Below, piece after piece: positions 1 through 64,000 of a stretch of 64,000 nucleotides of DNA. Source of the DNA: Kribbella flavida DSM 17836 (GTDB taxonomy: Bacteria > Actinomycetota > Actinomycetes > Propionibacteriales > Kribbellaceae). The notes beneath the pieces are model-generated. The model worked only from the letters and a program-made list of their open reading frames with translations, ran no database searches and was not told the origin of the DNA. The stretch is from NCBI RefSeq assembly GCF_000024345.1, contig NC_013729.1, positions 5,580,001 through 5,644,000 on the forward strand, given 5' to 3'. A program made the translations under genes and the position numbers. The stretch's first letter is position 1. Each line of letters starts with the position of its first letter.

Positions 1-1155
1 ACCGTCGTCCAGCGCGGCTCGACCGCGAGCACTGCCCGGGTGGTCGGTGTGATGGTCGAGTACCTGCTGCTCGCCGAGGACCGCGACGCCGTCCTCGCGC
101 GCCTGATCGATCCCCGCATCCGCCTGGTCACCCTGACGATCACCGGCGACGGGTACGCCGCCGGTGGAACCAGCGGCCGCCCGTCCGTCTTCACCGTCAT
201 CGCGGCCGCCCTGGACCTGCGGCGGCAGCGGGGCATCACCCCCTTCACCGTGCTGTCCTGCGACAACCTGCCGGACAACGGTGCGGCCGCCCGGAGCGCG
301 GTGGTCGCCGCCGCCGAGCAACGCAGTACCGAGCTGGCCGCGTGGATCGACCGGTCGGTGGCCTTTCCCGACAGCATGGTGGACCGGATCACGCCCGTCA
401 CCAGCCCGGGCGACCGGCGGTGGATCGAGCAGGAGTTCCAGGTCAACGACGGCTGGCCGGTGATCACCGAGCCGTTCAGCCAGTGGGTGATCGAGGACCG
501 CTTCGGCAACGAGCGGCCGCCGCTGGACCGGGTCGGCGTCCGGTACGTCGACGACGTGGCGCCGTACAAGCTGATCAAGACCAGGATGCTGAACGGCGCA
601 CACTGCGCACTCGGCTACCTCGGGACCCTGGCGGGCCACCGCCGGACCGACGAGGCGATGGCCGACCCGGTCATCGGGCGGTACGTGGCGAAGCTGCTCG
701 CCGACGAGATCGCGCCGCTGCTGCCGCAGGACGTCCCGGGCATGGAGCTCGGCGAGTACCGACGTACGCTGATCGAGCGGTTCGGCAATCCGGCCGTGGG
801 CGACGGGCTGGCGCGGCTGTGCCGGCGCGGCTCGACCAAGATGCCCGCCTACCTGTTGCCGTCGCTGCACGCGGCCCAAGCCGCCGGCCGGCCGCGTGAC
901 CTGCTGCTGCTCGCCGTCGCCGCCTGGTTGCGCTACCTGCACGGCGTCGGCCTGCGCAACGAGACCATCGAGGTCGAGGACGCCCGGCTGGCCGAGCTGC
1001 GAGCACTCGCCGCGCAGGGGCCTGCCGCCGTGCTCACCCTGACCGACGTCTTCGCCGACCTGGCCCACCACGACGACGACGTCCGCACGATCGAAACGAT
1101 GATCAGCAGCCTCGACCACCGAGGCCTGACCCCGACGATGAGGACCTACCTTTGA
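1..1155 (+). CDS. Mannitol dehydrogenase-family polyol dehydrogenase, 5'-truncated
   Basis: The reading frame is open to the first base of the window, so the gene begins upstream and the GTG at 40 is internal. The visible part opens with an RGSTAS-like segment and a VEYLLLAEDRDAVLARL stretch typical of the end of the Rossmann half of long-chain mannitol/fructuronate/arabinitol dehydrogenases. The catalytic K-x4-N-x2-H type motif is present as KLIKTRMLNGAH (nt 568-603). The rest is the all-helical C-terminal domain. The family interconverts ketoses or their phosphates and polyols with NAD(P)H; the substrate cannot be read from sequence. The stop overlaps the next start by 3 bp (TTGA). Its neighbours, a teichoic-acid polymerase homologue and a nucleotidyltransferase, suggest that the polyol feeds a wall polymer; that is inference. 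Confidence 0.85.
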   Translation, partial: TVVQRGSTASTARVVGVMVEYLLLAEDRDAVLARLIDPRIRLVTLTITGDGYAAGGTSGRPSVFTVIAAALDLRRQRGITPFTVLSCDNLPDNGAAARSAVVAAAEQRSTELAAWIDRSVAFPDSMVDRITPVTSPGDRRWIEQEFQVNDGWPVITEPFSQWVIEDRFGNERPPLDRVGVRYVDDVAPYKLIKTRMLNGAHCALGYLGTLAGHRRTDEAMADPVIGRYVAKLLADEIAPLLPQDVPGMELGEYRRTLIERFGNPAVGDGLARLCRRGSTKMPAYLLPSLHAAQAAGRPRDLLLLAVAAWLRYLHGVGLRNETIEVEDARLAELRALAAQGPAAVLTLTDVFADLAHHDDDVRTIETMISSLDHRGLTPTMRTYL

Positions 1156-1961
1156 CCGCACCGATTCCCCGTCCGCACCCCCGCGGCGAAACCCTCCCGA
1201 CGTCCGTCACCGACGCCGTCCAGGTCCTGCTGTGCGACGCCGACGGCAACCTGTTCCCGTCCGAGGAGCCGGCTTTCGCCGCGTCCGCGCAGGTGACGAA
1301 CCGGTTCCTGACCGGACTCGGCGTGACCGGCGCCCTCAGCGCCGAGCAGCTGCGCCGCGCGACGACCGGGATGACGTTCCGGCGGACCGCGCTCGCGCTC
1401 GCGGCCGAGCACGGAGTCCACGAGGTTCCGGACCTCGAGGCCTGGGTGGACGAGGAGAAGCGTGTCGTCACCGCTCACCTCCAGCGAACGCTCACTCCCG
1501 ACCGGTCCGTCATCGACCCGCTGACCGAGCTCGGGCGGCACCTGGTGCTCGCCGCGGTCAGCTCCAGTGCGCTGACCCGGCTGCACACCTGCCTGGCCGC
1601 CACCGGCCTGAACGAGCTGATCCGGACCGAGCTGGTGTTCTCCGCGGAGGACTCGCTGGCCACCCCGACGAGCAAGCCGGATCCGGCGATCTACCGGTAC
1701 GCCTGTGAGCGGCTCGGCATCGAGCCCGCCGCCGGCCTCGCGGTCGAGGACTCGGTCCCGGGCGTTCGATCGGCCGTCGCGGCCGGCTGCCCCACGATCG
1801 GCAACGTCGTCTTCGTGCCCGCCGCCGAACGCGCGCAGCGAATCGCCGCTCTGCACGACGCCGGGGTGCTGACTGTGGTGTCCTCGTGGAACGAGCTCGC
1901 CGACCTGCTGCTTCCCGCGCTCGGACATCGTGCTGCGACCGCGGAGGTGCCTGTTCGATGA
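1152..1961 (+). CDS. HAD-superfamily phosphatase/phosphomutase
   Basis: 269 residues. HAD motif I is CDADGNLF, with the nucleophile Asp29 and acid/base Asp31. Motif II is the Ser in LAAVSSSALTRL near residue 138, and motif III/IV are the Lys of TSKPDPAIYRY and the acidic pair in AVEDSVPGVRSA near residue 197. This is the layout of the beta-phosphoglucomutase/sugar-phosphatase branch, with an alpha-helical cap. A TTG start is chosen because it overlaps the previous stop and follows a GAGGA box about 7 nt upstream; no better start is visible. The gene also overlaps the next one (ATGA), so it is translationally coupled inside the polyol cluster. It probably acts on a polyol or sugar phosphate, but the substrate is unknown. 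Confidence 0.85.
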   Translation: MTAPIPRPHPRGETLPTSVTDAVQVLLCDADGNLFPSEEPAFAASAQVTNRFLTGLGVTGALSAEQLRRATTGMTFRRTALALAAEHGVHEVPDLEAWVDEEKRVVTAHLQRTLTPDRSVIDPLTELGRHLVLAAVSSSALTRLHTCLAATGLNELIRTELVFSAEDSLATPTSKPDPAIYRYACERLGIEPAAGLAVEDSVPGVRSAVAAGCPTIGNVVFVPAAERAQRIAALHDAGVLTVVSSWNELADLLLPALGHRAATAEVPVR

Positions 1962-3079
1962 AGATCGTCTACAACGCCTTCGGCGGCCGGTACTGCGACA
2001 ACCCGCGCGCGCTCTACGAGGAGCTCGTCGCCCGGGCCCCGGACCACGAGCACCTCTGGACCGCCGCACCGGCGTACCGGCAGGGCTTTCCGGCTGGGGT
2101 CCGGACCGTCCCGTACGGCAGCGACGCGTGCATCGAGGCGCTGGAGTCCGCCGACTACGTGGTGTCGAACGACCACCTCCCGCTCGATTGGAAGAAGCGG
2201 TCCGGCACCGTGTTCCTGCAGACCTGGCACGGCACTCCGCTGAAGCGCATCCACCACGACGTGCGCTGGGCCCCGGAAGGCAGGCTGGAGCGCCTCGACG
2301 AGGACGTCGCCACCTGGAACCACCTGCTGTCGCCGAACCGGGCGAGCACCGAGCGGCTACGCACCGCCTTCGGCTTCTCCGGCGAGCTGCACGAGACGGG
2401 GTACCCGCGCAACGACCTGCTCAGCTCACCGAGGCAGGCCACCGTGCGTGCCGAGGTCCGGGACCAGCTCGGCATTGCCGAGGGCACCACGGCGGTGCTC
2501 TACACGCCGACGTGGCGCGACGACCAGGTCTTCGCCGCGGACCAGCCGGACTTCACCCTGCAGCTCGACCTGGACGACTTCGCGCGCCGGCTCGGACGCG
2601 ACCACGTGCTGCTGCTCAGGGTGCACAGCATGGTCGCCGACCGGCTCGCCGTACCGGCCGGGGCGCCGGTCGTGGACGTCTCGAACTTCCCCGACGTCCG
2701 TGACCTGTACGCCGCCGCGGACGTGCTGATCACCGACTACTCCTCGACGATGTTCGACTTCGCCGTCACCGGCCGGCCGATCGTGTACTTCACCTACGAC
2801 CTGGAGAACTACCGCGATCAGCTGCGCGGGTTCTACTTCGATCTCGCGGAGGTCGCGCCCGGCCCGTTGCTGCGTACCAGCGCCGACGTCGTCGACGCCC
2901 TGCTCGACCTCGACCAGGTGACCGCGTCGCACCGGGACGCGTACGCGGCGTTCCGGCAGGCGTTCTGCCACCTGGAGGACGGTCACGCCACCGACCGCGT
3001 GATCGACCGCATCTTCCCGGACCTGACCGGGGCCACCCATCCGAAACCGCCACAAGGAGGCCAGTATGACCAGCGCTGA
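1958..3079 (+). CDS. CDP-glycerol/polyol-phosphate glycerophosphotransferase family protein (TagB/TagF-like)
   Basis: 373 residues from the ATG at 1958, which overlaps the HAD stop as ATGA and has GGAGG 8 nt upstream. Family hallmarks run in order: QTWHGTPLKRIHHD near residue 90, GYPRNDLL, LYTPTWRDDQ, LLRVHSM, then DVLITDYSSTMFDFA and RPIVYFTYDLENYRD toward the C-terminus. These are signatures of teichoic-acid primases/polymerases that transfer polyol phosphate from a CDP-polyol to a lipid-linked acceptor at the inner face of the membrane. It lacks the N-terminal glycosyltransferase domain found in some actinomycete relatives. The neighbouring polyol dehydrogenase and nucleotidyltransferase suggest that the donor is made by the same operon. 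Confidence 0.9.
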   Translation: MKIVYNAFGGRYCDNPRALYEELVARAPDHEHLWTAAPAYRQGFPAGVRTVPYGSDACIEALESADYVVSNDHLPLDWKKRSGTVFLQTWHGTPLKRIHHDVRWAPEGRLERLDEDVATWNHLLSPNRASTERLRTAFGFSGELHETGYPRNDLLSSPRQATVRAEVRDQLGIAEGTTAVLYTPTWRDDQVFAADQPDFTLQLDLDDFARRLGRDHVLLLRVHSMVADRLAVPAGAPVVDVSNFPDVRDLYAAADVLITDYSSTMFDFAVTGRPIVYFTYDLENYRDQLRGFYFDLAEVAPGPLLRTSADVVDALLDLDQVTASHRDAYAAFRQAFCHLEDGHATDRVIDRIFPDLTGATHPKPPQGGQYDQR

Positions 3080-3836
3080 CACCGAGCAGCCGAGCACCGG
3101 GACCAGGGTCCAGGCGGTCATTCTGGCCGCCGGCCTGGGGAGCCGTCTCGGTCGCGACCTGCCCAAGCCGCTCACCGTGCTGCGCGACGGGCGCACGATC
3201 CTGCGTCACCAGCTGGACGCGCTGCAGAGCGCGTTCGGCGAGGACCACTCGGTCACGCTGGTGGTCGGCTACAACGCCGGTCACCTGATGCTCGCCGCAC
3301 CGCAGGCAGGCTTCGTGCAGAACCCGTACTACGCCACCACCAACACCAGCAAGAGCCTGTGGCGCGCGCTGCGGGTGTCCGGGCCGGGCGGCGTGCTGTG
3401 GATGAACGGCGACGTCGTCTTCGACCCCGCCGTGCTCGACCACATCGCGGAGGCGATCCACGCCGACCAGAGCTTCGTCTGCGTGGACACCGCGTCCGTC
3501 GCGGACGAGGAGGTCAAGTACACCGTCGACGCGCACGGCTTCATCGACCAGCTCTCCAAGACCGTGACCGGCGGGCTGGGCGAGGCGATCGGCATCAACT
3601 ACGTCTCGGCCTGGGACAAGCCGACACTGATCGAGCACCTCGCCCGGTGCGACGACAACGACTACTTCGAGCGGGGCATCGAGACCGCGATCGCCGAGCG
3701 GGGACTGAAGATCCGCCCGCTCGACATCTCGGCCTACGCCGCGGTCGAGGTGGACTTCGAGGAGGACCTCGCCCGGGCGAACCTGCGCTGCGTACCGGTG
3801 CCGCCGTCGGACGCGGTCCCGGAGATGTCCGCCTAG
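3066..3836 (+). CDS. NTP transferase family protein (sugar/polyol-phosphate nucleotidyltransferase)
   Basis: 256 residues. The N-terminal motif VILAAGLGSRLGRDLPKPL (about residues 18-36) is the nucleotide-binding signature of nucleotidyltransferases, and MNGDVVFDP near residue 116 carries the metal-binding Asp. It resembles LicC/IspD-type short enzymes rather than the longer RmlA/GalU family. The ATG at 3066 lies inside the end of the previous gene and has a strong AGGAGG at 3055-3060. As last gene of the overlapping operon it plausibly activates a polyol phosphate to the NDP form used by the preceding transferase. Which nucleotide it uses is not readable. Confidence 0.82.
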   Translation: MTSADTEQPSTGTRVQAVILAAGLGSRLGRDLPKPLTVLRDGRTILRHQLDALQSAFGEDHSVTLVVGYNAGHLMLAAPQAGFVQNPYYATTNTSKSLWRALRVSGPGGVLWMNGDVVFDPAVLDHIAEAIHADQSFVCVDTASVADEEVKYTVDAHGFIDQLSKTVTGGLGEAIGINYVSAWDKPTLIEHLARCDDNDYFERGIETAIAERGLKIRPLDISAYAAVEVDFEEDLARANLRCVPVPPSDAVPEMSA

Positions 3837-3841
3837 GCGCC

Positions 3842-5422
3842 TCAGAGGGCGTCGATCTCGGCCAGCTCGTCGCCCTCGATCGCCAGCCAGCGGGTGATGC
3901 CGATCTCGCGCAGGAACGGCACGTCGTGGCTGGCGATCAGCAGCGCCCCGCGGTACGACGCCAGCGCGTCGCGCAACTGGTCGACGCTGGCCAGGTCGAG
4001 GTTGTTCGTCGGCTCGTCCAGCATCAGCAGCTGCGGGGGCGGTTCGGCGAGCAGCAGGGCGGCCAGCGTGGCCCGGAAGCGCTCGCCGCCGGACAGCGTG
4101 CGGACGGGCTGGTCGGCGGCCCGGCCACGGAACAGGAACCGGGCCAGCCGCGCCCTGCGCTCGTTGTTGTCCGCCCCGGGCGCGAGCAGAGCCAAGTTCT
4201 CCACGATGGACAGCTCGTCGCGGAGCAGGTCCAGCCGCTGCGGCAACAGCCGGTACGGGACCAGAGGAAGCGCTTCGCCGGTGACCGCGTGCAGCAGGGT
4301 GGACTTGCCCGCGCCGTTCGGGCCGACCAGTGCGATCCGCTCCGGACCGCGGATCTCCACGGTGGCGCGCAGCCCGGTCGGCAGGGCGTGGTCCTCCAGG
4401 CGCAGCACGATCCGGCCGGCGGGCACGTTCGTGTCCGGCAGGTCCACCCGGATGTGGTCGTCGTCGTGCACCTTCTCCTCGGCCTCGGCAAGGGCTTCCT
4501 GAGCCGCGTCCAGCCGTCCGCTGTGCAGGTCGAGGTGCTTGCCGGCCGACACCTGCGCCGACCGTTTCAGCGCGCCGGCGGCCATCTTCGAGACGCTGCC
4601 GGACTCGAACGCGCGCTGCCCGGCAGCCCGGCGGCGGTCCATCTTCATCCGTGCCTCGATCAGGTCGCGCTTCTGCTTGCGCACGTCGGACTCGGCCGTG
4701 CGCAGCATCCGCTCGGCCGCCTCCTGCTCGACCGCGACCGCCTGCTCGTACGCCGTCAGGTTGCCGCCGTACCAGGTCAGGTCACCCTTGCGCAGGTCGC
4801 CGATCTGGTCGACCCGGTCGAGCAGTTCACGGTCGTGGCTGACGATCAGCAGCGCCCCGCGGAACGCGTCCACCGCGTCGTACAGGTGCCGCCTGGCCCG
4901 CAGGTCGAGGTTGTTGGTGGGTTCGTCGAGCAGCAGGACGTCGGGGCGGCGCAGCAGTTCGGCGGCCAGCCCGAGCAGGATCGTCTCGCCGCCGGACAGT
5001 TCGCCGACGTGACGGTCCAGGCCGATCGCGCCGAGGCCGAGCCGGCCGAGCAGCGCCTCGGCACGTTCCTCGACGTCCCAGTCGTCACCGACCCGGGCGA
5101 AGTTGCGCTCGGAGGCGTCGCCCTGCTCGATCGCGGTGATGGCCTGCCGGACGCCGTCGATGCCGAGGGCGGCGTCGACACGCAGCGCCGTGTCCAGGGT
5201 CAGGTCCTGCGGGAGGTAGCCGAGCTCGCCGGTGACCCGGATCGAGCCGCGTTGCGGGGTCAGCCGGCCGGCGACGAGCCGGAGCAGCGTCGACTTGCCG
5301 GCGCCGTTGCGCCCGACCAGCCCGGACCGGACCGGCCCGAGCGCGAAGGAAAGGCCGTCGAACAGCACGTCGCCGTCCGGCCAGGCGAAAAAGAGGTCAC
5401 TGCAGGTCAGGGATACGTTCAT
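3842..5422 (-). CDS. ABC-F family ATP-binding protein
   Basis: 526 residues with two ATP-binding cassettes on one chain and no membrane segment. Walker A motifs are GRNGAGKSTLL near residue 40 and GPNGAGKSTLL near residue 355. Both halves have LSGGE signatures and LDEPTNNLDL Walker B motifs. A charged linker rich in Arg, Lys and Glu lies between (about residues 220-290). The family acts on ribosomes as translation factors or antibiotic-resistance proteins; which applies here cannot be told from sequence. The ATG has GGAG about 7 nt upstream. The stop lies only a few bases from the end of the convergent upstream gene. The 169-bp gap behind the start holds a perfect 10-bp palindrome CGAGATCTCG at 5433-5442. 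Confidence 0.9.
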   Translation of the reverse strand: MNVSLTCSDLFFAWPDGDVLFDGLSFALGPVRSGLVGRNGAGKSTLLRLVAGRLTPQRGSIRVTGELGYLPQDLTLDTALRVDAALGIDGVRQAITAIEQGDASERNFARVGDDWDVEERAEALLGRLGLGAIGLDRHVGELSGGETILLGLAAELLRRPDVLLLDEPTNNLDLRARRHLYDAVDAFRGALLIVSHDRELLDRVDQIGDLRKGDLTWYGGNLTAYEQAVAVEQEAAERMLRTAESDVRKQKRDLIEARMKMDRRRAAGQRAFESGSVSKMAAGALKRSAQVSAGKHLDLHSGRLDAAQEALAEAEEKVHDDDHIRVDLPDTNVPAGRIVLRLEDHALPTGLRATVEIRGPERIALVGPNGAGKSTLLHAVTGEALPLVPYRLLPQRLDLLRDELSIVENLALLAPGADNNERRARLARFLFRGRAADQPVRTLSGGERFRATLAALLLAEPPPQLLMLDEPTNNLDLASVDQLRDALASYRGALLIASHDVPFLREIGITRWLAIEGDELAEIDAL

Positions 5423-5591
5423 GGGTGTGCTCCGAGATCTCGAACGAGACCGCGCACCGACCGGTGGCGATCAACCGCTGCTGGTGAGAGACCTCAGTTC
5501 GACAACCCGCACCCCTGACGTAGGCGATGTGACGTCACTCAGGGTCCCACGGCCCGCCGGCCGGCTCAACGGAATTCTCCGGAGCACCGCC

Positions 5592-6263
5592 CTAGCGCGC
5601 CTTGCGGAGCCAGGACTCGACGCCGGCGATGTGCGCGGTCATCCACGCGCGGGCGGCCTCGGCGTCGCGCTGCTCGAGCGCGTCGAGAATCGCGGTGTGC
5701 TCGGTCAGCGTTCGGTCGACCGCGCCGGCCTGGGTGACGCCGCGCCAGATCCGGGCCCGCTGGGTGGCACCGGAGATGCCGTCGAGCAACGAGCAGACCA
5801 CCGCGTTGCCGGTCGCCTCGGCGATGCCGCGGTGGAACCGCAGGTCGTTGGCGACCAGTTCGTCGACGCCGGCCTGCGGGGTCAGCTCACCGGTGAGCGA
5901 GCGCAGCCCGGCCAGCTGCTCGGCCGAGATCCGTACGGCGGCGATCGCGGCGACACCGGGCTCGAGCAGCCGGCGGACCTCGAAGAACTGCAGGATCGAG
6001 TCGTCGCGGTGCAGGTCGACCATGAAGCTGAGCGCGTCGAGCAGGTGCGCGGAGTCCAGGCTGGTCACGTAGGTGCCGTCGCCGTGCCGGACGTCGAGCA
6101 CGTTGACCAGCGTCAGCGCCTTGACCGCCTCCCGCAAGGAGTTCCGCGACAGGCCAAGCCGGGCGGCGAGGTCGGCTTCCCTCGGCAACCGGTCGCCGGG
6201 GCCGAGCTCGCCGGAGGTGATCATCTCCTTGATCTTGACGATCGCCTCGTCCGTCAGCGCCAT
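5592..6263 (-). CDS. FadR-type GntR transcriptional regulator
   Basis: 223 residues from the ATG at 6263 (start MALTDEAIVKIKEMI). The N-terminal winged helix carries the GntR signature GDRLPREADLAARLGLSRNS and REAVKALTLVNVLDVRHGDG. The C-terminal all-helical FCD ligand-binding domain has FFEVRRLLEP, NDLRFHRGIAEATGN and EHTAILDALEQRD, whose Asp/His residues bind metal in FCD proteins. The effector is probably a small carboxylate or sugar acid. The gene lies between the ABC-F gene and kgd and reads away from kgd. A central-carbon ligand would fit, but no target site was identified. In-frame sequence upstream of this ATG is not protein-like. Confidence 0.88.
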   Translation of the reverse strand: MALTDEAIVKIKEMITSGELGPGDRLPREADLAARLGLSRNSLREAVKALTLVNVLDVRHGDGTYVTSLDSAHLLDALSFMVDLHRDDSILQFFEVRRLLEPGVAAIAAVRISAEQLAGLRSLTGELTPQAGVDELVANDLRFHRGIAEATGNAVVCSLLDGISGATQRARIWRGVTQAGAVDRTLTEHTAILDALEQRDAEAARAWMTAHIAGVESWLRKAR

Positions 6264-6678
6264 CCGCTCAGTATGCCGTGACCGAGCCAATTCAGAGGAA
6301 CTGGACTGATGCTTCACGTGACCTTCGCCACATCGCGCGCCGGAGGCAGCCCTTGCGGTCAGCGATGATCCTGGTGCATACAGTGGGCACCTGAGCGTGA
6401 ACAAGCCTGTGGCGAGCCTTCGGCAGGGTGCCGGATCCCCACCTCTGCAACGTGTCCGGGAGCCGGTTCCGGTCGTGCCGCGGCCGATCCGGGACCCGCT
6501 CGGCGGCATACCGCTGAAACACCGGAAACGCAGGTGTTCCAGCGCCCGGTCGGCCCACGCCCCGCGGCGGGACCACTCGACACACTGGTCCGGTGGTCCC
6601 GGGCTGTAGATGTGATGCAGGTGCTATTAGCCTTGCCTTCGGGAGCTGCCCCCCGACAACTCCGCCACACCCAGCACA
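6264..6678. other. 415-bp divergent intergenic region between the FadR-type regulator and kgd
   Basis: No credible coding sequence on either strand. It must hold the promoters of the FadR-type regulator (minus) and kgd (plus). I could not pick a convincing -35/-10 pair or regulator operator. Short imperfect hairpins (for example around 6590-6605, GGTCC/GGTGGTCCC) are present but not diagnostic. Confidence 0.5.
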
Positions 6679-9600
6679 GTGGTATCAGACCCGCAATCGG
6701 AAGAGGCGAACTGCCAAGTGGCCACCGAGCCATCAGACACCAATCCCCTTGCAGCCTTCGGAAGCAACGAATGGCTGGTCGACGAGATGTACGAGAAGTA
6801 CCAGCAGGATCCGAAGTCGGTGGATCCGGCCTGGCAGACCTACTTCGAGAGCGACGGATTCAAGGGATCCGGACCGGGTGACGCGAAGCCGGTGACGACC
6901 GGCCCGGCCGACGCTCCCCGACCCGATGCGGTGTCGGACAACAAGACCCCGGAGGCCGCCGTCCGCGGGACGACCGCGACCGCCCCGGCCGCGAGCAAGC
7001 CGGCCGCGCAGGCCGCCGCCCGCACCCCGGAGCAGGCCGCTCCGCCGACCACGGCGTCCACGGCCCAGCCGGCTCAGAGCCGGCCGGCCCAGACCCAGCC
7101 CCCGGCGTCCGCCCAGCAGACCGCGCCCGCCGCGAGCGGCGCGCCGACCGGAGGAACGGTGAACCAACCGCCCAGCGCGCAGCCCAAGCCCGCCCCGGCG
7201 ACCAGCACGGACGCGGAGCGCAAGGTCCTGCGGGGCGCTCCGGCCCGGACCGCGCAGAACATGGAGACCAGCCTCCAGGTCCCCACCGCGACCAGCGTCC
7301 GCCAGGTGCCGGTCAAGCTGCTGATCGACAACCGCATCGTCATCAACAACCACCTCAAGCGCGCCCGCGGCGGCAAGATCTCCTTCACTCACCTGATCGG
7401 CTGGGCGCTGGTGAAGGCACTGAAGACGCTGCCGGAGATGAACGCGTCGTACGACGAGACCGAGGGCAAGCCGACCCTGGTCCAGCCGGCCCACATCAAC
7501 CTGGGCCTGGCCATCGACATGGCCAAGCCGGACGGCACCCGGCAGCTGCTGGTGCCGTCGATCAAGGCCGCCGAGACGATGACGTTCGCCGAGTTCTGGA
7601 TGGCCTACGAGGACATCGTGCGCCGGGCCCGGGACAACAAGCTGGCGCTGCCCGACTTCCAGGGCACCACGATCAGCCTGACCAACCCCGGCACGATCGG
7701 CACCCAGCACTCGGTGCCGCGGCTGATGAGCGGCCAGGGCTGCATCATCGGCGTCGGCGCGATGGAGTACCCGCCGGAGTACCAGGGCGCGGCCGAGGAG
7801 ACGATGGCCAAGCTCGCGGTCAGCAAGGTGATGACGCTGACCTCGACGTACGACCACCGGATCATCCAGGGCGCCCAGTCGGGTGAGTTCCTGCGCAAGA
7901 TCCACCAGCTGCTGCTCGGCGAGGAGGGTTTCTACGACGAGATCTTCCAGAGCCTGCGGATCCCGTACGAGCCGATCCGCTGGGCCGCCGACCTCCCGCA
8001 CAGCCACGAGGAGGACATCAGCAAGCAGGCCCGCATCCTCGAGCTGATCCACGCCTACCGGGTGCGCGGCCACATCATGGCCGACACCGACCCGCTGGAG
8101 TACAAGCAGCGCAGCCACCCCGACCTCGACGTGGCCACCCACGGGCTGACCCTGTGGGACCTGGACCGCGAGTTCGCCACCGGCTCGTTCGGGGCCGCGA
8201 CCGACCGCCGGTTCATGAAGCTGCGGGAGATCCTCGGCATCCTGCGCGACTCGTACTGCCGGACCACCGGCGTCGAGTACATGCACATCCAGGACCCCGA
8301 GCAGCGCAAGTGGCTGCAGGAGCGGATCGAGCGGCCGCACACCAAGCCGCCGCGCGAGGAGCAGCTGCGGATCCTGGCCAAGCTGAACGAGGCCGAGGCG
8401 TTCGAGACCTTCCTGCAGACCAAGTACGTCGGCCAGAAGCGGTTCTCGCTGGAAGGCGGCGAGACCACCATCCCGCTGCTCGACGAGCTGTGCGAGGAGG
8501 CCGCCGGCGCCGGGCTGGACGAGGTCGTCATCGGGATGGCGCACCGCGGCCGGCTGAACGTGCTGGCCAACATCGTCGGCAAGTCGTACGGGCAGATCTT
8601 CCGCGAGTTCGACGGCAACATCGACCCGCGCACGGTCCAGGGCTCCGGTGACGTCAAGTACCACCTGGGCGCCGAGGGCGAGTTCGTCTCCGAGTTCGGC
8701 GACAAGATCAAGGTGTCGGTGGCGGCGAACCCGTCGCACCTGGAGACCGTCGACCCCGTGCTCGAGGGCATCGTCCGGGCCAAGCAGGACATTCTCGACC
8801 GCGGCGCCGCGTTCCCGGTGCTGCCGGTCCTGGTGCACGGCGACGCGGCCTTCGCCGGCCAGGGCGTCGTGGCCGAGACGCTGAACCTGTCCCAGCTGCG
8901 CGGCTACCGCACCGGCGGCACGATCCACGTGATCGTGAACAACCAGGTCGGCTTCACCACCTCGCCGGCCTCGTCGCGCTCGTCGATGTACTGCACCGAC
9001 GTCGCGCGCATGGTGCAGGCGCCGATCTTCCACGTGAACGGCGACGACCCCGAGGCCTGCATCCGGGTCGCCTCGCTGGCCTTCGAGTACCGCCAGGCGT
9101 TCAACAAGGACGTCGTCATCGACCTGGTCTGCTACCGCCGCCGGGGCCACAACGAGGGCGACGACCCGAGCTTCACCCAGCCGCTGATGTACGACCTGAT
9201 CGAGCAGAAGCGGTCGGTGCGCAAGCTCTACACCGAGGCGCTGATCGGCCGTGGCGACATCACCGTCGAGGAGGCCGAGCAGGCGATGCGCGACTTCCAG
9301 CAGCGGCTGGAGCGGGTGTTCACCGAGGTGCGGGAGGCGAAGAGCCAGCCCGACACCCCGGCGCCGTACGTGACCGTGCCGGTCTACCCCGACAAGCCGG
9401 AGGGCCCGGACGCGACCGCGACCACGCCCGAGGTGCTGAAGAAGATCGCCGACGCGTACACCACGCTGCCGGAGGGCTTCACCGCGCACCCGAAGGTGCT
9501 GCCGCAGCTGCAGCGCCGGGCCGCCGCGATCACCCAGGGGCCGGTCGACTGGGCCAGCGCCGAGATCACCGCGTTCGGCTCGCTGCTGCTGGCCGGGCGC

Positions 9601-10575
9601 CCGGTCCGGCTGGCCGGTCAGGACAGCCGCCGCGGCACGTTCGTGCAGCGGTTCGCCGCGATCATCGACCGGGTCAACGGGCAGGACCACGTCCCGCTGC
9701 AGCACCTGGGCGAGGACCAGGCGAACTTCTACGTCTACGACTCGCTGCTCAGCGAGTACGCCGCGCTCGGCTTCGAGTACGGCTACTCGGTGGCCCGGCC
9801 GGACGCGCTGGTGCTCTGGGAGGCCCAGTTCGGCGACTTCGTCAACGGCGCCCAGTCGATCATCGACGAGTACATCTCGGCCGGTGAGGCGAAGTGGGGC
9901 CAGAAGTCCGGGGTCGTGCTGCTGCTGCCGCACGGCTACGAGGGCCAGGGCCCGGACCACTCCTCGGCCCGGATCGAGCGGTTCCTGACGCTGTGCGCGG
10001 AGAACGCGATGACCGTGGCGCAGCCGTCCACGCCGGCGTCGTACTTCCACCTGCTGCGGCGGCACACGCTGCAGGAGGAGCACAACCCGCTGATCGTCTT
10101 CACGCCGAAGCAGCTGCTGCGGCGCAAGGAAGCGGTGTCGCAGCCGGAGGAGCTCACCAGCGGCTCGTTCCGCCCGGTGCTGAACGACTCCGACGCCGAG
10201 CAGAACCCGGCCACCGTGGAGCGGGTCATCCTGGCCTCGGGCCGGATCAGCTACGACCTGCTGGCCGAGCGCAAGAAGGTCGAGCCGGACAAGATCAGCA
10301 CCGCCGTGCTGCGGGTCGAGCAGCTCTACCCGCTGCCGACCGAGCAGATCAAGGCGGAACTGGCGAAGTACCCGAACGCGACCGAGATCCGCTGGGTGCA
10401 GGACGAGCCGGCGAACCAGGGTCCGTGGCCGTTCATGGCGCTGAACCTGACCGAGCACCTCGGCGGCAAGCCGTTCTACCGGGTCTCCCGGCCCGCGATG
10501 TCGGCGCCGTCGGTCGGCTCGATGGGTGTGCACCAGGCCGAGCAGGCGACGCTGCTGAAGCAGGCGTTCAGCTGA
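6679..10575 (+). CDS. kgd: Multifunctional 2-oxoglutarate decarboxylase/E1o with fused E2o domain
   Basis: 1298 residues. Order: short N-terminal E1o segment ([20 protein letters not shown]), a Pro/Ala/Thr-rich linker (about 85-185), an E2o succinyltransferase-like domain with [10 protein letters not shown] near residue 392, then the thiamine-diphosphate E1 dehydrogenase with [11 protein letters not shown] near 619 and the [14 protein letters not shown] signature. This is the actinobacterial form of 2-oxoglutarate dehydrogenase/decarboxylase, a TCA-cycle enzyme that in mycobacteria and corynebacteria is inhibited by the FHA protein GarA/OdhI. The GTG at 6679 is used here. A second GTG at 6718, preceded by GGAAGAGG, would give a protein 13 residues shorter and is a real alternative. 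A DUF6104 gene follows 1 bp later. Confidence 0.95.
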
Positions 10576-10576
10576 C

Positions 10577-10753
10577 GTGTACTTCACCGACCGAGGGATC
10601 GAGGAGCTCGAGGGCCGGCGGGGCGAGGAGGACGTCTCGCTGGCCTGGGTGGCCGAGCGGCTGCGCGAGTTCGTCGACCTGAACCCCGAGTTCGAGACGC
10701 CGATCGAGCGCTTCGCCACCTGGCTGGCCCGGCTCGACGACGAGGACGACTGA
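10577..10753 (+). CDS. DUF6104 family small protein
   Basis: 58 residues, GTG start 1 bp after the kgd stop, reading MYFTDRGIEELEGRR to an acidic end, RLDDEDD. It is strongly acidic and predicted helical, without signal peptide or membrane segment. I recognise the same small protein directly behind kgd/sucA in streptomycetes, where it is annotated only as DUF6104. The spacing indicates co-translation with kgd. A role as an accessory or regulator of the 2-oxoglutarate complex is suggested only by this linkage. Confidence 0.85.
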   Translation: MYFTDRGIEELEGRRGEEDVSLAWVAERLREFVDLNPEFETPIERFATWLARLDDEDD

Positions 10754-10779
10754 TCCTCCTGCTGGTCTAGGCTGAGCGG

Positions 10780-11499
10780 ATGCCCTTCGCCGACCACCCC
10801 GTACGCCGGGTGGCCGCGGCGGAGGGCGTTCGGCCGTCCGGGCACTGGCCGCACACGATTCCCGCGGTCCGGCAGCTGCTCACCGACGGGCTCGACCTGG
10901 GCCCCGGCGTCACCTTCCTGGTCGGCGAGAACGGCGCGGGCAAGTCGACGCTGGTCGAGGCGGTCGCGGTCGCCTTCGGCATGTCGCCGGAGGGCGGGTC
11001 GACCGGGGCCCGGCTGACCACGCGTGCCAGCGAGTCACCGTTGTCGCAGGACCTCGTGCTGACCAGGGGCGCCGGCGCGTCGAAGGCCGGGTTCTTCCTG
11101 CGGGCCGAGACGATGCACGGCTTCTACACCTACCTGGAGGAGAATCCGGGCGCCCGGCCGGAGCCGGTGTTCCACGAGATGAGCCACGGCGAGAGCTTTC
11201 TCGCCCTGATCGGCGACCGCTTCACCCGCCGGGGCCTCTACTGCCTGGACGAGCCCGAGTCGGCGCTGTCGTTCTCGTCCAGCCTCGCCGTGGTCGGCGT
11301 TCTGAACGAGCTGGCGCGGTCCGGCTCGCAGGTGCTGTGCGCGACCCACTCCCCCGTCATCGCGGCACTGCCCGGCGCGACCATTCTCGAGGTCGGCGAC
11401 TGGGGCATCCGGGAGTCCGCCTGGGAGGAGCTGGAGCTGGTGCAGAACTGGCGGGCGTACCTGGACGGACCCCAGCGGTACCTGCGGCACATTCTCTAG
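10780..11499 (+). CDS. AAA family ATPase (ABC-like fold)
   Basis: 239 residues. Walker A GENGAGKSTLVEAVA near residue 50; a signature-like MSHGESFLALI near residue 128; Walker B GLYCLDEPESALS near residue 150; switch His in CATHSPVIAALPGA near residue 190. The layout matches compact ATPases of the AAA_21/AAA_23 type (RecF/SMC-like head) seen across actinomycetes, whose role is not established. It is cytoplasmic, with no transporter permease nearby. It follows DUF6104 by 26 bp and may share its transcript. Confidence 0.85.
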   Translation: MPFADHPVRRVAAAEGVRPSGHWPHTIPAVRQLLTDGLDLGPGVTFLVGENGAGKSTLVEAVAVAFGMSPEGGSTGARLTTRASESPLSQDLVLTRGAGASKAGFFLRAETMHGFYTYLEENPGARPEPVFHEMSHGESFLALIGDRFTRRGLYCLDEPESALSFSSSLAVVGVLNELARSGSQVLCATHSPVIAALPGATILEVGDWGIRESAWEELELVQNWRAYLDGPQRYLRHIL

Positions 11500-11529
11500 C
11501 CGGCGGCCGGGGGCCAGGCGGCGGCTGGG

Positions 11530-11889
11530 TCAGTCGGCAGCGTGCGGTGGCCGGGTGCGCAGCGGCGGGTCGGGGGCCAGCGAGCCGTCGGGGGCGATGT
11601 GCTCGAAGATCTGGTCGACCAGGTTCAGCACGTGCGGGTCGTCGACCGTGTAGATGTGCCGCCGCCCCTCCCGCCGGGCGGTGATGATGCCGGCCAGCCG
11701 GAGCTTGCCGAGGTGCTGGCTGGCCGTCGCGATGCTGACGCCGGCGCGATCGGCCAGCGTGCCCACGTCGTACTCGCCCTGGGCGGCCAGGGAGACCAGA
11801 TGCAGCCGCACCGGCGCGGACAGCATCGCGAAGGTGCCGGCGGCGGACTCCAGCTGGGCCTTCGTCGGTTCGGGGAACGGTGTTGTCAT
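11530..11889 (-). CDS. ArsR-family winged-helix transcriptional regulator
   Basis: 119 residues from the ATG at 11889 (MTTPFPEPTKAQ). The winged-helix core is SAPVRLHLVSLAAQGEYDVGTLADRAG followed by SIATASQHLGKLRLAGII and the wing RREGRRHIYTV. There are no Cys residues, so the classical alpha3 metal-thiolate site of ArsR/SmtB is absent; His/Asp residues near the C-terminus (IFEHIAPDG) could still bind metal. It is divergent from a cation antiporter gene across a perfect palindrome at 11959-11978, so it most likely represses that gene and itself. Ca2+, Mn2+ or a non-metal signal are all possible. Confidence 0.87.
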   Translation of the reverse strand: MTTPFPEPTKAQLESAAGTFAMLSAPVRLHLVSLAAQGEYDVGTLADRAGVSIATASQHLGKLRLAGIITARREGRRHIYTVDDPHVLNLVDQIFEHIAPDGSLAPDPPLRTRPPHAAD

Positions 11890-11958
11890 CTCGCGGTCAT
11901 TGTGACCGGTGCAGCGGGTCCTGGGCAGGCGGCAGGCCGGTGGTGAGCACCATCTCAC

Positions 11959-11978
11959 ACTTTCGCAATTGCGAAAGT
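11959..11978. promoter_or_regulatory. Perfect 20-bp palindrome, likely ArsR operator
   Basis: ACTTTCGCAATTGCGAAAGT is a perfect inverted repeat in the 98-bp gap between the divergent arsR-type gene and the antiporter gene. Its length and A/T-rich centre fit ArsR-family operators. It ends 9 bp before the proposed antiporter start, so a bound repressor would block RNA polymerase or initiation. Confidence 0.8.
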
Positions 11979-11987
11979 ATCGAAACG

Positions 11988-13235
11988 ATGACTAATCTGG
12001 ACGGCATGGTCAGAGCTCTCCGCCCCGTGCTCCTCTGTCTCGCGGTGGCGGTTCCCGCGGTGGCGTTGCGCGTCACCGGAGTCCACCCAGCGGCCCCGCT
12101 GGCGATCATGGTCTTCGGTCTCGGTGTGGTCGCCGCCTCGTTCGTGCTCGCCTGGGCCGCCGAGGCCGCCGAGCTGGACATCTCCGGCGGGCTGGCGATC
12201 GCGCTGCTCGCGGTCATCGCCGTGCTTCCGGAGTACGCGGTCGATCTGTACTTCGCCCACACCGCCGGCAGCCAGCCGGAGTACGTCCAGTACGCCGCGG
12301 CCAACATGACCGGCTCCAACCGCCTCCTGCTCGGCCTCGGCTGGTCCAGCGTCGTCCTGGTCAGCCTGTACGTCGCCAGCCGGCGCAGCGGTCGTTCCGT
12401 CCGGTCCCTGGTGCTCGACTCGGGCTACCGGCGAGAGCTGGGCTTCCTGTCGATCGCCGGTGTGGTGGCGTTCGTCATCCCGCTCACCGGTCAGATCCAC
12501 CTCGTGCTGGGCATCGCGCTGCTCGCGTTCTTCGCGTACTACCTGTGGCGGGCGGCGGCCAGCGAGCACGGCGACGAGCCCGAGCTGATCGGTCCGGCGG
12601 CGCGGATCGGCGCCCTGCCGAAGGTGCAGCGTCGGCTCACGGTGGTCGCCATGTTCGCGCTGGCGGCCGGAGTGATCCTGGCGGCGGCCGAGCCGTTCGC
12701 CGACTCGCTGGTCGAGGGCGGGCACGCGCTGGGCATCGACCAGTTCCTGCTGGTCCAGTGGCTGGCTCCGCTCGCCTCGGAGGCGCCGGAGTTCATCATC
12801 GCGCTGCTGTTCGCCTGGCGCGGCAAGGGTGCGGCGGCGCTCGGCCTGCTGATCTCGGCCAAGGTGAACCAGTGGACCCTGCTGATCGGAAGCCTGCCGA
12901 TCGCGTACGGCATCGGCGGCGGCCCGGCCGCGCTGCAGCTGGACGGGCGGCAGGTCGAGGAGTTCCTGCTCACCGCGACCCAGACGCTGCTCGGCATCGC
13001 GATCCTGCTGACGCTGCGCTTCCCCCGCTGGGCCGCCTGGACGCTGCTCGGGCTGTTCGCGGTCCAGTTCGCCGTACCGGGGCAGACCGGGCGGTACGTG
13101 CTCTGCGGCGTCTACGCCGCGCTCGCGCTGGCGACGTTCGTGCACCACCGCCGGGAGATCCTGCCGACGCTGGCCGAACCGTTCCGGCGGACGAAGCAGG
13201 CCGAGCAGCGCTCGGACGAGCTGATCGGCGTCTGA
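11988..13235 (+). CDS. Sodium/calcium exchanger (CaCA)-type cation antiporter
   Basis: 415 residues, about 10-11 membrane helices. The two CaCA alpha-repeats are recognisable: AVLPEYAVDLYFAHT with AANMTGSNRLLLG in the first half, and PLASEAPEFIIALLFAW with SAKVNQWTLLIG in the second. The acidic residues in PEY and PEF occupy the positions of the ion-binding glutamates, so it probably exports Ca2+ or a related cation against H+ or Na+. ATG at 11988 is chosen because it lies just behind the palindromic operator; it lacks a clear ribosome-binding site and may be leaderless. An ATG at 12006 is an alternative. Control by the divergent ArsR-like protein is likely. Confidence 0.85.
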   Translation: MTNLDGMVRALRPVLLCLAVAVPAVALRVTGVHPAAPLAIMVFGLGVVAASFVLAWAAEAAELDISGGLAIALLAVIAVLPEYAVDLYFAHTAGSQPEYVQYAAANMTGSNRLLLGLGWSSVVLVSLYVASRRSGRSVRSLVLDSGYRRELGFLSIAGVVAFVIPLTGQIHLVLGIALLAFFAYYLWRAAASEHGDEPELIGPAARIGALPKVQRRLTVVAMFALAAGVILAAAEPFADSLVEGGHALGIDQFLLVQWLAPLASEAPEFIIALLFAWRGKGAAALGLLISAKVNQWTLLIGSLPIAYGIGGGPAALQLDGRQVEEFLLTATQTLLGIAILLTLRFPRWAAWTLLGLFAVQFAVPGQTGRYVLCGVYAALALATFVHHRREILPTLAEPFRRTKQAEQRSDELIGV

Positions 13236-13254
13236 GTTCGGCGCCTGACGGCGA

Positions 13255-13293
13255 AGGGCCCGCGCGGTCAGCTCGGCTGACTGCGCGGGCCCT
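13255..13293. terminator. Bidirectional terminator hairpin
   Basis: An 18-bp stem (AGGGCCCGCGCGGTCAGC with one mismatch to its partner at 13276-13293) and a 3-nt loop lie between the convergent antiporter and WhiB genes. The stem is very GC-rich and has no T-run. Confidence 0.75.
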
Positions 13294-13301
13294 GGCACGT
13301 C

Positions 13302-13616
13302 TCAGCTGGCCTGCTGCTGCTCAACCTCGACCTCGACCTCGACGACCGTCGGACGGCGGCGCTCGGTCGGTCCGGGGCGGCCGCGACGCCGGCCGTCCAG
13401 GAACTTCTCCCCGGCCGCGGTGCCGGTGAACTTGGTCCGGCGGGCCCACTCCCGGCACTCGTCGAGCACCGGGCAGGCGGTCAGGCAGACCGCCCGCGCC
13501 TTGCGCTGTTCCCACTGACTCGCGGTCTCGTCGTACGCCGGCGCCTGGCCGACGCACGCGGCCTTCATCATCCAGCGGTCGGCGGGGTCGGCGATCACCG
13601 TCAAGGTCGGCCTCAT
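13302..13616 (-). CDS. Divergent WhiB-family protein
   Basis: 104 residues from the ATG at 13616, which has AGGAG about 5 nt upstream; a GTG at 13622 would add two residues. Four cysteines (C21, C44, C48, C54) could hold a [4Fe-4S] cluster as in WhiB proteins, but the central pair is spaced C-x3-C rather than the usual C-x2-C, and the G-V-W-G-G turn is missing (TGTAAGEKF occupies the region). The tail is Arg-rich (GRRRGRPGPTERRRP), typical of a DNA-binding AT-hook-like end, then an unusual VEVEVEVE run. It is probably a redox- or NO-responsive transcription factor acting with a sigma factor; its targets are unknown. Confidence 0.85.
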   Translation of the reverse strand: MRPTLTVIADPADRWMMKAACVGQAPAYDETASQWEQRKARAVCLTACPVLDECREWARRTKFTGTAAGEKFLDGRRRGRPGPTERRRPTVVEVEVEVEQQQAS

Positions 13617-13754
13617 GGGCACTCCTGCTCCCTCATCGATCGGGCGGATCGAGCTCGCGGGGAGAATCCCCGCGGGTAGGAACAGCTTGATCGCGAGTCG
13701 TTGCCCAGGTGCGACGGTTGTGTTTCAGGGAGGAAACGTCGCCGCCGAAAGCTG

Positions 13755-15254
13755 TCACAGCAGTGCCGGTGACACCTCGGCGCCGGTCAGCAAGGTACGC
13801 ACGGTTTCCTCGGCGCAGGCCCGGTTGACGCCGATTCCGCCGCGGGCTCCCCGCTTGATCCACCCGGTGACGAAGTGCCCCGGCCGGCCGATCACCGCAC
13901 CCCGCACGTTCGGCACGATTCCCAGCACGCCGTCGAACGGCAGCCCGTCGACCGGCTGCCCCACGAAACCGATCGCTGTGAAGAGGTTGCCGGCCCGGAT
14001 CAGATCCCCAGCGGCTGTGCTCAGCCCGGCGGCCGGATCCCAACGGGTCGGCGTGGCACCGAACCGCAGCACCACCCGCCGCCCGGGCCTCGGCTCATTC
14101 GCCAGGTCGACCGGCTCCCGCCGAACACCCCGCAACAACTCCAGCCGCTCCGTACACTGCGCGTCCGCCCCCTGCGCTGCCTGGCGGGGGTGCGGGCGGC
14201 GGTCAGTGCTGCGAGCCGGCGCCCCCGCCGGCGTACGGGTCGTGCCCCACGCCCCGTCGGCGTCCTCCTGCCGGCTGAGCTCGGCCGGAACGTCGGTGTC
14301 GTCCAGGACGACCTCGACGCCGTCCAGCGCACGCAGGTCGCGGAAGGCGGACCCGGTGTACGCCGCGGACTCCGGACCGCGGCGGCCCAGGATCACCACC
14401 TCGGTGATTTCGCTCGCCCGCAACGTCTCACGTACCGCCGCAGGCAGGTCCAGCCCGGCCAGTCGTTCGGGCGTGCTGATCAGCAGCCGCGCCAGGTCCA
14501 GCGCGACGTTCCCGGTACCGACGATCACCGCACGCCGACCGGTCAGCTCGACCGGCACCTGCTGCGCGCCAGGGCGACCGTTGTACCAGGCAACCACCTC
14601 GGCCGCCGGACAGCTCCGCTCGCCGTGCTCTCCCGGAATCCCCAGCCGCCGGCTCCGGAACGCCCCGACCGCGTGCACCACCGCGTCGTACCGGCGTTCC
14701 AGCTCGGCCGCGACCGCCTCGGTCCCCGGCTGCCAGCGGACCCGCGGGTGCGCGGCGATCCGCTCGAAGGTGCCCAGGATCTGCTTCGTCAGCGGATGAT
14801 CCGGCGCGACCCCGAAGCGCGCCAGCCCGCCCACCACCGGCAGCCGATCGATCAACGTCACCTCGGCCGTACTGCGCTGCAGCAACTCTCGCGTCGCGTA
14901 CATCCCGGCCGGTCCCGCGCCGACCACCGCGACCCGGCGCGGCCCGCCCGTCCACCGGTCGAAGCGCGGCGGCTCCCAGGCGTCGAGGTCGAGTGCGTCC
15001 ACCGCCGGCCGCTCGGCGAAGTACGCCGCATTCAGCGCGACGTCGATCGGCGCTGCCTTGTCGGCCGGCTGCGCCGCGTCCACCGGGCAGACCTCGGCAC
15101 ACGCGCCGCAGTCGATGCAGGTGCGCGGATCGATGAACAACCCGTCCGTCGTCCCGAACCCCGGCTCGCCCGGCGACGGGTGGATGCAGTTCATCGGGCA
15201 CGCCGACACGCACCGCGCGTCCGCGCAGCAGTCCCCCGCGATCACGTACGTCAT
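13755..15254 (-). CDS. FprB-like fused ferredoxin/ferredoxin-NADP reductase
   Basis: 499 residues. The N-terminal ferredoxin module has CCADARCVSACPMNCIHP and CIDCGACAEVCPVDA, enough cysteines for a 7Fe or 2[4Fe-4S] cluster set. From about residue 106 follows an adrenodoxin-reductase-like module with FAD motif VAVVGAGPAGMYATREL and NADP motif AVIVGTGNVALDLARLL, ending in GWIKRGARGGIGVN. This resembles mycobacterial FprB. Residues about 320-370 look poorly conserved and Arg-rich. The start lies 6 bp after the stop of the AurF-like oxygenase gene, so this protein is the obvious electron donor to that diiron enzyme. The pair forms a two-gene operon read from 16136. Confidence 0.9.
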   Translation of the reverse strand: MTYVIAGDCCADARCVSACPMNCIHPSPGEPGFGTTDGLFIDPRTCIDCGACAEVCPVDAAQPADKAAPIDVALNAAYFAERPAVDALDLDAWEPPRFDRWTGGPRRVAVVGAGPAGMYATRELLQRSTAEVTLIDRLPVVGGLARFGVAPDHPLTKQILGTFERIAAHPRVRWQPGTEAVAAELERRYDAVVHAVGAFRSRRLGIPGEHGERSCPAAEVVAWYNGRPGAQQVPVELTGRRAVIVGTGNVALDLARLLISTPERLAGLDLPAAVRETLRASEITEVVILGRRGPESAAYTGSAFRDLRALDGVEVVLDDTDVPAELSRQEDADGAWGTTRTPAGAPARSTDRRPHPRQAAQGADAQCTERLELLRGVRREPVDLANEPRPGRRVVLRFGATPTRWDPAAGLSTAAGDLIRAGNLFTAIGFVGQPVDGLPFDGVLGIVPNVRGAVIGRPGHFVTGWIKRGARGGIGVNRACAEETVRTLLTGAEVSPALL

Positions 15255-15260
15255 CGGCGG

Positions 15261-16136
15261 TCAGAGCAGTCCGGTCCGGCGGTAGACCCGCGCCGCCGCA
15301 GCGGTGAGCAGGCCGACCTCGCCGAGAAAGTCCATCAGGTTGGCGCAGCTGGACCGCAGCAACGCCCGGTGATGCTCGTTGCTCCGGGCCTCGCGGACCG
15401 CCCGGTCGGCGTCGAGCCCGGCGTTCGCGTACACCTCTCGGCCGACCATGCTGCTGACGATCATGTCGGCGGCCAGGGCGATCACCAGTGCGCTGGTCCA
15501 GCGCGCGGCCCGGCCGGTTCCGGCGATCCGCTGCCGGGTCTCCTCCCGGGCGAACACCATGTGCCGGGACTCCTCGACGACGTGGATGTGGTTCACCGTC
15601 CGGACCAGCGGGGCGACCCGGCGGTCGCGCATCCAGTCGCGCTGCATGACGTCGAGAACCTCCTCGGCGACCAGGATCGCGGCGTACGCCGTCTCCCCGG
15701 TGGCGACGGTCTTGAACGCCCGGCCGAGCTCGCGGGCGAGCAGCCGCGGCCGGTACTCGGCGTCCACCAGCTTGCCCGAGGCGCGCGCGAACATGATCGA
15801 GTGCCGGCACTCGTCGGCGATCTCGGTCAGCGCCCACTGGAACTCCGCGCTCGCCGGGCTGACGGAGTACACGTCCCGCAGGATCATCTGTTGCAGGATG
15901 AGCTCGAACCAGATCCCGGTCGACGCCACCGAGGCCGCCTCGTGCCGGGTCAGCAGCCGGCGCTGGGCCTCGGAGAGCTCCGCCCAGTACGCCGTGCCGT
16001 AGAGCGTGCTCCACTCCGGGCTCAGCCCGTAGTCGTCGGCGACCGGCTCGTCCCAGTCGATCTCCGTCGCGGGATCGCGGGACAGCTGGGCCGACGAGGC
16101 GAGCAGCCGCCGTGCGGTTTCGTCCGTGCCGTGCAT
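15261..16136 (-). CDS. AurF-like diiron oxygenase
   Basis: 291 residues from the ATG at 16136, with GGGAGG about 7 nt upstream. Ferritin-like helices carry the metal ligands: E in TRHEAASVASTGIWFE, the E-x2-H box DECRHSIMF near residue 130, another E in LVAEEVLDVMQRD, and a second E-x2-H box, EESRHMVFARE, near residue 190. This fits the AurF p-aminobenzoate N-oxygenase family, non-haem diiron enzymes that oxidise amines or other substrates with O2. Nothing in the neighbourhood fixes the substrate. The FprB-like partner downstream would reduce the diiron site. An AT-rich operator at 16160-16186 lies immediately upstream. Confidence 0.87.
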   Translation of the reverse strand: MHGTDETARRLLASSAQLSRDPATEIDWDEPVADDYGLSPEWSTLYGTAYWAELSEAQRRLLTRHEAASVASTGIWFELILQQMILRDVYSVSPASAEFQWALTEIADECRHSIMFARASGKLVDAEYRPRLLARELGRAFKTVATGETAYAAILVAEEVLDVMQRDWMRDRRVAPLVRTVNHIHVVEESRHMVFAREETRQRIAGTGRAARWTSALVIALAADMIVSSMVGREVYANAGLDADRAVREARSNEHHRALLRSSCANLMDFLGEVGLLTAAAARVYRRTGLL

Positions 16137-16159
16137 GGAACACCTCCCGGCGAGATACA

Positions 16160-16186
16160 ACATCCTTTATGTAACATAGAAGATGT
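16160..16186. promoter_or_regulatory. AT-rich imperfect palindrome upstream of the AurF-like operon
   Basis: A 27-bp inverted repeat, ACATC..T.TATGT / ACATA.A..GATGT, with 11 of 13 paired positions matching. It stands out as an A/T island in GC-rich sequence, 24 bp from the oxygenase start, and resembles a TetR-type operator. No TetR gene lies beside it in this window. It overlaps the last codons of the GNAT gene. Confidence 0.65.
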
Positions 16187-16769
16187 AGTGAAGCCGGGCA
16201 AGCGCGGTCGGAGTGTTCCTTAACTGGGCGGGTCGCACCATCCGGATCTCCGGAACGCCGAAGAACTCCTCATCGGCGCGCGCCCCGTCCTCGGCGAAGC
16301 CATTGCGGCGGTAGAAGGCGCAGGCGCGGTCGTTGCCCTCCAGCACCCACAAGCTGGCCGCCTGCCGGCCGATCGCGACGTCGAGCAGCCGCTGCCCCAG
16401 CCCGGTCCCCCACCAGGCCTTGCGGGTGTAGATGGCGTACAGCTCGAGCGGGGTCGGCGCGTCCTCGTCCCGGGCCGGCCCGGGCGACGAGAACCCGATC
16501 ACCCGATCCCGCACCGGTACGCCGGCCGCCGGGTTCAGCGCGAGCCAGCGGACGACACCCGCATCGATCGCCGCGGCCCATCGCTCGGTCCGGCGCCCGA
16601 TCCCCTGCGGGTCGGTCTTCTCACGTAGTCGCTCCGGCGCCAGCAGTCCGGCGTACGCCTCCTGCCAGCACAGCAGGTGGCACCACGCTCCGGCCTCGGC
16701 ATCGGCAACCGTGGCCCGCCGGATCTCGACCTCCGCAGAAGCCGCCCTGGTCCCGAAGTCTTCGGACAT
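16167..16769 (-). CDS. GNAT family N-acetyltransferase
   Basis: 200 residues. The acetyl-CoA-binding region is LYAIYTRKAWWGTGLGQRLLDVAI (about residues 110-133, shown here only in outline as the R/Q-x-x-G-x-G/A loop), followed by WVLEGNDRACAFYRRNGF, the canonical GNAT beta5-alpha4 signature. The N-terminal part EIRRATVADAEAGAWCHLLCW is the usual start of the fold. The acceptor substrate is unknown. The ATG at 16769 lies 8 bp after the stop of the oxidoreductase gene, so the two are co-transcribed. The last 20 or so codons run into the promoter/operator of the following AurF-like operon, and the TAA itself sits inside the palindrome. Confidence 0.85.
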   Translation of the reverse strand: MSEDFGTRAASAEVEIRRATVADAEAGAWCHLLCWQEAYAGLLAPERLREKTDPQGIGRRTERWAAAIDAGVVRWLALNPAAGVPVRDRVIGFSSPGPARDEDAPTPLELYAIYTRKAWWGTGLGQRLLDVAIGRQAASLWVLEGNDRACAFYRRNGFAEDGARADEEFFGVPEIRMVRPAQLRNTPTALARLHYIFYVT

Positions 16770-16777
16770 CGCCCCGG

Positions 16778-17746
16778 CTAGACGGTGAAGACGATCTTGC
16801 CGAACACGTCGCCGTCGTTCATCTTCGCGAAGCCGGTCCGGGCGTCGGCCAGCGGCAGCGTGGAGTCGATGTGCGGCGAGATGCCGGCGTTCGCCATGAA
16901 CTGGACGAGCTCGGCCAGCTCCTGCCGCGTGCCCATCGTGGACCCCTGGACCCGCAGCTGCAGGAAGAAGATCCGGTTCAGCTCGGCGGATTTCGGCGCC
17001 TGGCCGCTGGTCGCGCCGGAGATCACCAGCGTGCCGCCCTGCTTCAGCGACTTCAGCGAGTGCGACCAGGTCGCCTGGCCGACGGTCTCCATCACCGCGT
17101 CCACCCGCGACGGCAGCCGCGCACCCGACTCGAACACGTCGTGCGCGCCGATCTCCAGCGCCCGGCTCCGTTTCGCGTCGTCCCGACTGGTCGCCCACAC
17201 CCGGATCCCGGCTGCCCGCGCCAGCGTGATCAGCGCGGTCGCGACCCCACCACCCGCACCCTGCACGAGCACGGTGTCGCCCGGTTTGAGCCCTGACTGC
17301 GTGAACAGCATCCGGTACGCCGTGAGCCACGCCGTCGGCAGGCAAGCCGCCTGCTCGAAGCTCAACCCCGCCGGCTTCGGTACGACGTTGTGCGCGGGCA
17401 CGGCCACCTTCTCCGCCAACGTGCCCTGGTACCGCTCGCTCAGCAACGACCGCTTCGGGTCGAGCGTCTCGTCCCCCTTGTACGCCGGGTCCGCGATCAC
17501 CGCGTGCACCACGACCTCGTTGCCGTCCGGGTCGATGCCCGCCGCGTCGCACCCGAGAATCATCGGCAGACTCTGCTCCGCCAGCCCGACCCCCTTCAGC
17601 GACCACAGGTCATGGTGGTTCAGCGCCGACGCCTTGACGTCGACCACCACCCACCCGTCAGGCACCGTCGGCTCCGGCCGCTCCCCCACCTCGAGCGCGG
17701 AAACCGGGTCCTCGGCATCGAACTTGGCAGCATAGGCAGCAAGCAT
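16778..17746 (-). CDS. Zinc-independent MDR oxidoreductase (quinone-reductase-like)
   Basis: 322 residues of the medium-chain dehydrogenase/reductase fold. The N-terminal catalytic domain has ASALNHHDLWSLKG and LGCDAAGI; the nucleotide-binding motif is VLVQGAGGGVATALITLARA near residue 150. The four-Cys structural zinc site of alcohol dehydrogenases is missing, which points to the quinone oxidoreductase/enoyl-reductase side of the family, usually NADPH-dependent. The substrate is unknown. It is the first gene of a two-gene transcript with the GNAT gene. A repeat element occupies the region behind its start. Confidence 0.87.
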   Translation of the reverse strand: MLAAYAAKFDAEDPVSALEVGERPEPTVPDGWVVVDVKASALNHHDLWSLKGVGLAEQSLPMILGCDAAGIDPDGNEVVVHAVIADPAYKGDETLDPKRSLLSERYQGTLAEKVAVPAHNVVPKPAGLSFEQAACLPTAWLTAYRMLFTQSGLKPGDTVLVQGAGGGVATALITLARAAGIRVWATSRDDAKRSRALEIGAHDVFESGARLPSRVDAVMETVGQATWSHSLKSLKQGGTLVISGATSGQAPKSAELNRIFFLQLRVQGSTMGTRQELAELVQFMANAGISPHIDSTLPLADARTGFAKMNDGDVFGKIVFTV

Positions 17747-17814
17747 GGCCCCACCCTAGGCGCTGCCCCAACCCCCGTCAGTTAGCAACATCACCGCACC
17801 CCACCACCCCCTGA

Positions 17815-17905
17815 CCATTTCCGGGGAGAACCCGCCAAGTGCTGGGTTCACCCCCGGTTTGACCGAGCGATGACCCAGCATTTAGCCGGTTATCCCCGGA
17901 AATGG
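17815..17905. repeat. Dispersed palindromic intergenic element, copy 1
   Basis: Two arms of about 35 bp (17815-17850 and 17871-17905) are inverted, near-identical copies around a 20-bp spacer; the outer 13 bp CCATTTCCGGGGA match perfectly. The core GGGGAGAACCCGCCAAGT (17823-17840) recurs nearly unchanged on the other strand at 42059-42076, so this is a repeat family, not a lone hairpin. It lies upstream of the MDR oxidoreductase gene. Confidence 0.8.
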
Positions 17906-17919
17906 TGCGGGGGGTGGGG

Positions 17920-18513
17920 TCAGTTGAGGTGGAGGGACGGGTCGGGGGTGGTGACGGCGAAGGAGGTGAAGCGGACGGTGAGGCCGGAGCGGGTGGGGGC
18001 GCAGCACATCGGGCCGGCGGCGGCTTCGGCGTCGGGGGCGAGGGGGGCCAGGCGGAGCAAACGCCAGGGTTCGTCCTCGCAGCGGGCGCGCAGGGTGACG
18101 GCGTCGCCGGAGCGGCTGGCGCGCAGGGTGACGTCGCGGCCGGCCCAGTCGGGCACGGGGGCCATCGACCAGTCGGAGCGGCCGTGGGTGACGACGGCGC
18201 CGAGGTGCGGTACGCCGTCGGTGTACTCGACGCCGGCCTTGATCCAGGTCTGCTCGTCGACCCGGATCAGCAGGCCGGCCTGGTCGTACAGTTGCTCGAA
18301 CGCCGCCACGAAGCCGACCTCGATCGCGGCCTCGGTCGGGAAGTCGGTGAGCAGGGCGTGGCCGTCGTCGTGCACGAAGCCGTAGCTGGTGGTCCGCCAG
18401 AAGTCGCTGCCCCCGCGGGCCGTCACCAGCAAGTTGTTGCCGTCAGCAAGTACTGCCTCCGGCTGGTTCAGCCACGCCGCCTCGGACCACTCGATCGCAC
18501 GCCTGTTCTCCAC
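17920..18513 (-). CDS. DUF1349 family protein
   Basis: 197 residues, soluble, no signal peptide. Recognisable features of the DUF1349 beta-sandwich (concanavalin-like) family are the opening around ADGNNLLVTARGGSDFWRTT, then EVGFVAAFEQLYDQAGLLIRVDEQTWIKAGVEY split over residues about 65-100, and the closing VRFTSFAVTTPDPSL. The function of the family is not known; a carbohydrate-binding or enzyme-regulating role has been suggested from the fold. It is transcribed on the minus strand, downstream of malic enzyme but separated from it by a tandem-repeat block, so co-transcription is doubtful. Confidence 0.85.
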   Translation of the reverse strand: MENRRAIEWSEAAWLNQPEAVLADGNNLLVTARGGSDFWRTTSYGFVHDDGHALLTDFPTEAAIEVGFVAAFEQLYDQAGLLIRVDEQTWIKAGVEYTDGVPHLGAVVTHGRSDWSMAPVPDWAGRDVTLRASRSGDAVTLRARCEDEPWRLLRLAPLAPDAEAAAGPMCCAPTRSGLTVRFTSFAVTTPDPSLHLN

Positions 18514-18550
18514 CCGCCAACCCTAACCGGAGCGTGAACAAGAACGCGGG

Positions 18551-18660
18551 ACCTCGGACAGGTCCTGCCCTGTCCGGGGTACCGCGTACCTGTCCGAGGT
18601 CCGGCGTACCTGTCCGAGCCCGCGTACCTGTCCGAGGTCCCGCGTAGCTGTCCCAGGTCC
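18551..18660. repeat. 20-bp direct repeats with an inverted half-copy
   Basis: Copies of CGCGTACCTGTCCGAGGTCC occupy 18583-18602, 18603-18620 (shortened), 18621-18640 and 18641-18660 (three changes). An inverted partial copy, ACCTCGGACAGG, lies at 18551-18562. Transcribed from malic enzyme, the block could fold into alternative hairpins and act as a terminator. Confidence 0.85.
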
Positions 18661-18681
18661 CGGGAGCCGGAGCGCGACGGC

Positions 18682-19899
18682 TCAGGCGCGGGCTACTCCC
18701 TCGCGCTGCGCGGCCGCGGCGACCGCGGCGGCGACGGCCGGGGCGACGCGGGCGTCGAAGGGCGACGGGATGATGTAGTCCGGGCGCAGGTCCTCGGCCG
18801 GGATCAGCTCGGCCAGCGCGTCGGCCGCGGCGAGCTTCATGCCCTCGGTGATCCGGGTGGCGCCGGCGTCGAAGGCGCCGCGGAAGATGCCGGGAAAGGC
18901 CAGCACGTTGTTGATCTGGTTCGGGAAGTCCGACCGGCCGGTGGCGACGACGGCGGCGTACCGGTGGGCCAGGTCGGGGTGGACCTCCGGGTTCGGGTTG
19001 GCGAGCGCGAAGATCATCGCGCCGGGCGCCATCCGGGCGATCGCGTCCTCCGGCACCGTGCCGCCGGAGACGCCGAGGAAGACGTCGGCGCCGTCGAGCG
19101 CGTCCACCAGCCGGCCGGACAGCTGCGCGGTGTTGGTGTCGCGGGCCAGCGACAGCTTCACCGGGTTCAGGTCGGAGCGGTCCTCGTGCAGTACGCCCTT
19201 GCTGTCGACCACGGCGAGGTCACCGACGCCCGCCTGCAGCAGGATCCGCGCGCACGCGACCCCGGCCGCGCCGGCGCCGGAGATCACCACCCGGATGTCC
19301 CCGATCGACTTGCCGGTGACCCGCAGCGCGTTGGTCAGCGCGGCCAGCACCACGACCGCCGTACCGTGCTGGTCGTCGTGGAAGACCGGGATGTCCAGCC
19401 GCTCCTTGAGCCGCCGCTCGATCTCGAAGCAGCGCGGCGCGGAGATGTCCTCCAGGTTGATGCCGCCGAACGTCGGCGCCATCCGGACGACCGTCTCGAC
19501 GAACTCGTCCACGTCGGTGCAGTCCAGCGCGATCGGCACCGAGTCGACGCCGCCGAACTCCTTGAACAGCAGCGCCTTGCCCTCCATCACCGGCAGCGCC
19601 GCCGCCGGGCCGATGTCACCCAGCCCGAGCACAGCGGTCCCGTCGGTGACGACGGCGACCACGTTCGACTTCCACGTGTAGGTGCGGACCAGCGACGGGT
19701 CCTGGTGGATCGCGGTGCAGACCCGGGCGACGCCGGGGGTGTAGGCCATCGACAGGTCGTCGGCGTCGCGGACCTGGATCGACGACGTGACCTCGATCTT
19801 GCCGCCGCGGTGCAGCTCGAAGACGGCGTCACCGGCGTACGGATCGGTGCCGGCAGGATTCACGGCGGACACGGCGGACGGAACAGCTTCGGCAACCAT
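18682..19899 (-). CDS. NAD(P)-dependent malic enzyme
   Basis: 405 residues from the ATG at 19899, with an AGGG box 7 nt upstream. Malic-enzyme motifs: YTPGVARVC near residue 54, [15 protein letters not shown] near 85, the catalytic Lys region [14 protein letters not shown], metal-binding [24 protein letters not shown], and Rossmann motif [16 protein letters not shown]. The short, phosphotransacetylase-free form converts malate to pyruvate and CO2, supplying NADPH or linking the TCA cycle to pyruvate. It appears to be monocistronic, with no operon partners. A repeat block follows the stop. Confidence 0.93.
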
Positions 19900-20214
19900 C
19901 GGAGACCCTTCATCAGCCCGGCGTCGAGCGGGCAGGCGTGTACGGAGCGTGGTACTGAGGTGGCGGTTCGATGAGGGTGCGTCGAACGGCGCCGTTGCCA
20001 GGGGGTCACCCGTCGCTACGAGTAAACCACAGGCAGCACTGGTCTCATCTGTGAGGCCCCCCACAGGGCGACAGGGCAGCCCCAAGACGGTGACGATCGA
20101 GTCTCGGGGCCGGTTACCGGCCGACAGCCGGCTGCCTGCTGTGTCAGGATGCGGAACATCCTGACCGGTAACGTCCGGCGGGAGGACTACGATCAGTGTC
20201 GAGGAGAATTCGCG
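19900..20214. other. 315-bp divergent intergenic region with 5'-UTR hairpin
   Basis: No coding sequence is visible. It separates malic enzyme (minus) from the amino-acid ABC operon (plus). A perfect 9-bp hairpin, GTCAGGATG/CATCCTGAC with a 5-nt loop (20143-20165), lies about 50 nt before the binding-protein start and would be in its leader RNA. No known riboswitch class was recognised. Confidence 0.5.
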
Positions 20215-21078
20215 ATGAACGCGACCAACACAGGCTCCACCCGCCGCCGGCGCCGCGGCGCGGCCGTCACCGCTGCGGTCGCCGCGCTCGTGCTCGCCCT
20301 TTCCGCCTGTGGCAGCGACGAACCGGGCAGCGGTGGTAGCGGCGGCAGTGAGGACAAGGCCGCGGCCGCCGGGATCACCCTGGTGAAGCCGGGCAAGCTG
20401 ACTGTCTGCACGCACCTGCCGTACAAGCCCTTCCAGTACAAGGAGGGCACCAAGGTGGTCGGCTTCGACGTCGACCTGCTGGACCTGCTCGCCAACGATC
20501 TCGGGATCGAGCAGGAGGTGGTCAACATCGAGTGGGCGCAGGTCACCTCCGGCGCCGCGTTCAAGGCCCGCAAGTGCGACATGGGCATGGGCGCGATGAC
20601 GATCACCCCGGAGCGGCAGGCCGCGATCAGCATCACCGCGCCGTACATGAACGCCTCGCAGGTGCTGCTGGTGAAGAAGGACGCGCCGTACAAGTCGCTG
20701 GCCGACCTGAAGGGCAAGAAGGTCGGCGTCCAGGCCGACACCACCGGCAAGGACTTCGCCGACAAGCAGTCCAAGGTGCACGGGTTCGAGGTGCTCACGT
20801 TCAGCGACCTCGCGCTGCAGGGCAACAACCTCAAGTCCGGCCGGGTCGATGCCGCGATCAACGACAACGGCGTGCTCTACGACTTCGTCAAGGCCAACCC
20901 GGACACCGCGGTGGTGACCGAGTTCGACACCGGCGAGCAGTACGGCTTCGCCGCGCTGAAGGACGGCAGCGGCCCGAAGCTGGTGGAGAAGTTCAACACG
21001 CTGCTGGCGCAGGCCAAGACCGACGGCAAGTACGACGAGATCTACAAGCGGTGGTTCGGAGTTGAGCCGAAGAAGTGA
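20215..21078 (+). CDS. Polar amino-acid ABC transporter substrate-binding lipoprotein
   Basis: 287 residues from the ATG at 20215, with GAGGAG 8 nt upstream. An Arg-rich n-region and hydrophobic stretch lead to the lipobox LALSACGS, so the mature protein is lipid-anchored outside the membrane. A Gly/Ser linker follows, then a family 3 periplasmic-binding fold: LTVCTHLPYKPFQYKEG, VGFDVDLLDLLANDLG, MGMGAMTITPERQ, KKVGVQADTTGKDFA. Family 3 proteins bind glutamate, glutamine, cystine or basic amino acids; the ligand is not fixed here. First gene of a three-gene operon in which all starts overlap the previous stop. Confidence 0.93.
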   Translation: MNATNTGSTRRRRRGAAVTAAVAALVLALSACGSDEPGSGGSGGSEDKAAAAGITLVKPGKLTVCTHLPYKPFQYKEGTKVVGFDVDLLDLLANDLGIEQEVVNIEWAQVTSGAAFKARKCDMGMGAMTITPERQAAISITAPYMNASQVLLVKKDAPYKSLADLKGKKVGVQADTTGKDFADKQSKVHGFEVLTFSDLALQGNNLKSGRVDAAINDNGVLYDFVKANPDTAVVTEFDTGEQYGFAALKDGSGPKLVEKFNTLLAQAKTDGKYDEIYKRWFGVEPKK

Positions 21079-21896
21079 GCGCGCCCCACGACACCGTTGA
21101 ACGCAAGGGACTGAGCCCGCGGCAGCGGGCTCGGCGTTCCCGGTTGATCCAGTACGCGATCCTGGTCCTGCTGGTCGCCTTCGCGGCGGTCAGCGCGGAC
21201 TGGGGCCAGATCGGCACGGTGTTCTTCGAGCCCAAGTTCATCGAGGCCGCCTTCCGTGACGGCCTGCTGTCGGCGCTGGTGAAGACGCTGGAGTACACCG
21301 CCGGCGCGTTCGTGATCGGCCTGATCGGTGGCACCCTGCTGGCCCTGATGCGGCTGAGCAGCGTCGGCCCGTACCGGTGGATCGCAACCGCCTACATCGA
21401 GTTCTTCCGTGGCCTGCCGGCCATCGTGGTGTTCATCGCGTTCAGCCTGCTGCCGCTGGCGTTCGAGGGGATGCGGATCCCGTTCGACCCGTACGGCGTG
21501 GTCTGGCTGGCGCTCGGCATCGTCGCCGCGGCGTACATGGCCGAGGTGATCCGGGCCGGCATCCAGGCGGTGCCGAAGGGGCAGGTCGAGGCGGCCCGCT
21601 CGCTCGGCATGCCGCCGGGACTGGCGACCCGCAAGATCGTGCTGCCGCAGGCGTTCCGGATCGTGCTGCCGCCGCTGACCAACGACCTGATCCTGCTGGT
21701 GAAGGACTCCTCGCTGGTCTTCATCATCGGCACCAGCGCGACGGCGTACGAGCTGACCGGGTTCGGCCGGGAGCTGGCCAACACCTACGCCAACCTGACG
21801 CCCCTGGTCACGGCCGGGTTCTGCTACCTGCTGATCACCCTGCCGCTGGGCCTGCTGGTCCGCCGGCTCGAGTCGAAGGCTGCGAGGACGCGCTGA
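21075..21896 (+). CDS. Polar amino-acid ABC transporter permease (HisM/GlnP type)
   Basis: 273 residues. The GTG start overlaps the stop of the binding protein (GTGA). About five to six membrane helices, with the EAA loop that contacts the ATPase as [18 protein letters not shown] and [31 protein letters not shown] and [14 protein letters not shown] are typical of the HisM/GlnP/ArtQ permease family. Only one permease gene is present, so the channel is probably a homodimer. It overlaps the ATPase gene by a single base (TGATG). Confidence 0.93.
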
Positions 21897-22681
21897 TGAC
21901 CGTTCAAGATTCCTTGCCCACCTCACCGTCGCGGGTGGTGGAGATCAAGAACCTGCACAAGTCGTTCGGCAGCAACCACGTCCTGCGCGGCATCGACTTC
22001 ACCGTCGAGCAGGGCGAGGTGGTCTGCGTGATCGGCCCGTCCGGCTCGGGCAAGTCGACGTTGCTGCGCTGCGTCAACCTGCTGGAGATGCCGCAGGAGG
22101 GCCAGGTGATCGTCCGCGGTGAGGACCTCACCGATCCGGACTGCCACCTGGACGCGGCCCGGCAGCAGATCGGCATGGTGTTCCAGCAGTTCAACCTGTT
22201 CCCGCACCTGTCGGTGCTGGCGAACTGCACGGTCGCGCAGACCACCGTGCTGAAACGCAAGGCGTCCGAGGCCGACCAGATCGCCCGGGCGAACCTGGCC
22301 CGGGTCGGCCTGAACGACAAGATCACCGCCTACCCGGCGCAACTGTCCGGCGGGCAGCAGCAGCGGGTGGCGATCGCCCGGGCGCTGTCGATGGACCCGG
22401 CGCTGATGCTGTTCGACGAACCGACCTCGGCGCTCGACCCGGAACTGGTCGGCGACGTGCTGACGGTGATGCGCAAGCTCGCCCTGGACGGCATGACGAT
22501 GCTGGTCGTCACCCACGAGATGGCCTTCGCCCGCGAGGTCGCGGACCGGGTCGTCTTCATGGACGGCGGCGTCATCGTCGAGCAGGGTTCACCGGAGGAC
22601 GTGATCGGCAACCCGACCCAGGAGCGCACCCAGAACTTCCTGCGCCGGGTGCTCAACCCGACCCACGTCGAGCCGACCTGA
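21896..22681 (+). CDS. Polar amino-acid ABC transporter ATP-binding protein
   Basis: 261 residues from the ATG at 21896. Walker [15 protein letters not shown]-loop [16 protein letters not shown], signature [15 protein letters not shown], Walker [15 protein letters not shown], switch His in [15 protein letters not shown]. This is the GlnQ/HisP family. The stop codon TGA lies within the first copy of a 17-bp tandem repeat, and a strong hairpin follows at 22755-22787. Confidence 0.94.
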
Positions 22682-22747
22682 CCGGTCGAGGCGACTGACC
22701 GGTCGAGCCGACTGACCGGTCGAGCCGACTGACCGGTCGAGACGACG
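22680..22747. repeat. 17-bp tandem repeat, four copies
   Basis: GACCGGTCGAGCCGACT occurs at 22680-22696 (one change), 22697-22713, 22714-22730 and 22731-22747 (diverged end). Each copy contains the palindrome ACCGGT. The first copy supplies the stop codon of the ABC ATPase gene. Confidence 0.93.
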
Positions 22748-22754
22748 AACGCGA

Positions 22755-22787
22755 CGAGGCCGGCTCCGCACGGTGGAGCCGGCCTCG
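22755..22787 (+). terminator. Terminator-like hairpin after the amino-acid ABC operon
   Basis: Perfect 13-bp stem CGAGGCCGGCTCC (22755-22767) paired with 22775-22787 around a 7-nt loop. There is no T-run after it, as is common in high-GC actinomycetes. Confidence 0.7.
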
Positions 22788-22823
22788 CTGCGTCTCGGCG
22801 CGACGGTAGAGCCGAACTCCGAC

Positions 22824-22896
22824 GGGTTGACCCACCCGGTCCATGGTTGGCCCGCGAGAATTCGGTGGGCCAACCATGCGTCTGGTGGGTCAACCC
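22824..22896. repeat. Bipartite 73-bp inverted repeat
   Basis: Two nested perfect stems: GGGTTGACCCACC (22824-22836) with 22884-22896, and CATGGTTGGCCC (22842-22853) with 22867-22878. They are separated by symmetric 5-nt internal loops and closed by a 13-nt loop. It lies between the convergent ABC operon and the NEW3-domain gene. Confidence 0.9.
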
Positions 22897-23007
22897 CTGA
22901 GAGGTCGTGGGCCGAGCGGCGGTCAGTACGCCGTCTGCTTGGACGGCCCCAGCCGGACCGGGCGGGCGCTCCGGTCCCGCCAGCGTGCGCGGGACCGGAG
23001 CGTCAGG

Positions 23008-23970
23008 TCAGCCCGCTGTCGCGAGGGCGAAGACGTGCAGGCTGCCGGTGGACGGCAGCGTGACCAGGTCGACGGTCTTGGCCGGGTCGAGCGGCACCGA
23101 GTTGGCGAACAGCCGGTACTTGTACTCCGCGTTGGCGTAGCCGGCCGGGGTGTTGCGGCCGTCGGTGGCGACCACCTGGGTGGCGCCGTGCGCGCCGGCG
23201 TCCTGGAACGACCAGTTCGGGAAGCCGAACGAGCCGGTGGACGACGTGCCGTCGGTGTACCAGACCGTCACCGAGCCGACCGCGGACAGACTCGACCCGG
23301 CGCCGAGCAGGACGAGTCGCTGCCCCTGGCCGGAGAACTCGATCGTCTGGCCGCCGCCGGCCGCGTTGTCCTTGGTCCCCGCCGCCGCGTCCGGCCACTT
23401 CAGCGTTGCGCCGAGCGCCGTCACGGTCGCACCGGGACTCACCCCGGCCGCCGCCAGCCGCTGCGCCGAGAAGCTGTTGCCCTCGCCGTCGAAGTTGCCG
23501 GGCGCCGGGTTCGACTCGTTCGTCACGCCGACGTTGTTGAAGGCGGCGGCCAGGTTCGGCAGCGGCGTACCGGAGCGTTGCGAGCGGGTGCCGACCGCTG
23601 CACCGCCGGAGTACGTCGCGGTGGCGGTGAAGGTCCGGATCGTGAAGCCGGACCGCGGCGCCGGGACCCGGATCTGGAAGTCGAGCACGACCGAGCCGCC
23701 GGGCTTGACGGCGTCCCTGACCGTGCGCGACTCCGGGTAGACGGTCCAGCCGACCGGCCCGCGGAAGGTGACCGCGAGCTTGGACAGCCGGGTGGCGGTG
23801 CGGTTGGTGACGGTCACCTTGACCGTCGAGATGACCGGCCCGGCGAGGTCGACCTCGGAGATGCCGACCTCGACCTGACCGGTGGCCGTCTCGGCGGCGT
23901 GGGCGGCCTGCGGGACGGTGAGCGCGGCGGCCAGCGTCGCCAGCGCGCAGAACTTCGCGAACAGTTTCAT
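23008..23970 (-). CDS. Secreted NEW3/NPCBM-type carbohydrate-binding protein
   Basis: 320 residues with a Sec signal peptide, cleavage expected after HAA (MKLFAKFCALATLAAALTVP start). Residues about 28-130 resemble the NEW3 domain linked to alpha-galactosidases (VKVTVTNRTATRLSKLAV, VKPGGSVVLDFQIRVP). Residues about 140-320 resemble the beta-rich tail found at the C-terminus of many actinomycete glycosidases (AAFNNVGVTNESNPAPGNFD, TLKWPDAAAGTKDN). No catalytic domain is present, so this is an isolated binding or accessory module. It is the second gene after a GH109-like oxidoreductase-fold enzyme, with a 19-bp gap. Confidence 0.82.
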   Translation of the reverse strand: MKLFAKFCALATLAAALTVPQAAHAAETATGQVEVGISEVDLAGPVISTVKVTVTNRTATRLSKLAVTFRGPVGWTVYPESRTVRDAVKPGGSVVLDFQIRVPAPRSGFTIRTFTATATYSGGAAVGTRSQRSGTPLPNLAAAFNNVGVTNESNPAPGNFDGEGNSFSAQRLAAAGVSPGATVTALGATLKWPDAAAGTKDNAAGGGQTIEFSGQGQRLVLLGAGSSLSAVGSVTVWYTDGTSSTGSFGFPNWSFQDAGAHGATQVVATDGRNTPAGYANAEYKYRLFANSVPLDPAKTVDLVTLPSTGSLHVFALATAG

Positions 23971-23989
23971 CGAATCGCTCCTGGTGAGG

Positions 23990-25432
23990 TCAGCCGACCG
24001 GCGGCATGTCGGTCTCGCGGGAGTCCAGCCCCAGCCGCAGCTGGGCCCAGCGGCCGCGGGTGAAGTCGGGCACCTCGACCGGCTGCCCGTCGCGCTTCAG
24101 CGACTCGACGCTCAGCGGCACCGGCGAGCACCACGCGGCCGAGTCGTACACGTCGATGTCGGGCACCAGCCCGGCCCGCATCTGCTGCACGATGCGCCAC
24201 TGCAGCACGTAGTCCATGCCGCCGTGGCCGCCGTTGTTGGCCGCGTCGTCGCCGATCTTCTTCCACAGCCAGTGGTCGAACTCCTGCCGGTACGGCGCGA
24301 AGTCCCGCCAGGAGTGGCCGCCGTGGTCGGGCTCCAGGTAGATCCGGCCGCCGGTGCTGCCGACCGGCACGTAGTCCTCGAATATGCCGCGGCTGCCGGC
24401 CAGGCTGTTGATCCGGCTGTACGGCCGGGGCGAGCTGACGTCGTGCTCGGCCCGGACGATCCGGCCCTTGGCCGTCTCCAGCAAACAGGTGACCAGGTCG
24501 CCGTTGATGTACTTCTCGTTCCACGACGGGTGGGTCTTCGGGATGTGCCGCTCGCGGTAGTCGGCCAGGCCCTTCGGCGCGGTGGCTGTCGCCCGCAGGG
24601 TGGTGAAGCGGTCGCCGCGGTTGATGTCCATCGCGGCGGCGATCGGCGCCAGGCCGTGCATCGCGTAGAAGCTGGCCGTACTGCGGGTGTGCCACTTCCG
24701 GCGCCACGCGTCGGTGTAGTAGGTGTCGCTGAACAGCAGCTCCCGCAGGTCGTGCAGGTAGCCGCCGTGCCCGTTGGTGATGTCGCCGAACAGGCCCTCG
24801 TGCGCCATCTTGAGCATGGCCAGCTCGTTGCGGCCGTAGCTGCAGTTCTCCATCAGCCACAGGTGCTTGCGAGTCCGCTCGGAGGTGTCGACCAGGTCCC
24901 AGAGCTGCTTGAGCTCGGTGGCGATCGGCAGCTCGACGCCGACGTGCTTGCCGCTGAGCAGCGCGGCCTTGCCCTGCTCGTAGTGGAACTCCCAGGGCGT
25001 GGCGATGTAGACGAGGTCCACGTCGCTGCTGCGGACCAGCTCCTTGTACGACGCGGCCGAGCCGCCGTACTGGGTGGGGCGGGGTTTGCCGAGCTGGACG
25101 AGCTTGTCGGCGGCGGCCTTGGCCCGGTCGGCGCGGATGTCGCAGACGGCGGTGACGACGGCGCCCGGCACGGCGGCCCAGCCGGCGAGCATGCCGGCGC
25201 CCCGGTTGCCGAGCCCGATCAGGCCGATCCGGACGGTCTCGTGCTCCTCGAACGGCACGTCGACCATCGAGCGCTGGTTGGTACGCCGGGCCGGCGCGGC
25301 GGCTCCGGCCGGTGCGGTGCCGGCAGTACCGGCGGTGGTGCCGGCAGCGGCCGGGCCGGCGGCACCGGCGGCGGCCAGGACGCCGGCGACTCCGGCGCCG
25401 AGCACGGTCCGGCGTGAGCTGGTGGGGTTCAC
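23990..25432 (-). CDS. Tat-exported Gfo/Idh/MocA-fold protein, GH109-like glycosidase
   Basis: 480 residues from a GTG at 25432 with AGGAG 6 nt upstream. The N-terminus SSRRTVLGAGVAG is a twin-arginine signal, followed by an Ala/Gly-rich region. The Rossmann part has IGLIGLGNRGAGMLAGWA and YIATPWEFHYEQGKAALL. Later ENCSYGRNELAMLKMAHEG, HGGYLHDLR and NNGGHGGMDYVL match my memory of GH109 enzymes (alpha-N-acetylgalactosaminidases that use a tightly bound NAD+). Export by Tat fits a protein folded with its cofactor before secretion. It is followed by a secreted sugar-binding module gene, supporting an extracellular glycan role. A plain NAD-dependent dehydrogenase remains possible. Confidence 0.82.
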   Translation of the reverse strand: MNPTSSRRTVLGAGVAGVLAAAGAAGPAAAGTTAGTAGTAPAGAAAPARRTNQRSMVDVPFEEHETVRIGLIGLGNRGAGMLAGWAAVPGAVVTAVCDIRADRAKAAADKLVQLGKPRPTQYGGSAASYKELVRSSDVDLVYIATPWEFHYEQGKAALLSGKHVGVELPIATELKQLWDLVDTSERTRKHLWLMENCSYGRNELAMLKMAHEGLFGDITNGHGGYLHDLRELLFSDTYYTDAWRRKWHTRSTASFYAMHGLAPIAAAMDINRGDRFTTLRATATAPKGLADYRERHIPKTHPSWNEKYINGDLVTCLLETAKGRIVRAEHDVSSPRPYSRINSLAGSRGIFEDYVPVGSTGGRIYLEPDHGGHSWRDFAPYRQEFDHWLWKKIGDDAANNGGHGGMDYVLQWRIVQQMRAGLVPDIDVYDSAAWCSPVPLSVESLKRDGQPVEVPDFTRGRWAQLRLGLDSRETDMPPVG

Positions 25433-25653
25433 GGTGGGCTCCTGTTCGTCGGGCGGACGAGGGACCGGCACGAGTCACGATCCCAGAAGTGCGCGATAGT
25501 GCTCGATATCTGACCATGCACCACAGCTACACGCAATACCTGGACGCGGTTCCGATCGATCCGGGGTCGTGGTGCAATGCCGGGACGCAGCAGGGAAGAT
25601 GTACGCGGTGGGCCGACCGCCCAGCAGATCAGCCCGCCAGGGAGGCAACAACA

Positions 25654-26046
25654 GTGAGCAGCACCGGACGAGCCGCCGAGGTCCGCCTCAGCATCCCCGC
25701 GGACAGCGCCTACATCGCCGTACCGCGGTCGGTGGTCGGCAATCTCGCGGCCCGCAACGACTTCACCGTGGACGCGATCGACGACCTGCGGATCGCCGTC
25801 GACGAGGCCTGCGCGCTGCTGCTCCCGCACGCCACCGACGGGGTGCTGGACTGCGTCTTCTCGATCGACCCGCCGCAGCTGACCGTGCGCACCACCGCGA
25901 CCGTGCCGGCCGGCTGGGTGCCGGACACCGACTCGTTCGGCTGGACCGTGCTGACCGCGCTGGTGGAGGCCGCCGGCGCCGAGACCGTGGACGGACGGCT
26001 GACGATCTCGCTCACGGCGTCGGCCACCGCCTCGGAGAAGGCGTGA
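25654..26046 (+). CDS. RsbW/UsfX-like anti-sigma factor (serine-kinase fold)
   Basis: 130 residues from a GTG at 25654 with GGGAGG upstream. The fold is the GHKL ATPase of RsbW/SpoIIAB: VVGNLAARNDFTVDAIDD followed by LRIAVDEACALLLPHA as the N-box helix. The glycine-rich ATP lid is weak, as in several actinobacterial RsbW homologues. It overlaps the sigma gene downstream (GTGA), so it is almost certainly the dedicated anti-sigma factor that holds that sigma inactive until an anti-anti-sigma factor releases it. No anti-anti-sigma gene is visible in this window. Confidence 0.87.
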   Translation: MSSTGRAAEVRLSIPADSAYIAVPRSVVGNLAARNDFTVDAIDDLRIAVDEACALLLPHATDGVLDCVFSIDPPQLTVRTTATVPAGWVPDTDSFGWTVLTALVEAAGAETVDGRLTISLTASATASEKA

Positions 26047-26837
26047 CCGACGACCGATCCCTGGGCGAGCTCCAGGAACCCACGGATCTGCGTACCCGCA
26101 CCGCCCAGCTGTTCGCGGCGATGGCCGCTGCCCCGGCCGGGGACCCGCAGCACAGCCTGGCCCGGGACGGCCTGGTCTCGCTGCACATGCCGCTGGTCGA
26201 GCACCTGGCCCGTCGCTTCCGCAACCGCGGGGAGCCGTACGACGACCTGGTGCAGGTCGCCACGATCGGCCTGATCAAGGCGATCGACCGGTTCGACTCC
26301 GACCGCGGCGTGGAGTTCTCGACCTACGCGACGCCGACCATTCTGGGCGAGATCAAGCGCTACTTCCGGGACAAGGGCTGGGCGATCCGGGTCCCCCGCC
26401 GGCTGCAGGAGCTGCGGCTGTCGCTGACCGCGGCGACCGCGGAGCTGACCCAGGAGCTCGGCCGGGCGCCGACCGTCGCCGAGCTGTCCACCCGGCTGGG
26501 GCTGTCCCAGGACCTGGTGATCGAGGGACTGGAGTCCGCGAACGCGTACAACACGTTGTCGCTGGACGCCCCGGACCAGAACGAAGCGGACGCGACGACG
26601 GTGCTGGACGGGCTCGGCGGCGAGGACGAGGCGCTGGAGAGCGTCGAGTTCCGCGAGTCGCTGAAGCCACTGCTGGCCCAGCTGGAGACACGGGAGAAGC
26701 GGATCCTGACGCTGCGGTTCTTCCGCGGCATGACGCAGTCGCAGATCGCGGAGGAGATCGGCATCTCCCAGATGCACGTCTCCCGGCTGCTCGCCCGCAC
26801 TCTCACCGAACTGCGAGCGGGCCTGCTGAAGGAGTAG
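26043..26837 (+). CDS. SigF/SigB-family alternative sigma factor
   Basis: 264 residues, GTG start overlapping the anti-sigma stop. Regions 2 to 4 are complete: LVEHLARRFRNRGEPYDDLVQVATIG is region 2.1-2.2 (quoted in outline), DRGVEFSTYATPTILGEIKR is region 2.3-2.4, IRVPRRLQELRLSL begins region 3, and region 4.2 is MTQSQIAEEIGISQMHVSRL. This is the stress or developmental sigma B/F group of actinomycetes. It is probably controlled post-translationally by the RsbW-like partner; no clear SigF-type promoter was found upstream of the pair. Confidence 0.92.
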   Translation: MTDDRSLGELQEPTDLRTRTAQLFAAMAAAPAGDPQHSLARDGLVSLHMPLVEHLARRFRNRGEPYDDLVQVATIGLIKAIDRFDSDRGVEFSTYATPTILGEIKRYFRDKGWAIRVPRRLQELRLSLTAATAELTQELGRAPTVAELSTRLGLSQDLVIEGLESANAYNTLSLDAPDQNEADATTVLDGLGGEDEALESVEFRESLKPLLAQLETREKRILTLRFFRGMTQSQIAEEIGISQMHVSRLLARTLTELRAGLLKE

Positions 26838-26839
26838 CC

Positions 26840-27250
26840 CTACAGCACCGGGTGGTCACTGCCGCCCGGGTCGTCGCGCAGCGCCGCGGTGGACGCCTTC
26901 TGGAAGATCGCGACCAGTACCGCGGCCGCGGCGACGGCCAGCACCACCGACACCGCGCGGGTCGAGCCTCCCCAGAAGCTGTACGCCATCAGCAGCTGGA
27001 TCAGCTGGGTGAACACGGCCGGGCCGCGGCTCCACGTCGACGCCCGGGACAACCCGCGGGCGACCAGGACCAGGCCCGCGCCGTACGCGAGCAGGAACAG
27101 GGTCGTGGTCACCCCGAGCACCAGCCGGGAGCTGTCGATCGTAAATGCTTCGGCAAATCCGAGAACGACGACCACAAGCCCTTCCGCAGCGACCACGGCC
27201 GCGGCTAACTTGAGCGGACGCGGTACGACTGCTGAGGAATCGGTCTGCAC
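26840..27250 (-). CDS. Small integral membrane protein
   Basis: 136 residues, four predicted transmembrane helices (around residues 13-32, 40-62, 75-95 and 100-118), cytoplasmic hydrophilic tail. The GTG at 27250 is the only sensible start. I recognise no domain. It is convergent with the sigma gene, 2 bp away, and reads away from whiB1. The function is unknown. Confidence 0.7.
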   Translation of the reverse strand: MQTDSSAVVPRPLKLAAAVVAAEGLVVVVLGFAEAFTIDSSRLVLGVTTTLFLLAYGAGLVLVARGLSRASTWSRGPAVFTQLIQLLMAYSFWGGSTRAVSVVLAVAAAAVLVAIFQKASTAALRDDPGGSDHPVL

Positions 27251-27520
27251 GCCGCAAGCCTAGTGCTGAAAGGCACTATGCCCCGACGGACTGCTGTGAG
27301 GAGCGGTTCGGCGCTGGGCGCGGAGTACCTGGGCTCACCCCTGCCCCGGGTACGCCGGTGGGTCGGAGAGCCTTTCCCCACAGGGATTCCAGGTTTTGCG
27401 TAACCCCGAGGCTGTTGGATCGGTTACTTGCAGTGAACGGGTGATCGCGGCAAGGTCCCCCCGTCCGCTAACCGGACGAGGTGGTCCGCTGTGCACCGGT
27501 TCGAAGTGTTAAGGAAGCGT

Positions 27521-27536
27521 TGTGATCGGATCGACA
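27521..27536. promoter_or_regulatory. Weak CRP-like site upstream of whiB1
   Basis: TGTGATCGGATCGACA has a perfect left half (TGTGA) of the CRP consensus and a degenerate right half. Its centre is 66 bp from a stronger site at 27587-27602. In M. tuberculosis whiB1 is controlled by the cAMP receptor protein through two sites, which is why it is listed. Confidence 0.4.
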
Positions 27537-27586
27537 AGTCCAGAACCCTTGTTTCATCAGCGTGAGATTGGGACGATGGGGTCGTT

Positions 27587-27602
27587 CGTGAAAACGTTCA
27601 CA
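27587..27602. promoter_or_regulatory. CRP-like operator upstream of whiB1
   Basis: CGTGAAAACGTTCACA matches the consensus TGTGA-N6-TCACA at nine of ten defined positions. It lies about 96 bp before the whiB1 start. The rest of the 447-bp gap 27251-27697 shows no coding sequence. Confidence 0.6.
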
Positions 27603-27697
27603 ACGCTCGCACCAACCCCCGTGCGATTACAGGCTCGCTGATCGGGCACAGACCAGCCCACAGCGTATTTCGACTACCGAGAGAGATGGGATTCGCC

Positions 27698-27949
27698 ATG
27701 GATTGGCGCCACCGGGCCGTTTGCCTCGATGAGGACCCGGAACTGTTTTTCCCCATCGGCAACACCGGGCCCGCGATCATGCAGATCGAGGAGGCCAAGC
27801 AGGTGTGCCGTCGTTGCGACGTGCGTGAGCAGTGCCTCGCCTGGGCACTCGAAGCCGGCCAGGACCATGGTGTCTGGGGCGGCCTCAGCGAGGACGAGCG
27901 CCGTGCGCTGAAGCGCCGGAACGCCCGGGCCCGCATCCGCACCGCCTGA
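27698..27949 (+). CDS. whiB1: WhiB1/WblE-type iron-sulfur transcription factor
   Basis: 83 residues from the ATG at 27698 (MDWRHRAVCLDED). The cysteines C9, C37, C40 and C46 have the same numbering as mycobacterial WhiB1, and the GVWGG turn and basic tail RRALKRRNARARIRT are present. WhiB1 holds an NO-sensitive [4Fe-4S] cluster and binds region 4 of the primary sigma factor. An ATG 12 bp earlier (27686) is in frame, but the MDWR start is the family norm and has a GAGATGGG box at suitable distance. The long upstream region carries CRP-like sites, and a strong terminator follows. It is monocistronic. Confidence 0.95.
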   Translation: MDWRHRAVCLDEDPELFFPIGNTGPAIMQIEEAKQVCRRCDVREQCLAWALEAGQDHGVWGGLSEDERRALKRRNARARIRTA

Positions 27950-27965
27950 CGCAGCAACACGATGG

Positions 27966-27992
27966 GGCCCCGCGGGATCCGCGGGGCCTTTT
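27966..27992 (+). terminator. Rho-independent terminator of whiB1
   Basis: Perfect 10-bp stem GGCCCCGCGG / CCGCGGGGCC with a GAT loop, followed by TTTT. It starts 17 bp after the whiB1 stop. Confidence 0.93.
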
Positions 27993-28169
27993 GATTTCCG
28001 CACCAGTACAGGCATTCCGGCGTTGCCCCCAGCCCCGACCGCGGCGTCCGAGGAACTATGGGTGGGTACCAACAGTTACCCCACCCCCATGGTTGCTCCG
28101 ACGCCACGCTGTCGGCCGGACGCAGGGCGCCCGGCCGACAAGAAGTGCGGACGACGTTCTCCGGCAGGC

Positions 28170-28577
28170 TCAGTGAGCCTTGCGAAGTGCCGTGACCTGC
28201 AGTTCGGTGAAGACGCCGACGGCAGCCGCCTGGGCGAGCACGAAGGCGATGCCCAGGCCGGTCAGGTCGACGGTGACCAGGGCGGCCAGGCTGGCCGCGA
28301 CCCAGACGGCGTTGACCCCGATCACTTCCAGTACGGCGGTTCGCTTCATCGCCGGGCCGCGGGCGATCAGCAGCAGCGCGGCGGTCCAGGCCAGCAGGAA
28401 GGCGCCGGCGCCCACACTCAAGGCCGTCGGCAGGCCGAGCGGCCCGTCGAGGGCCCAGCCCGCGCCGAGCAGGACGACGCCCAGCGCGCCGGAGGCCACG
28501 GCGTCGAGGCGGATGACCTGGGTGAGGGAACGGCTCTGGACAGTGGTGCCGGTGGCGGTGATGCTCTGGGTGCTCAT
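28170..28577 (-). CDS. Four-helix integral membrane protein
   Basis: 135 residues with AGGAG before the ATG at 28577. After a hydrophilic Thr/Ser-rich N-terminus there are four predicted membrane helices (about 27-45, 52-72, 82-102 and 107-124). No domain is recognised and no catalytic residues stand out. It stands alone between whiB1 and pdtaS; the 105 bp upstream separate it from pdtaS on the same strand, so it could be a downstream member of that transcript. Confidence 0.75.
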   Translation of the reverse strand: MSTQSITATGTTVQSRSLTQVIRLDAVASGALGVVLLGAGWALDGPLGLPTALSVGAGAFLLAWTAALLLIARGPAMKRTAVLEVIGVNAVWVAASLAALVTVDLTGLGIAFVLAQAAAVGVFTELQVTALRKAH

Positions 28578-28682
28578 CGTCGTTCTCCTGGTTCAGCGGT
28601 TGTCTGTTGACCAGAAGCTTGCCGCCGGCGCGGCCATCCGGCGATGACGTCACAGGTAACGGCGACGATCACCTCGGAGGTG

Positions 28683-30158
28683 TCAGTCCTTGACCGGGAT
28701 GTCCAGCACCACCGTCGTGCCGGGACCGTCGGTCCGCGGCTGGAAGTCGAGTACGCCGTCCAGCTCGCCCAGCACCAGGGTGCGCACGATCGACAGCCCG
28801 AGATTGCCCGATGTCTCGGAGTCGAAGCCCTCGGGCAGGCCCCGGCCGTCGTCGGCGATCACCACGCGCAGCCGGCCGACCGACCGCTGCGCCTCCAGCG
28901 TGATCGTTCCGGTCGCATCCTCCCCCGTGCGCGCGCCGAACGCGTGCTCCACGGAGTTCTGCATCAACTCGGTCAGCACCATCGCCAGCGGCGTCGCGAC
29001 CTCGGAGTCGAGTACGCCGAAGCTGCCGGTTCGCCGGGTCGCGATCTGGGTGGCCACTGTCGACACGTCGGCCACCATCGCGGCCACCCGGTCCGCGACG
29101 TCGTCGAAGTCCACGTGCTCGTCGAACGACTCCGACAGCGTCTCGTGCACGATCGCGATCGACCCGACCCGGCGGACCGCCTCGGCCAGCGCCGCCTGCC
29201 CTTCCGGCACGGTGATCCGGCGGGCCTGCATTCGCAGTAACGCCGCGACGGTCTGCAAGTTGTTCTTGACGCGATGGTGAATCTCCCGGATGGTCGCCTC
29301 CTTGGTGACCAGCTCCCGCTCCCGGCTGCGCAGTTCCGTCACGTCGCGCAGCAGGATCAGCGCGCCCACGTGCTCGCCGTCGGCGCGCAGCGGGATCGCC
29401 CGCAGGAACAGCGTCGCCTCCGGGTTCTCGATCTCCAGCTCCTTGGCGGCCCGGCCGGTCAGCACCGAGGCGAGCACGTCGTCGACCTTGTGCCCGGAGT
29501 GCAGCAGCTCGCCGGAGACGTCCTTGAGCCGGCTGCCGACCAGATCGGTGACCAGGCCCATCCGCCGGTACGCGGACAACGCGTTGGGGCTGGCGAACGT
29601 CACCATTCCGTGCCGATCGACCCGGATGCAGCCGTCCCCGACCCGGGGCGTGGTGGACAGCAGCCGCTCCCCGCCGTACGGGAAGATGCCGTCGGTGATC
29701 ATCCGGGCCAGGTCGGTCGCGCTCTGCAGGTAGGCGATCTCCAGCCGCGACGGGGTCCGGACGCCGAGCAGGTTGGTGTTGCGGGCGATCACCGCGATCA
29801 CCCGGCTGCCGCGCCGGACCGGGATCGTCTCCACCCGGACCGGGACGTCGTCGCGCCACTCCGGATCGCCCTCGCGGCAGATCCGGCCGCCGTCGTAGGC
29901 CTGGTCGAGCAGCGGCCGCCGGTCGCGTGGGATGAAGCTGCCCACGATGTCGTCCAGGTACGCCGTGGGTCCGGTGGTGGGGCGCATCTGCGCGCCGGCC
30001 CAGAAACCCAGCCCTTCGGTGTCGGGCAGCCAGAGCACCAGGTCGGCGAAGGACAGGTCGGCCAGCATCTGCCAGTCGGACACCAGCAGCTGCAGCCGGT
30101 CCAGGTCCGCCTGGTCCAGGGTCGTGTGGTTGCGCACCACGTCACTCAGAGAGGGCAC
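28683..30158 (-). CDS. pdtaS: PdtaS-like cytosolic sensor histidine kinase
   Basis: 491 residues, GTG start, no membrane segments. An N-terminal GAF-like domain (about 10-150) and a PAS-like domain (about 170-285) precede a HisKA_2 dimerisation helix, IREIHHRVKNNLQTVAALLR, with the phospho-acceptor His near residue 295. The HATPase has MVLTELMQNSVEHAFG (N-box), IADDGRGLPEGF and SGNLGLSIVRTLV (G-boxes). In mycobacteria PdtaS phosphorylates the antiterminator PdtaR, which binds RNA. No PdtaR gene is visible here. Its position next to whiB1 matches the arrangement in M. tuberculosis. Confidence 0.92.
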   Translation of the reverse strand: MPSLSDVVRNHTTLDQADLDRLQLLVSDWQMLADLSFADLVLWLPDTEGLGFWAGAQMRPTTGPTAYLDDIVGSFIPRDRRPLLDQAYDGGRICREGDPEWRDDVPVRVETIPVRRGSRVIAVIARNTNLLGVRTPSRLEIAYLQSATDLARMITDGIFPYGGERLLSTTPRVGDGCIRVDRHGMVTFASPNALSAYRRMGLVTDLVGSRLKDVSGELLHSGHKVDDVLASVLTGRAAKELEIENPEATLFLRAIPLRADGEHVGALILLRDVTELRSRERELVTKEATIREIHHRVKNNLQTVAALLRMQARRITVPEGQAALAEAVRRVGSIAIVHETLSESFDEHVDFDDVADRVAAMVADVSTVATQIATRRTGSFGVLDSEVATPLAMVLTELMQNSVEHAFGARTGEDATGTITLEAQRSVGRLRVVIADDGRGLPEGFDSETSGNLGLSIVRTLVLGELDGVLDFQPRTDGPGTTVVLDIPVKD

Positions 30159-30309
30159 GGTGCCGAGCCTACTCAGGGCTGTGCAGGTCCGCGCGGCGCG
30201 CCGCGGACCGGGCGACAGGCCGTCGCCGCGTGGGCCCGGCTCGACAGATCGGGCCGATGGGTGTTGATTGATCTGTGCCGAATCAGGGGTCGAGTGAAAG
30301 GATGTCTCG

Positions 30310-31218
30310 GTGGAGTCGACGTCGTACTGGCAGGACGTGATGGCCGCGGACTACGCGGTACCGCACGACCGTGCGCTGACCGACCTCACCGAGGAGCTCG
30401 TCCGCGGGCTGGCCAGTACCAATCCGCAGATCCGGGACGCCCTGGCGTACCCGACCCTGGCGACCTGGCTCGAGCGCGGCGTGTACGACGACCTGCTGCC
30501 CGGCTTCGGTGACGGGCTCTGCGCCGGGCTGGCCTACGGGCTCGGCGAGGACGGCACCGACACGGTGTTCCGGCGCTCGTTCACCGCGCTCACGCTGGCC
30601 GAGGTGATCCACCGCGACAACGCCGAGTTCCTGGTGCACGACGAGGTGGTGATGCGCTGGGGCGACCGACTGGCCACCTGGCTGCTGCGCGAACGCGACC
30701 TGCGCGGGTACGTCGCGGACTGCGGCTGGGCGCACGCGGTCGCGCACGGCGCCGACGCGATCGGAGCCCTGGCCCGGTCCCGGCACTGCGACGCGGGCGT
30801 CCTGCGGGCCCTGCTGGACGTGCTGGCGGACCGGATCGTCAAGGACACGCCGTACCGCTGGGTGCACGAGGAGCACGACCGGGTCGCGCACGCGGTGATG
30901 ACGATTCTGCACCGCAACATGCTGAGCAGCGACGAGCTGGAGCGCTGGCTGAAGCCGATCGCTGCCACCGCCGCGCAGCAGCCGATCATGCACGAGACGC
31001 TGCCGGAGTGGCCGACCCCCAACGTCTTCAACGCCCGCGGCGTGCTGCACGTGCTGCTGAGCCAGCTGGCGATCGGGGTGAAGGGTTTCCCGATCCCCGG
31101 CGACGACGACCTGTTCGGACGGCCGATCGAGGCCCGCGCCGACCTGCTGCTGATGGTCACCGAGGCAGTCCGCTCGTCCCAGCCGTACATCTACCGCCCG
31201 GCACCCGCCCCGAGCTGA
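30310..31218 (+). CDS. DUF2785 family protein
   Basis: 302 residues, GTG start with AAAGGA upstream. Mostly helical and soluble, with TPYRWVHEEHDRVAHAVMTI and CGWAHAVAHGADAIGALAR as the most distinctive segments; these His/Asp/Glu-rich helices match the DUF2785 family as I know it. The biochemical function is not established. It is divergent from pdtaS and appears to be transcribed alone. It is the first of a run of accessory genes inserted between pdtaS and rsrA/sigR. Confidence 0.8.
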   Translation: MESTSYWQDVMAADYAVPHDRALTDLTEELVRGLASTNPQIRDALAYPTLATWLERGVYDDLLPGFGDGLCAGLAYGLGEDGTDTVFRRSFTALTLAEVIHRDNAEFLVHDEVVMRWGDRLATWLLRERDLRGYVADCGWAHAVAHGADAIGALARSRHCDAGVLRALLDVLADRIVKDTPYRWVHEEHDRVAHAVMTILHRNMLSSDELERWLKPIAATAAQQPIMHETLPEWPTPNVFNARGVLHVLLSQLAIGVKGFPIPGDDDLFGRPIEARADLLLMVTEAVRSSQPYIYRPAPAPS

Positions 31219-31256
31219 TCCGCTGCCGCCGCGCCGGCGCCGAGCCGGTCGTCGGC

Positions 31257-32324
31257 TCAGTCCTGCCGACGGACGGCGACCGTCGCGATCACCGCGCGGT
31301 GGTCCGAGCCCTGCAGGTGGTAGGTGCGCAGCCGGCTCGGTTCGACGCCCGGCCCTGTGACGACGTGGTCGATCACGGTCCGGAACAGCGCCGGCCGGTC
31401 CGCCGGCCAGGTGCCGTTGAGCCCCTCCCCCACGGCGGGCCCGACGCTGCGGCAGTTCCGCCCGAGCGCGTCCCGGAAGTCGGCGTGGTCGGTGGTGGCG
31501 TTGAAGTCGCCGGCCACGATCGTCGGTACGTCGCCGGCACACCACGTCCGCAGTACGTCGAGGTCCTGCTTCCAGGTGGTCACCTCCGGCGGCAGCGGCG
31601 GAAAGCCGTGGTACGCGATCAGCCGGAGGTCGCCGAGCGTGCCGCCGGTGACGACGATGTGCCCGAACCGGGTGGTGGTCTGCTCGACCACCCCGGCCCG
31701 GCCCGGCCGCGGATCACCGGTCGCCGGTTCGGCCGACGGCAGCGCGGCGTTCACCCGGCCGGGGTCGAGGGTGTCCGCGCCGAAGGTGACCTTGCCGAGC
31801 GTGGCCGACACCAGCACGCTGGTCGCGCTCTCCACCGCGGAGTTGGCCTGCACCGTGTACCCGTTGTAACCGAGGCCGCCGAGCTCGGCCTGGATCTTCT
31901 GCCGGATCTCGACCTGGGCCTCCGGCAACGACACCAGGTCGGGCCGGTGGGCCCGGATCAGGTGTGCCACCTCGGCCGGATCGGCCGCACCGCCGAGCAC
32001 GTTCGCGACCATGATCGTCATCGCCCGGGAGCCGGGGGCCGGCGGCTCCGGGTCGGACGCCACCCGCGGCACCATCAGCGCGCCGCCGGTGAGCACCAGC
32101 AGGACGACCAGGGCCGAGGCCAGCCGCCAGCTCCGGCGCAGCAGCATCAGCAGCGCGAGCAGCAGGACCAGCGCGAGCAGCTGCGGACGGAACGCGACCA
32201 GCTGGGGGAACGGCGTGACCTCGTCCAGGCCGAACAGCTCGGGATAGAGCGGGACGGCAACCATCAGCAGGAACAGCGTCGACAGCACGACGCCCCGGAC
32301 CCGCCAAGCGGTTTCGTTGTCCAT
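31257..32324 (-). CDS. Membrane-anchored endonuclease/exonuclease/phosphatase-family protein
   Basis: 355 residues. Two to three N-terminal membrane helices (about 8-28, 45-62, 67-85) are followed by an extracellular-facing DNase I-like domain from about residue 100. Catalytic motifs: MVANVLGGAAD with the Asn, LVSLPEAQVE with the Glu metal ligand, IVAGDFNATTDHADFRDAL, and the closing LQGSDHRAVIATVAV with the Ser-Asp-His triad. The family cleaves phosphodiesters in DNA, phosphoinositides or sphingomyelin; the substrate cannot be assigned. It is divergent from the DUF3311/SSS operon. Confidence 0.87.
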   Translation of the reverse strand: MDNETAWRVRGVVLSTLFLLMVAVPLYPELFGLDEVTPFPQLVAFRPQLLALVLLLALLMLLRRSWRLASALVVLLVLTGGALMVPRVASDPEPPAPGSRAMTIMVANVLGGAADPAEVAHLIRAHRPDLVSLPEAQVEIRQKIQAELGGLGYNGYTVQANSAVESATSVLVSATLGKVTFGADTLDPGRVNAALPSAEPATGDPRPGRAGVVEQTTTRFGHIVVTGGTLGDLRLIAYHGFPPLPPEVTTWKQDLDVLRTWCAGDVPTIVAGDFNATTDHADFRDALGRNCRSVGPAVGEGLNGTWPADRPALFRTVIDHVVTGPGVEPSRLRTYHLQGSDHRAVIATVAVRRQD

Positions 32325-32410
32325 CCGCCACCCCTCTGCATCTAGTCGCTGTCCCTCGACGAAAGGTAGCGTTCAGCGTTGCGCCCGCGCCGTGTCCCGA
32401 GGAGGTAGCT

Positions 32411-32674
32411 GTGTCCAAGCTGTCCGCGGTGAGCCCCGCGTACTGGATCGCCGGAGTTCTGCTGGCGGCCTCAGTCGTGGTGCCACTCCTGGTCTCCACC
32501 TATGCCAGGGAAGAACCCCGGCTGTGGGGATTCCCGTTCTTCTACTGGTACCAGCTGCTCTGGGTGTTCATCTCGGCGATCACCGTCAGCATCTCCTACC
32601 AGCTGGTGATCCGGCAGGAACGCAAACGTCGTGCCGCCGAGGGCCTCGACGGAGTCAAGGAGGGCGACCGGTGA
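32411..32674 (+). CDS. DUF3311 small membrane protein
   Basis: 87 residues, GTG start with GAGGAGG upstream. Two membrane helices (about 10-30 and 42-65) with the Tyr/Trp-rich motif LWGFPFFYWYQLLW between, and a basic tail. This is the usual small partner encoded ahead of SSS-type monocarboxylate symporters. It overlaps the symporter gene by four bases (GTGA) and probably helps assemble or regulate it. Confidence 0.9.
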   Translation: MSKLSAVSPAYWIAGVLLAASVVVPLLVSTYAREEPRLWGFPFFYWYQLLWVFISAITVSISYQLVIRQERKRRAAEGLDGVKEGDR

Positions 32675-34329
32675 ACGACGTCGACTGGGTCCAGCTGAGC
32701 ATCGTGGTGCTGATTTTCGGCGCCGTCACGGTGATGGGCTTCATGGCCGCGCGGTGGCGCCGGACCGGAGAGCTGGACAGCCTGGACGAGTGGGGCCTGG
32801 GCGGACGGGGCTTCGGCACCTTCATCACCTGGTTCCTGCTCGGCGGCGACCTCTACACGGCGTACACGTTCATCGCGGTACCGGCCGCGATGTACGCGAC
32901 CGGGGCGGTCAGCGGGTTCTTCGCCGTCCCCTACACCATCGTCGTCTACCCGATCATCTTCGTCTTCATGGCGCGGCTGTGGTCCGTGTCGCACCGCAAC
33001 GGCTACGTGACCCCGGCGGACTTCGTCGGCGGGCGCTACGGCAGCCGCGCGCTGTCCCTGGCGGTGGCGGTCACCGGCATCCTCGCGACGATGCCGTACA
33101 TCGCGCTGCAGCTGGTCGGCATGCAGGCCGTCTTCGAGACGATGGGGCTCGGCGGCGACAACCTGCTGGCCAAGGACCTGCCGCTGCTGATCGCGTTCGC
33201 GGTCCTGGCGGCGTACACGTACTCGTCGGGTCTGCGCGCGCCGGCGATGATCGCGTTCGTCAAGGACGGCCTGATCTACCTGGTGATCGGCGCCGCGATC
33301 CTCTACCTGCCGGGCCAGCTCGGCGGCTGGGACAGCATCTTCGACGCCGCGAAGGCCAAGATGGAGACACCGTCGCCGACCACCGGCAAGCCGACCGGGG
33401 CGTTCGTCCCGGGCGAGGCCGGCTACTCGGCGTACTGGACGCTGGCGCTGGGTTCGGCGCTCGCGCTGTTCATGTACCCGCACTCGGTGACCGCGGTGCT
33501 GTCGACGAAGAACCGCAACGTCGTCCGCCGGAACGCGGCGATCCTGCCGGCGTACTCGCTGCTGCTGGGACTGCTCGCCCTGCTCGGCTTCATGGCGATC
33601 AAGGCGAACGTCGACATCAAGGGCCTGGACGGGCTGGCCAACCCGCAGCTGGCGATCCCGCGGCTGTTCGACCAGGAGTTCCCGGCCTGGTTCGCCGGCA
33701 TCGCGTTCGCGGCGATCGCGGTCGGCGCGCTGGTGCCGGCGGCGATCATGTCGATCGCGGCGGCGAACCTGTTCACCCGCAACATCTACCGCGACTTCCT
33801 GAAGCGGGACGCGACGCCGGCCCAGGAGGCGAAGGTGTCGAAGCTGGCGTCGCTGCTGGTGAAGTTCGGCGCGCTGGTCTTCGTGCTCGGGATGGACAAG
33901 ACGATCTCGCTGAACCTGCAGCTGCTGGGCGGGATCTGGATCCTGCAGACCTTCCCGGCGATCGTGGTCGGCCTGTTCACCCGGTGGTTCCACCACTGGG
34001 CGCTGCTGGCCGGCTGGGCGGTCGGCATGGTCTGGGGCACGATCACGGCGTACAACGTGGTGAACCCGGCGACCGGCAAGCACTTCGGCGGCTCGCTGGC
34101 GATGGTGCCGTTCACCGACACCCAGGTCTACATCGGCCTGACGGCGTTCGGCATCAACCTGATCGTGGTGGTCGCGCTGACCCTGCTCCTGCGCGCGCTG
34201 AAGGTCGCGGAGGGCAAGGACTTCACGCACAAGACCGATTACCTGGCCGACGCCGGGGACCCGGGCGTGAAGGACCTGGAGGAGCTGCTTGACGAGGGCG
34301 GGACCGGCCCGGCGGCCGCGAAACCCTGA
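32671..34329 (+). CDS. Sodium:solute symporter (SSS) family transporter, MctC/MctP-like
   Basis: 552 residues from the GTG at 32671. About 13 membrane helices. Typical SSS segments include LGGRGFGTFITWFLLGGDLY, GRYGSRALSLAVAVTGILAT, MFYPHSVTA-like LFMYPHSVTAVLSTKNR, and AVGALVPAAIMSIAAANLFT near the Na2 site. Together with the preceding DUF3311 protein it looks like the MctC/MctP monocarboxylate transporters of actinomycetes and rhizobia (pyruvate, acetate, propionate, lactate). The direction is inward with Na+ or H+. A strong hairpin terminator follows at 34345. Confidence 0.9.
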   Translation: MNDVDWVQLSIVVLIFGAVTVMGFMAARWRRTGELDSLDEWGLGGRGFGTFITWFLLGGDLYTAYTFIAVPAAMYATGAVSGFFAVPYTIVVYPIIFVFMARLWSVSHRNGYVTPADFVGGRYGSRALSLAVAVTGILATMPYIALQLVGMQAVFETMGLGGDNLLAKDLPLLIAFAVLAAYTYSSGLRAPAMIAFVKDGLIYLVIGAAILYLPGQLGGWDSIFDAAKAKMETPSPTTGKPTGAFVPGEAGYSAYWTLALGSALALFMYPHSVTAVLSTKNRNVVRRNAAILPAYSLLLGLLALLGFMAIKANVDIKGLDGLANPQLAIPRLFDQEFPAWFAGIAFAAIAVGALVPAAIMSIAAANLFTRNIYRDFLKRDATPAQEAKVSKLASLLVKFGALVFVLGMDKTISLNLQLLGGIWILQTFPAIVVGLFTRWFHHWALLAGWAVGMVWGTITAYNVVNPATGKHFGGSLAMVPFTDTQVYIGLTAFGINLIVVVALTLLLRALKVAEGKDFTHKTDYLADAGDPGVKDLEELLDEGGTGPAAAKP

Positions 34330-34344
34330 CGACGCAGGCCGTTC

Positions 34345-34384
34345 GTGACGGGAGGTCTCCACCGCGGTGGGGACCTCCCGTCAC
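34345..34384 (+). terminator. Terminator of the symporter operon
   Basis: A 40-bp palindrome: GTGACGGGAGGTCTCCACCG folds on 34365-34384 with one G-T wobble, followed by GCTTTG. It begins 15 bp after the symporter stop. Confidence 0.88.
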
Positions 34385-34461
34385 GCTTTGCGGTGATGTC
34401 GACACGCTCAGCGGTCCGCTGGTGCCCGGATTCGGGCACCGGGCGCGGCAGAATCGCGAGG

Positions 34462-35043
34462 GTGTTGCTGGTTCTCCTCGTGATGGTGCTGGCTGCCGGA
34501 GTGGCGATGCTCACCGGCGGCCGCCTCACGTCGCTGGCCGACAACAGCCTCTCCGGCCTGCACTGGCTCGCCGCGGCCGCGACCGGCCAGCTGCTCGGCT
34601 CGGTCGCCGGCGGGATCGCCTACCCGGTCGGCCTGGTCGCCTCAGCGGTCTGCATCGCCGTCTTCCTGCGGCGCAACCTGCGCCTGCCCGGCGTCGCCCT
34701 GCTGGCCCTCGGTTTCGCCGCCAACGCCCTCGTGGTCGCCCTCAACGGCGCGATGCCGGTCTCCCGGACCGCCCTGGCCCGCGCCGGCCTCGACTCCTTC
34801 AGCCACAGCCCCCGGCACGAGGTGTCCGGTCCGGACACGGTGCTCCCGTGGCTTGGCGACGTCGTACCGGTCGCGCTGCCATGGGTCGGCCAGGCCGTCA
34901 GCCCCGGCGACGTCCTCATCGCCGCCGGCGCCGGTCTGCTCCTGTACGCCGGCCTGGGCGGCACCGGCCACATCCCAGCCGACTCCGCGCCACCCTGGCA
35001 CGCCCTAGAAGCGAAAACCTCGTCCAACCACCCGGCGCAGTGA
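34462..35043 (+). CDS. DUF5317-like membrane protein
   Basis: About 193 residues. It opens with a hydrophobic LLVLLVMVLAAGVAMLTGG segment and has four to five membrane helices; LNGAMPVSRTALARAG and a loop around SGPDTVLPWLGDVVPV fit DUF5317. The start is uncertain: the GTG at 34462 fits the family's usual start and lies after the terminator, while an ATG at 34396 would add a hydrophilic lead. The last 39 bp overlap the 3' end of the convergent HD-GYP-like gene. DUF5317 genes often accompany HD-domain genes in actinomycetes, which fits. The role is unknown. Confidence 0.72.
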   Translation: MLLVLLVMVLAAGVAMLTGGRLTSLADNSLSGLHWLAAAATGQLLGSVAGGIAYPVGLVASAVCIAVFLRRNLRLPGVALLALGFAANALVVALNGAMPVSRTALARAGLDSFSHSPRHEVSGPDTVLPWLGDVVPVALPWVGQAVSPGDVLIAAGAGLLLYAGLGGTGHIPADSAPPWHALEAKTSSNHPAQ

Positions 35044-36282
35044 CTCCACCACCACCGGGTCGTACTCCGCCCCGATCCCGAGCCCGATCGACTCCATCGC
35101 CTTCTCCGGACTCTGCCCCGTGCCCTCCCCCACCAGCTGCTCGTAGGCCAGCGCGACGTTGACGATCCCGCTCTCCACCGGAATCTTCGAGTTGTTCGCC
35201 CGCCCGTGCCGGTACGGGTCGTTGGAGTGCCGCACGATCTCGGCCACGTGATCCAGCACCCCCGACCGCTCGATCACCGAAGCCCCGATCTCCGCCGCCC
35301 GCTGCCGCTCCTCCCGGCTCCGCAACAACGAGGCCCCACCAGGACTGGGATCCGCCAGCGCCAACTGCCCCACGCCGGACAACAACGCGGCGTACTCGAG
35401 CGCCTCCATGCGGCTCGGGGTCAGCCCCAGGTCATTGCCGAGTGCCACCGCGAGACTGGCGGTCCGGGCGTTCTGCCCCGGTGTGCTGAACCCCGCGATC
35501 TCCGTACTGCGCGCCATCGACCGCACCGTCGTCCGGTACGTGCGCTGCGCGGACGCGTACCGCCGGAAGGCGAACTGGGTCAGTAACAACGGAACCAGGA
35601 CCAGCGGCGGCGCCCACAAGCCGAGCACGGACGTTCCGGCGGCCAGCAGCACGCCGCCGATCGCCATGGCCATCCCGATCCGGCCCACGACGGCCAACTC
35701 GTCCCGAAGGGCGGCCGGGAAGGGACGGTTGTCCTGCTCCGTCGCCTGGCCGGCGCCGACCAGCGCGTCCACGCCGGCAGCTGTCAGCACACTCAACAGC
35801 ATGGCCAGTGCCAGCGGCAGGGCGTGCTGCCACGTGCCGTTCCAGGACAAGGAGGGCGAGGTGACAGCGGCGAAGACGACGGCCGCGCAGGCCACCGAGA
35901 TCAGCCGTCGGCAGGAGACCACGACGTCCCACCAGAGCCCGGCCACGGCCCGGGGCAGGATGCCGGCCAGTGTGGCGACAGCGGTGACTGCGATCACCTG
36001 GGCGACCTCGGGCGGCACATCGACCGACGGCCCCCGCAGCATCGCGTATCCCAGCGCGGCGCTGGTGGCGATCGGCGCGCGGTTGCGGCTGCGGTCGACC
36101 CGGAACTGGACCATCTCACCGACCGCGATCAGGAAACCGAAGGCGAGCGCCACCGGCCACTCGCTGAGGCCACGTCCCATGGTGATCAGAACGGCGGTCA
36201 GGCCAAGGCATCCGCCGGCCAGCACAATGACCACACCACTGCCCATGCTCCGGAACTCCGGAGCGTCGTTCGCGCGGTTCAC
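35005..36282 (-). CDS. Degenerate HD-GYP-like membrane protein
   Basis: 425 residues from the GTG at 36282, which overlaps the stop of the preceding HD-GYP gene (GTGA). It has the same layout as that gene: six to seven membrane helices (about 15-245) then a cytoplasmic HD-GYP-like domain. The catalytic residues are gone: the HD-x-GK position reads SGVGQ, the HHExxDGxGYP motif reads RHSNDPYRHGR, and the later D-AFD position reads ALAYEQ. It cannot be a metal-dependent c-di-GMP phosphodiesterase. It is probably a regulatory or heterodimer partner of its active neighbour. Confidence 0.82.
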   Translation of the reverse strand: MNRANDAPEFRSMGSGVVIVLAGGCLGLTAVLITMGRGLSEWPVALAFGFLIAVGEMVQFRVDRSRNRAPIATSAALGYAMLRGPSVDVPPEVAQVIAVTAVATLAGILPRAVAGLWWDVVVSCRRLISVACAAVVFAAVTSPSLSWNGTWQHALPLALAMLLSVLTAAGVDALVGAGQATEQDNRPFPAALRDELAVVGRIGMAMAIGGVLLAAGTSVLGLWAPPLVLVPLLLTQFAFRRYASAQRTYRTTVRSMARSTEIAGFSTPGQNARTASLAVALGNDLGLTPSRMEALEYAALLSGVGQLALADPSPGGASLLRSREERQRAAEIGASVIERSGVLDHVAEIVRHSNDPYRHGRANNSKIPVESGIVNVALAYEQLVGEGTGQSPEKAMESIGLGIGAEYDPVVVESLRRVVGRGFRF

Positions 36283-37628
36283 TGCGGACCGGCAGCGGAC
36301 CCGGTGGCGCCGCCTCCGGTTCCCAGGCTGAGGTCGTCGTGGTCGATGCTTGCCTCGACGCTGGCGTCCGGGGCGGGCTGGTCGGCGGCGACGGACTTCC
36401 AGCCCTGCGTCCGGATCACCTTGATGAAGGCGTCGACCAGGTCCGGGTCGAAGTGTGAGTAGCGATCCTGCTCCAGGATGGCCAACGTCTCCTCCACACT
36501 GCGGGCGGGCCGGTACGACCTGGTCGAGGTCAGGCAGTCGAACGCGTCGACGATACCGATGATCCGAGCGAAGTACGGGATGTTGGTTCCGCTCAGACCC
36601 GCTGGGTAGCCGCTGCCGTCGTACTTCTCGTGATGGTGCAGAACGGCGGACTTCACTTCTTCGAGGAAGGGGATGTTGCCGATCAGCTCGACACCCCGCG
36701 CCGGGTGGAGCCGGATCGCGTCCATCTCCGAGTCGTCCAGCCGTCCGGGTTTGCGGATGATGCTGGTCGGCACCCCGACCTTGCCGACGTCGTGCAGCAG
36801 CCCGGCGTGCTCCAGCGCCGCCTGGCGGTTCTCGCTGAGCCGCAGGTAGCGGCCGAGCATGCCGACGCCCTCGCTCACCCGCTCGGAGTGACCACGGGTG
36901 TAGAGGTCCTTGGTCTCGATCACCTGGATGAACGCGCGCATCGTCGCGGCTTGGGCCGTCTTCTCGGCCTCGTACTGCGACAAAGCCCATCGGGCCACCA
37001 GGAGCGGCACCAGGACGAGCAGGCCCGCTAGCGGGCCCAACCCGCCAAGCCAGACAACGGCCAGCAGCAGCCCGAGGAATCCGTAGCCGACCATCGGGAG
37101 GAAGGTGGGAACCACCACCTGCTTCAGGAACTCGATCGGTCGCGCCTTGCGATCCAGCCACATGACCAGACACACGAGGCCCGCGTTGACCACGTGCTGG
37201 GCAACCGTGGCCAGGGTCGCCGCGAGAATCGCCTCCGGCGCGTGGTTCAGAACCTGCTCGCCGGTAGGCCCGTCGGCGAGCGAGTAGGCCACGCCGCCGG
37301 CTCCGACGGCAAGCACTCGTTGGGCCCCGTTGAAGAAGCGTTTCACCAAGGGCAGCTGACGGCGGATCTGCGGAAGATAACCGACGCCCGCGGCGACGAC
37401 GGCGGCCCACGGACCGGCCATGACGTACACGGTGACGATGACCACCGAGTCCAGAGACGCCAGGTACGCCGCGCCGACCGAAAAGCGCAACATGCCGCCG
37501 ATCAGCATCAGAACGCACACGGCGAGCACGGTGGGATAGTCCGACAGACGAGTGAACGACAGGACCAGAATGGCGATCGCCGCAGCGGTCACAGTCGCTA
37601 CGAGCAAGCTCAGCGCCCGAGCCCTCAC
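36279..37628 (-). CDS. Membrane-bound HD-GYP domain protein
   Basis: 449 residues, GTG start. About six N-terminal membrane helices (to about residue 220) act as a sensor or anchor. The cytoplasmic HD-GYP domain is intact: GHSERVSEGVG, AGLLHDVGKVGVP (HD-x-GK), HPARGVEL, HHHEKYDGSGYP with GLSGTNIP, and IVDAFDCLTSTR. HD-GYP enzymes hydrolyse c-di-GMP or related dinucleotides; this actinobacterial branch with six helices is poorly characterised. The Asp-rich tail is low-complexity. It is translationally coupled to a degenerate paralogue. A 7-codon reading frame with a strong ribosome-binding site lies just upstream. Confidence 0.88.
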   Translation of the reverse strand: MRARALSLLVATVTAAAIAILVLSFTRLSDYPTVLAVCVLMLIGGMLRFSVGAAYLASLDSVVIVTVYVMAGPWAAVVAAGVGYLPQIRRQLPLVKRFFNGAQRVLAVGAGGVAYSLADGPTGEQVLNHAPEAILAATLATVAQHVVNAGLVCLVMWLDRKARPIEFLKQVVVPTFLPMVGYGFLGLLLAVVWLGGLGPLAGLLVLVPLLVARWALSQYEAEKTAQAATMRAFIQVIETKDLYTRGHSERVSEGVGMLGRYLRLSENRQAALEHAGLLHDVGKVGVPTSIIRKPGRLDDSEMDAIRLHPARGVELIGNIPFLEEVKSAVLHHHEKYDGSGYPAGLSGTNIPYFARIIGIVDAFDCLTSTRSYRPARSVEETLAILEQDRYSHFDPDLVDAFIKVIRTQGWKSVAADQPAPDASVEASIDHDDLSLGTGGGATGSAAGPQ

Positions 37629-37658
37629 GACATCATCCGATCCACACCGTCAGTATGA

Positions 37659-37682
37659 TCACCAGTCCCAGAAGTCCGCCAT
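37659..37682 (-). CDS. Possible 7-residue leader peptide (MADFWDW) before the HD-GYP gene
   Basis: ATG at 37682 reads MADFWDW then TGA. It has a strong GGAGGTG (37691-37697 on the plus strand as CACCTCC) 8 nt upstream, better than that of the HD-GYP gene itself. It ends 30 bp before that gene's GTG. Two of seven residues are Trp. It could be a real upstream reading frame that delivers ribosomes or senses Trp charging, or chance. Confidence 0.35.
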   Translation of the reverse strand: MADFWDW

Positions 37683-37896
37683 GGCCAATACACCTCCGAT
37701 CAGCGGTCGCGGTCTTGTGCCCGCCGGGGAAGCGGGCACAGGGGGCAGACAGCACATCGCTGACTCGTCATAAGTTTGCTCATCAGGCGCGCCGCGAAAC
37801 ACTGTAGGCCAGACCGTGACTCGCCGCACCGTGCTCAGCACGCCGGTGTGGTATGAGAGACTGTGACTCTTTGCAGTTGTTACAAGGAGGCTTCAC

Positions 37897-37971
37897 ATGG
37901 GCAAGACCGGCCGTAAGCGCCGTGCACGCAAGAAGAAGGGCGCCAACCACGGTAAGCGCCCGAACGCCTGA
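37897..37971 (+). CDS. Ribosomal protein bL37 (24 residues)
   Basis: 24 codons starting MGKTGRKRRARKKKGANH and ending GKRPNA, with AAGGAGG 6 nt upstream. The Lys/Arg-rich sequence and the ANHGKRPN ending match bL37, the tiny large-subunit protein found in the mycobacterial ribosome structure. It is too short for most gene finders. It is monocistronic, with a textbook terminator 24 bp after the stop. It probably binds rRNA in the large subunit. Confidence 0.9.
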   Translation: MGKTGRKRRARKKKGANHGKRPNA

Positions 37972-37994
37972 CTTAGGCGACTACGCACAGCGAG

Positions 37995-38019
37995 GACCCC
38001 GGTATTTACCGGGGTCTTT
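37995..38019 (+). terminator. Rho-independent terminator of bL37
   Basis: A 9-bp stem GACCCCGGT / ACCGGGGTC with an ATTT loop, followed by TTTGCAATTT. It immediately follows the bL37 gene. Confidence 0.93.
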
Positions 38020-38257
38020 GCAATTTGGTCACATGTCGCAACAAGACCACTTGATACACAGGTTTGTATTCGGAGTGTAGAACTCCGGCTACCTAACGCT
38101 AATATTCAAACAGCCGTTTAGGGAGCCGCCCAGAGTTCGTCCCGTACTCCGCGCCTGTGGACAACCTTCCTCCTGCGAGTGCCCTTCCTCCTAGAGTTGG
38201 GGCTGGCGGCGGCTGCATACCGCAGACCGAGTCCCACGCACAGGAGGTGAGGGCAGT

Positions 38258-40663
38258 TTGGCAGCGGCGACGCTCGGCGACCTGCTTCGTCAGTTCCGGA
38301 CCGCGGCGGGTCTCACCCAGGGCGGGCTCGCCGAGAAGGCGGGGCTGAGCGAGCAGGCGGTGAGCCTGCTGGAGCGAGGTACTCGGCGACGCCCTCGCAT
38401 CGCCACCGTGCATGCCCTCGCAGAAGCCCTGGGCCTGGACGCCGCGGCCGAGGAGCAGTTGACGCAGGCGGCTCGTGGAACCCCAGGCCGCCAGATCGCC
38501 ACGGAGCCGCCCGCACCTGACGCCGTCACCGTCGTCCCCCGCCAACTGCCGCCGACCCTCGCCGACTTCACCGGCCGGACGGCCGAGCTGGAGGCACTCA
38601 CCCGCATCCTGACAGCCGATGACGTGGTCGGAACCGTGCGAATGGCGGCCGTCACCGGCATGGGCGGAGTCGGCAAGACCTCGCTGGCAGTGCACGCGGC
38701 CCACCTCACCGCTGATGCCTATCCGGACGGCCATCTGTACTTGGACCTCCGCGGCTACGGTCCTGGCGAACCAGTGCAACCGGCCGAGGCGCTCAGCCAG
38801 CTGCTGCGGTCACTCGGTATCGACGGCCACTCGGTCCCGGACGGCGTCGACGAGGCCGCGGCGTTGTACCGCTCGCGCATCGCCGGCCTGCGGATGCTGG
38901 TTCTGCTCGACAACGCGAACGGCGCCGCCCAGGTCCGCCCCTTGCTGCCGGGCGCCTCGGGATCCGCCGTGATCGTCACCAGTCGGCGCGGCCTGACCGC
39001 ATTACCCGGCTTTCTCCAGCTCAGCTTGTCGCCACTGTCCGAGGCCGACTCGATCACGTTGCTGGGCAGGATCGCCGGGAACGACCGAGTCGCCGCCGAA
39101 GCAAACGCGGCACGGAGGATCGCCCGGCTCACCGGCCGCCTGCCGCTCGCAGTACGGCTGATCGGGGCACGCCTGGCAGCGCGGCCGGGCTGGCCCGTCG
39201 AGCACGTGATGAACCAGCTCCAGGACGAGCAACGCCGCTTGGACGAGCTCGGTACCGGCAAGTCCGGCGTCCGGTCGAACATCGCTGCTTCGGTCGAGTT
39301 CCTTGCCGCCAGCGACGATCCGCTGGACCGCCGGGCGGCCGCAGCCCTGGATCTGCTCGGCCTGCCGAACGGTGCCGACCTGATCACCCTCACCACCGCC
39401 CACCTGCTCGACGAGTCCGAGCACAACACCGAGCAGATGCTCGAGCGTCTGGTGGACCTGAATCTCCTGATCTCCCTGGCTCCCGGCCGCTACCGCCTGC
39501 ACGACCTGATCCGCGCCTATGCCCGCGAGCGAGCCGACCAGGCACTCTCCGAGGGAGCTCGTACCGACGCACTGGCCCGAGTCCTCACCCTGTACACCGG
39601 TATCGCCTGGCGCTGCCATCGGCTGACGCACAACGAGAGCCGGCGACTCACCCTCGCCGGCAGCAGCGTTCGCAACGCGCCGGACTTCCCCGACGCCGTG
39701 TCCGCGCTCAGATGGCTGGACGACGAACGGTCGAGTCTCGCCGAGGCCTTCCAGCAGGCCTGCCGTACGCCGGCCCTGCGTCCGCTCGTCCCCGAACTCC
39801 CCCTCGCGTTGTTCGGCTACTACGAACCGCTGGGACGATGGAGCGAGATGCGCGCTGCTTACGCCGCCGGCCGGGAGATCGCCGGCGAGCTCGGCTACGG
39901 GCAGCTGATGGCCTGGCTGGAGCACGACCTGGCGATTCCCGATGCCGAGGTCGGTAACTTCAGGGCAGCACTGAGCCACCTGGAGGCGAGCCTCGATCTG
40001 TTCCGCACGATCGGCGACCTGCCCGGTCAAGCCCGTGCTTGCACGTCGTTGAGCCGGGTGCTGGAACAGCTGGGCCAAGTCGACGAAGCAGTGACGCGCG
40101 GTGAGGAGGCGTTGAGCCTGAGCCAGGAAATCGGCGACGAGACCATCGAAGGCATCAGCTACCTCGCGCTCGGCAATCTCTACCTGCGGCGTGGCGACAC
40201 AGTCCGTGCCGGCCGATCCTTCAATCGGGCGATCGCACTCTCCCACGCCTCAGGAAATCTCCGCTCGACCGCGAAGCGCTACCACGTCGCCGGCCAGGCC
40301 TACCAACAGGCGGGCCTGCACCAGCAGGCGATCGAGTTCCACGCGAAGGGCATCGAGGTCTACAGCGCGATCGGCGATGTCAACAGTCGGGCGGAGAGCT
40401 ACAAGGACCTCGCGGCCATCCACCTCCAGCTGGGAGAAGCGCGCACCGCCAAGGCGCACGCCGAGACGGGGATCCGGCTCGCCCGGGGCCACGGAAACGT
40501 CCCCCGCGAGGGCGAGCTGCTGATCGAGCTGGGCCGGATCGCCCAGGCAACCGGCGACCTCGAGGCGGCTCGAACCCACTGGCAGCTCGCCGCCACTCTG
40601 CTGCACTCCCAGTCGAGCCGGGACGAATCCATCGCGCTTGCCTTGCTGGCGGAGACCGAATAG
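38258..40663 (+). CDS. XRE-NB-ARC-TPR STAND-family protein
   Basis: 801 residues. Order: helix-turn-helix XRE domain (DLLRQFRTAAGLTQGGLAEK, then SEQAVSLLERGTRRRP) at residues 1-75; a linker; an NB-ARC ATPase with FTGRTAELEAL, Walker A TGMGGVGKTSLAVHA near residue 135, Walker B LRMLVLLDNANGAAQV near 212, sensor VIVTSRRGL near 240 and GxP motif TGRLPLAVRLIG near 293; a winged-helix; then TPR repeats from about residue 545 to the end. The TTG start has AGGAGG 10 nt upstream. Such proteins are ATP-driven switches; in actinomycetes they act as regulators, and some STAND relatives are phage-defence proteins. No effector domain or partner gene is present, so a transcription-factor role is more likely. 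Confidence 0.9.
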   Translation: MAAATLGDLLRQFRTAAGLTQGGLAEKAGLSEQAVSLLERGTRRRPRIATVHALAEALGLDAAAEEQLTQAARGTPGRQIATEPPAPDAVTVVPRQLPPTLADFTGRTAELEALTRILTADDVVGTVRMAAVTGMGGVGKTSLAVHAAHLTADAYPDGHLYLDLRGYGPGEPVQPAEALSQLLRSLGIDGHSVPDGVDEAAALYRSRIAGLRMLVLLDNANGAAQVRPLLPGASGSAVIVTSRRGLTALPGFLQLSLSPLSEADSITLLGRIAGNDRVAAEANAARRIARLTGRLPLAVRLIGARLAARPGWPVEHVMNQLQDEQRRLDELGTGKSGVRSNIAASVEFLAASDDPLDRRAAAALDLLGLPNGADLITLTTAHLLDESEHNTEQMLERLVDLNLLISLAPGRYRLHDLIRAYARERADQALSEGARTDALARVLTLYTGIAWRCHRLTHNESRRLTLAGSSVRNAPDFPDAVSALRWLDDERSSLAEAFQQACRTPALRPLVPELPLALFGYYEPLGRWSEMRAAYAAGREIAGELGYGQLMAWLEHDLAIPDAEVGNFRAALSHLEASLDLFRTIGDLPGQARACTSLSRVLEQLGQVDEAVTRGEEALSLSQEIGDETIEGISYLALGNLYLRRGDTVRAGRSFNRAIALSHASGNLRSTAKRYHVAGQAYQQAGLHQQAIEFHAKGIEVYSAIGDVNSRAESYKDLAAIHLQLGEARTAKAHAETGIRLARGHGNVPREGELLIELGRIAQATGDLEAARTHWQLAATLLHSQSSRDESIALALLAETE

Positions 40664-40799
40664 GCCGACGGCCGTGCTCCGGCGGCGTCGTCAGCGTCCA
40701 AGGTCTTGCTGATCGTCCCGCGTGCGGCGCTCGAACCGCGTCACCGCGAGCTCTCAGCTGCGTCGCGAGAGCTCCCAACCGGCGACGGAAGCCACCCGC

Positions 40800-41072
40800 T
40801 CAGTCCGGGGAGGTGGTTTCCACCCTGACCTGGGTCAGGTGGAGCAGGATCTTGGCGCGGAGGGCCTCGGGGGCCTGGTCGTCGCCGCAGGAGCGGTGGA
40901 CGAGCTTCTTGATGCAGCGTTCCAGGTCGTACTGGTCGAGGCAGGGGGCGCACTCTTCCAGGTGCTGGCGGATCTCGTCGCTGCTGGCGTCTTCGAGTTC
41001 GTTGTCGATGAAGACGTACACGCGCTGCAGGATCTCACTGCAGTCGACGTCGTGGTGCTCGCCGCAGCTCAC
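40800..41072 (-). CDS. rsrA: RsrA-like zinc-binding anti-sigma factor
   Basis: 90 residues, GTG at 41072 overlapping the sigR stop (GTGA). C11, H37, C41 and C44 have exactly the numbering of the zinc ligands of Streptomyces coelicolor RsrA, in QHLEECAPC. RsrA holds SigR inactive under reducing conditions; disulfide stress forms a C11-C44 type bond, releases zinc and frees the sigma factor. It is the second gene of the sigR operon. Confidence 0.94.
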
Positions 41073-41749
41073 GACTCCTCCTCGGTCTTGACGCTGTCGT
41101 CCGCCGGGATCAGGCCGCGGTCCCGGGCGTAGTCGGCCAGCAGCTCGCGCAGCTGGCGCCGGCCACGGTGCAGGCGGGACATCACCGTGCCGACCGGCGT
41201 ACCCATGATCTCGGCGATCTCCTTGTAGGCAAAGCCCTCGACGTCGGCGAGGTAGACCGCCAGCCGGAAGTCCTCCGGGATCGACTGCAGGGCCGACTTC
41301 ACGTCGGAGTCGGGCAGGTGCTCCAGGGCGACCGCCTCGGCGGACTTCAGCCCGCCGGGGGTGTGGGACTCGGCGGCGGTGAGCTGCCAGTCCTCGATCT
41401 CCTCGGTCGGCGACTGCGTGGGCTGACGCTGCCGCTTGCGGTACCCGTTGATGAAGGTGTTGGTCAGGATCCGGTACAGCCACGCCTTCAGGTTGGTCCC
41501 GGGCGTGAACTGGTGGAAGGAGCTGTACGCCTTGGCGAAGGTGTCCTGGACCAGGTCCTCGGCGTCGGACGGATTGCGCGTCATCCGCATCGCCGCGGCG
41601 TACATCTGATCGAGGAAAGGCAGCGCCTCGCGCTCGAAGCGCTCGGTTCGCTGCTCGGGAGTCTCGGTGGTCGTCGGAGTCGGCATCGTGATCGAGAATA
41701 CCGGGGTCGCCCCAGTTCTCGGTGCCGCCGCCAAGCTCGTTGCCGTCAT
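41069..41749 (-). CDS. sigR: SigR/SigH-type ECF sigma factor of the thiol-oxidative stress response
   Basis: 226 residues from the ATG at 41749. After a variable Thr/Pro-rich lead come region 2 ([59 protein letters not shown]) and region 4 ([39 protein letters not shown]). It directs transcription of thiol-redox genes when released by RsrA. The start is chosen because a SigR-type promoter at 41758-41785 would begin RNA next to this ATG; a GTG at 41758 lies inside the -10 element and can be excluded for that transcript. The ATG at 41686 would give a 205-residue form lacking the lead, similar to the two SigR isoforms known in Streptomyces. Confidence 0.93.
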
Positions 41750-41757
41750 GCTCGTCA

Positions 41758-41785
41758 CAACATGCCCGGGACCAGGCTCATTCCC
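41758..41785 (-). promoter_or_regulatory. SigR-dependent promoter of sigR
   Basis: On the minus strand, GGGAAT (41785-41780), an 18-bp spacer and GTTG (41761-41758) match the SigR/SigH consensus GGGAAT-N18-GTT exactly. GTT is followed by 9 nt and the ATG at 41749, so the transcript would have almost no leader. This is the expected positive autoregulation. Confidence 0.85.
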
Positions 41786-41816
41786 GGCCCAGAACCGGCC
41801 GACGCCGGGGTCCGGC

Positions 41817-41978
41817 GAGTCCGCCGGGGCCGGTGAGTCCGCCGGGGCCGGTGAGTCCGCCGGGGCGGTGAGTCCGCGGGTTCGGCGGCGCGGCGGGTTC
41901 AGCGGCGCGGCGGGTTCAGCGGCGCGGCGGGTTCAGCGGCGCGGCGGGTCCGGCCCGGTGCGGCGGGTCCGGCCCGGT
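41817..41978. repeat. Cluster of three short tandem-repeat arrays upstream of sigR
   Basis: Three adjoining arrays: GAGTCCGCCGGGGCCGGT (18 bp) at 41817-41869, about three copies; GGCGCGGCGGGTTCAGC (17 bp) at 41887-41954, four copies; GCGGCGGGTCCGGCCCGGT (19 bp) at 41941-41978, two copies. The units share a GGCGGG core. They begin about 30 bp behind the -35 of the sigR promoter. Confidence 0.9.
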
Positions 41979-42000
41979 GCCCCGGCCGAACCGTCGTTCC

Positions 42001-42091
42001 CGGGGATATCCCCGCAATCAGCGGGTTCTCCCCCCGTCTGCCCAGGGGTGGACCCACAACTTGGCGGGTTATCCCCTGAGATTGCGCGGGG
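42001..42091. repeat. Dispersed palindromic intergenic element, copy 2
   Basis: Begins with a perfect 14-bp palindrome CGGGGATATCCCCG (42001-42014). Outer arms CCCCGCAATC (42010-42019) and GATTGCGCGGGG (42080-42091) are inverted. The stretch ACTTGGCGGGTTATCCCC (42059-42076) is the reverse complement of a core shared with the element at 17815-17905. Together with 41817-41978 it fills the gap 41750-42118. Confidence 0.75.
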
Positions 42092-42118
42092 CGAGGCGCG
42101 GGTGGGTGGGTGGGTGGG

Positions 42119-42760
42119 TCAGCCGGAGACCTGGCGGCTGACCCATTCGAAGACGGCTTCCACCAGGACGTCGTACGACTCCTGCTGGCTGAGCTCGGCG
42201 CGTTTCGGGACCTTGAAGGAGTGGTCGGCGTCGGGGACGACGGCCATCTCGGTCAGCGGCGGGAACTCCTCCGGCGTACCGAACGGGTCCCGCTCCCCCT
42301 GGACGACCAGCGTCGGCAGTCCGGCCGCCTCGAGCTCGTCGGCGCGGGACTTGTCGGGCTTGCCGGGCGGGTGCAGGGGGAAGGACAGCGCCAGGACGCC
42401 GGACGCGCCGAGGCCGGTCGCCGTCCGGCACGCCACCCGGGCGCCGGCGCTGCGGCCGCCGAGCACCAGCGGGGTACGGATCCGGAGCTGGCCGATGATC
42501 GCGATCCACGCCTCGTCCAGGATCTTCGGGGCCGGCGCGAGCTTGCGGCCGGCCCGGCGCCAGGGCTGCTCGATCAGGAACACGTTGATGTCGTGCTTGG
42601 GCAGCCGCCCGGCCAGCGCGGCCAGGTCGGCGGCCTCGATCCCGCCGCCGGCGCCGTGACCGAGGGCGAGCGTCGCCACCGGTCGCCGGGCCCGGTGCGC
42701 CACGATCCGGGCCTCACCGTGCGGCGTCGCCACAATCCGTTCGTCGGTCACGGGGGCCAT
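42119..42760 (-). CDS. Alpha/beta-hydrolase family protein (KANL3/Tex30-like)
   Basis: 213 residues, cytoplasmic. Oxyanion region LALGHGAGGGI near residue 35, nucleophile elbow GGRSAGARVACR with Ser near residue 104, acid in VVQGERDPFGTPEE and His in VPDADHSFKVPK. This is the short hydrolase family often encoded next to sigR/sigH-SRAP in actinomycetes. The substrate is unknown. It is on the same strand as sigR but separated from it by more than 350 bp of repeats. Confidence 0.87.
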   Translation of the reverse strand: MAPVTDERIVATPHGEARIVAHRARRPVATLALGHGAGGGIEAADLAALAGRLPKHDINVFLIEQPWRRAGRKLAPAPKILDEAWIAIIGQLRIRTPLVLGGRSAGARVACRTATGLGASGVLALSFPLHPPGKPDKSRADELEAAGLPTLVVQGERDPFGTPEEFPPLTEMAVVPDADHSFKVPKRAELSQQESYDVLVEAVFEWVSRQVSG

Positions 42761-43406
42761 CCTGTCACTCCCGCGCCCCCACCCTCACCGTCCGCCGCGC
42801 CCGGCGCGGCAGCCTCGAGCCGTACGCCGCTCCGCCTGGCACCGAGCCGGCGCACCTGCCGTCGAGCCCCCACGCAGGCGAATCGCCATCCGCCCGGGTC
42901 GCGAGCCGCCTGCAGCCATCGTCGCTCCGGCGCAGCGCGTCGAGGAGCGGGCTCTGCGGCACCTGGAGCCCGGGACCTGCCCAGCGGGCAGCAGCCGGCG
43001 CAACCTGTCCGCGAGGCCTCACGTCAGGTGAGTCCCGTATGCCGCGGCGCCGAGCCAACGCGGCGCATCCAGCCGTCCCCGGACCGCGTTCCCCAGGTCC
43101 CCGAACCGCGTCGCCCAGGTCCCCGGACCGCGTCGTACAGGTCCCCGGACCGCGTCGTCCTGGTCGTGCTTGGTGCGGCCGCGGGCTGCGCGCCGAAGGC
43201 GGGCTCGTCGGCATCGACTGCCCGGACATCCAGCCCGGCAGGCGGCTGCTGGCACACCTGCCCCGAGACCGACCTCAGCGGGTCGCGGACAGCGCGAATG
43301 ATCCAAGACCCGCGCCGGGTGCGTCTGCGGCGACACCTGCTGCGCGACGTGCTCGGCCCGTGGTCGGCCGGGAACCCGGCGAACGAGTTGGCGGCGGGCC
43401 CACGTG
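42761..43406. other. 646-bp gene-free region with minisatellite
   Basis: No credible coding sequence on either strand; open frames here run through tandem repeats and have no protein-like composition. The central feature is the 22-bp repeat at 43075-43162. The plus-strand end faces the 3' end of the SRAP gene. Confidence 0.6.
43075..43162. repeat. 22-bp tandem repeat, four copies
   Basis: Units GTCCCCGGACCGCGTCGTACAG and variants, at 43075-43096, 43097-43118, 43119-43140 and 43141-43162, differing mainly at the last six bases. There are no spacers. Twenty-two is not a multiple of three, which argues against coding. Confidence 0.93.
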
Positions 43407-44216
43407 TCAGAACAGCGGGGTGTCCTCGGTGGCGGTCGGGGGGCCGGGGGCGTCGGCGGGGTCGTCGCCGTCGGGTGGGAGCGGGTCGACCAGGTGGGGG
43501 CCGTTGTTCTTCACCGAGCTGACCGCCTTCGACACCGCGTACGCCTCCAGCCGGCCCGGAGCCGCGGGGACCAGCAGGTCGAGCAGTTCGTCGGGGTCGG
43601 AGGACAGCGGGTCCAGCCAGGCGTCGTACCGGTCGCGCTCGACGAGCAGCGGCATCCGGTCGTGGATCCGGCCGAGGTCGTCGGTGGCGGAGGTGGTGAG
43701 CACCGTGCACGTCCACAGCCAGGCCTCGTCGGAGTCCGCGTCGGCGACCGCCTTGTTGCGCCAGATCTCGTACAGCCCGGCCATCGCGAGCACGCCGCCG
43801 TCGGTCGGGCGGATGAAGTACGGCTGCTTGACCGGCTTGCCGTTCTTCTTCTGCTCGGTCTCGTACCACTCGTAGTAGCCGTCGGCGGGCAGCAGGCAGC
43901 GGCGGGCGGCGAACGCCTTCTTGAACGCGGGCTTCTCGGCGACGGTCTCCATCCGGGCGTTGATCAGCCGGCTGCCGATCGAGGGGTCTTTGGCCCAGGA
44001 CGGGACCAGGCCCCACTTGACCGTGGTCAGCTTGCGGACGACCTCGTCGGGCTGGTCGCGGTTCTTGCGCTCGACGACGGCGATCACCGGGTCGGTGGGG
44101 GCGACGTTGTAGTTCTCCGGGAGGTCCTGGACGGACTCCTTCACGTTGCCCGCGTCGATCTCGAACTCGACGACGAGGTCGGACGGGTCCCGGCTGCTCG
44201 CATAACGCCCACACAT
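43407..44216 (-). CDS. SRAP-domain protein (YedK/HMCES family)
   Basis: 269 residues starting MCGRYASSRDPSD; the catalytic Cys2 becomes N-terminal after Met removal. Other family motifs: NYNVAPTDPV with the Asn, VKWGLVPSWAKDPSIGSRLI, NARMETV, LLPADGYYEWYE and the His in GRIHDRMPLLVE. SRAP proteins link covalently to abasic sites in single-stranded DNA and protect them during replication. The C-terminal 25 residues are Asp/Pro-rich. The same gene lies near sigH in M. tuberculosis. Confidence 0.93.
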   Translation of the reverse strand: MCGRYASSRDPSDLVVEFEIDAGNVKESVQDLPENYNVAPTDPVIAVVERKNRDQPDEVVRKLTTVKWGLVPSWAKDPSIGSRLINARMETVAEKPAFKKAFAARRCLLPADGYYEWYETEQKKNGKPVKQPYFIRPTDGGVLAMAGLYEIWRNKAVADADSDEAWLWTCTVLTTSATDDLGRIHDRMPLLVERDRYDAWLDPLSSDPDELLDLLVPAAPGRLEAYAVSKAVSSVKNNGPHLVDPLPPDGDDPADAPGPPTATEDTPLF

Positions 44217-44313
44217 GGAGCTCAGCCTAGCCATCGGCGGGGACAGAAATTCCGTACTGCGTGGGTGCCGCGCGGGGTGGGCGGGCGGGTGACAGGCCGG
44301 CGGGGGCTGGGTA

Positions 44314-44330
44314 CGCGAGCAAGCTCGCGG
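44314..44330. repeat. Short dispersed palindrome CGCGAGCAAGCTCGCGG
   Basis: A 7-bp perfect stem around AA. A near-identical copy (16 of 17 bases) lies at 60293-60309, also in intergenic DNA. It is in the gap between the SRAP and GGDEF-like genes. Confidence 0.7.
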
Positions 44331-44351
44331 AGAAGACCGAGCTTGGGCAGC

Positions 44352-44391
44352 GGCGGTGGATCGCCTACCCCGTGATAGGCGATCCACCGCC
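44352..44391. repeat. Perfect 16-bp inverted repeat
   Basis: GGCGGTGGATCGCCTA (44352-44367) is paired with 44376-44391 around an 8-nt loop. It is upstream of the SRAP gene and downstream of the GGDEF-like gene; it may be a terminator or a mobile-repeat relic. Confidence 0.9.
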
Positions 44392-44399
44392 TGCTTGCT

Positions 44400-44433
44400 G
44401 CGTCCGGGCGTCCCCCTGTCGACGTCCGGACGC
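44400..44433 (-). terminator. Hairpin behind the GGDEF-like gene
   Basis: A 12-bp stem, GCGTCCGGGCGT with ACGTCCGGACGC and one wobble pair, around a 10-nt loop, starting 5 bp after the stop at 44439. There is no T-run. Confidence 0.6.
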
Positions 44434-44438
44434 AAGTT

Positions 44439-45254
44439 CTAGGGCCGGGCCAGTTCGTCCAGCAGGCGGACGGCCAGCTGGTCGGTGGTGGGCAGGCCCT
44501 CGATCCAGATCCGGGCCAGTTGGGGGCCGTCGGTGTCCAGCCGCCACTCGGTGATCAGGGCTCGTACCGTCTCGACCTGGTCCGGCAGGTTCGGCTCGCG
44601 GCCGACGAGCGCCGCCGCGCGGTGTGAGCCGACGCGGCCCAGTACGTCGCCGCCGGCGAAGACGATCCGGAGGCACTCCGCGACGTCGATGAGCCGGAAC
44701 TCGCGGTCGAACGGACTCTGCCAGCGCCCGGTGCCGGCCGGGTTGAGCGGTTCGACCACCACCAGTGCGTGCGTCGCCGGTACGGAAGTTCCACGCAGAT
44801 CGGCCTCCCGGTAGAGCTCGCCGAGGCGGGACCGCAGGTGCTTGAGGCTGGACAGCCCGGTCAGCGGGTCCTCGCAGGACAGCGAGTGCAGGTAGATGAG
44901 TGACGCTTCGGCCCAGCTGGAACTGAGTGCGCGTACCGCGGCGAAAGCCGGCTCGCCCCCGGCGATCGAGCGGTACAGCGCACTCAGCCCATCCAGTGCC
45001 TCGAGCAGCGAGAACCCGTCTTCCGCCAAGCGGCGGCCGACCTCGTCACTCGCAGGCACGACATCGGCTCCGTCCCGGAGCGCCTCGGCGATCGCGAGGT
45101 AGGCACTCCGGTCGGGGCCAGCTGTGCCGTGCGGCTCCCTCCTTCCGCACGGTTGCTCCGACGACGCTTCCGGCCGCTCCCGGGCGAGCGGCCCCGCCAG
45201 GTTCGGGGTGCGCAACGAGTCGAACCGCCGGCGGATGTCCGCGTACAGCGACAT
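44439..45254 (-). CDS. Degenerate GGDEF-like protein
   Basis: 271 residues, AGGAGG before the ATG. An N-terminal helical region (about 1-125) leads to SCEDPLTGLSSLKHLRSRLG near residue 130, which is the typical opening of a GGDEF diguanylate cyclase domain. The signature loop itself is absent: FAGGDVLGRVGSHRAAALV stands where GGDEF would be. It is therefore probably not a cyclase; it may bind nucleotide or act as a scaffold. It is cytoplasmic and divergent from the sigma fusion gene. Confidence 0.75.
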   Translation of the reverse strand: MSLYADIRRRFDSLRTPNLAGPLARERPEASSEQPCGRREPHGTAGPDRSAYLAIAEALRDGADVVPASDEVGRRLAEDGFSLLEALDGLSALYRSIAGGEPAFAAVRALSSSWAEASLIYLHSLSCEDPLTGLSSLKHLRSRLGELYREADLRGTSVPATHALVVVEPLNPAGTGRWQSPFDREFRLIDVAECLRIVFAGGDVLGRVGSHRAAALVGREPNLPDQVETVRALITEWRLDTDGPQLARIWIEGLPTTDQLAVRLLDELARP

Positions 45255-45370
45255 GACCCTCCTTCGCGCAGTCCCTCAGCCTCCCGACCGAGTGGCCGGA
45301 AGCGTCGTTCTGGAGGTGAGACCCGGCCGTGACGGGTTCATGACGCGCATTCGGGAAAGTTTTTTCTCGT

Positions 45371-45394
45371 AACCTCAGGTCTGTCGCGCTCGTC
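45371..45394 (+). promoter_or_regulatory. ECF-type promoter of the sigma/anti-sigma fusion gene
   Basis: AACC (45371-45374), a 16-bp spacer and CGTC (45391-45394) fit the general ECF consensus (AAC motif at -35, CGT at -10). It is preceded by a T-run and lies about 110 bp before the ATG. Autoregulation by the encoded sigma factor is the natural reading. Confidence 0.65.
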
Positions 45395-45503
45395 AGGAGA
45401 AGTGGCGTCAGGAAACGTGCGGTGGGCCGTCCCATCTGCGAGTCTTGACCTCGGCAACTACATGACAGACGGTGACGACGCGGTGACAACAGGGGGATGC
45501 TCG

Positions 45504-47870
45504 ATGGACGACGTGCCGAGCGACGCGGAGCTGATCGCGCGCGTGCGCACGGGCGACCTCGAGGCGTACGGCGAACTGTTCGCCCGGCACCACCAGGCGG
45601 CCGAGCGGATGGCCCGGCAGCTGGTCCCCGCCAACGACGCCGACGACCTGGCCAGCGACGCGTTCAGCAAGGTGCTCGATGCCCTGCGCAACGGTGGCGG
45701 CCCGGACGTGTCGTTCCGGGCCTACCTGCTGACCACCGTCCGGCGGGTGCACGTCGACCGGATCCGGGCCGGCCGGAAGGTGCAGACGACCGACGACATC
45801 GCGGCGTACGAGCGGGAGCCGCAGGGTTTCGACGACCCGACGGTGACCGGGTTCGAGAGCGGCGCCGCGGCGAAGGCGTTCGCGTCGCTGCCCGAGCGCT
45901 GGCAGGCCGTGCTCTGGCACACCGAGGTGGAGGGCGAGAAGCCGGCCGCCATCGCGCCCCTGCTCGGCCTGACCGCCAACGGCGTCTCCGCGCTCGCCTA
46001 CCGGGCCCGCGAGGGCCTGCGCCAGGCGTACCTGCAGCAGCACCTCGCCGACGTCGCCGGAGACCGCTGCCGCTGGACCACCGAGCGCCTCGGCGCGTAC
46101 GTCCGCGGCGGCCTGACCAAGCGCGAGAACCACAACGTCCGCGAGCACCTGGACGGCTGCGCCCAGTGCACGGCGGTCTACCTGGAGCTGGTCGAGGTCA
46201 ACAGTGCACTGCCCGCGCTGCTGGCTCCCGCCCTGCTCGGTACGGCGGGCCTCGGCTACCTGGCCGCCGCGTCCGGCGCCAAGATCGGCGTCGTCGGCTT
46301 CCTCGTCACCGGCTGGCGCAAGGCCACCGAGAACAGCACCCGCACGGCGGTCGGCGCCGGCACCGTGGTCGTCGTCGCGGTAGCGGCGGTGCTTGCCGCG
46401 CTGCAGCTCACCGGCAACGAGACGCCCCCGGCCGCGATCGAGACGCCGCCGGCCCAGCAGACGACGCAACCGCCGGCGGACCCACCGACGGTGAAGCCGC
46501 CGAGCCCGAAGCCGCCGCCGGTCCAGCCGACACAGCCGGACCCGACACAGCCCGAGCCGACGCAGCCAGACCCGACACAGCCCGACCCGACCCAATCTGA
46601 GCCAACCCAGCCGGACCCGACCACCCCGCCGACGATCCCCCCGGCCACTCCGCCGACCACACCGCCGTCGCGCACCCCGACACCGCCCGCGCCGACCACG
46701 CCGATCCTGGACGAGGGCCTGCTCACGATCGACCTGCCCACCGGCGGCGGCGCTCCCCCGATCGGCGGCGGCTCGCCGGCGTCCGGAGGCTCGGCGGCCT
46801 ACGGCGGATCGCCGGCGTCCGGCGGCTCGGCGGTGGTCGCCCGCGACGCCTCGGCCAACGGCCGGGACGCGGGTCTGCGGGCGGTGGTCACGATCAAGGT
46901 CCCGGCGAGCAACGCGCACCCGGTGGTGATCGGCATCAAGTACGGCGCCGCGCTGCGCTGGCCGCTCAGCGGCAACCCGGCCGGCTGGTCCTGCACCCGC
47001 GCCGCCGACGGCAGGAGCGGCGAGTGCACCGCGACCGACCCGCAGGCGCCGAAGAGCCTGCCGATGACCTTCACCGAGCCCACCGGCGGCACGGTCGCCG
47101 ACCGCACGTTCACCGTGTCGGGCAAGTCCGGCCGCCTGTACGACGACGACTCCGCCACCCTGACCGCTCCCCCGCGGCTCGACGAGAACCTGCTGAACGT
47201 CAGCGTCCGCAAGGCCGACCCGGACCGGCACCTCCGCACGATCACGGTGGCCCCCGGCACCGACCGCACCGCCGTCACCGTGAAGATCACCTACGGCAGC
47301 GCGCTCTCCTGGCCGGTCAAGGCGAGCCCGGCGGGCTGGAAGTGCGTCCCGGCCAGCCGCACCTGCACCGCGACCACCCCCGCCCGGCCGGCTCCGCTGC
47401 CCGCCGACTTCGCCGTACCGGACGGTGGATCCACGGCGTCGCGCTCGTACGCCGTGACCGCGACGGCCGGGCTGCTGCACGACACCGACGAGGAGACGCT
47501 GTCGCCCGCGCGGCAGGACGAGTCGCTGCTCACGATCCTCACCCCGGATCCGCACAACGACCCGAACCCGTTCGTCTACAACCGGTTCCTGAAGCTGAGC
47601 GGGGTCAGCGGCCCGGTCACGCTGGAGATCTCCTGGGGCCGCAACCTCAGCCTGGTCTCCGCGTTCGACCGCGGCTGGACCTGTTCGCGGTCCAGCGACG
47701 TCCGGCGGGCGACCTGCTCGACCGACAACTACACCAAGGCGCTGAACACCGAGTGGGCCGCCTGGCCCGGCTCCGGCACGCAGAACCAGATCACCGTCAA
47801 GGCGGTCACGCCGGGCCGCCACGACACCGACACCGCGAAGATCCCGCCCTCGGCGCACGGCCGCCGCTGA
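45504..47870 (+). CDS. ECF sigma factor fused to zinc-finger anti-sigma, membrane segment and extracellular domains
   Basis: 788 residues, ATG at 45504 with GGGGG about 8 nt upstream. Residues 1-175 form an ECF sigma factor (region 2 LEAYGELFARHHQAAERMAR, DADDLASDAFSKVLDAL; region 4 LPERWQAVLWHTEVEGEKPA, LGLTANGVSALAYRAREGLR). Residues about 190-230 have the H-x3-C-x2-C anti-sigma motif VREHLDGCAQC. A membrane helix follows near 290-310 (VGAGTVVVVAVAAVLAAL). Outside come a Pro/Thr repeat stalk (TQPDPTQPEPTQ, about 320-410) and three related beta-rich domains, about 415-780. So the transcription factor is tethered to the membrane and linked to a putative wall sensor. Release by proteolysis or conformational change would be needed. 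An ECF-type promoter precedes it. Confidence 0.88.
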   Translation: MDDVPSDAELIARVRTGDLEAYGELFARHHQAAERMARQLVPANDADDLASDAFSKVLDALRNGGGPDVSFRAYLLTTVRRVHVDRIRAGRKVQTTDDIAAYEREPQGFDDPTVTGFESGAAAKAFASLPERWQAVLWHTEVEGEKPAAIAPLLGLTANGVSALAYRAREGLRQAYLQQHLADVAGDRCRWTTERLGAYVRGGLTKRENHNVREHLDGCAQCTAVYLELVEVNSALPALLAPALLGTAGLGYLAAASGAKIGVVGFLVTGWRKATENSTRTAVGAGTVVVVAVAAVLAALQLTGNETPPAAIETPPAQQTTQPPADPPTVKPPSPKPPPVQPTQPDPTQPEPTQPDPTQPDPTQSEPTQPDPTTPPTIPPATPPTTPPSRTPTPPAPTTPILDEGLLTIDLPTGGGAPPIGGGSPASGGSAAYGGSPASGGSAVVARDASANGRDAGLRAVVTIKVPASNAHPVVIGIKYGAALRWPLSGNPAGWSCTRAADGRSGECTATDPQAPKSLPMTFTEPTGGTVADRTFTVSGKSGRLYDDDSATLTAPPRLDENLLNVSVRKADPDRHLRTITVAPGTDRTAVTVKITYGSALSWPVKASPAGWKCVPASRTCTATTPARPAPLPADFAVPDGGSTASRSYAVTATAGLLHDTDEETLSPARQDESLLTILTPDPHNDPNPFVYNRFLKLSGVSGPVTLEISWGRNLSLVSAFDRGWTCSRSSDVRRATCSTDNYTKALNTEWAAWPGSGTQNQITVKAVTPGRHDTDTAKIPPSAHGRR

Positions 47871-47878
47871 CCCGGCCT

Positions 47879-47910
47879 GCCGGTACGACGGCCGACGCCG
47901 TCGTACCGGC
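47879..47910 (+). terminator. Terminator of the sigma fusion gene
   Basis: Perfect 14-bp stem GCCGGTACGACGGC / GCCGTCGTACCGGC with a CGAC loop, starting 8 bp after the stop; TGTTATCGGTTT follows. Confidence 0.9.
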
Positions 47911-47956
47911 TGTTATCGGTTTGGTCCGGGCCGTGGCCGCGCTCTACGCTGGACGA

Positions 47957-48179
47957 GTTCGCGCTGACGGAACCGAGTAGCGCCGTTCACCTGTGGTCCA
48001 GAGAGTCGCCGGCAGCTGGGAAGGCGATCCGCAGGCCGGTCGTGAAGACACTCCCGAGCGACTGCAAGAGAAAGAGGCCGGGCTGGGTCGATCCAGGCCG
48101 GTGAAGGTGTGGTGGCACCGCGAGTTCCCCTTCGCCCACACCTCCGGGGTTCGAGACAACCGACGGAGGTGAAACAGCG
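47957..48179 (+). promoter_or_regulatory. T-box riboswitch (tRNA-Asp) controlling translation of aspS2
   Basis: Stem I: AGTA loop-E motif at 47976-47979, helix TTCAC (47986-47990)/GTGAA (48042-48046) directly followed by the specifier GAC (48047-48049, Asp), and a distal AGAGAG...GCAGCTGGGAA region (48000-48022). T-box: AGGTGTGG (48105-48112) pairs with CCACACCT (48136-48143), leaving the 7-nt bulge TGGCACC (48113-48119), whose TGGC would pair with a G-CCA tRNA end, then GCGA/TCGC. The competing helix CACCTCC (48139-48145)/GGAGGTG (48165-48171) hides the ribosome-binding site. Control is thus translational. A possible promoter is TTGGTC (47921)/TACGCT (47945), spacing 18. Confidence 0.88.
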
Positions 48180-49469
48180 ATGCGCATTCTCAACCACGAG
48201 ATCCCCTCAGCAGTGGGCCAGACCGTCACGGTGGCCGGCTGGGTGCACCGAAGACGACGGCTGGCCGCGGTCAGCTTCCTGGTGCTGCGCGACCGGTCCG
48301 GCCTCAGCCAGATCGTGGTCAAGGCGCCGGAGACCCAGGCCCAGCTGGACGGGCTCGGCGAGGAGACCGTCGTCCAGGTGACCGGCACGGTCGCCGCTAA
48401 CCCGCAGGCGCCCGGTGGGGCCGAGCTGGTCGACCCGGTGATCGTCCCGCTGACCGAACCGGCGAAGACGCCGCCGATCGAGCTGTGGCGGCCGACGGTC
48501 GGCGCCGGGCTGCCGGTGGTGCTGGACAACGCCCCGGTCGCTCTGCGGCACCCGGCGGTCCGGGCCGGCTGGGAGGTCGCCGCGGCCGCGCTGCACGGGT
48601 TCCGCAGCACGCTGGACGGTCTGGACTTCACCGAGATCCAGACGCCGAAGATCGTCGGGACGGCGACCGAGTCCGGGGCGAACGTCTTCGCGCTCGACTA
48701 CTTCGGCGGACCGGCGTACTTGGCCCAGTCGCCGCAGTTCTACAAGCAGACGATGGTCGGGGTGTTCGAGCGGGTCTACGAGGTGGGTCCGGTCTTCCGG
48801 GCCGAGCCGCACGACACCGTCCGGCATCTCGCGGAGTACGTGTCGCTCGACGCGGAGTTCGGCTTCATCGGCGACCACCGCGACGTTCTCGCCGTCCTCC
48901 GGGAGGTGCTGGCGGGCATGCTCGCCACCGTCGGGTCCAGAGCCGGTACGGCGCTGGAGCGGCTCGGCGTGGAGCTGCCGGAGATGCCCGGCGAGGTCCC
49001 GGTGCTGCACTTCACCGAGGCGCTGAAGCTGGCCGGGGCGGACCCGGACGAGCCGGACCTGTCCCCGGCGGACGAGCGGGCGATCGGCGAGTGGGCGCTG
49101 CGCGAGCACGGCAGCGACTTCGTGGCGGTCGAGGGCTACCCGATGGTGAAGCGGCCCTTCTACACGCATCCGCAGCCGTCGGACCCGCGCTGGTCGAACT
49201 CCTTCGACCTGCTGTTTCGTGGCGTCGAGTTGGTCACCGGTGGGCAGCGTCTGCACCGCTACAGCGACTACGCCGCGGCTCTGGCGGCTCGAGGCGAGTC
49301 GGCGGACGCACCGGCGTACAGCTCGTACCTGCAGGCGTTCCAGCACGGCATGCCACCGCACGGCGGCTTCGCCATCGGCCTGGAACGCTTCGTCGCCCGG
49401 CTCACGGGAGCGGAGAACGTCCGCGAGGTCACGTTGTTCCCCCGCGATCTCCACCGCCTGACTCCGTGA
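48180..49469 (+). CDS. aspS2: Archaeal-type (non-bacterial, possibly non-discriminating) aspartyl-tRNA synthetase
   Basis: 429 residues. N-terminal OB-fold anticodon domain (VTVAGWVHRRRRLAAVSFLV, about 15-34), class II motif 2 VYEVGPVFRAEPHDTVRHL near residue 200, motif 3 HGGFAIGLERFVARL near 400, and the end VTLFPRDLHRLTP. The length, the absence of the bacterial insertion domain and the AEYVSLDAEFGFI segment match archaeal/eukaryal AspRS rather than the approximately 590-residue bacterial enzyme. Such AspRS2 enzymes in bacteria often charge both tRNA-Asp and tRNA-Asn, the latter being amidated by GatCAB. An upstream T-box with an Asp specifier supports Asp. The SD GGAGGTG is 8 nt before the ATG and sequesterable. 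Confidence 0.9.
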   Translation: MRILNHEIPSAVGQTVTVAGWVHRRRRLAAVSFLVLRDRSGLSQIVVKAPETQAQLDGLGEETVVQVTGTVAANPQAPGGAELVDPVIVPLTEPAKTPPIELWRPTVGAGLPVVLDNAPVALRHPAVRAGWEVAAAALHGFRSTLDGLDFTEIQTPKIVGTATESGANVFALDYFGGPAYLAQSPQFYKQTMVGVFERVYEVGPVFRAEPHDTVRHLAEYVSLDAEFGFIGDHRDVLAVLREVLAGMLATVGSRAGTALERLGVELPEMPGEVPVLHFTEALKLAGADPDEPDLSPADERAIGEWALREHGSDFVAVEGYPMVKRPFYTHPQPSDPRWSNSFDLLFRGVELVTGGQRLHRYSDYAAALAARGESADAPAYSSYLQAFQHGMPPHGGFAIGLERFVARLTGAENVREVTLFPRDLHRLTP

Positions 49470-49507
49470 AAGACCGGCCGCTGCGCTGAGCGTGGCCTGT
49501 GGCCGCA

Positions 49508-49546
49508 CCAGCTGGGCACTCCGGATCCACCGGGCTGCCCAGCTGG
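49508..49546 (+). terminator. Hairpin terminator after aspS2
   Basis: Perfect 11-bp stem CCAGCTGGGCA (49508-49518) with 49536-49546; the 17-nt loop contains a second small CCGG/CCGG pairing. Confidence 0.8.
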
Positions 49547-49622
49547 TTCGTCAGAAGCTGGTTCCGTGCGGAGCGCAGCAACTGAGGGGACGTGCCGGGC
49601 CGGTCTGACGCATGATGTGGCC

Positions 49623-50882
49623 ATGCTGAGTGAGGTTGAGCGGGCGGTACTGGCGGCCGTGGACGACGCGCTGATCGTCGAGCAGTTGGGCGAGTTGGTG
49701 CGGATCCCGAGTGTGGACGGGACCGCCGCTGAGAGTGAAGTCCAGGAGTGGATGGCCGAGCGGCTGCGGGAGCAGGGCCTCGCGGTCGACCACTGGGAGA
49801 TCGACCTGGCCGAGGTGACCGCGGATCCGGAGTTCCCGGGCATGGAGGTCGCCCGGAGCGAGGCGTGGGGCTGCGTCGGGACACTGGGCGGCGACGGTAC
49901 GCCGGGACTGGTGCTGAACGGGCACGTGGACGTGGTGCCGCCCGGTGACCTGGCGCTGTGGCCGGACGGCGACCCGTTCTCGGCGCGGGTGGCCGACGGG
50001 ATCATGTGGGGCCGCGGCACCTGCGACATGAAGGGTGGAGTGGCGGCGGTGCTCGGCGCGACCGCGGCGATCGTGGCCGCGGGCATCGAGTTGCGGCGGC
50101 CGCTGGCGGTGCACACCGTGGTCGGCGAGGAGGACGGCGGCCTGGGCGCGTTCGCCACGCTGCGCCGCGGCCACACCGGCGCGGCCTGCGTGATCGCCGA
50201 GCCGACCGCCGGTGCCGTCATCCCCGCGAACGCGGGCTCGCTCACCTTCCGGCTGGAGGTCGCCGGTCTCGCCACTCACGGCTCCACCCGGACCCGGGGC
50301 GTGAGCGCGATCGAGAAGTTCGAGCCGGTGCACGCCGCCCTTCGCGAACTGGAGGCCGCGCGGAACGAGGACCCGCACCCGCTGCTGGAGCACCTGGATC
50401 TGGCGAACCCGCTCTCCATCGGCACGATCCAGGCCGGCGACTGGGCCAGCACCGTGCCCGACCTGCTCGTGGCCGAGGGGCGGTACGGCGTACGGCTGGG
50501 TGAGCCGGTGGCCGATGCGCGGGCGGCGTTCGAGCAGGCAGTGGCCACGGCGTGCGAGAAGGACGACTGGCTGCGGGACCACCCGGTGAAGGTGAGCTGG
50601 CCCGGTGGGGTGTTCGCGTCCGGCCTGCTGCCCGACGGTGACCCGCTGCTCGACGACACGGTGCAGGCGGCGGTGGACGCCGGGGCGGCCGGCGTACCGG
50701 CTGTGCTGGGTGGGCCGTACGGATCGGATCTGCGGCAGTACGCGGCGGCCGGCGTACCGACGGTGCAGTACGGGCCGGGCGATGTCCGGTACGCGCACGC
50801 GACGGATGAGCACGTGGCGCTGGCCGAGGTGCTGCACTGCGCTCGGGTGTACGCGCTGCTGGCCGTCCGCCGGTGCGCCTGA
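49623..50882 (+). CDS. M20 family metallopeptidase (ArgE/DapE-like)
   Basis: 419 residues. Metal-binding motifs LVLNGHVDVVPPGD near residue 100, GRGTCDMKGGVAA near 132 and VVGEEDGGLGAF near 168 are intact, with the dimerisation domain around SLTFRLEVAGLATHGSTRT. It hydrolyses an amide bond of an N-acyl amino acid or a related compound; ArgE, DapE and acetyl-lysine deacetylase types cannot be separated here. The ATG at 49623 has no strong ribosome-binding site. It is separated from aspS2 by a terminator. Confidence 0.9.
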   Translation: MLSEVERAVLAAVDDALIVEQLGELVRIPSVDGTAAESEVQEWMAERLREQGLAVDHWEIDLAEVTADPEFPGMEVARSEAWGCVGTLGGDGTPGLVLNGHVDVVPPGDLALWPDGDPFSARVADGIMWGRGTCDMKGGVAAVLGATAAIVAAGIELRRPLAVHTVVGEEDGGLGAFATLRRGHTGAACVIAEPTAGAVIPANAGSLTFRLEVAGLATHGSTRTRGVSAIEKFEPVHAALRELEAARNEDPHPLLEHLDLANPLSIGTIQAGDWASTVPDLLVAEGRYGVRLGEPVADARAAFEQAVATACEKDDWLRDHPVKVSWPGGVFASGLLPDGDPLLDDTVQAAVDAGAAGVPAVLGGPYGSDLRQYAAAGVPTVQYGPGDVRYAHATDEHVALAEVLHCARVYALLAVRRCA

Positions 50883-50888
50883 GCACTG

Positions 50889-50917
50889 GGGAATGAAAGC
50901 GCCGGTCCCGGGAGTTG
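50889..50917 (+). promoter_or_regulatory. SigR-type promoter of the frnE-like gene
   Basis: GGGAAT (50889-50894), 19-bp spacer, GTTG (50914-50917). GTT is followed by 9 nt and the ATG at 50926, the same geometry as at sigR. A dithiol-disulfide isomerase is a plausible member of the SigR regulon. Confidence 0.75.
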
Positions 50918-50925
50918 GTCCGAAC

Positions 50926-51654
50926 ATGCGCATTGACATCTGGTCCGACGTCGTCTGCCCGTGGTGCTACATCGGCAAGCGCCGGCTCGAGGAAGCGCTG
51001 GCCGCTTCCGGCGAGCAGGCGGAGATCGTCTGGCACAGCTTCCAGCTCGACCCGTCGGCCAGCAATGACGACGACCGCGACCTGGCGACCCGGCTGGGTG
51101 AGAAGTTCGGCCGCGACCGGGCGTTCGGTCTGCAGGCCAACGAGCACGTCAGCACCATCGCCACCGAGGTCGGCCTCGACTTCCATCTCGAGGACGCGAA
51201 GGCGGCCAACACCGTCGACGCGCACCGCCTGCTGCATCTCGCCCGTGAGCTCGGCCAGTCCGGCGAGGTGCCGGCCGACACCCAGGGCCGGCTGAAGGAG
51301 CGCCTGCTCAAGGCCTACTTCACCGAGGGCCTTCCGGTCGGCGACCACGCGACCCTGACCCGGCTCGCGGTCGAGACCGGCCTGCCCGCCGACCGCGTCG
51401 GCGCCGTGCTCGCCGGTACGACGTACACGGCGCAGGTGGAGACCGACCAGGCGCAGGCCCTCGCGTACGGCGCGAACGGCGTGCCGTTCTTCGTCATCGA
51501 CGAGAAGTAAGGCGTCAGCGGCGCCCAGCCGACCGAGATCTTCGCCGAAGCGCTGCGCCGGGCGGCCGCCGACCGCAAGCCGGTCACCCTGGTCACCGCT
51601 CCGGCCGGCACCACCGACAGCGGCGCGTGCGGTCCCGACGGCTGCCCGATCTGA
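50926..51654 (+). pseudogene. FrnE/DsbA-family dithiol-disulfide isomerase with an in-frame nonsense codon
   Basis: Reading frame 242 codons from the ATG at 50926, but codon 195 (51508-51510) is TAA. The catalytic CPWC is in DVVCPWCYIGKRRLE near residue 13. Sequence GVPFFVIDEK precedes the stop; GVSGAQPTEIFAEAL follows in the same frame, to CGPDGCPI. In relatives the text is FFVID-x-x-YGVSGAQP, so TAA replaces a Tyr codon (TAC/TAT) by a single base. The product is a 194-residue truncated form lacking the last helix of the thioredoxin fold, or the site is a sequencing error. The start downstream of the SigR promoter is preferred over the ATG at 50893, which lies within the promoter. Confidence 0.87.
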
Positions 51655-51756
51655 CCCCACCCGCGCAGGGGCTACGCAGGGTCGCCGGGGATTGCGCAGA
51701 AGACACACGGGTACCTGATGCCCGGATCGCTTTGCCGGACGAGGTAAGAAGGAGCC

Positions 51757-52368
51757 ATGACTGTCGTGCGCGCACTGGCCAGGCCGTTGCTGTCCACCAT
51801 CTTCGTCATCCAGGGCGTGAACTCGGTCCGGAACCCGGAGCCCCTGGTGCCCAAGGCCCAGCCGGTCACCGACCGCCTGGTCCCGCTGGTGAAGAAGGTG
51901 GCTCCCCCGCAGGTCAGCGACCGGATCCCGGAGACCACCGTCAACCTGGTCCGGCTGAACGGCGCCGTCCAGGTCCTTGGCGGCCTCGCGCTCGCCACCG
52001 GTAAGGGCCGGCGGCTGGGCGCGTCCCTGCTGGCCGCCTCGCTGGTCCCGTCCACCGTCGCCGGGCACCCGTTCTGGCAGGAGACCGACAAGCAGGTCAA
52101 GGGTGTCCAGCGCATCCAGTTCCTGAAGAACATGAGCCTGCTCGGCGGGCTGCTGCTGGCCGCGGTCGACACCGAGGGCCAGCCCGGTCTCGTCTGGCGC
52201 GCCTCGCACGGCGCGAAGGCGGCGAAGCGGGAGACCAAGCGCGGCGCCAAGCTGGCCAAGCGCGAGACGAAGCAGCTGGCGCGGGAGACCAAGCAGCTGG
52301 CCAGGTCCGCCAAGCGCGAGGCCCGGCTCGCCACCCACCGCGCCAAGGCGGAGCTTCCCTTCAGCTGA
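51757..52368 (+). CDS. DoxX family membrane protein with basic C-terminal repeats
   Basis: 203 residues, AAGGAG before the ATG. Four DoxX membrane helices: LLSTIFVIQGVNSVRNP, VRLNGAVQVLGGLALATG, GASLLAASLVPSTVAGHPF and LKNMSLLGGLLLAAVD. The Arg/Lys/Glu-rich tail (about 155-203) repeats AKRETK- and LARETKQ-type units and would be a charged cytoplasmic helix. DoxX proteins have been linked to membrane redox functions. It lies behind the frnE-like gene and is followed by a terminator hairpin. Confidence 0.85.
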   Translation: MTVVRALARPLLSTIFVIQGVNSVRNPEPLVPKAQPVTDRLVPLVKKVAPPQVSDRIPETTVNLVRLNGAVQVLGGLALATGKGRRLGASLLAASLVPSTVAGHPFWQETDKQVKGVQRIQFLKNMSLLGGLLLAAVDTEGQPGLVWRASHGAKAAKRETKRGAKLAKRETKQLARETKQLARSAKREARLATHRAKAELPFS

Positions 52369-52389
52369 GCAGAACCTCACCCGAGCCAG

Positions 52390-52422
52390 AACCGGCATCC
52401 AGACCTCGTCTGGGTGCCGGTT
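52390..52422 (+). terminator. Terminator after the DoxX gene
   Basis: A 14-bp stem, AACCGGCATCCAGA with one wobble, around CCTCG, followed by TTCC. Confidence 0.8.
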
Positions 52423-52512
52423 TCCACGTCCGGCCCGGTCGCGAACCGTGCGGCGGGCCGTCGGCCATGCCCTAGGCTCGGGGTCGACAGCAGGTCGAGC
52501 CGAAGGAGTGAG

Positions 52513-53784
52513 ATGGGCGAGTCAGAGGGCTGGCCGGCGCCGCGCCCCACGGGAGCGGTCGACGGCCGGGTCACCGTGCCGGGATCGAAGTCGATCAGCA
52601 ACCGGGCGCTCGTCCTGGCCGCGCTCGCGGACGGGCCATCCACCCTCTCCGGCCTGCTCGCCGCCCGGGACACCGCGCTGATGCGGGCCGCGCTGGCCGC
52701 GCTCGGCGTCGGCATCACCGAGCACGACGGCCTGGTCACCGTGACGCCCGGCTCGCTCAAGGGCCCGGCCGACGTCGACTGCGGCCTGGCCGGCACCGTG
52801 ATGCGCTTCGTGCCGCCGGTCGCCGCGCTCGCCGACGGGGTCGTCGCGTTCGACGGCGACCCGTACGCGCGGGAACGCCCGATGCACGTGATTCTCGGCG
52901 CCCTGCGCACCCTCGGTGTCACCATCGACGACCACGGCACCGGCCGGATGCCGTACGCCGTGAACGGGTCCGGCGCCGTCCGCGGCGGCAAGGTGACCCT
53001 GGACGCGTCGGGGTCGAGCCAGTTCGTGTCCGCGCTGCTGCTGGCCGGCGCCCGGTACGACGAAGGCGTCGACATCCGGCACGACGGCAAGCCGGTCCCG
53101 TCCCAGCCGCACCTGGACATGTCGGTGGCGATGCTGCGTGAGCGCGGCGTCCAGGTCGACGACAGCGAACCGAACCGCTGGATCGTTGCCCCCGGCCCGA
53201 TCCAGGCCCTGGACGCCGCGATCGAGCCCGACCTGTCGAACGCCGCGCCGTTCCTGGCCGCCGCCGTCGTCACCGGCGGCTCGGTCACCGTCACCGGGTG
53301 GCCGGCGGTCACCACCCAGCCCGGCGGGCAGCTGCCGGAGATCTTCTCCCGGTTCGGCGCCGAGGTGTCGCTGGACGGCGGCGACCTGACCGTCCGCGGG
53401 ACCGGCCGGATCGCCGGCGTCGACCTGGACCTGAGCGAGGTCGGCGAACTGACGCCGGTGCTCGCCGCCGTCGCGGTGCTCGCCGACGGCCCGTCGTACC
53501 TGCGAGGCATCGCGCACCTGCGCAACCACGAGACCGACCGGCTGGCCGCGCTGGAGACCGAGCTCACCGCGCTCGGCGGCGACGTCAACCAGACCGCCGA
53601 CGGGCTGGAGATCCGGCCGAAGCCCTTGCACGGCGGGCTGTTCGGCACCTACCACGACCACCGGATGGCGCACGCCGCCGCGGTGGTCGGCCTGGCCGTC
53701 GACGGGATCGCGATCGAGAACATCGCGACCACGGCGAAGACGCTGCCCGAGTTCCCCGAGCTGTGGTCCACCTTGGTCGGCTGA
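52513..53784 (+). CDS. aroA: 3-phosphoshikimate 1-carboxyvinyltransferase (EPSP synthase)
   Basis: 423 residues, ATG at 52513 with AAGGAG upstream. Signature [18 protein letters not shown] near residue 25, [10 protein letters not shown] near 93, [12 protein letters not shown]-type [16 protein letters not shown] near 172, RIKES-like [10 protein letters not shown] near 338, and [13 protein letters not shown] near 377. It catalyses the sixth step of the shikimate pathway. The stop overlaps the rsgA start by one base. Confidence 0.96.
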
Positions 53785-54773
53785 TGTCGCGGTACGACGA
53801 GGAAGCCAAGTACGACCGGCCGAAGCGACGGACCCGGCCGCGGACCAAGGACCGGCCGGCGTACGACGACGCGGTCACCGGGTTCGTGATCACCCGCGAC
53901 CGCGGCCGCTACACCACCTGGGTCGGCGAGGGCGACCGGGTCGTCACCGCGATGAAGGCCCGCCAGCTCGGCCGCAAGGGCGTCATCGTCGGCGACCTGG
54001 TCAAACTCGACGGCGACGCGAGCGGAGCCGAAGGCAGTCTGGCCCGGATCGTCGAGGTGCTGCCGCGGACGACGCTGCTGCGCCGGTCGGCCGACGACGA
54101 CGACCCGGTCGAGCGCCCGCTGGTGGCGAACGCGGACCAGCTGGTCATCGTGGTCGCGGTGGCCAACCCCGAACCGCGGACCCGGCTGATCGACCGGTTC
54201 CTGGTCGCGGCGTACGACGCGGGGATGCGGCCGCTGCTGTGCCTGACCAAGACCGACCTGGCCGACCCGGAACCACTGCTGTCGAAGTACCGGCCGCTCG
54301 GCGTGGAGTCGGTCGCGACCCAGCAGGGCGGCAGCCTCGACGAGTTGGTGGAGCAGCTGCACGACCGGACCAGCGTGCTCGTCGGCCACTCAGGCGTCGG
54401 CAAGTCCACGCTCGTCAACGGGCTGATCCCGGGGGCGGGTCGGGCGATCGGCGTGGTCAACGAGGTGACCGGGCGAGGACGGCACACGTCGACCAGCACG
54501 CTCGTACTGCGGCTGCCCGCAGGCGGCTGGATCGTGGACACGCCGGGGATCCGGTCCTTCGGGCTGGCGCACGTCGAGCCGGACCAGCTGATTCATGCCT
54601 TTCCCGACCTCGCTGAGGAGGTCACCAACTGCCCTCGCGGGTGCACGCATTCCGAGACGGAGCCGAGTTGTGCGCTGGATGAGGCAGTCGCGGCGGGGCG
54701 GGTGGAGTCGGAGCGGGTGGCGTCGTTCCGGCGCTTGCTGGCGAGCCGGGAGGGGCGGCCGGAGCCGGTGTGA
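53784..54773 (+). CDS. rsgA: Ribosome small-subunit maturation GTPase RsgA
   Basis: 329 residues, ATG overlapping the aroA stop. Circularly permuted GTPase: G4 LTKTDL near residue 153 precedes G1 GHSGVGKSTLVNGL near 200 and G3 DTPGIRSFGL near 252. The C-terminal zinc site is CPRGCTHSETEPSC near 287. The N-terminal OB-fold follows a basic lead. It helps mature 30S subunits. The aroA-rsgA pair is conserved in actinomycetes. Confidence 0.96.
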   Translation: MSRYDEEAKYDRPKRRTRPRTKDRPAYDDAVTGFVITRDRGRYTTWVGEGDRVVTAMKARQLGRKGVIVGDLVKLDGDASGAEGSLARIVEVLPRTTLLRRSADDDDPVERPLVANADQLVIVVAVANPEPRTRLIDRFLVAAYDAGMRPLLCLTKTDLADPEPLLSKYRPLGVESVATQQGGSLDELVEQLHDRTSVLVGHSGVGKSTLVNGLIPGAGRAIGVVNEVTGRGRHTSTSTLVLRLPAGGWIVDTPGIRSFGLAHVEPDQLIHAFPDLAEEVTNCPRGCTHSETEPSCALDEAVAAGRVESERVASFRRLLASREGRPEPV

Positions 54774-54776
54774 GGT

Positions 54777-55271
54777 CTACTTCGGCGGGAGCTGCCCGTC
54801 CCAGACCGCCTTCGCCCCCGCGTCCCCGGTGCGAATCGTCTGGTAGATCACCAGCACGCCCACGACCACGATCGCCGCGCTCAGCACCCACTCCAGCGGC
54901 TGGCTCTTCGTTGCCTTGGCGCCCTTTCCACTAGCCAGCGCCGACGGGCCGCCCAGTAGCACGAACGCGGCGATCACCAGCACAGCGAACCCGAGCACGA
55001 ACCAGAACAGCAGATCCCCGCGCTCCTTGTGCACCTCCACCGCCTGGGCCAGGTCGGGGATGGCGGCGACGAACGCGTCGCCGGACTCCTTCGCGACGTA
55101 CGCGAGAACCAGCGCGCCGAGGCCGAGCACCAGCGTCGGCCAGCGCAGCAGCCAGCGCCACTTCGGGACCAGCGCGAACACGATCGCGAGCAGCGCCGCC
55201 AGCGGCAGCAGCACCACCGCCGCGTGAATCACCAGTACGTGGAGCGGAAGGTCCCCGAAGCGCTCGAACAT
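54777..55271 (-). CDS. DUF2231-like four-helix membrane protein
   Basis: 164 residues, ATG at 55271 with GGAGG. Four membrane helices (about 10-30, 40-58, 85-105, 125-145) with the loop DAFVAAIPDLAQAVEVHKER between. GDLPLHVLVIHAAVVLLPLA at the N-terminus, with its conserved His residues, is the DUF2231 signature; such proteins may bind haem. It is convergent with rsgA. The role is unknown. Confidence 0.8.
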   Translation of the reverse strand: MFERFGDLPLHVLVIHAAVVLLPLAALLAIVFALVPKWRWLLRWPTLVLGLGALVLAYVAKESGDAFVAAIPDLAQAVEVHKERGDLLFWFVLGFAVLVIAAFVLLGGPSALASGKGAKATKSQPLEWVLSAAIVVVGVLVIYQTIRTGDAGAKAVWDGQLPPK

Positions 55272-55387
55272 GACGCCTCCTGCAGTCGGCCTTGAGTGTT
55301 CTGACACTAGCTGCACGTTCAACAACTCCAGATGGTTCAATCCCACCCGCAACGATCCCGCAACCTCCCCACCACCGCCGACCTCCG

Positions 55388-55400
55388 CCCCCCCCCCCCC
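55388..55400. repeat. Run of 13 cytosines
   Basis: A C13 tract followed by GGG, in the 273-bp divergent gap between the DUF2231 and hisN genes. The rest of the gap shows no coding sequence. Such tracts slip in replication and in sequencing. Confidence 0.85.
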
Positions 55401-55544
55401 GGGTAGCGCCCTTCCCGATCGGTGGCGCCGTCCGCCCCCGATGGCGTTGTGTACAGCGTCAGTGGTCACCTACCACGCCAGTCGTCGGGTGGTGGGGAGG
55501 CAGTAGGGGGGTGGGGGTGGGCCGCGCGCGGGTAGCCTTCCGGC

Positions 55545-56324
55545 ATGCCCTCGCACACCGACGACCTGCGGCTCGCGCACATTCTGGCCGACGACGCGGA
55601 CTCGACCACGATGGACCGGTACAAGGCGCTCGACCTGCACGTGGCCACCAAGCCCGACCTGACCCCGGTGAGTGAGTCCGACCGCAAGGTCGAGGACGTG
55701 ATGCGCAAGACGCTGGCCCGGGCCCGCCCGCGCGACGCGTTCGTCGGCGAGGAGGAGGGCACCACCGGCTGGGGGGTGCGCCGCTGGGTCGTCGACCCGA
55801 TCGACGGCACCAAGAACTACATCCGCGGCGTGCCCGTCTGGGCCACCCTGATCAGCCTGATGATCGAGGACCAGGTCGTCGTCGGCGTGGTCAGCGCCCC
55901 CGCACTCGGCCGCCGCTGGTGGGCGTCGTACGGCGACGGCGCCTGGACCGGCCGCGCCCTGATGTCCGCCCAGCCCTGCCGGGTCAGCGACGTCAGCAAG
56001 ATCGAGGACGCGTCGATGTCGTACTCCTCCCTCCAGGGCTGGGAGAAGCTCGGCAAGCGTGACCAGTGGGCCGACCTGATGGACTCCTGCTGGCGCACCC
56101 GCGCGTACGGCGACTTCTGGTCCTACATGCTCGTGGCCGAAGGCGCCGTCGACATCGCCGCCGAACCGGAGCTCAACCTGTACGACATGGCCGCACTCGC
56201 CATCATCGTCGACGAGGCCGGCGGCAAGTTCACCTCCCTCGACGGCACTCCCGGCCCCAACGGCCCCAACGCCGTCGCCACCAACGGCCGCCTGCACGAG
56301 GAAGTCCTCAGCCGGCTGGGGTGA
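55545..56324 (+). CDS. hisN: Histidinol-phosphatase of the inositol-monophosphatase family
   Basis: 259 residues. Metal-binding motifs FVGEEEGTT near residue 67, VVDPIDGTKNYIRG near 82 and NLYDMAALAIIVDEAGG near 210. This is the actinobacterial HisN type, which removes phosphate from histidinol phosphate in histidine synthesis. The position close behind aroA-rsgA matches streptomycetes. Its ATG lies in a GC-rich context without a strong ribosome-binding site. A repeat-rich gap follows. Confidence 0.92.
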   Translation: MPSHTDDLRLAHILADDADSTTMDRYKALDLHVATKPDLTPVSESDRKVEDVMRKTLARARPRDAFVGEEEGTTGWGVRRWVVDPIDGTKNYIRGVPVWATLISLMIEDQVVVGVVSAPALGRRWWASYGDGAWTGRALMSAQPCRVSDVSKIEDASMSYSSLQGWEKLGKRDQWADLMDSCWRTRAYGDFWSYMLVAEGAVDIAAEPELNLYDMAALAIIVDEAGGKFTSLDGTPGPNGPNAVATNGRLHEEVLSRLG

Positions 56325-56726
56325 GCTGGTACGCCGGGCTCACGCGACGGCTTGGACGTCACGTTCACGCGACGGCTGGTACGTCGGGTTCACGCGGGCG
56401 CCTCCGCCCGCTGTCGTTCGCACGGTGCCTGCTCTCCACCTCGCCAGAACGCGTGCTCCGTCGACAGGCGCTCGACGGGGCGTGGGGGAAGGTGCGGCCG
56501 CCCCGCTGGATGGCAACAGGCTGATTCGCAACCGCGACCAATCCCCACCGGAGGGCTGATCCGCCAGGCGCTGATTTCGGGCGGATCCGCTGGGCGCCGG
56601 CTCAGGTTGATCCACCGAGCGGCTGATTCCGGCTGGCTTTGCCGGGTGGGCGATCCACTGCGCATGCTGTGATCCGGCGGCGCAACCACTGGGTGACCCG
56701 ACCAACTCATCGACCGTCCCCGACAC
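56325..56726. other. 402-bp intergenic region rich in short repeats
   Basis: No coding sequence found. GACGGCTTGGACGTC/ACGGCTGGTACGTCGGG-like units repeat around 56345-56390, and GGCTGATTCCG-like units recur at 56518, 56555, 56568 and 56620 on the plus strand. The region separates the convergent hisN and SDR genes. Confidence 0.5.
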
Positions 56727-57413
56727 CTACCAGGGCAGCTCCCCCGCCTCGTCCTGCAACGTCCCGGTCGGACCGTCCGGACCCAGCGTTGCCAGCCGCA
56801 CCACCACCTCCGCGCTCTCCTCCGGCGACCTCCCGATGCCGAACGCCGCGGTCATGTCCGTCGCGGTCGTGCCCGGTTCCAGCGCGTTGAACTTGATGCT
56901 CGGCTCGGCCTTCGCGTACTGGATGGTCAGCATGGTCGCCGCTGCCTTGGACGCCGAGTAGAGCGCGACCGGCAGATGGTACTCCGGCCGGTCGGGGTTG
57001 TTCACGGCCCAGAACGAGCCGGCGCTGCTGGAAACGGTCACCACCGTGGCGTTGGAGGACTTGCGCAGCAGGGGAAGCGCCGCCTCGGTGACGCGCACGA
57101 TTCCCACCGCGTTGGTGTCGAAGACGCGCAGCGCCTTGGGGCCGTCGATCGGTCCGTCGCCGAGTACGCCCGCGTTGTGCACCAGAATGTCGAGCCGGCC
57201 CTCGGCGGCGTCGATCGTTGCCAGCGCGTTGCGCACCGACGCGTCGTCGGTGACGTCGAGCTGTACGAAGCGTGCGCCCAGTTCGGCCGCGGCCTTTTCG
57301 CCTCGTTCGACGTCACGGGCACCCAGGTAGACGACGTGCCCCAGCTCCAGAAGCTGCCTGGCTGTCTCGAACCCGATGCCCTTGTTGGCCCCGGTGATCA
57401 GTGCGACGGTCAT
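56727..57413 (-). CDS. Short-chain dehydrogenase/reductase
   Basis: 228 residues, ATG at 57413 with AGGAGA upstream. Cofactor motif ALITGANKGIGFETARQL, NAGVLGDGP, Ser in VVTVSSSAGSF and the catalytic YSASKAAATML. GARDVERG at the end of strand 2 suggests NADP(H) preference. The substrate is unknown. It is divergent from an XRE/MmyB-like regulator gene, a common actinomycete arrangement in which the regulator responds to a small ligand and controls the dehydrogenase. Confidence 0.92.
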   Translation of the reverse strand: MTVALITGANKGIGFETARQLLELGHVVYLGARDVERGEKAAAELGARFVQLDVTDDASVRNALATIDAAEGRLDILVHNAGVLGDGPIDGPKALRVFDTNAVGIVRVTEAALPLLRKSSNATVVTVSSSAGSFWAVNNPDRPEYHLPVALYSASKAAATMLTIQYAKAEPSIKFNALEPGTTATDMTAAFGIGRSPEESAEVVVRLATLGPDGPTGTLQDEAGELPW

Positions 57414-57557
57414 GCGTGTTGTCTCCTGTCGAAATATGTGGCCCGAGCGGACCGTTGAGAACGCTATGAGCAACTACTGGTCGTCGCCAGAGCCCCCTGC
57501 AGCCTGGGGTCTCGCAGGACCCCCTCTGGACGCCGTACGCGGGCCGGCGCGAGTCTC

Positions 57558-58442
57558 ATGAGCGAGTCGACGAATCCCCTGGGGGCGTACTTGCGAGCGC
57601 GGCGCGCGCTGGTGACGCCGCAGCAGGCGGGCATCCCCGAGGTCGGCGTACGGCGCGTGCCGGGGCTGCGGCGGGAGGAGGTCGCCATGCTCGCCGGCAT
57701 CAGCGCCGACTACTACCTCCGGCTGGAGCGCGGCCGCGACCGCAACCCGTCCTTGCAGGTCCTCGACTCGATCGCCCGGGTGCTGCAGCTCGACGACGAC
57801 CACCGTGCGCATCTGCGGACGTTGGTCTCCGAGGCGCCCCGGCAGCGCAGCCGCCGATCGCGCACGGAAACGCCACCGGCCGGTGCGCTGAAGTTGCTCG
57901 ACGCCCTCGTCCAGCCCGCGTTCATCGAGGGACGGTACTTCGACATCCTGGCCTCGAACAGCCTCGCCAGGGCGCTGTCCCCCGGTCTCGCCGCCGGAGG
58001 GAACCAGCTGAGAGACATGTTCCTGGACCCGGCCGAGCAGGCTCTGCATCCGGACTGGGAAAACGTCACCGAGTGCTTCGTCGCGAACCTGCGGCTGGCC
58101 GTGGGCAACGACATCGACGACCCTCGCTTCGTCGAGCTCACCGAGGAACTGTCTCTGGCCAGCCCTCGGTTCCGCGAGCTCTGGGCCCGGCACGAAGTCC
58201 GTGGACAGCGCGGAACCCCGCTTCGGATCAACCACCCGCAGGTCGGGGAACTGACCCTCAACCGGGAACGCCTGAGCATCGACGGAGCCGACGGCCTCAA
58301 CCTCGTCGTGTACCACCCGGACGCCGGTTCCACCGACGCCGACAAGCTGGCCCTGCTGGCATCCGCCCGCCTACCGACCGCGGACAAGAACAGCACCTCC
58401 GGCGCACCGACCCGCGAGAGGGACACCGCCGCACACGGGTAG
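57558..58442 (+). CDS. XRE/MmyB-like transcriptional regulator
   Basis: 294 residues. The N-terminal helix-turn-helix is LGAYLRARRALVTPQQ, GLRREEVAMLAGISADYYLR and LERGRDRNPSLQVLDSIARV. The C-terminal ligand-binding domain of the MmyB type begins near residue 108 with LDALVQPAFIEGRYFDILAS and closes with LVVYHPDAGSTDADKLALL. MmyB-type domains can bind fatty acids or related lipids. It is probably the regulator of the divergent SDR gene. Confidence 0.9.
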   Translation: MSESTNPLGAYLRARRALVTPQQAGIPEVGVRRVPGLRREEVAMLAGISADYYLRLERGRDRNPSLQVLDSIARVLQLDDDHRAHLRTLVSEAPRQRSRRSRTETPPAGALKLLDALVQPAFIEGRYFDILASNSLARALSPGLAAGGNQLRDMFLDPAEQALHPDWENVTECFVANLRLAVGNDIDDPRFVELTEELSLASPRFRELWARHEVRGQRGTPLRINHPQVGELTLNRERLSIDGADGLNLVVYHPDAGSTDADKLALLASARLPTADKNSTSGAPTRERDTAAHG

Positions 58443-58449
58443 CCCCCGA

Positions 58450-59673
58450 TCAAACGTCGACCGCCGCCACGTCCCGCCGCAGGTGCCAGACGGCCGGGAC
58501 CATCAGCGTCAGGATCACCACCACCAGGTAGATCCCGGCGCCGTACAGCTCGACCGCCTTGACGCTCGTCATCGCCGCCACGTAGCCGACCGTCAGCTGC
58601 CCCACGGGCCCGGCGACGAACGACCCGAGCATGTCGTAGGACGCGACCCGCGACAGCTTGTCCAGCGGGATGTGCTGGCCGAGTGCTGTCTCCCAGCCGA
58701 TGCCGAAGATCTCGAAGCCCAGCCCGACCACGAACGCCGCCGCGGCGACCGTGATCGTGCTCGGCGCCAACGCCAGAGCGAAGAAGACCGGCAGCCCGGC
58801 GAGCATGCCGAACATGCCCGCGCGTACCGGGTACCGGGGCTTCAGGCGGATCATCACCACCCCGCCGAGGACCAGCCCGGCGCCGAAGGCCGCGCTGACC
58901 AGACCCCAGCCGGCCCGGCCGAACGTGTCGTCCGCGATCACCGGTCCGAGCGTCATGTAGCAAGCGGTGAAGACCAGGTTGAGCACGCAGAACGCGGCAA
59001 CCACGCTCCAGACCCACTGCCGCGACGCGAACTCGGTCCAGCCGACGCGCAGGTCGCGCAGCATCGACGTGGTGGACCGCTCGACCGGCGGCAGGGTCAA
59101 CCGGCCGATCAGCACCGCGGCGACCGCGAACGTCGCGGCGTCGACGGCCAGCCCGATACCCGGACTGGTGAAGCCGACGATGACGCCGGCCACCGCTCCG
59201 CCGCCGATCAGGGCGGCCGACCGGGCGAAGCCGGAGATCGCGTTCGCCTGCGGCAGCTCGGCGTGGTCGACGAGCGCCGGCAGGATGCCCATCATCGCCG
59301 GCATCACGAACGCCGCCGCGGCACCGTTGACCGCCTCGATCACGACCAGTTGCCAGATCTCGGCATGGCCGGAGAGCACCAGGACGCCGGCCAGGCCCTG
59401 CGTCAGCGCGCTGACCGTGTTGGCGACGACCAGCACCAAGTGCCGCGGCAGCCGGTCCGCGATGACGCCGCCGACCAGCAGGAAGACGACGTTCGGGATG
59501 CTGCGCGCGGCGAGCACCAGGCCGACGGCGCTCGCGGTGTCGGACACGTCGAGCACGGCGAAGGCGAGCGCGATCGGCGCGATCGAGGAGCCGAGAATGG
59601 CGATGAACCGGGCGGAGACGAAGATCCGGACGTCGCGGTGCCGCAGTACGGCGAGGTCTTCGCGCCAGGTCAT
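58450..59673 (-). CDS. Major facilitator superfamily exporter (MFS_3 type)
   Basis: 407 residues, 12 membrane helices. The N-terminus MTWREDLAVLRHRDVRIFVS and GGVIADRLPRHLVLVVANT (the loop 2-3 motif A) match the MFS_3 group of drug or metabolite exporters. No substrate can be assigned. It is monocistronic, convergent with the XRE gene by 7 bp. Confidence 0.9.
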   Translation of the reverse strand: MTWREDLAVLRHRDVRIFVSARFIAILGSSIAPIALAFAVLDVSDTASAVGLVLAARSIPNVVFLLVGGVIADRLPRHLVLVVANTVSALTQGLAGVLVLSGHAEIWQLVVIEAVNGAAAAFVMPAMMGILPALVDHAELPQANAISGFARSAALIGGGAVAGVIVGFTSPGIGLAVDAATFAVAAVLIGRLTLPPVERSTTSMLRDLRVGWTEFASRQWVWSVVAAFCVLNLVFTACYMTLGPVIADDTFGRAGWGLVSAAFGAGLVLGGVVMIRLKPRYPVRAGMFGMLAGLPVFFALALAPSTITVAAAAFVVGLGFEIFGIGWETALGQHIPLDKLSRVASYDMLGSFVAGPVGQLTVGYVAAMTSVKAVELYGAGIYLVVVILTLMVPAVWHLRRDVAAVDV

Positions 59674-59818
59674 CCGGTCACCGCCGGTGACCGAAACGGA
59701 CCGTGGTTCCAGCGGGCGGGACGGGCGGTGGTCACCATCCGCATTCTGCCAGACCTGCCGTTCAGCGCCGGTTGACGCTACCTTGGGGTATTGGGCTCTC
59801 GAACCAGCTGGAGGCTCC

Positions 59819-60244
59819 GTGAAGATCAACGACGTATTGCGCGGCAAAGGCAACCAGGTCGTCACCATCTCCCCCGAAGCCACCGTCACCGAACTGCTCG
59901 CCCTGCTGGCCGAGCACAACGTCGGCGCGCTCGTGGTCAGTCCGGACGGCACCTCCGTGGCCGGCATCGTTTCCGAGCGGGACGTGGTGCGGCTGCTCAA
60001 CAGCACGCCTGACGCCGGCGAGGTCCGGGTCAGCGCGATCATGACGTCGCAGGTGCACACCTGCGGGCCGGACGACCTGATCGACAACCTGATGCGGCTG
60101 ATGACCGAGCAGCGGATCCGGCACGTGCCGGTGGTGGTGGACGGCGCGCTGACCGGGATCGTCAGCATCGGTGACGTGGTGAAGTCGCGGATCGGGGAGC
60201 TCGAGTTCGAGCGCGAGCAGCTGTCGAACTACATCGCCGGGTAG
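59819..60244 (+). CDS. Tandem CBS-domain protein
   Basis: 141 residues, GTG at 59819 with GGAGG 5 nt upstream. Two CBS motifs: VTISPEATVTELLALLAEHN with GIVSERDVVRLL, and HTCGPDDLIDNLMRLMTEQR with GIVSIGDVVKSR. A helical tail follows. Stand-alone CBS pairs bind adenine nucleotides and act as energy or redox sensors. Confidence 0.9.
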   Translation: MKINDVLRGKGNQVVTISPEATVTELLALLAEHNVGALVVSPDGTSVAGIVSERDVVRLLNSTPDAGEVRVSAIMTSQVHTCGPDDLIDNLMRLMTEQRIRHVPVVVDGALTGIVSIGDVVKSRIGELEFEREQLSNYIAG

Positions 60245-60292
60245 CAGCCCGCTGGGCTCACCGGTCGACCGAACGCAGTCCCGGGCCGGGCA

Positions 60293-60309
60293 CGCGGGCA
60301 AGCTCGCGG
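60293..60309. repeat. Second copy of the CGCG(A/G)GCAAGCTCGCGG palindrome
   Basis: CGCGGGCAAGCTCGCGG differs at one base from 44314-44330. Confidence 0.65.
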
Positions 60310-60339
60310 GACGAGTTGGTGGACGTCGTGCGTACAGCA

Positions 60340-60373
60340 GGGCCCGGTCCCGGCGGGTGCCGGAACCGGGCCC
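60340..60373. terminator. Bidirectional terminator hairpin
   Basis: A 15-bp stem GGGCCCGGTCCCGGC with one mismatch to 60359-60373 and a 4-nt loop, between the convergent CBS and protease genes. Confidence 0.8.
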
Positions 60374-60378
60374 GGCTG

Positions 60379-62073
60379 TCAGTACCTGGTGACGGCGGCC
60401 CAGGCGTCGACGATGCCGTGGCCGTAGAAGCCGTTGAAGTCCCGGGTGCCCTCGCAGAGCGCGTCGAACTCCACCGACCGGCCCTCGTTCGCGTACGACA
60501 CGAGCGGCGGGTTCGGGCAGGCCCGCTCCTGGGCCGTGCCGAGCAGGATCTTGCGGACCTGGTCCGGCGCCATCCCGAACGAACCGCCCCGGCCCTTCTG
60601 GCCGTACTCGCTGACGATCAGCGCGGCGACTCCGGCCGCGTGCGGTGACGCCATCGACGTCCCCTGCAGCCAGTTGTAGTACCCACAGCGCGTGTACTCC
60701 GTGACGCCGGCCGGGCACTGCTTCTGCACGCCGGCTGCCACTCCGTCAGGCGTGATCGCGCCGGCCGGGTCGACCAGTCCGGCGGCCTGCAGCGCGTTCA
60801 CCGGGTACGTGGACAGGATCAGGTTCTCGTTGGTCCGGTAGTTCGGCGTGCCGAAGTAGTCGCGGAACCAGCCGCCGGGGGCCGACACCTCGGTCTGCTC
60901 GATCCCGTAGTTGGAGTAGTCCGCCTTCCTGCCCGACGGCCCGAGCGCCGAGACGCCGATCACGTGCGGGCCCTCGACCGGCAGGTCCAGACAGGTCGCG
61001 TTGTCGATCGGCCGGTTGTACGGCGGCACGTCGCCGAAGTCCGGGCTGCTGGTGTCGATGCGCGGCTTGCCGAGGTCCTCGTGGTTGTTGCCGAGCGACC
61101 CGACCAGCGTGACGCCCTTGTCGTGCGCGTACTCCAGGGCCCGGCGCATGATCCGGATCGTGGTCCGCTGCTCGGCCTGCGCCTCCGGGCTGTCGGCCGG
61201 GTTGTTGATGCAGTTGTAGAGCCACGGGTCGACGTAGAAGGACATGTTGACCACGTCCAGGCCGACGTCACCGGCGTAGGTGAGCGCGTCGCTGACCGGG
61301 CCGAGGAAGACGTAGCCGCTGTCCTGCCCGCCCCGGATCTGGACCAGCGTCACCTTCGGCGCGACGCCGGAGACCCCGAAACCGTTGGCCGCGGCACCGA
61401 TCGTGCCGGCCACGTGGGTCCCGTGCCCGCTGTCGTCCCAGCCGACCGGGTCGACGCAGCCGCGGAACTCGCACGGCCCGTCCACCTCCGGCAGGTCGGC
61501 GACGAAGTTGCGGGACAGCTTCCAGTCGAAGTTCGGCGCGATGTCGGGGTTGCGGGCGTCGATGCCCGAGTCGAGCACGCCGACCTTGACCTTCTTCGTG
61601 CCTGGCTGAACCGTGCGCGCCAGGTCGGAGCGGACCATCCGCAGGCCCCACAGCTGCGCGTCCAGCGGATCCATGCCGACGGCGCGCTTGGCGGGCTTCT
61701 TGGCCGCGGCCCGGGCGGCGCCGAGGTTTTCCTGCTCGACCAGGTTCGGCTTCAGCCGCGGCAGCTTGCCGATCGGCCGGCTGCGCGCGGCGCCTTCCAC
61801 CGCGGCCGACGCCGACACCCGGCTGACGAAGCCGGACGCGGCCGCGCGCACGGTGAGCGTGCCCAGGTTGGCGTTCTCCTTGATCACTTCGCCGCCGGCG
61901 GCGCGTACCGCGGCGACCGCCTGGTCCTTGTCGGCCCCCTGCTCGACCAGAACCAGGTACTCCGTGCTGCCCCCGGCAACCTCGGCTCCCGCGATGGCCG
62001 GAACCGCCAGCGTGGCGGCCACCAAGGCCGCCGCGGCCGATGCCGCACACAACGATCTACGGACGTCTCTCAC
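60379..62073 (-). CDS. Secreted subtilisin-family (S8) serine protease
   Basis: 564 residues, GTG at 62073 with GGAGGGG 8 nt upstream. A Sec signal peptide ends near PAIAGA. An inhibitor_I9-like propeptide follows (YLVLVEQGADKDQAVAAVRA). Catalytic triad: Asp in VGVLDSGIDARNPD, His in DDSGHGTHVAGTIGAA, Ser in LQGTSMASPHAAGVAAL; oxyanion Asn in GSLGNNHED. Six or more cysteines in the mature part suggest disulfides. It probably degrades extracellular protein. Monocistronic, with a terminator right after the stop. Confidence 0.94.
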   Translation of the reverse strand: MRDVRRSLCAASAAAALVAATLAVPAIAGAEVAGGSTEYLVLVEQGADKDQAVAAVRAAGGEVIKENANLGTLTVRAAASGFVSRVSASAAVEGAARSRPIGKLPRLKPNLVEQENLGAARAAAKKPAKRAVGMDPLDAQLWGLRMVRSDLARTVQPGTKKVKVGVLDSGIDARNPDIAPNFDWKLSRNFVADLPEVDGPCEFRGCVDPVGWDDSGHGTHVAGTIGAAANGFGVSGVAPKVTLVQIRGGQDSGYVFLGPVSDALTYAGDVGLDVVNMSFYVDPWLYNCINNPADSPEAQAEQRTTIRIMRRALEYAHDKGVTLVGSLGNNHEDLGKPRIDTSSPDFGDVPPYNRPIDNATCLDLPVEGPHVIGVSALGPSGRKADYSNYGIEQTEVSAPGGWFRDYFGTPNYRTNENLILSTYPVNALQAAGLVDPAGAITPDGVAAGVQKQCPAGVTEYTRCGYYNWLQGTSMASPHAAGVAALIVSEYGQKGRGGSFGMAPDQVRKILLGTAQERACPNPPLVSYANEGRSVEFDALCEGTRDFNGFYGHGIVDAWAAVTRY

Positions 62074-62211
62074 GTGTGGAACCCCTCCCTGGAGTGAGTG
62101 TGACGGCCACACGCTAGGTCAGCGGTGCACGGTCCACCAGGCTCCGGGAAGGGGCCGACGTTGTCAGAATTTCCAAGCAAACAGCTGATCGCCGGACTGC
62201 CGGTCAGCAGG

Positions 62212-62661
62212 TCAGGAGGCGTCGGCGAAGAGCACCAGAGTCACCAGGAGGAAGAGCAGCATCAGGATCACCAGACCGAGCAGCACCGTGCCGAGAATGC
62301 CGCAGATCTTGCCGCCGACTGCCATCCCCCGGTTGTTGTAGACCCCCGGCGCGGCGTCGATCTCGGCGAGCGCCTGGTTCGCCTTCCACCACGCGAACGG
62401 AGAGATCAGCAGGATGCCGGTGACCAGCGGGATCAGGCCGAGCACCAGGGCGAGCGTGGCGTTGGAGTTGTCCCGCAGTACGCCGTACGCCGGCTGGTCG
62501 GGGAAGCCCGGCTGCAGCGGATAACTCCCGTACGCCGGCGGTCCCGGCTGCGGGTAGCCGCCCTGCTGTGGGTAGCCCTGCTGCGCGTGATCGCCGTACT
62601 GCGGAAAGGCCTGGCCCCGGGACGGGTCGGGCCGGTCCTGGGGTCGCTCACCGAACGACAT
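62212..62661 (-). CDS. DUF4190 membrane protein
   Basis: 149 residues. A cytoplasmic Pro/Gln/Tyr/Gly-rich N-terminus (about 1-60, repeats of QQGYPQQGGYPQPG type) precedes two membrane helices with the DUF4190 pattern ALVLGLIPLVTGILLISPFA and GKICGILGTVLLGLVILMLL. The function is not known; similar proteins are common in actinomycetes. Single gene. Confidence 0.87.
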   Translation of the reverse strand: MSFGERPQDRPDPSRGQAFPQYGDHAQQGYPQQGGYPQPGPPAYGSYPLQPGFPDQPAYGVLRDNSNATLALVLGLIPLVTGILLISPFAWWKANQALAEIDAAPGVYNNRGMAVGGKICGILGTVLLGLVILMLLFLLVTLVLFADAS

Positions 62662-62712
62662 GAATGCTCCTCTGCTCAGGGCCGCTGGTCCTGAGCAGAG
62701 GATGTCAGGCCC

Positions 62713-64000
62713 TCAGCTCAGTTCGATGACGTCGCCCAGCCCGGTCAGCTGGCCGCGAACGTCCTTGGCCTCTCCTACGACGACCACCAGCAGGCCGTTG
62801 GTTCCGACGTACCGACGGTACGCCTCGGTGGCCGACTCGGCGGTGGTGGCGGCGATCTGGGCCAGGTAGGTATCGGCGAAGTCCAGCGGGACCCCGGCCG
62901 CGATGTTGCTGCCGACCTGCTGGGCGATCGAGTCGGCCTGCTCGTAGCGCAGCGGGGCGGTTCGGATCAGGTTGTCCTTGGACTCGCTCACCTCGCGCTC
63001 GGTCAGGCCGTCGCGAGCCTCCCGCAGGATCCGCAGCGCCTCGCTGACGGCCGCCCCGGTCACCTCGGTCCGGACCGCGCCGCCGAGGCTGAACGTGCCG
63101 CCCTTGCGCGGCGCGGTGAAGCTGGACCGGGTGCCGTACGTGTAGCCCTTCTCCTCCCGCAGCACGGTGTCGACGCGCGAGGTGATGGTGCCGCCGACGA
63201 CGTGGTTCGCGACCGCGGCCGTGCCCCAGATGTCCTCACGACGGTCCGGGCCCGGGCAGCCGATCAGCAGCTGGCTCTGCACCGAGCCGGGCCGGTCGAC
63301 CAGCACGATCCGGTCGCCCAGCACGTACAGCGGCTCGGGCGTCTCCAGCGCGGGACCGGCCTCGGCGGTCCAGTCGCCGAACGCCTCGTCCACGATGCCG
63401 GCCACGTCCACCCCGGTCGCGTCACCGGCGAACAGGATCTGTGCCCGGGCCGGGCCGATGTTCTGCCGGTAGAACTTCGCCACCTCGACGTTGGTCAGCG
63501 GGCGGATCGTGTCCGGCGTCCCGGCGGTCGGGCGGGACCGGCGCATGCTCGGGTCGAACAGGTGCGCGGCGAACGCCTCGCGGGCCCGGTAGCCCGCGTT
63601 GGCGCGCTCCTGGTTGATCTCGCCGAGCCGGATCGTCACGTGCCGGCCGACGTCGGCCTGGTTGAACGCAGGCCGGGTGACCGCCTCCGCGAGCAGCTTC
63701 ACCGCCGGCGCCAGCTGGGAGACCGGGACCGAGATCTCCACGTGCAGCGCGTCCGAGCTGACATCCACCCCGTACGCCGCGCCGTGCCGCTCGAGCGCGG
63801 CGGCGAAGTCGTTCGCCGACCGGACCTCGGTGCCCTCGTCAAGCGTGCGCGACATGATCGTGGCGACGCCTTCCAGCTCGCGCGGCTCGGCGACCAGCGG
63901 CATCGCGATCGTGACGCGCACGGTGGCGACGTACTGGCCGGGGCGGTCGAAGACGTGGACCGGCGTCCCGGCGCGGGTGTGCGTGGTCGTCGACTCCGGG
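62713..64000 (-). CDS. M16-family peptidase subunit, non-catalytic, 5'-truncated
   Basis: The frame is open to the last base of the window, so the gene starts outside; at least 428 residues are visible, and the GTG at 63921 is internal. It begins with a THTRAGTPVHVFDRPGQYVA-type segment usual at the start of M16 proteins. Where catalytic subunits have H-x2-E-H, this reads GVATIMSRTLDEGT, so zinc ligands are missing. The C-terminal half has the VLREEKGYTYGTRSSF motif with the R/Y-containing region that binds substrate ends. It is therefore the non-catalytic partner of a heterodimeric M16 peptidase; the catalytic partner is expected just outside the window. Confidence 0.9.
   Translation of the reverse strand, partial: PESTTTHTRAGTPVHVFDRPGQYVATVRVTIAMPLVAEPRELEGVATIMSRTLDEGTEVRSANDFAAALERHGAAYGVDVSSDALHVEISVPVSQLAPAVKLLAEAVTRPAFNQADVGRHVTIRLGEINQERANAGYRAREAFAAHLFDPSMRRSRPTAGTPDTIRPLTNVEVAKFYRQNIGPARAQILFAGDATGVDVAGIVDEAFGDWTAEAGPALETPEPLYVLGDRIVLVDRPGSVQSQLLIGCPGPDRREDIWGTAAVANHVVGGTITSRVDTVLREEKGYTYGTRSSFTAPRKGGTFSLGGAVRTEVTGAAVSEALRILREARDGLTEREVSESKDNLIRTAPLRYEQADSIAQQVGSNIAAGVPLDFADTYLAQIAATTAESATEAYRRYVGTNGLLVVVVGEAKDVRGQLTGLGDVIELS

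Follow-up and report, generated by a model that had tools for sequence, protein, structure and literature searches.

The second aspartyl-tRNA synthetase gene (aspS2) of Kribbella flavida DSM 17836 lies directly behind a leader that had been predicted to be a T-box riboswitch with an Asp specifier, which raised the question of whether this leader is a genuine T-box, which tRNA it would read and at which step it would act. The locus was analysed in the window, that is, the whole 64,000-nucleotide stretch of contig NC_013729.1, in which all features described below lie on the + strand.

A complete T-box leader was found at positions 47957-48179, immediately 5' of aspS2. The aspS2 transcript probably starts near 47956, as judged from a -10-like TACGCT at 47945-47950. 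A TANNNT sequence, which is a loose pattern, was present within 1 nt of one fixed place in all 23 Kribbella-type leaders, and no common -35 element was seen among them; at -35 distance (47921-47950 in the window) these leaders fell by eye into two types, TTGG/TTGC-like and TGAAAT-like. Stem I is full-length (47959-48061) in the alignment to the Rfam T-box model RF00230, with the base helix UCGC/GCGA and a K-turn formed by UGA (47965-47967) and GA (48056-48057), and its base, lower and upper helices covary. The 5' side of the specifier loop carries the loop-E AGUA (47976-47979), which was invariant in all 26 leaders of the alignment described below, and the AGAGAG of the AG-bulge/apical module (48000-48005) was invariant or at least 90% conserved there. 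The specifier GAC (48047-48049), followed by A48050, was likewise invariant in 26/26 leaders. Loop E, the AGAGAG module and the specifier, together with the T-box bulge and a competing helix that hides the Shine-Dalgarno (SD) sequence, had all been named in the original prediction and were recovered in place.

Downstream of stem I the leader continues with a purine-rich linker (48062-48077) and lacks stem II, a point missing from the original prediction. The specifier-to-T-box distances were 59-70 nt in the 23 Kribbella-type leaders and 60 nt in three Nocardioidaceae MAGs, and 92-189 nt in the remaining 21 long-type actinobacterial leaders. Stem III (48078-48101) comprises eight pairs, six of which were changed on both sides, and its flanks are purine plus AA as in T-boxes (AAAGAGG-stem III-UGAA). 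The T-box bulge UGGCACC (48113-48119), part of the RF00230 match, sits within the antisequestrator helix A1, whose strands GGUGUGG (48106-48112) and CCACACC (48136-48142) enclose it together with helix A2 (GCGA/UCGC plus loop, 48120-48135). The helix around the bulge had been described as 8 bp long; it is present, with 7 bp, or 8 if the flanking A-U is counted.

A covariance search with the Rfam T-box model, proposed earlier as a check, matched the window leader from end to end (model positions 1-219) with an E-value of 1.3e-10 in Infernal, although the score of 55.8 bits is under the RF00230 gathering score of 93. No further RF00230 match was present in the 7.58-Mb one-contig genome at E ≤ 10. 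A second T-box was also sought with model R1, whose next match (E 0.485, 32 nt) was unconvincing, and the non-T-box Rfam matches near the leader were all below their gathering scores. When nine relatives were compared with all of Rfam, a Chloroflexi leader (L051) was alone in exceeding the gathering score (99.9 bits), five others scored 36.8-79, and three leaders with an ultrashort stem I (L026, L028 and L037) gave no T-box match at E ≤ 1. Across 394 genomes of the class, RF00230 matches at E ≤ 0.001 occurred in 202, none of them over the cut-off; among 30 such loci that were fetched, 17 had a reading frame with the motif EGPPTANG, which we take to mark IleRS, and one was aspS2.

To the covariance match is added the pattern of substitutions among orthologous leaders. 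For the alignment, the 26 leaders (of 39 listed) that have a full stem I and lack stem II were used: the 23 Kribbella-type leaders, including that of the window and L012, which is recorded as Streptomyces, and the three Nocardioidaceae MAGs. For a hand-made structure of 43 pairs in the antisequestrator form, built from the window and Rfam, 95.9% of the cells were paired, and this value fell to 34.7-43.5% when the partners were slid as a control. Changes on both sides were observed in 21 of the 43 pairs (shuffles, 10.2 ± 1.9) and in 74 cells (shuffles, 19.4 ± 3.7), and none of the 500 shuffles reached either value. One lower stem I pair (columns 30-91) was broken in 12 of the 26 rows, so that the lower stem I part of the model is inexact. 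Helices A1 and A2 were nearly constant within this set. They covaried, however, on 38 distinct rows from Actinobacteria (other architectures added), Chloroflexi and Dormibacterota, for which 43 of the 48 located rows were used (L008, L017, L040, L044 and L048 were dropped): 9 of 12 pairs and 48 cells were changed on both sides against 12.4 ± 5.4, including 4 of the 5 pairs of A2. The A1 part of this result leans towards pairing because complementarity to the 5' strand was used to place the A1 3' strand; A2 was not selected in this way. Covariation across homologous leaders, whose absence had been named beforehand as evidence against a T-box, is thus present in both sets. Since the leader gives a full-length RF00230 match, which is the sole match in the genome, and its orthologues carry compensatory pairs, the T-box leader before aspS2 is real, conserved and more than a product of chance.

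The same data bear on the idea that the leader is a relic, kept by descent with its gene after switching had been lost. Decay does happen, as one of 21 genomes with aspS2 (G007) has a changed core, TGGCACAGCG, before an interrupted gene. In the family as a whole, however, loops and linkers vary but compensatory changes preserve pairing in the stems, and the core motifs are invariant in the 26-leader alignment, which makes a relic barely credible.

The gene downstream (48180-49469) encodes a protein of 429 aa that was assigned to the archaeal-type AspRS, as had been predicted, by family models and a match to 1n9w. The best solved relative by sequence is the non-discriminating, archaeal-type AspRS2 of Thermus thermophilus (1n9w), the Pfam scan found no bacterial GAD domain, and the model NF003483, 'aspartate--tRNA(Asn) ligase', gave 528.1 bits against a cut-off of 353, while TIGR00458 (350.8) remained just below its cut-off of 368.4. 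The nearest relatives are from Kribbella (97% to Kribbella sp. ALI-6-A). The protein shares with the T. thermophilus enzyme the OB-fold His and the PGG Pro, which we take to mark a non-discriminating AspRS. In a scripted reading of 67 actinobacterial or Dormibacterota proteins, the His was present in 60 (Gln in two, Gly in one) and the Pro in 59; pattern misses and truncated genes account for the remainder. The aspS2 product is therefore, to judge by these residues, probably a non-discriminating AspRS. The genome contains four PF00152 genes, namely aspS2, a GAD-containing AspRS1 and, by eye, a LysRS and a LysX-like protein; gatB is present, and no AsnRS was found over the cut-off in this genome. 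Just upstream of the T-box lies an 822-aa ORF (45402-47870) that matches sigma-70 region 2 and, weakly, region 4; it also contains a zf-HC2 domain, and its later part is rich in proline and threonine.

We then considered which tRNA the leader would sense. Among the tRNA genes read by ARAGORN (30 loci and 10 regions out of 52 tRNA matches) there is a single tRNA-Asp, with the anticodon GUC, G73 and an encoded CCA, so that the UGGC of the bulge complements the G73-CCA end of the very tRNA named by the GAC specifier. The agreement of the bulge base C with the discriminator of tRNA-Asp had been part of the original prediction and was borne out. Reading the specifier region as Glu (GAA), Lys (AAG), Thr (ACA) or His (CAC) was rejected, as the discriminators A73, A73, U73 and C73, respectively, are mismatched to UGGC. 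The tRNA-Asn and the tRNA-Arg(UCU) of this genome likewise have G73, and the Asp specificity therefore rests on the specifier frame. In the NAC pattern used by the script, which compares GAC with AAC, CAC and UAC only, GAC occupied this place in 54/54 non-clostridial leaders with a long or collapsed stem I, in keeping with the Asp specifier predicted. The 20 clostridial leaders differ: AAC together with UGGU was found in 15/15 of those read by script, four others show CGCAACAC by eye, and L060 is truncated at the end of its contig. In the 18 leaders with an ultrashort stem I, a hairpin at the right place carries GAC in its loop (16 by script and two, L126 and L142, by eye, since the script had chosen other hairpins there); as the script seeks UGAC or AGAC in the loop, this count shows that the hairpin exists, and other triplets could fit too.

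With these counts in hand, sensing of a different tRNA, either tRNA-Asn, as the AAC leaders of clostridial aspS2 would do, or tRNA-Arg(UCU), if the AGA of the -1 frame is read, can be weighed. The shared G73 means that the bulge base fails to separate Asp from Asn, clostridial relatives do carry AAC, and NCBIfam names the enzyme an aspartate--tRNA(Asn) ligase. Nevertheless, GAC stands in the consensus specifier frame of RF00230 and is invariant across the alignment, AAC was seen at the specifier place in none of the non-clostridial leaders read, and the loops of the ultrashort stem I forms are UGAC, which removes the AGA frame. We therefore regard recognition of another tRNA as very improbable and read the leader as specific for tRNA-Asp.

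The output of the switch was assessed from the region between the T-box and the start codon. The SD sequence GGAGGUG (48165-48171) has a 7-bp complement, CACCUCC (48139-48145), and the CACC of this arm is shared with the 3' strand of A1. Unguided RNAalifold proposed the CACCUCC/GGAGGUG helix in its consensus fold; A1 was absent from this fold and the A1 5' strand was paired with the T-box bulge, which corresponds to the closed form. The minimum-energy fold of the window leader was also the sequestrator form (-91.7 kcal/mol), again with the bulge paired to the A1 5' strand and without the canonical lower stem I, whereas the forced A1 form had -87.9 kcal/mol; these constrained folds only say that both forms are possible. 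In a duplex test on 66 T-box leaders of Actinobacteria and Dormibacterota, the SD region was set by script in 64, and the arm overlapping A1 gave a mean duplex energy of -16.0 kcal/mol with it, compared with -8.4 kcal/mol for shuffled arms. In 46/64 leaders, comprising all 23 of the Kribbella type and 23 of the 41 others, no more than 15 of 300 composition-matched shuffles equalled the duplex, which was not clearly better than shuffles in 18/64. Failures included 10 of the 11 leaders from Streptosporangiaceae or family f19, which may use another arrangement. The predicted sequestration of the SD thus has comparative support.

In the window, no U-run terminator separates the T-box from the start codon, and the script flagged none among the actinobacterial leaders. 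It did flag a U-run in 3/6 Chloroflexi and 19/20 clostridial leaders, the pattern being loose and its first hit lying inside the A2 region in five clostridial rows. By sequence, then, the leader has the features of a class II T-box: the SD-hiding helix excludes the antisequestrator, and an intrinsic terminator is absent. The leader could still be a real T-box that acts on transcription, through Rho-dependent or other early termination that follows closed translation, and not directly on ribosome binding. Three of the six Chloroflexi leaders with the same specifier have a U-run after the T-box, so that the family has a transcriptional branch, and Rho coupling would be invisible in sequence. On the other hand, the lack of a U-run terminator in the window, the absence of any flagged among the actinobacterial leaders, and the fact that the SD itself is the paired element, make this reading rather unlikely. 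Control at translation appears the best reading because the anti-Shine-Dalgarno arm overlaps the antisequestrator helix.

Taken together, the leader is very likely a tRNA-Asp-specific T-box riboswitch that acts on translation and governs a second AspRS, which is probably non-discriminating. We infer tRNA binding, the switch itself and the reserve role of aspS2 as follows. The GUC anticodon of uncharged tRNA-Asp would pair with the GAC specifier of stem I, and the GCCA end of this tRNA with the UGGC of the bulge; A1 would thereby be held, the SD would be free and aspS2 would be translated. Charged tRNA would fail to hold A1, part of the A1 3' strand would join CACCUCC, and the pairing of this arm with GGAGGUG would shut aspS2. 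AspRS1 would serve as the housekeeping enzyme under normal load, with the aspS2 product as the reserve.

A T-box before aspS2 had been expected to be unusual, and this held only in part. The gene itself is rare: in an even draw of 394 genomes from the class, the present one among them, it was detected at E ≤ 1e-90 in 21. Wherever the gene is present, however, a T-box as a rule accompanies it. The core motif was found by script upstream of aspS2 in 20 of these 21 genomes; in the 21st, G007, an RF00230 match with the changed core precedes the first part of the interrupted gene. All 21 genomes have one GAD match each, which was read as AspRS1, and none has an AsnRS over the cut-off. Thus, since all 21 carry the T-box (one of them degenerate) and all 21 keep the GAD-type AspRS1, a T-box-gated spare AspRS is a standing pairing and not a one-off. 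Similarly, among the 79 related loci in GTDB contigs taken from the best 80 of 276, the core was present upstream in 72: 45/46 in Actinobacteria (L039 being the exception), 6/6 in Chloroflexi, 1/1 in Dormibacterota, 20/23 in Bacillota and 0/3 in others. Genomes may count twice between the two sets, as L043 and L137 look like one.

In G007 (L184, contig C895), about 3 kb interrupt aspS2 roughly 95 codons into the gene; by eye they contain a helix-turn-helix protein and other small frames, and they may reflect either an insertion or a faulty assembly. Chance occurrence of the motif before any archaeal-type AspRS was rejected, TGGNACC being absent upstream of 14/14 genes of clade f38. A different archaeal-type AspRS, with KLGG instead of PGG, was seen in G182 of genus g26 (L154/L185, C1:7678606-7680192) with a full-length T-box and GAC, and its 14 f38 relatives are without the core motif. 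In G225 (L169, C45:63072-63318), a full-length T-box with UGGC and, by eye, a UCC specifier belongs to a SerRS gene (TIGR00414 over cut-off), another T-box-gated synthetase besides ileS. The first residues of the ORFs in 20 kb (G182) and 19.5 kb (G225) gave nothing obvious in the way of a resistance-cluster context.

The history of the leader was followed on a midpoint-rooted tree of 75 of 100 AspRS2 proteins, near duplicates and short ones having been dropped. The GAC group (56 rows, two without a T-box) separates at 100/100. The 14 clostridial T-box rows cluster together (97/90); with five further rows, which are without a T-box, they make up a group of 19 (100/100). Ultrashort stem I forms are found among long-stem relatives in Dactylosporangium, Nocardioides and kin, Rhodococcus-like rows, Nakamurella and two deep rows, which suggests that stem I was lost repeatedly, the number being unsure given open forks in the tree. 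In L138 (genome G068), stem I is collapsed but the K-turn is kept, and GAC lies in the loop of a four-base-pair hairpin, GGAG-CAGACA-CUCC. As a tentative proposal that we would not favour strongly, aspS2 with its Asp T-box might be a portable emergency kit, in which empty tRNA-Asp induces a spare AspRS if AspRS1 is poisoned, e.g., by an AspRS-directed antibiotic, or if Asp is short. Its output would have changed over time (a terminator in part of the Chloroflexi, an SD sequestrator in Actinobacteria) and most of stem I would have been lost more than once, with a surviving intermediate and the specifier GAC throughout.

With these leaders, the translational T-boxes of Actinobacteria, known for ileS, come to include an Asp-specific set that serves a duplicated AspRS and is mostly missed by the Rfam gathering cut-off. 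As long, collapsed and ultrashort forms of stem I, and both outputs, occur on orthologues of a single gene, its leaders form a natural series in which the loss of the elbow-binding part of a T-box and the change of its output can be studied. Why a spare AspRS should be kept behind a switch that responds to empty tRNA-Asp becomes a testable question.

Among known systems, the glyQS-type T-box of Bacillus subtilis resembles the Kribbella form in having a long stem I without stem II, but is transcriptional and reads Gly. The T-box-regulated aspS of Clostridium acetobutylicum is presumably archaeal-type, and clostridial aspS2 leaders differ from the present ones in AAC (Asn), UGGU and U-runs. According to the excerpted text, one of the three aspS genes of that species is T-box regulated, the likeness being a T-box before an extra AspRS (PMC2494555), and an extra AspRS with GatCAB is described there (PMC4206432); extra AspRS genes in Actinomycetales are also noted in the excerpt of PMC4206432, which leaves their regulation unmentioned. 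GAC is the usual Asp specifier of Asp T-boxes in TBDB (0.94; PMC7778990, in part). In the literature searched, which was covered in part, included PMC9413887, PMC3766115 and PMC7927825 and lay outside the TBDB records, we found no report of an Asp T-box on actinobacterial aspS2. The closest relatives in mechanism are the class II T-boxes of actinobacterial ileS, known as translational, which share the phylum, the SD-sequestering platform and the UGGN bulge (PMC1262725 and PMC7583486, in excerpt). They differ in their Ile specifier and their gene. In most of them stem I is of intermediate length or ultrashort, and stem II is described as essential (PMC7583486, in excerpt), in contrast to the Kribbella form, which combines a full stem I with the absence of stem II; the same excerpt mentions a few translational T-boxes with long stem I. 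Translational T-boxes, long stem I forms and the clostridial aspS T-box are thus already in print, and the Asp T-box on actinobacterial aspS2 is a well-supported further case.
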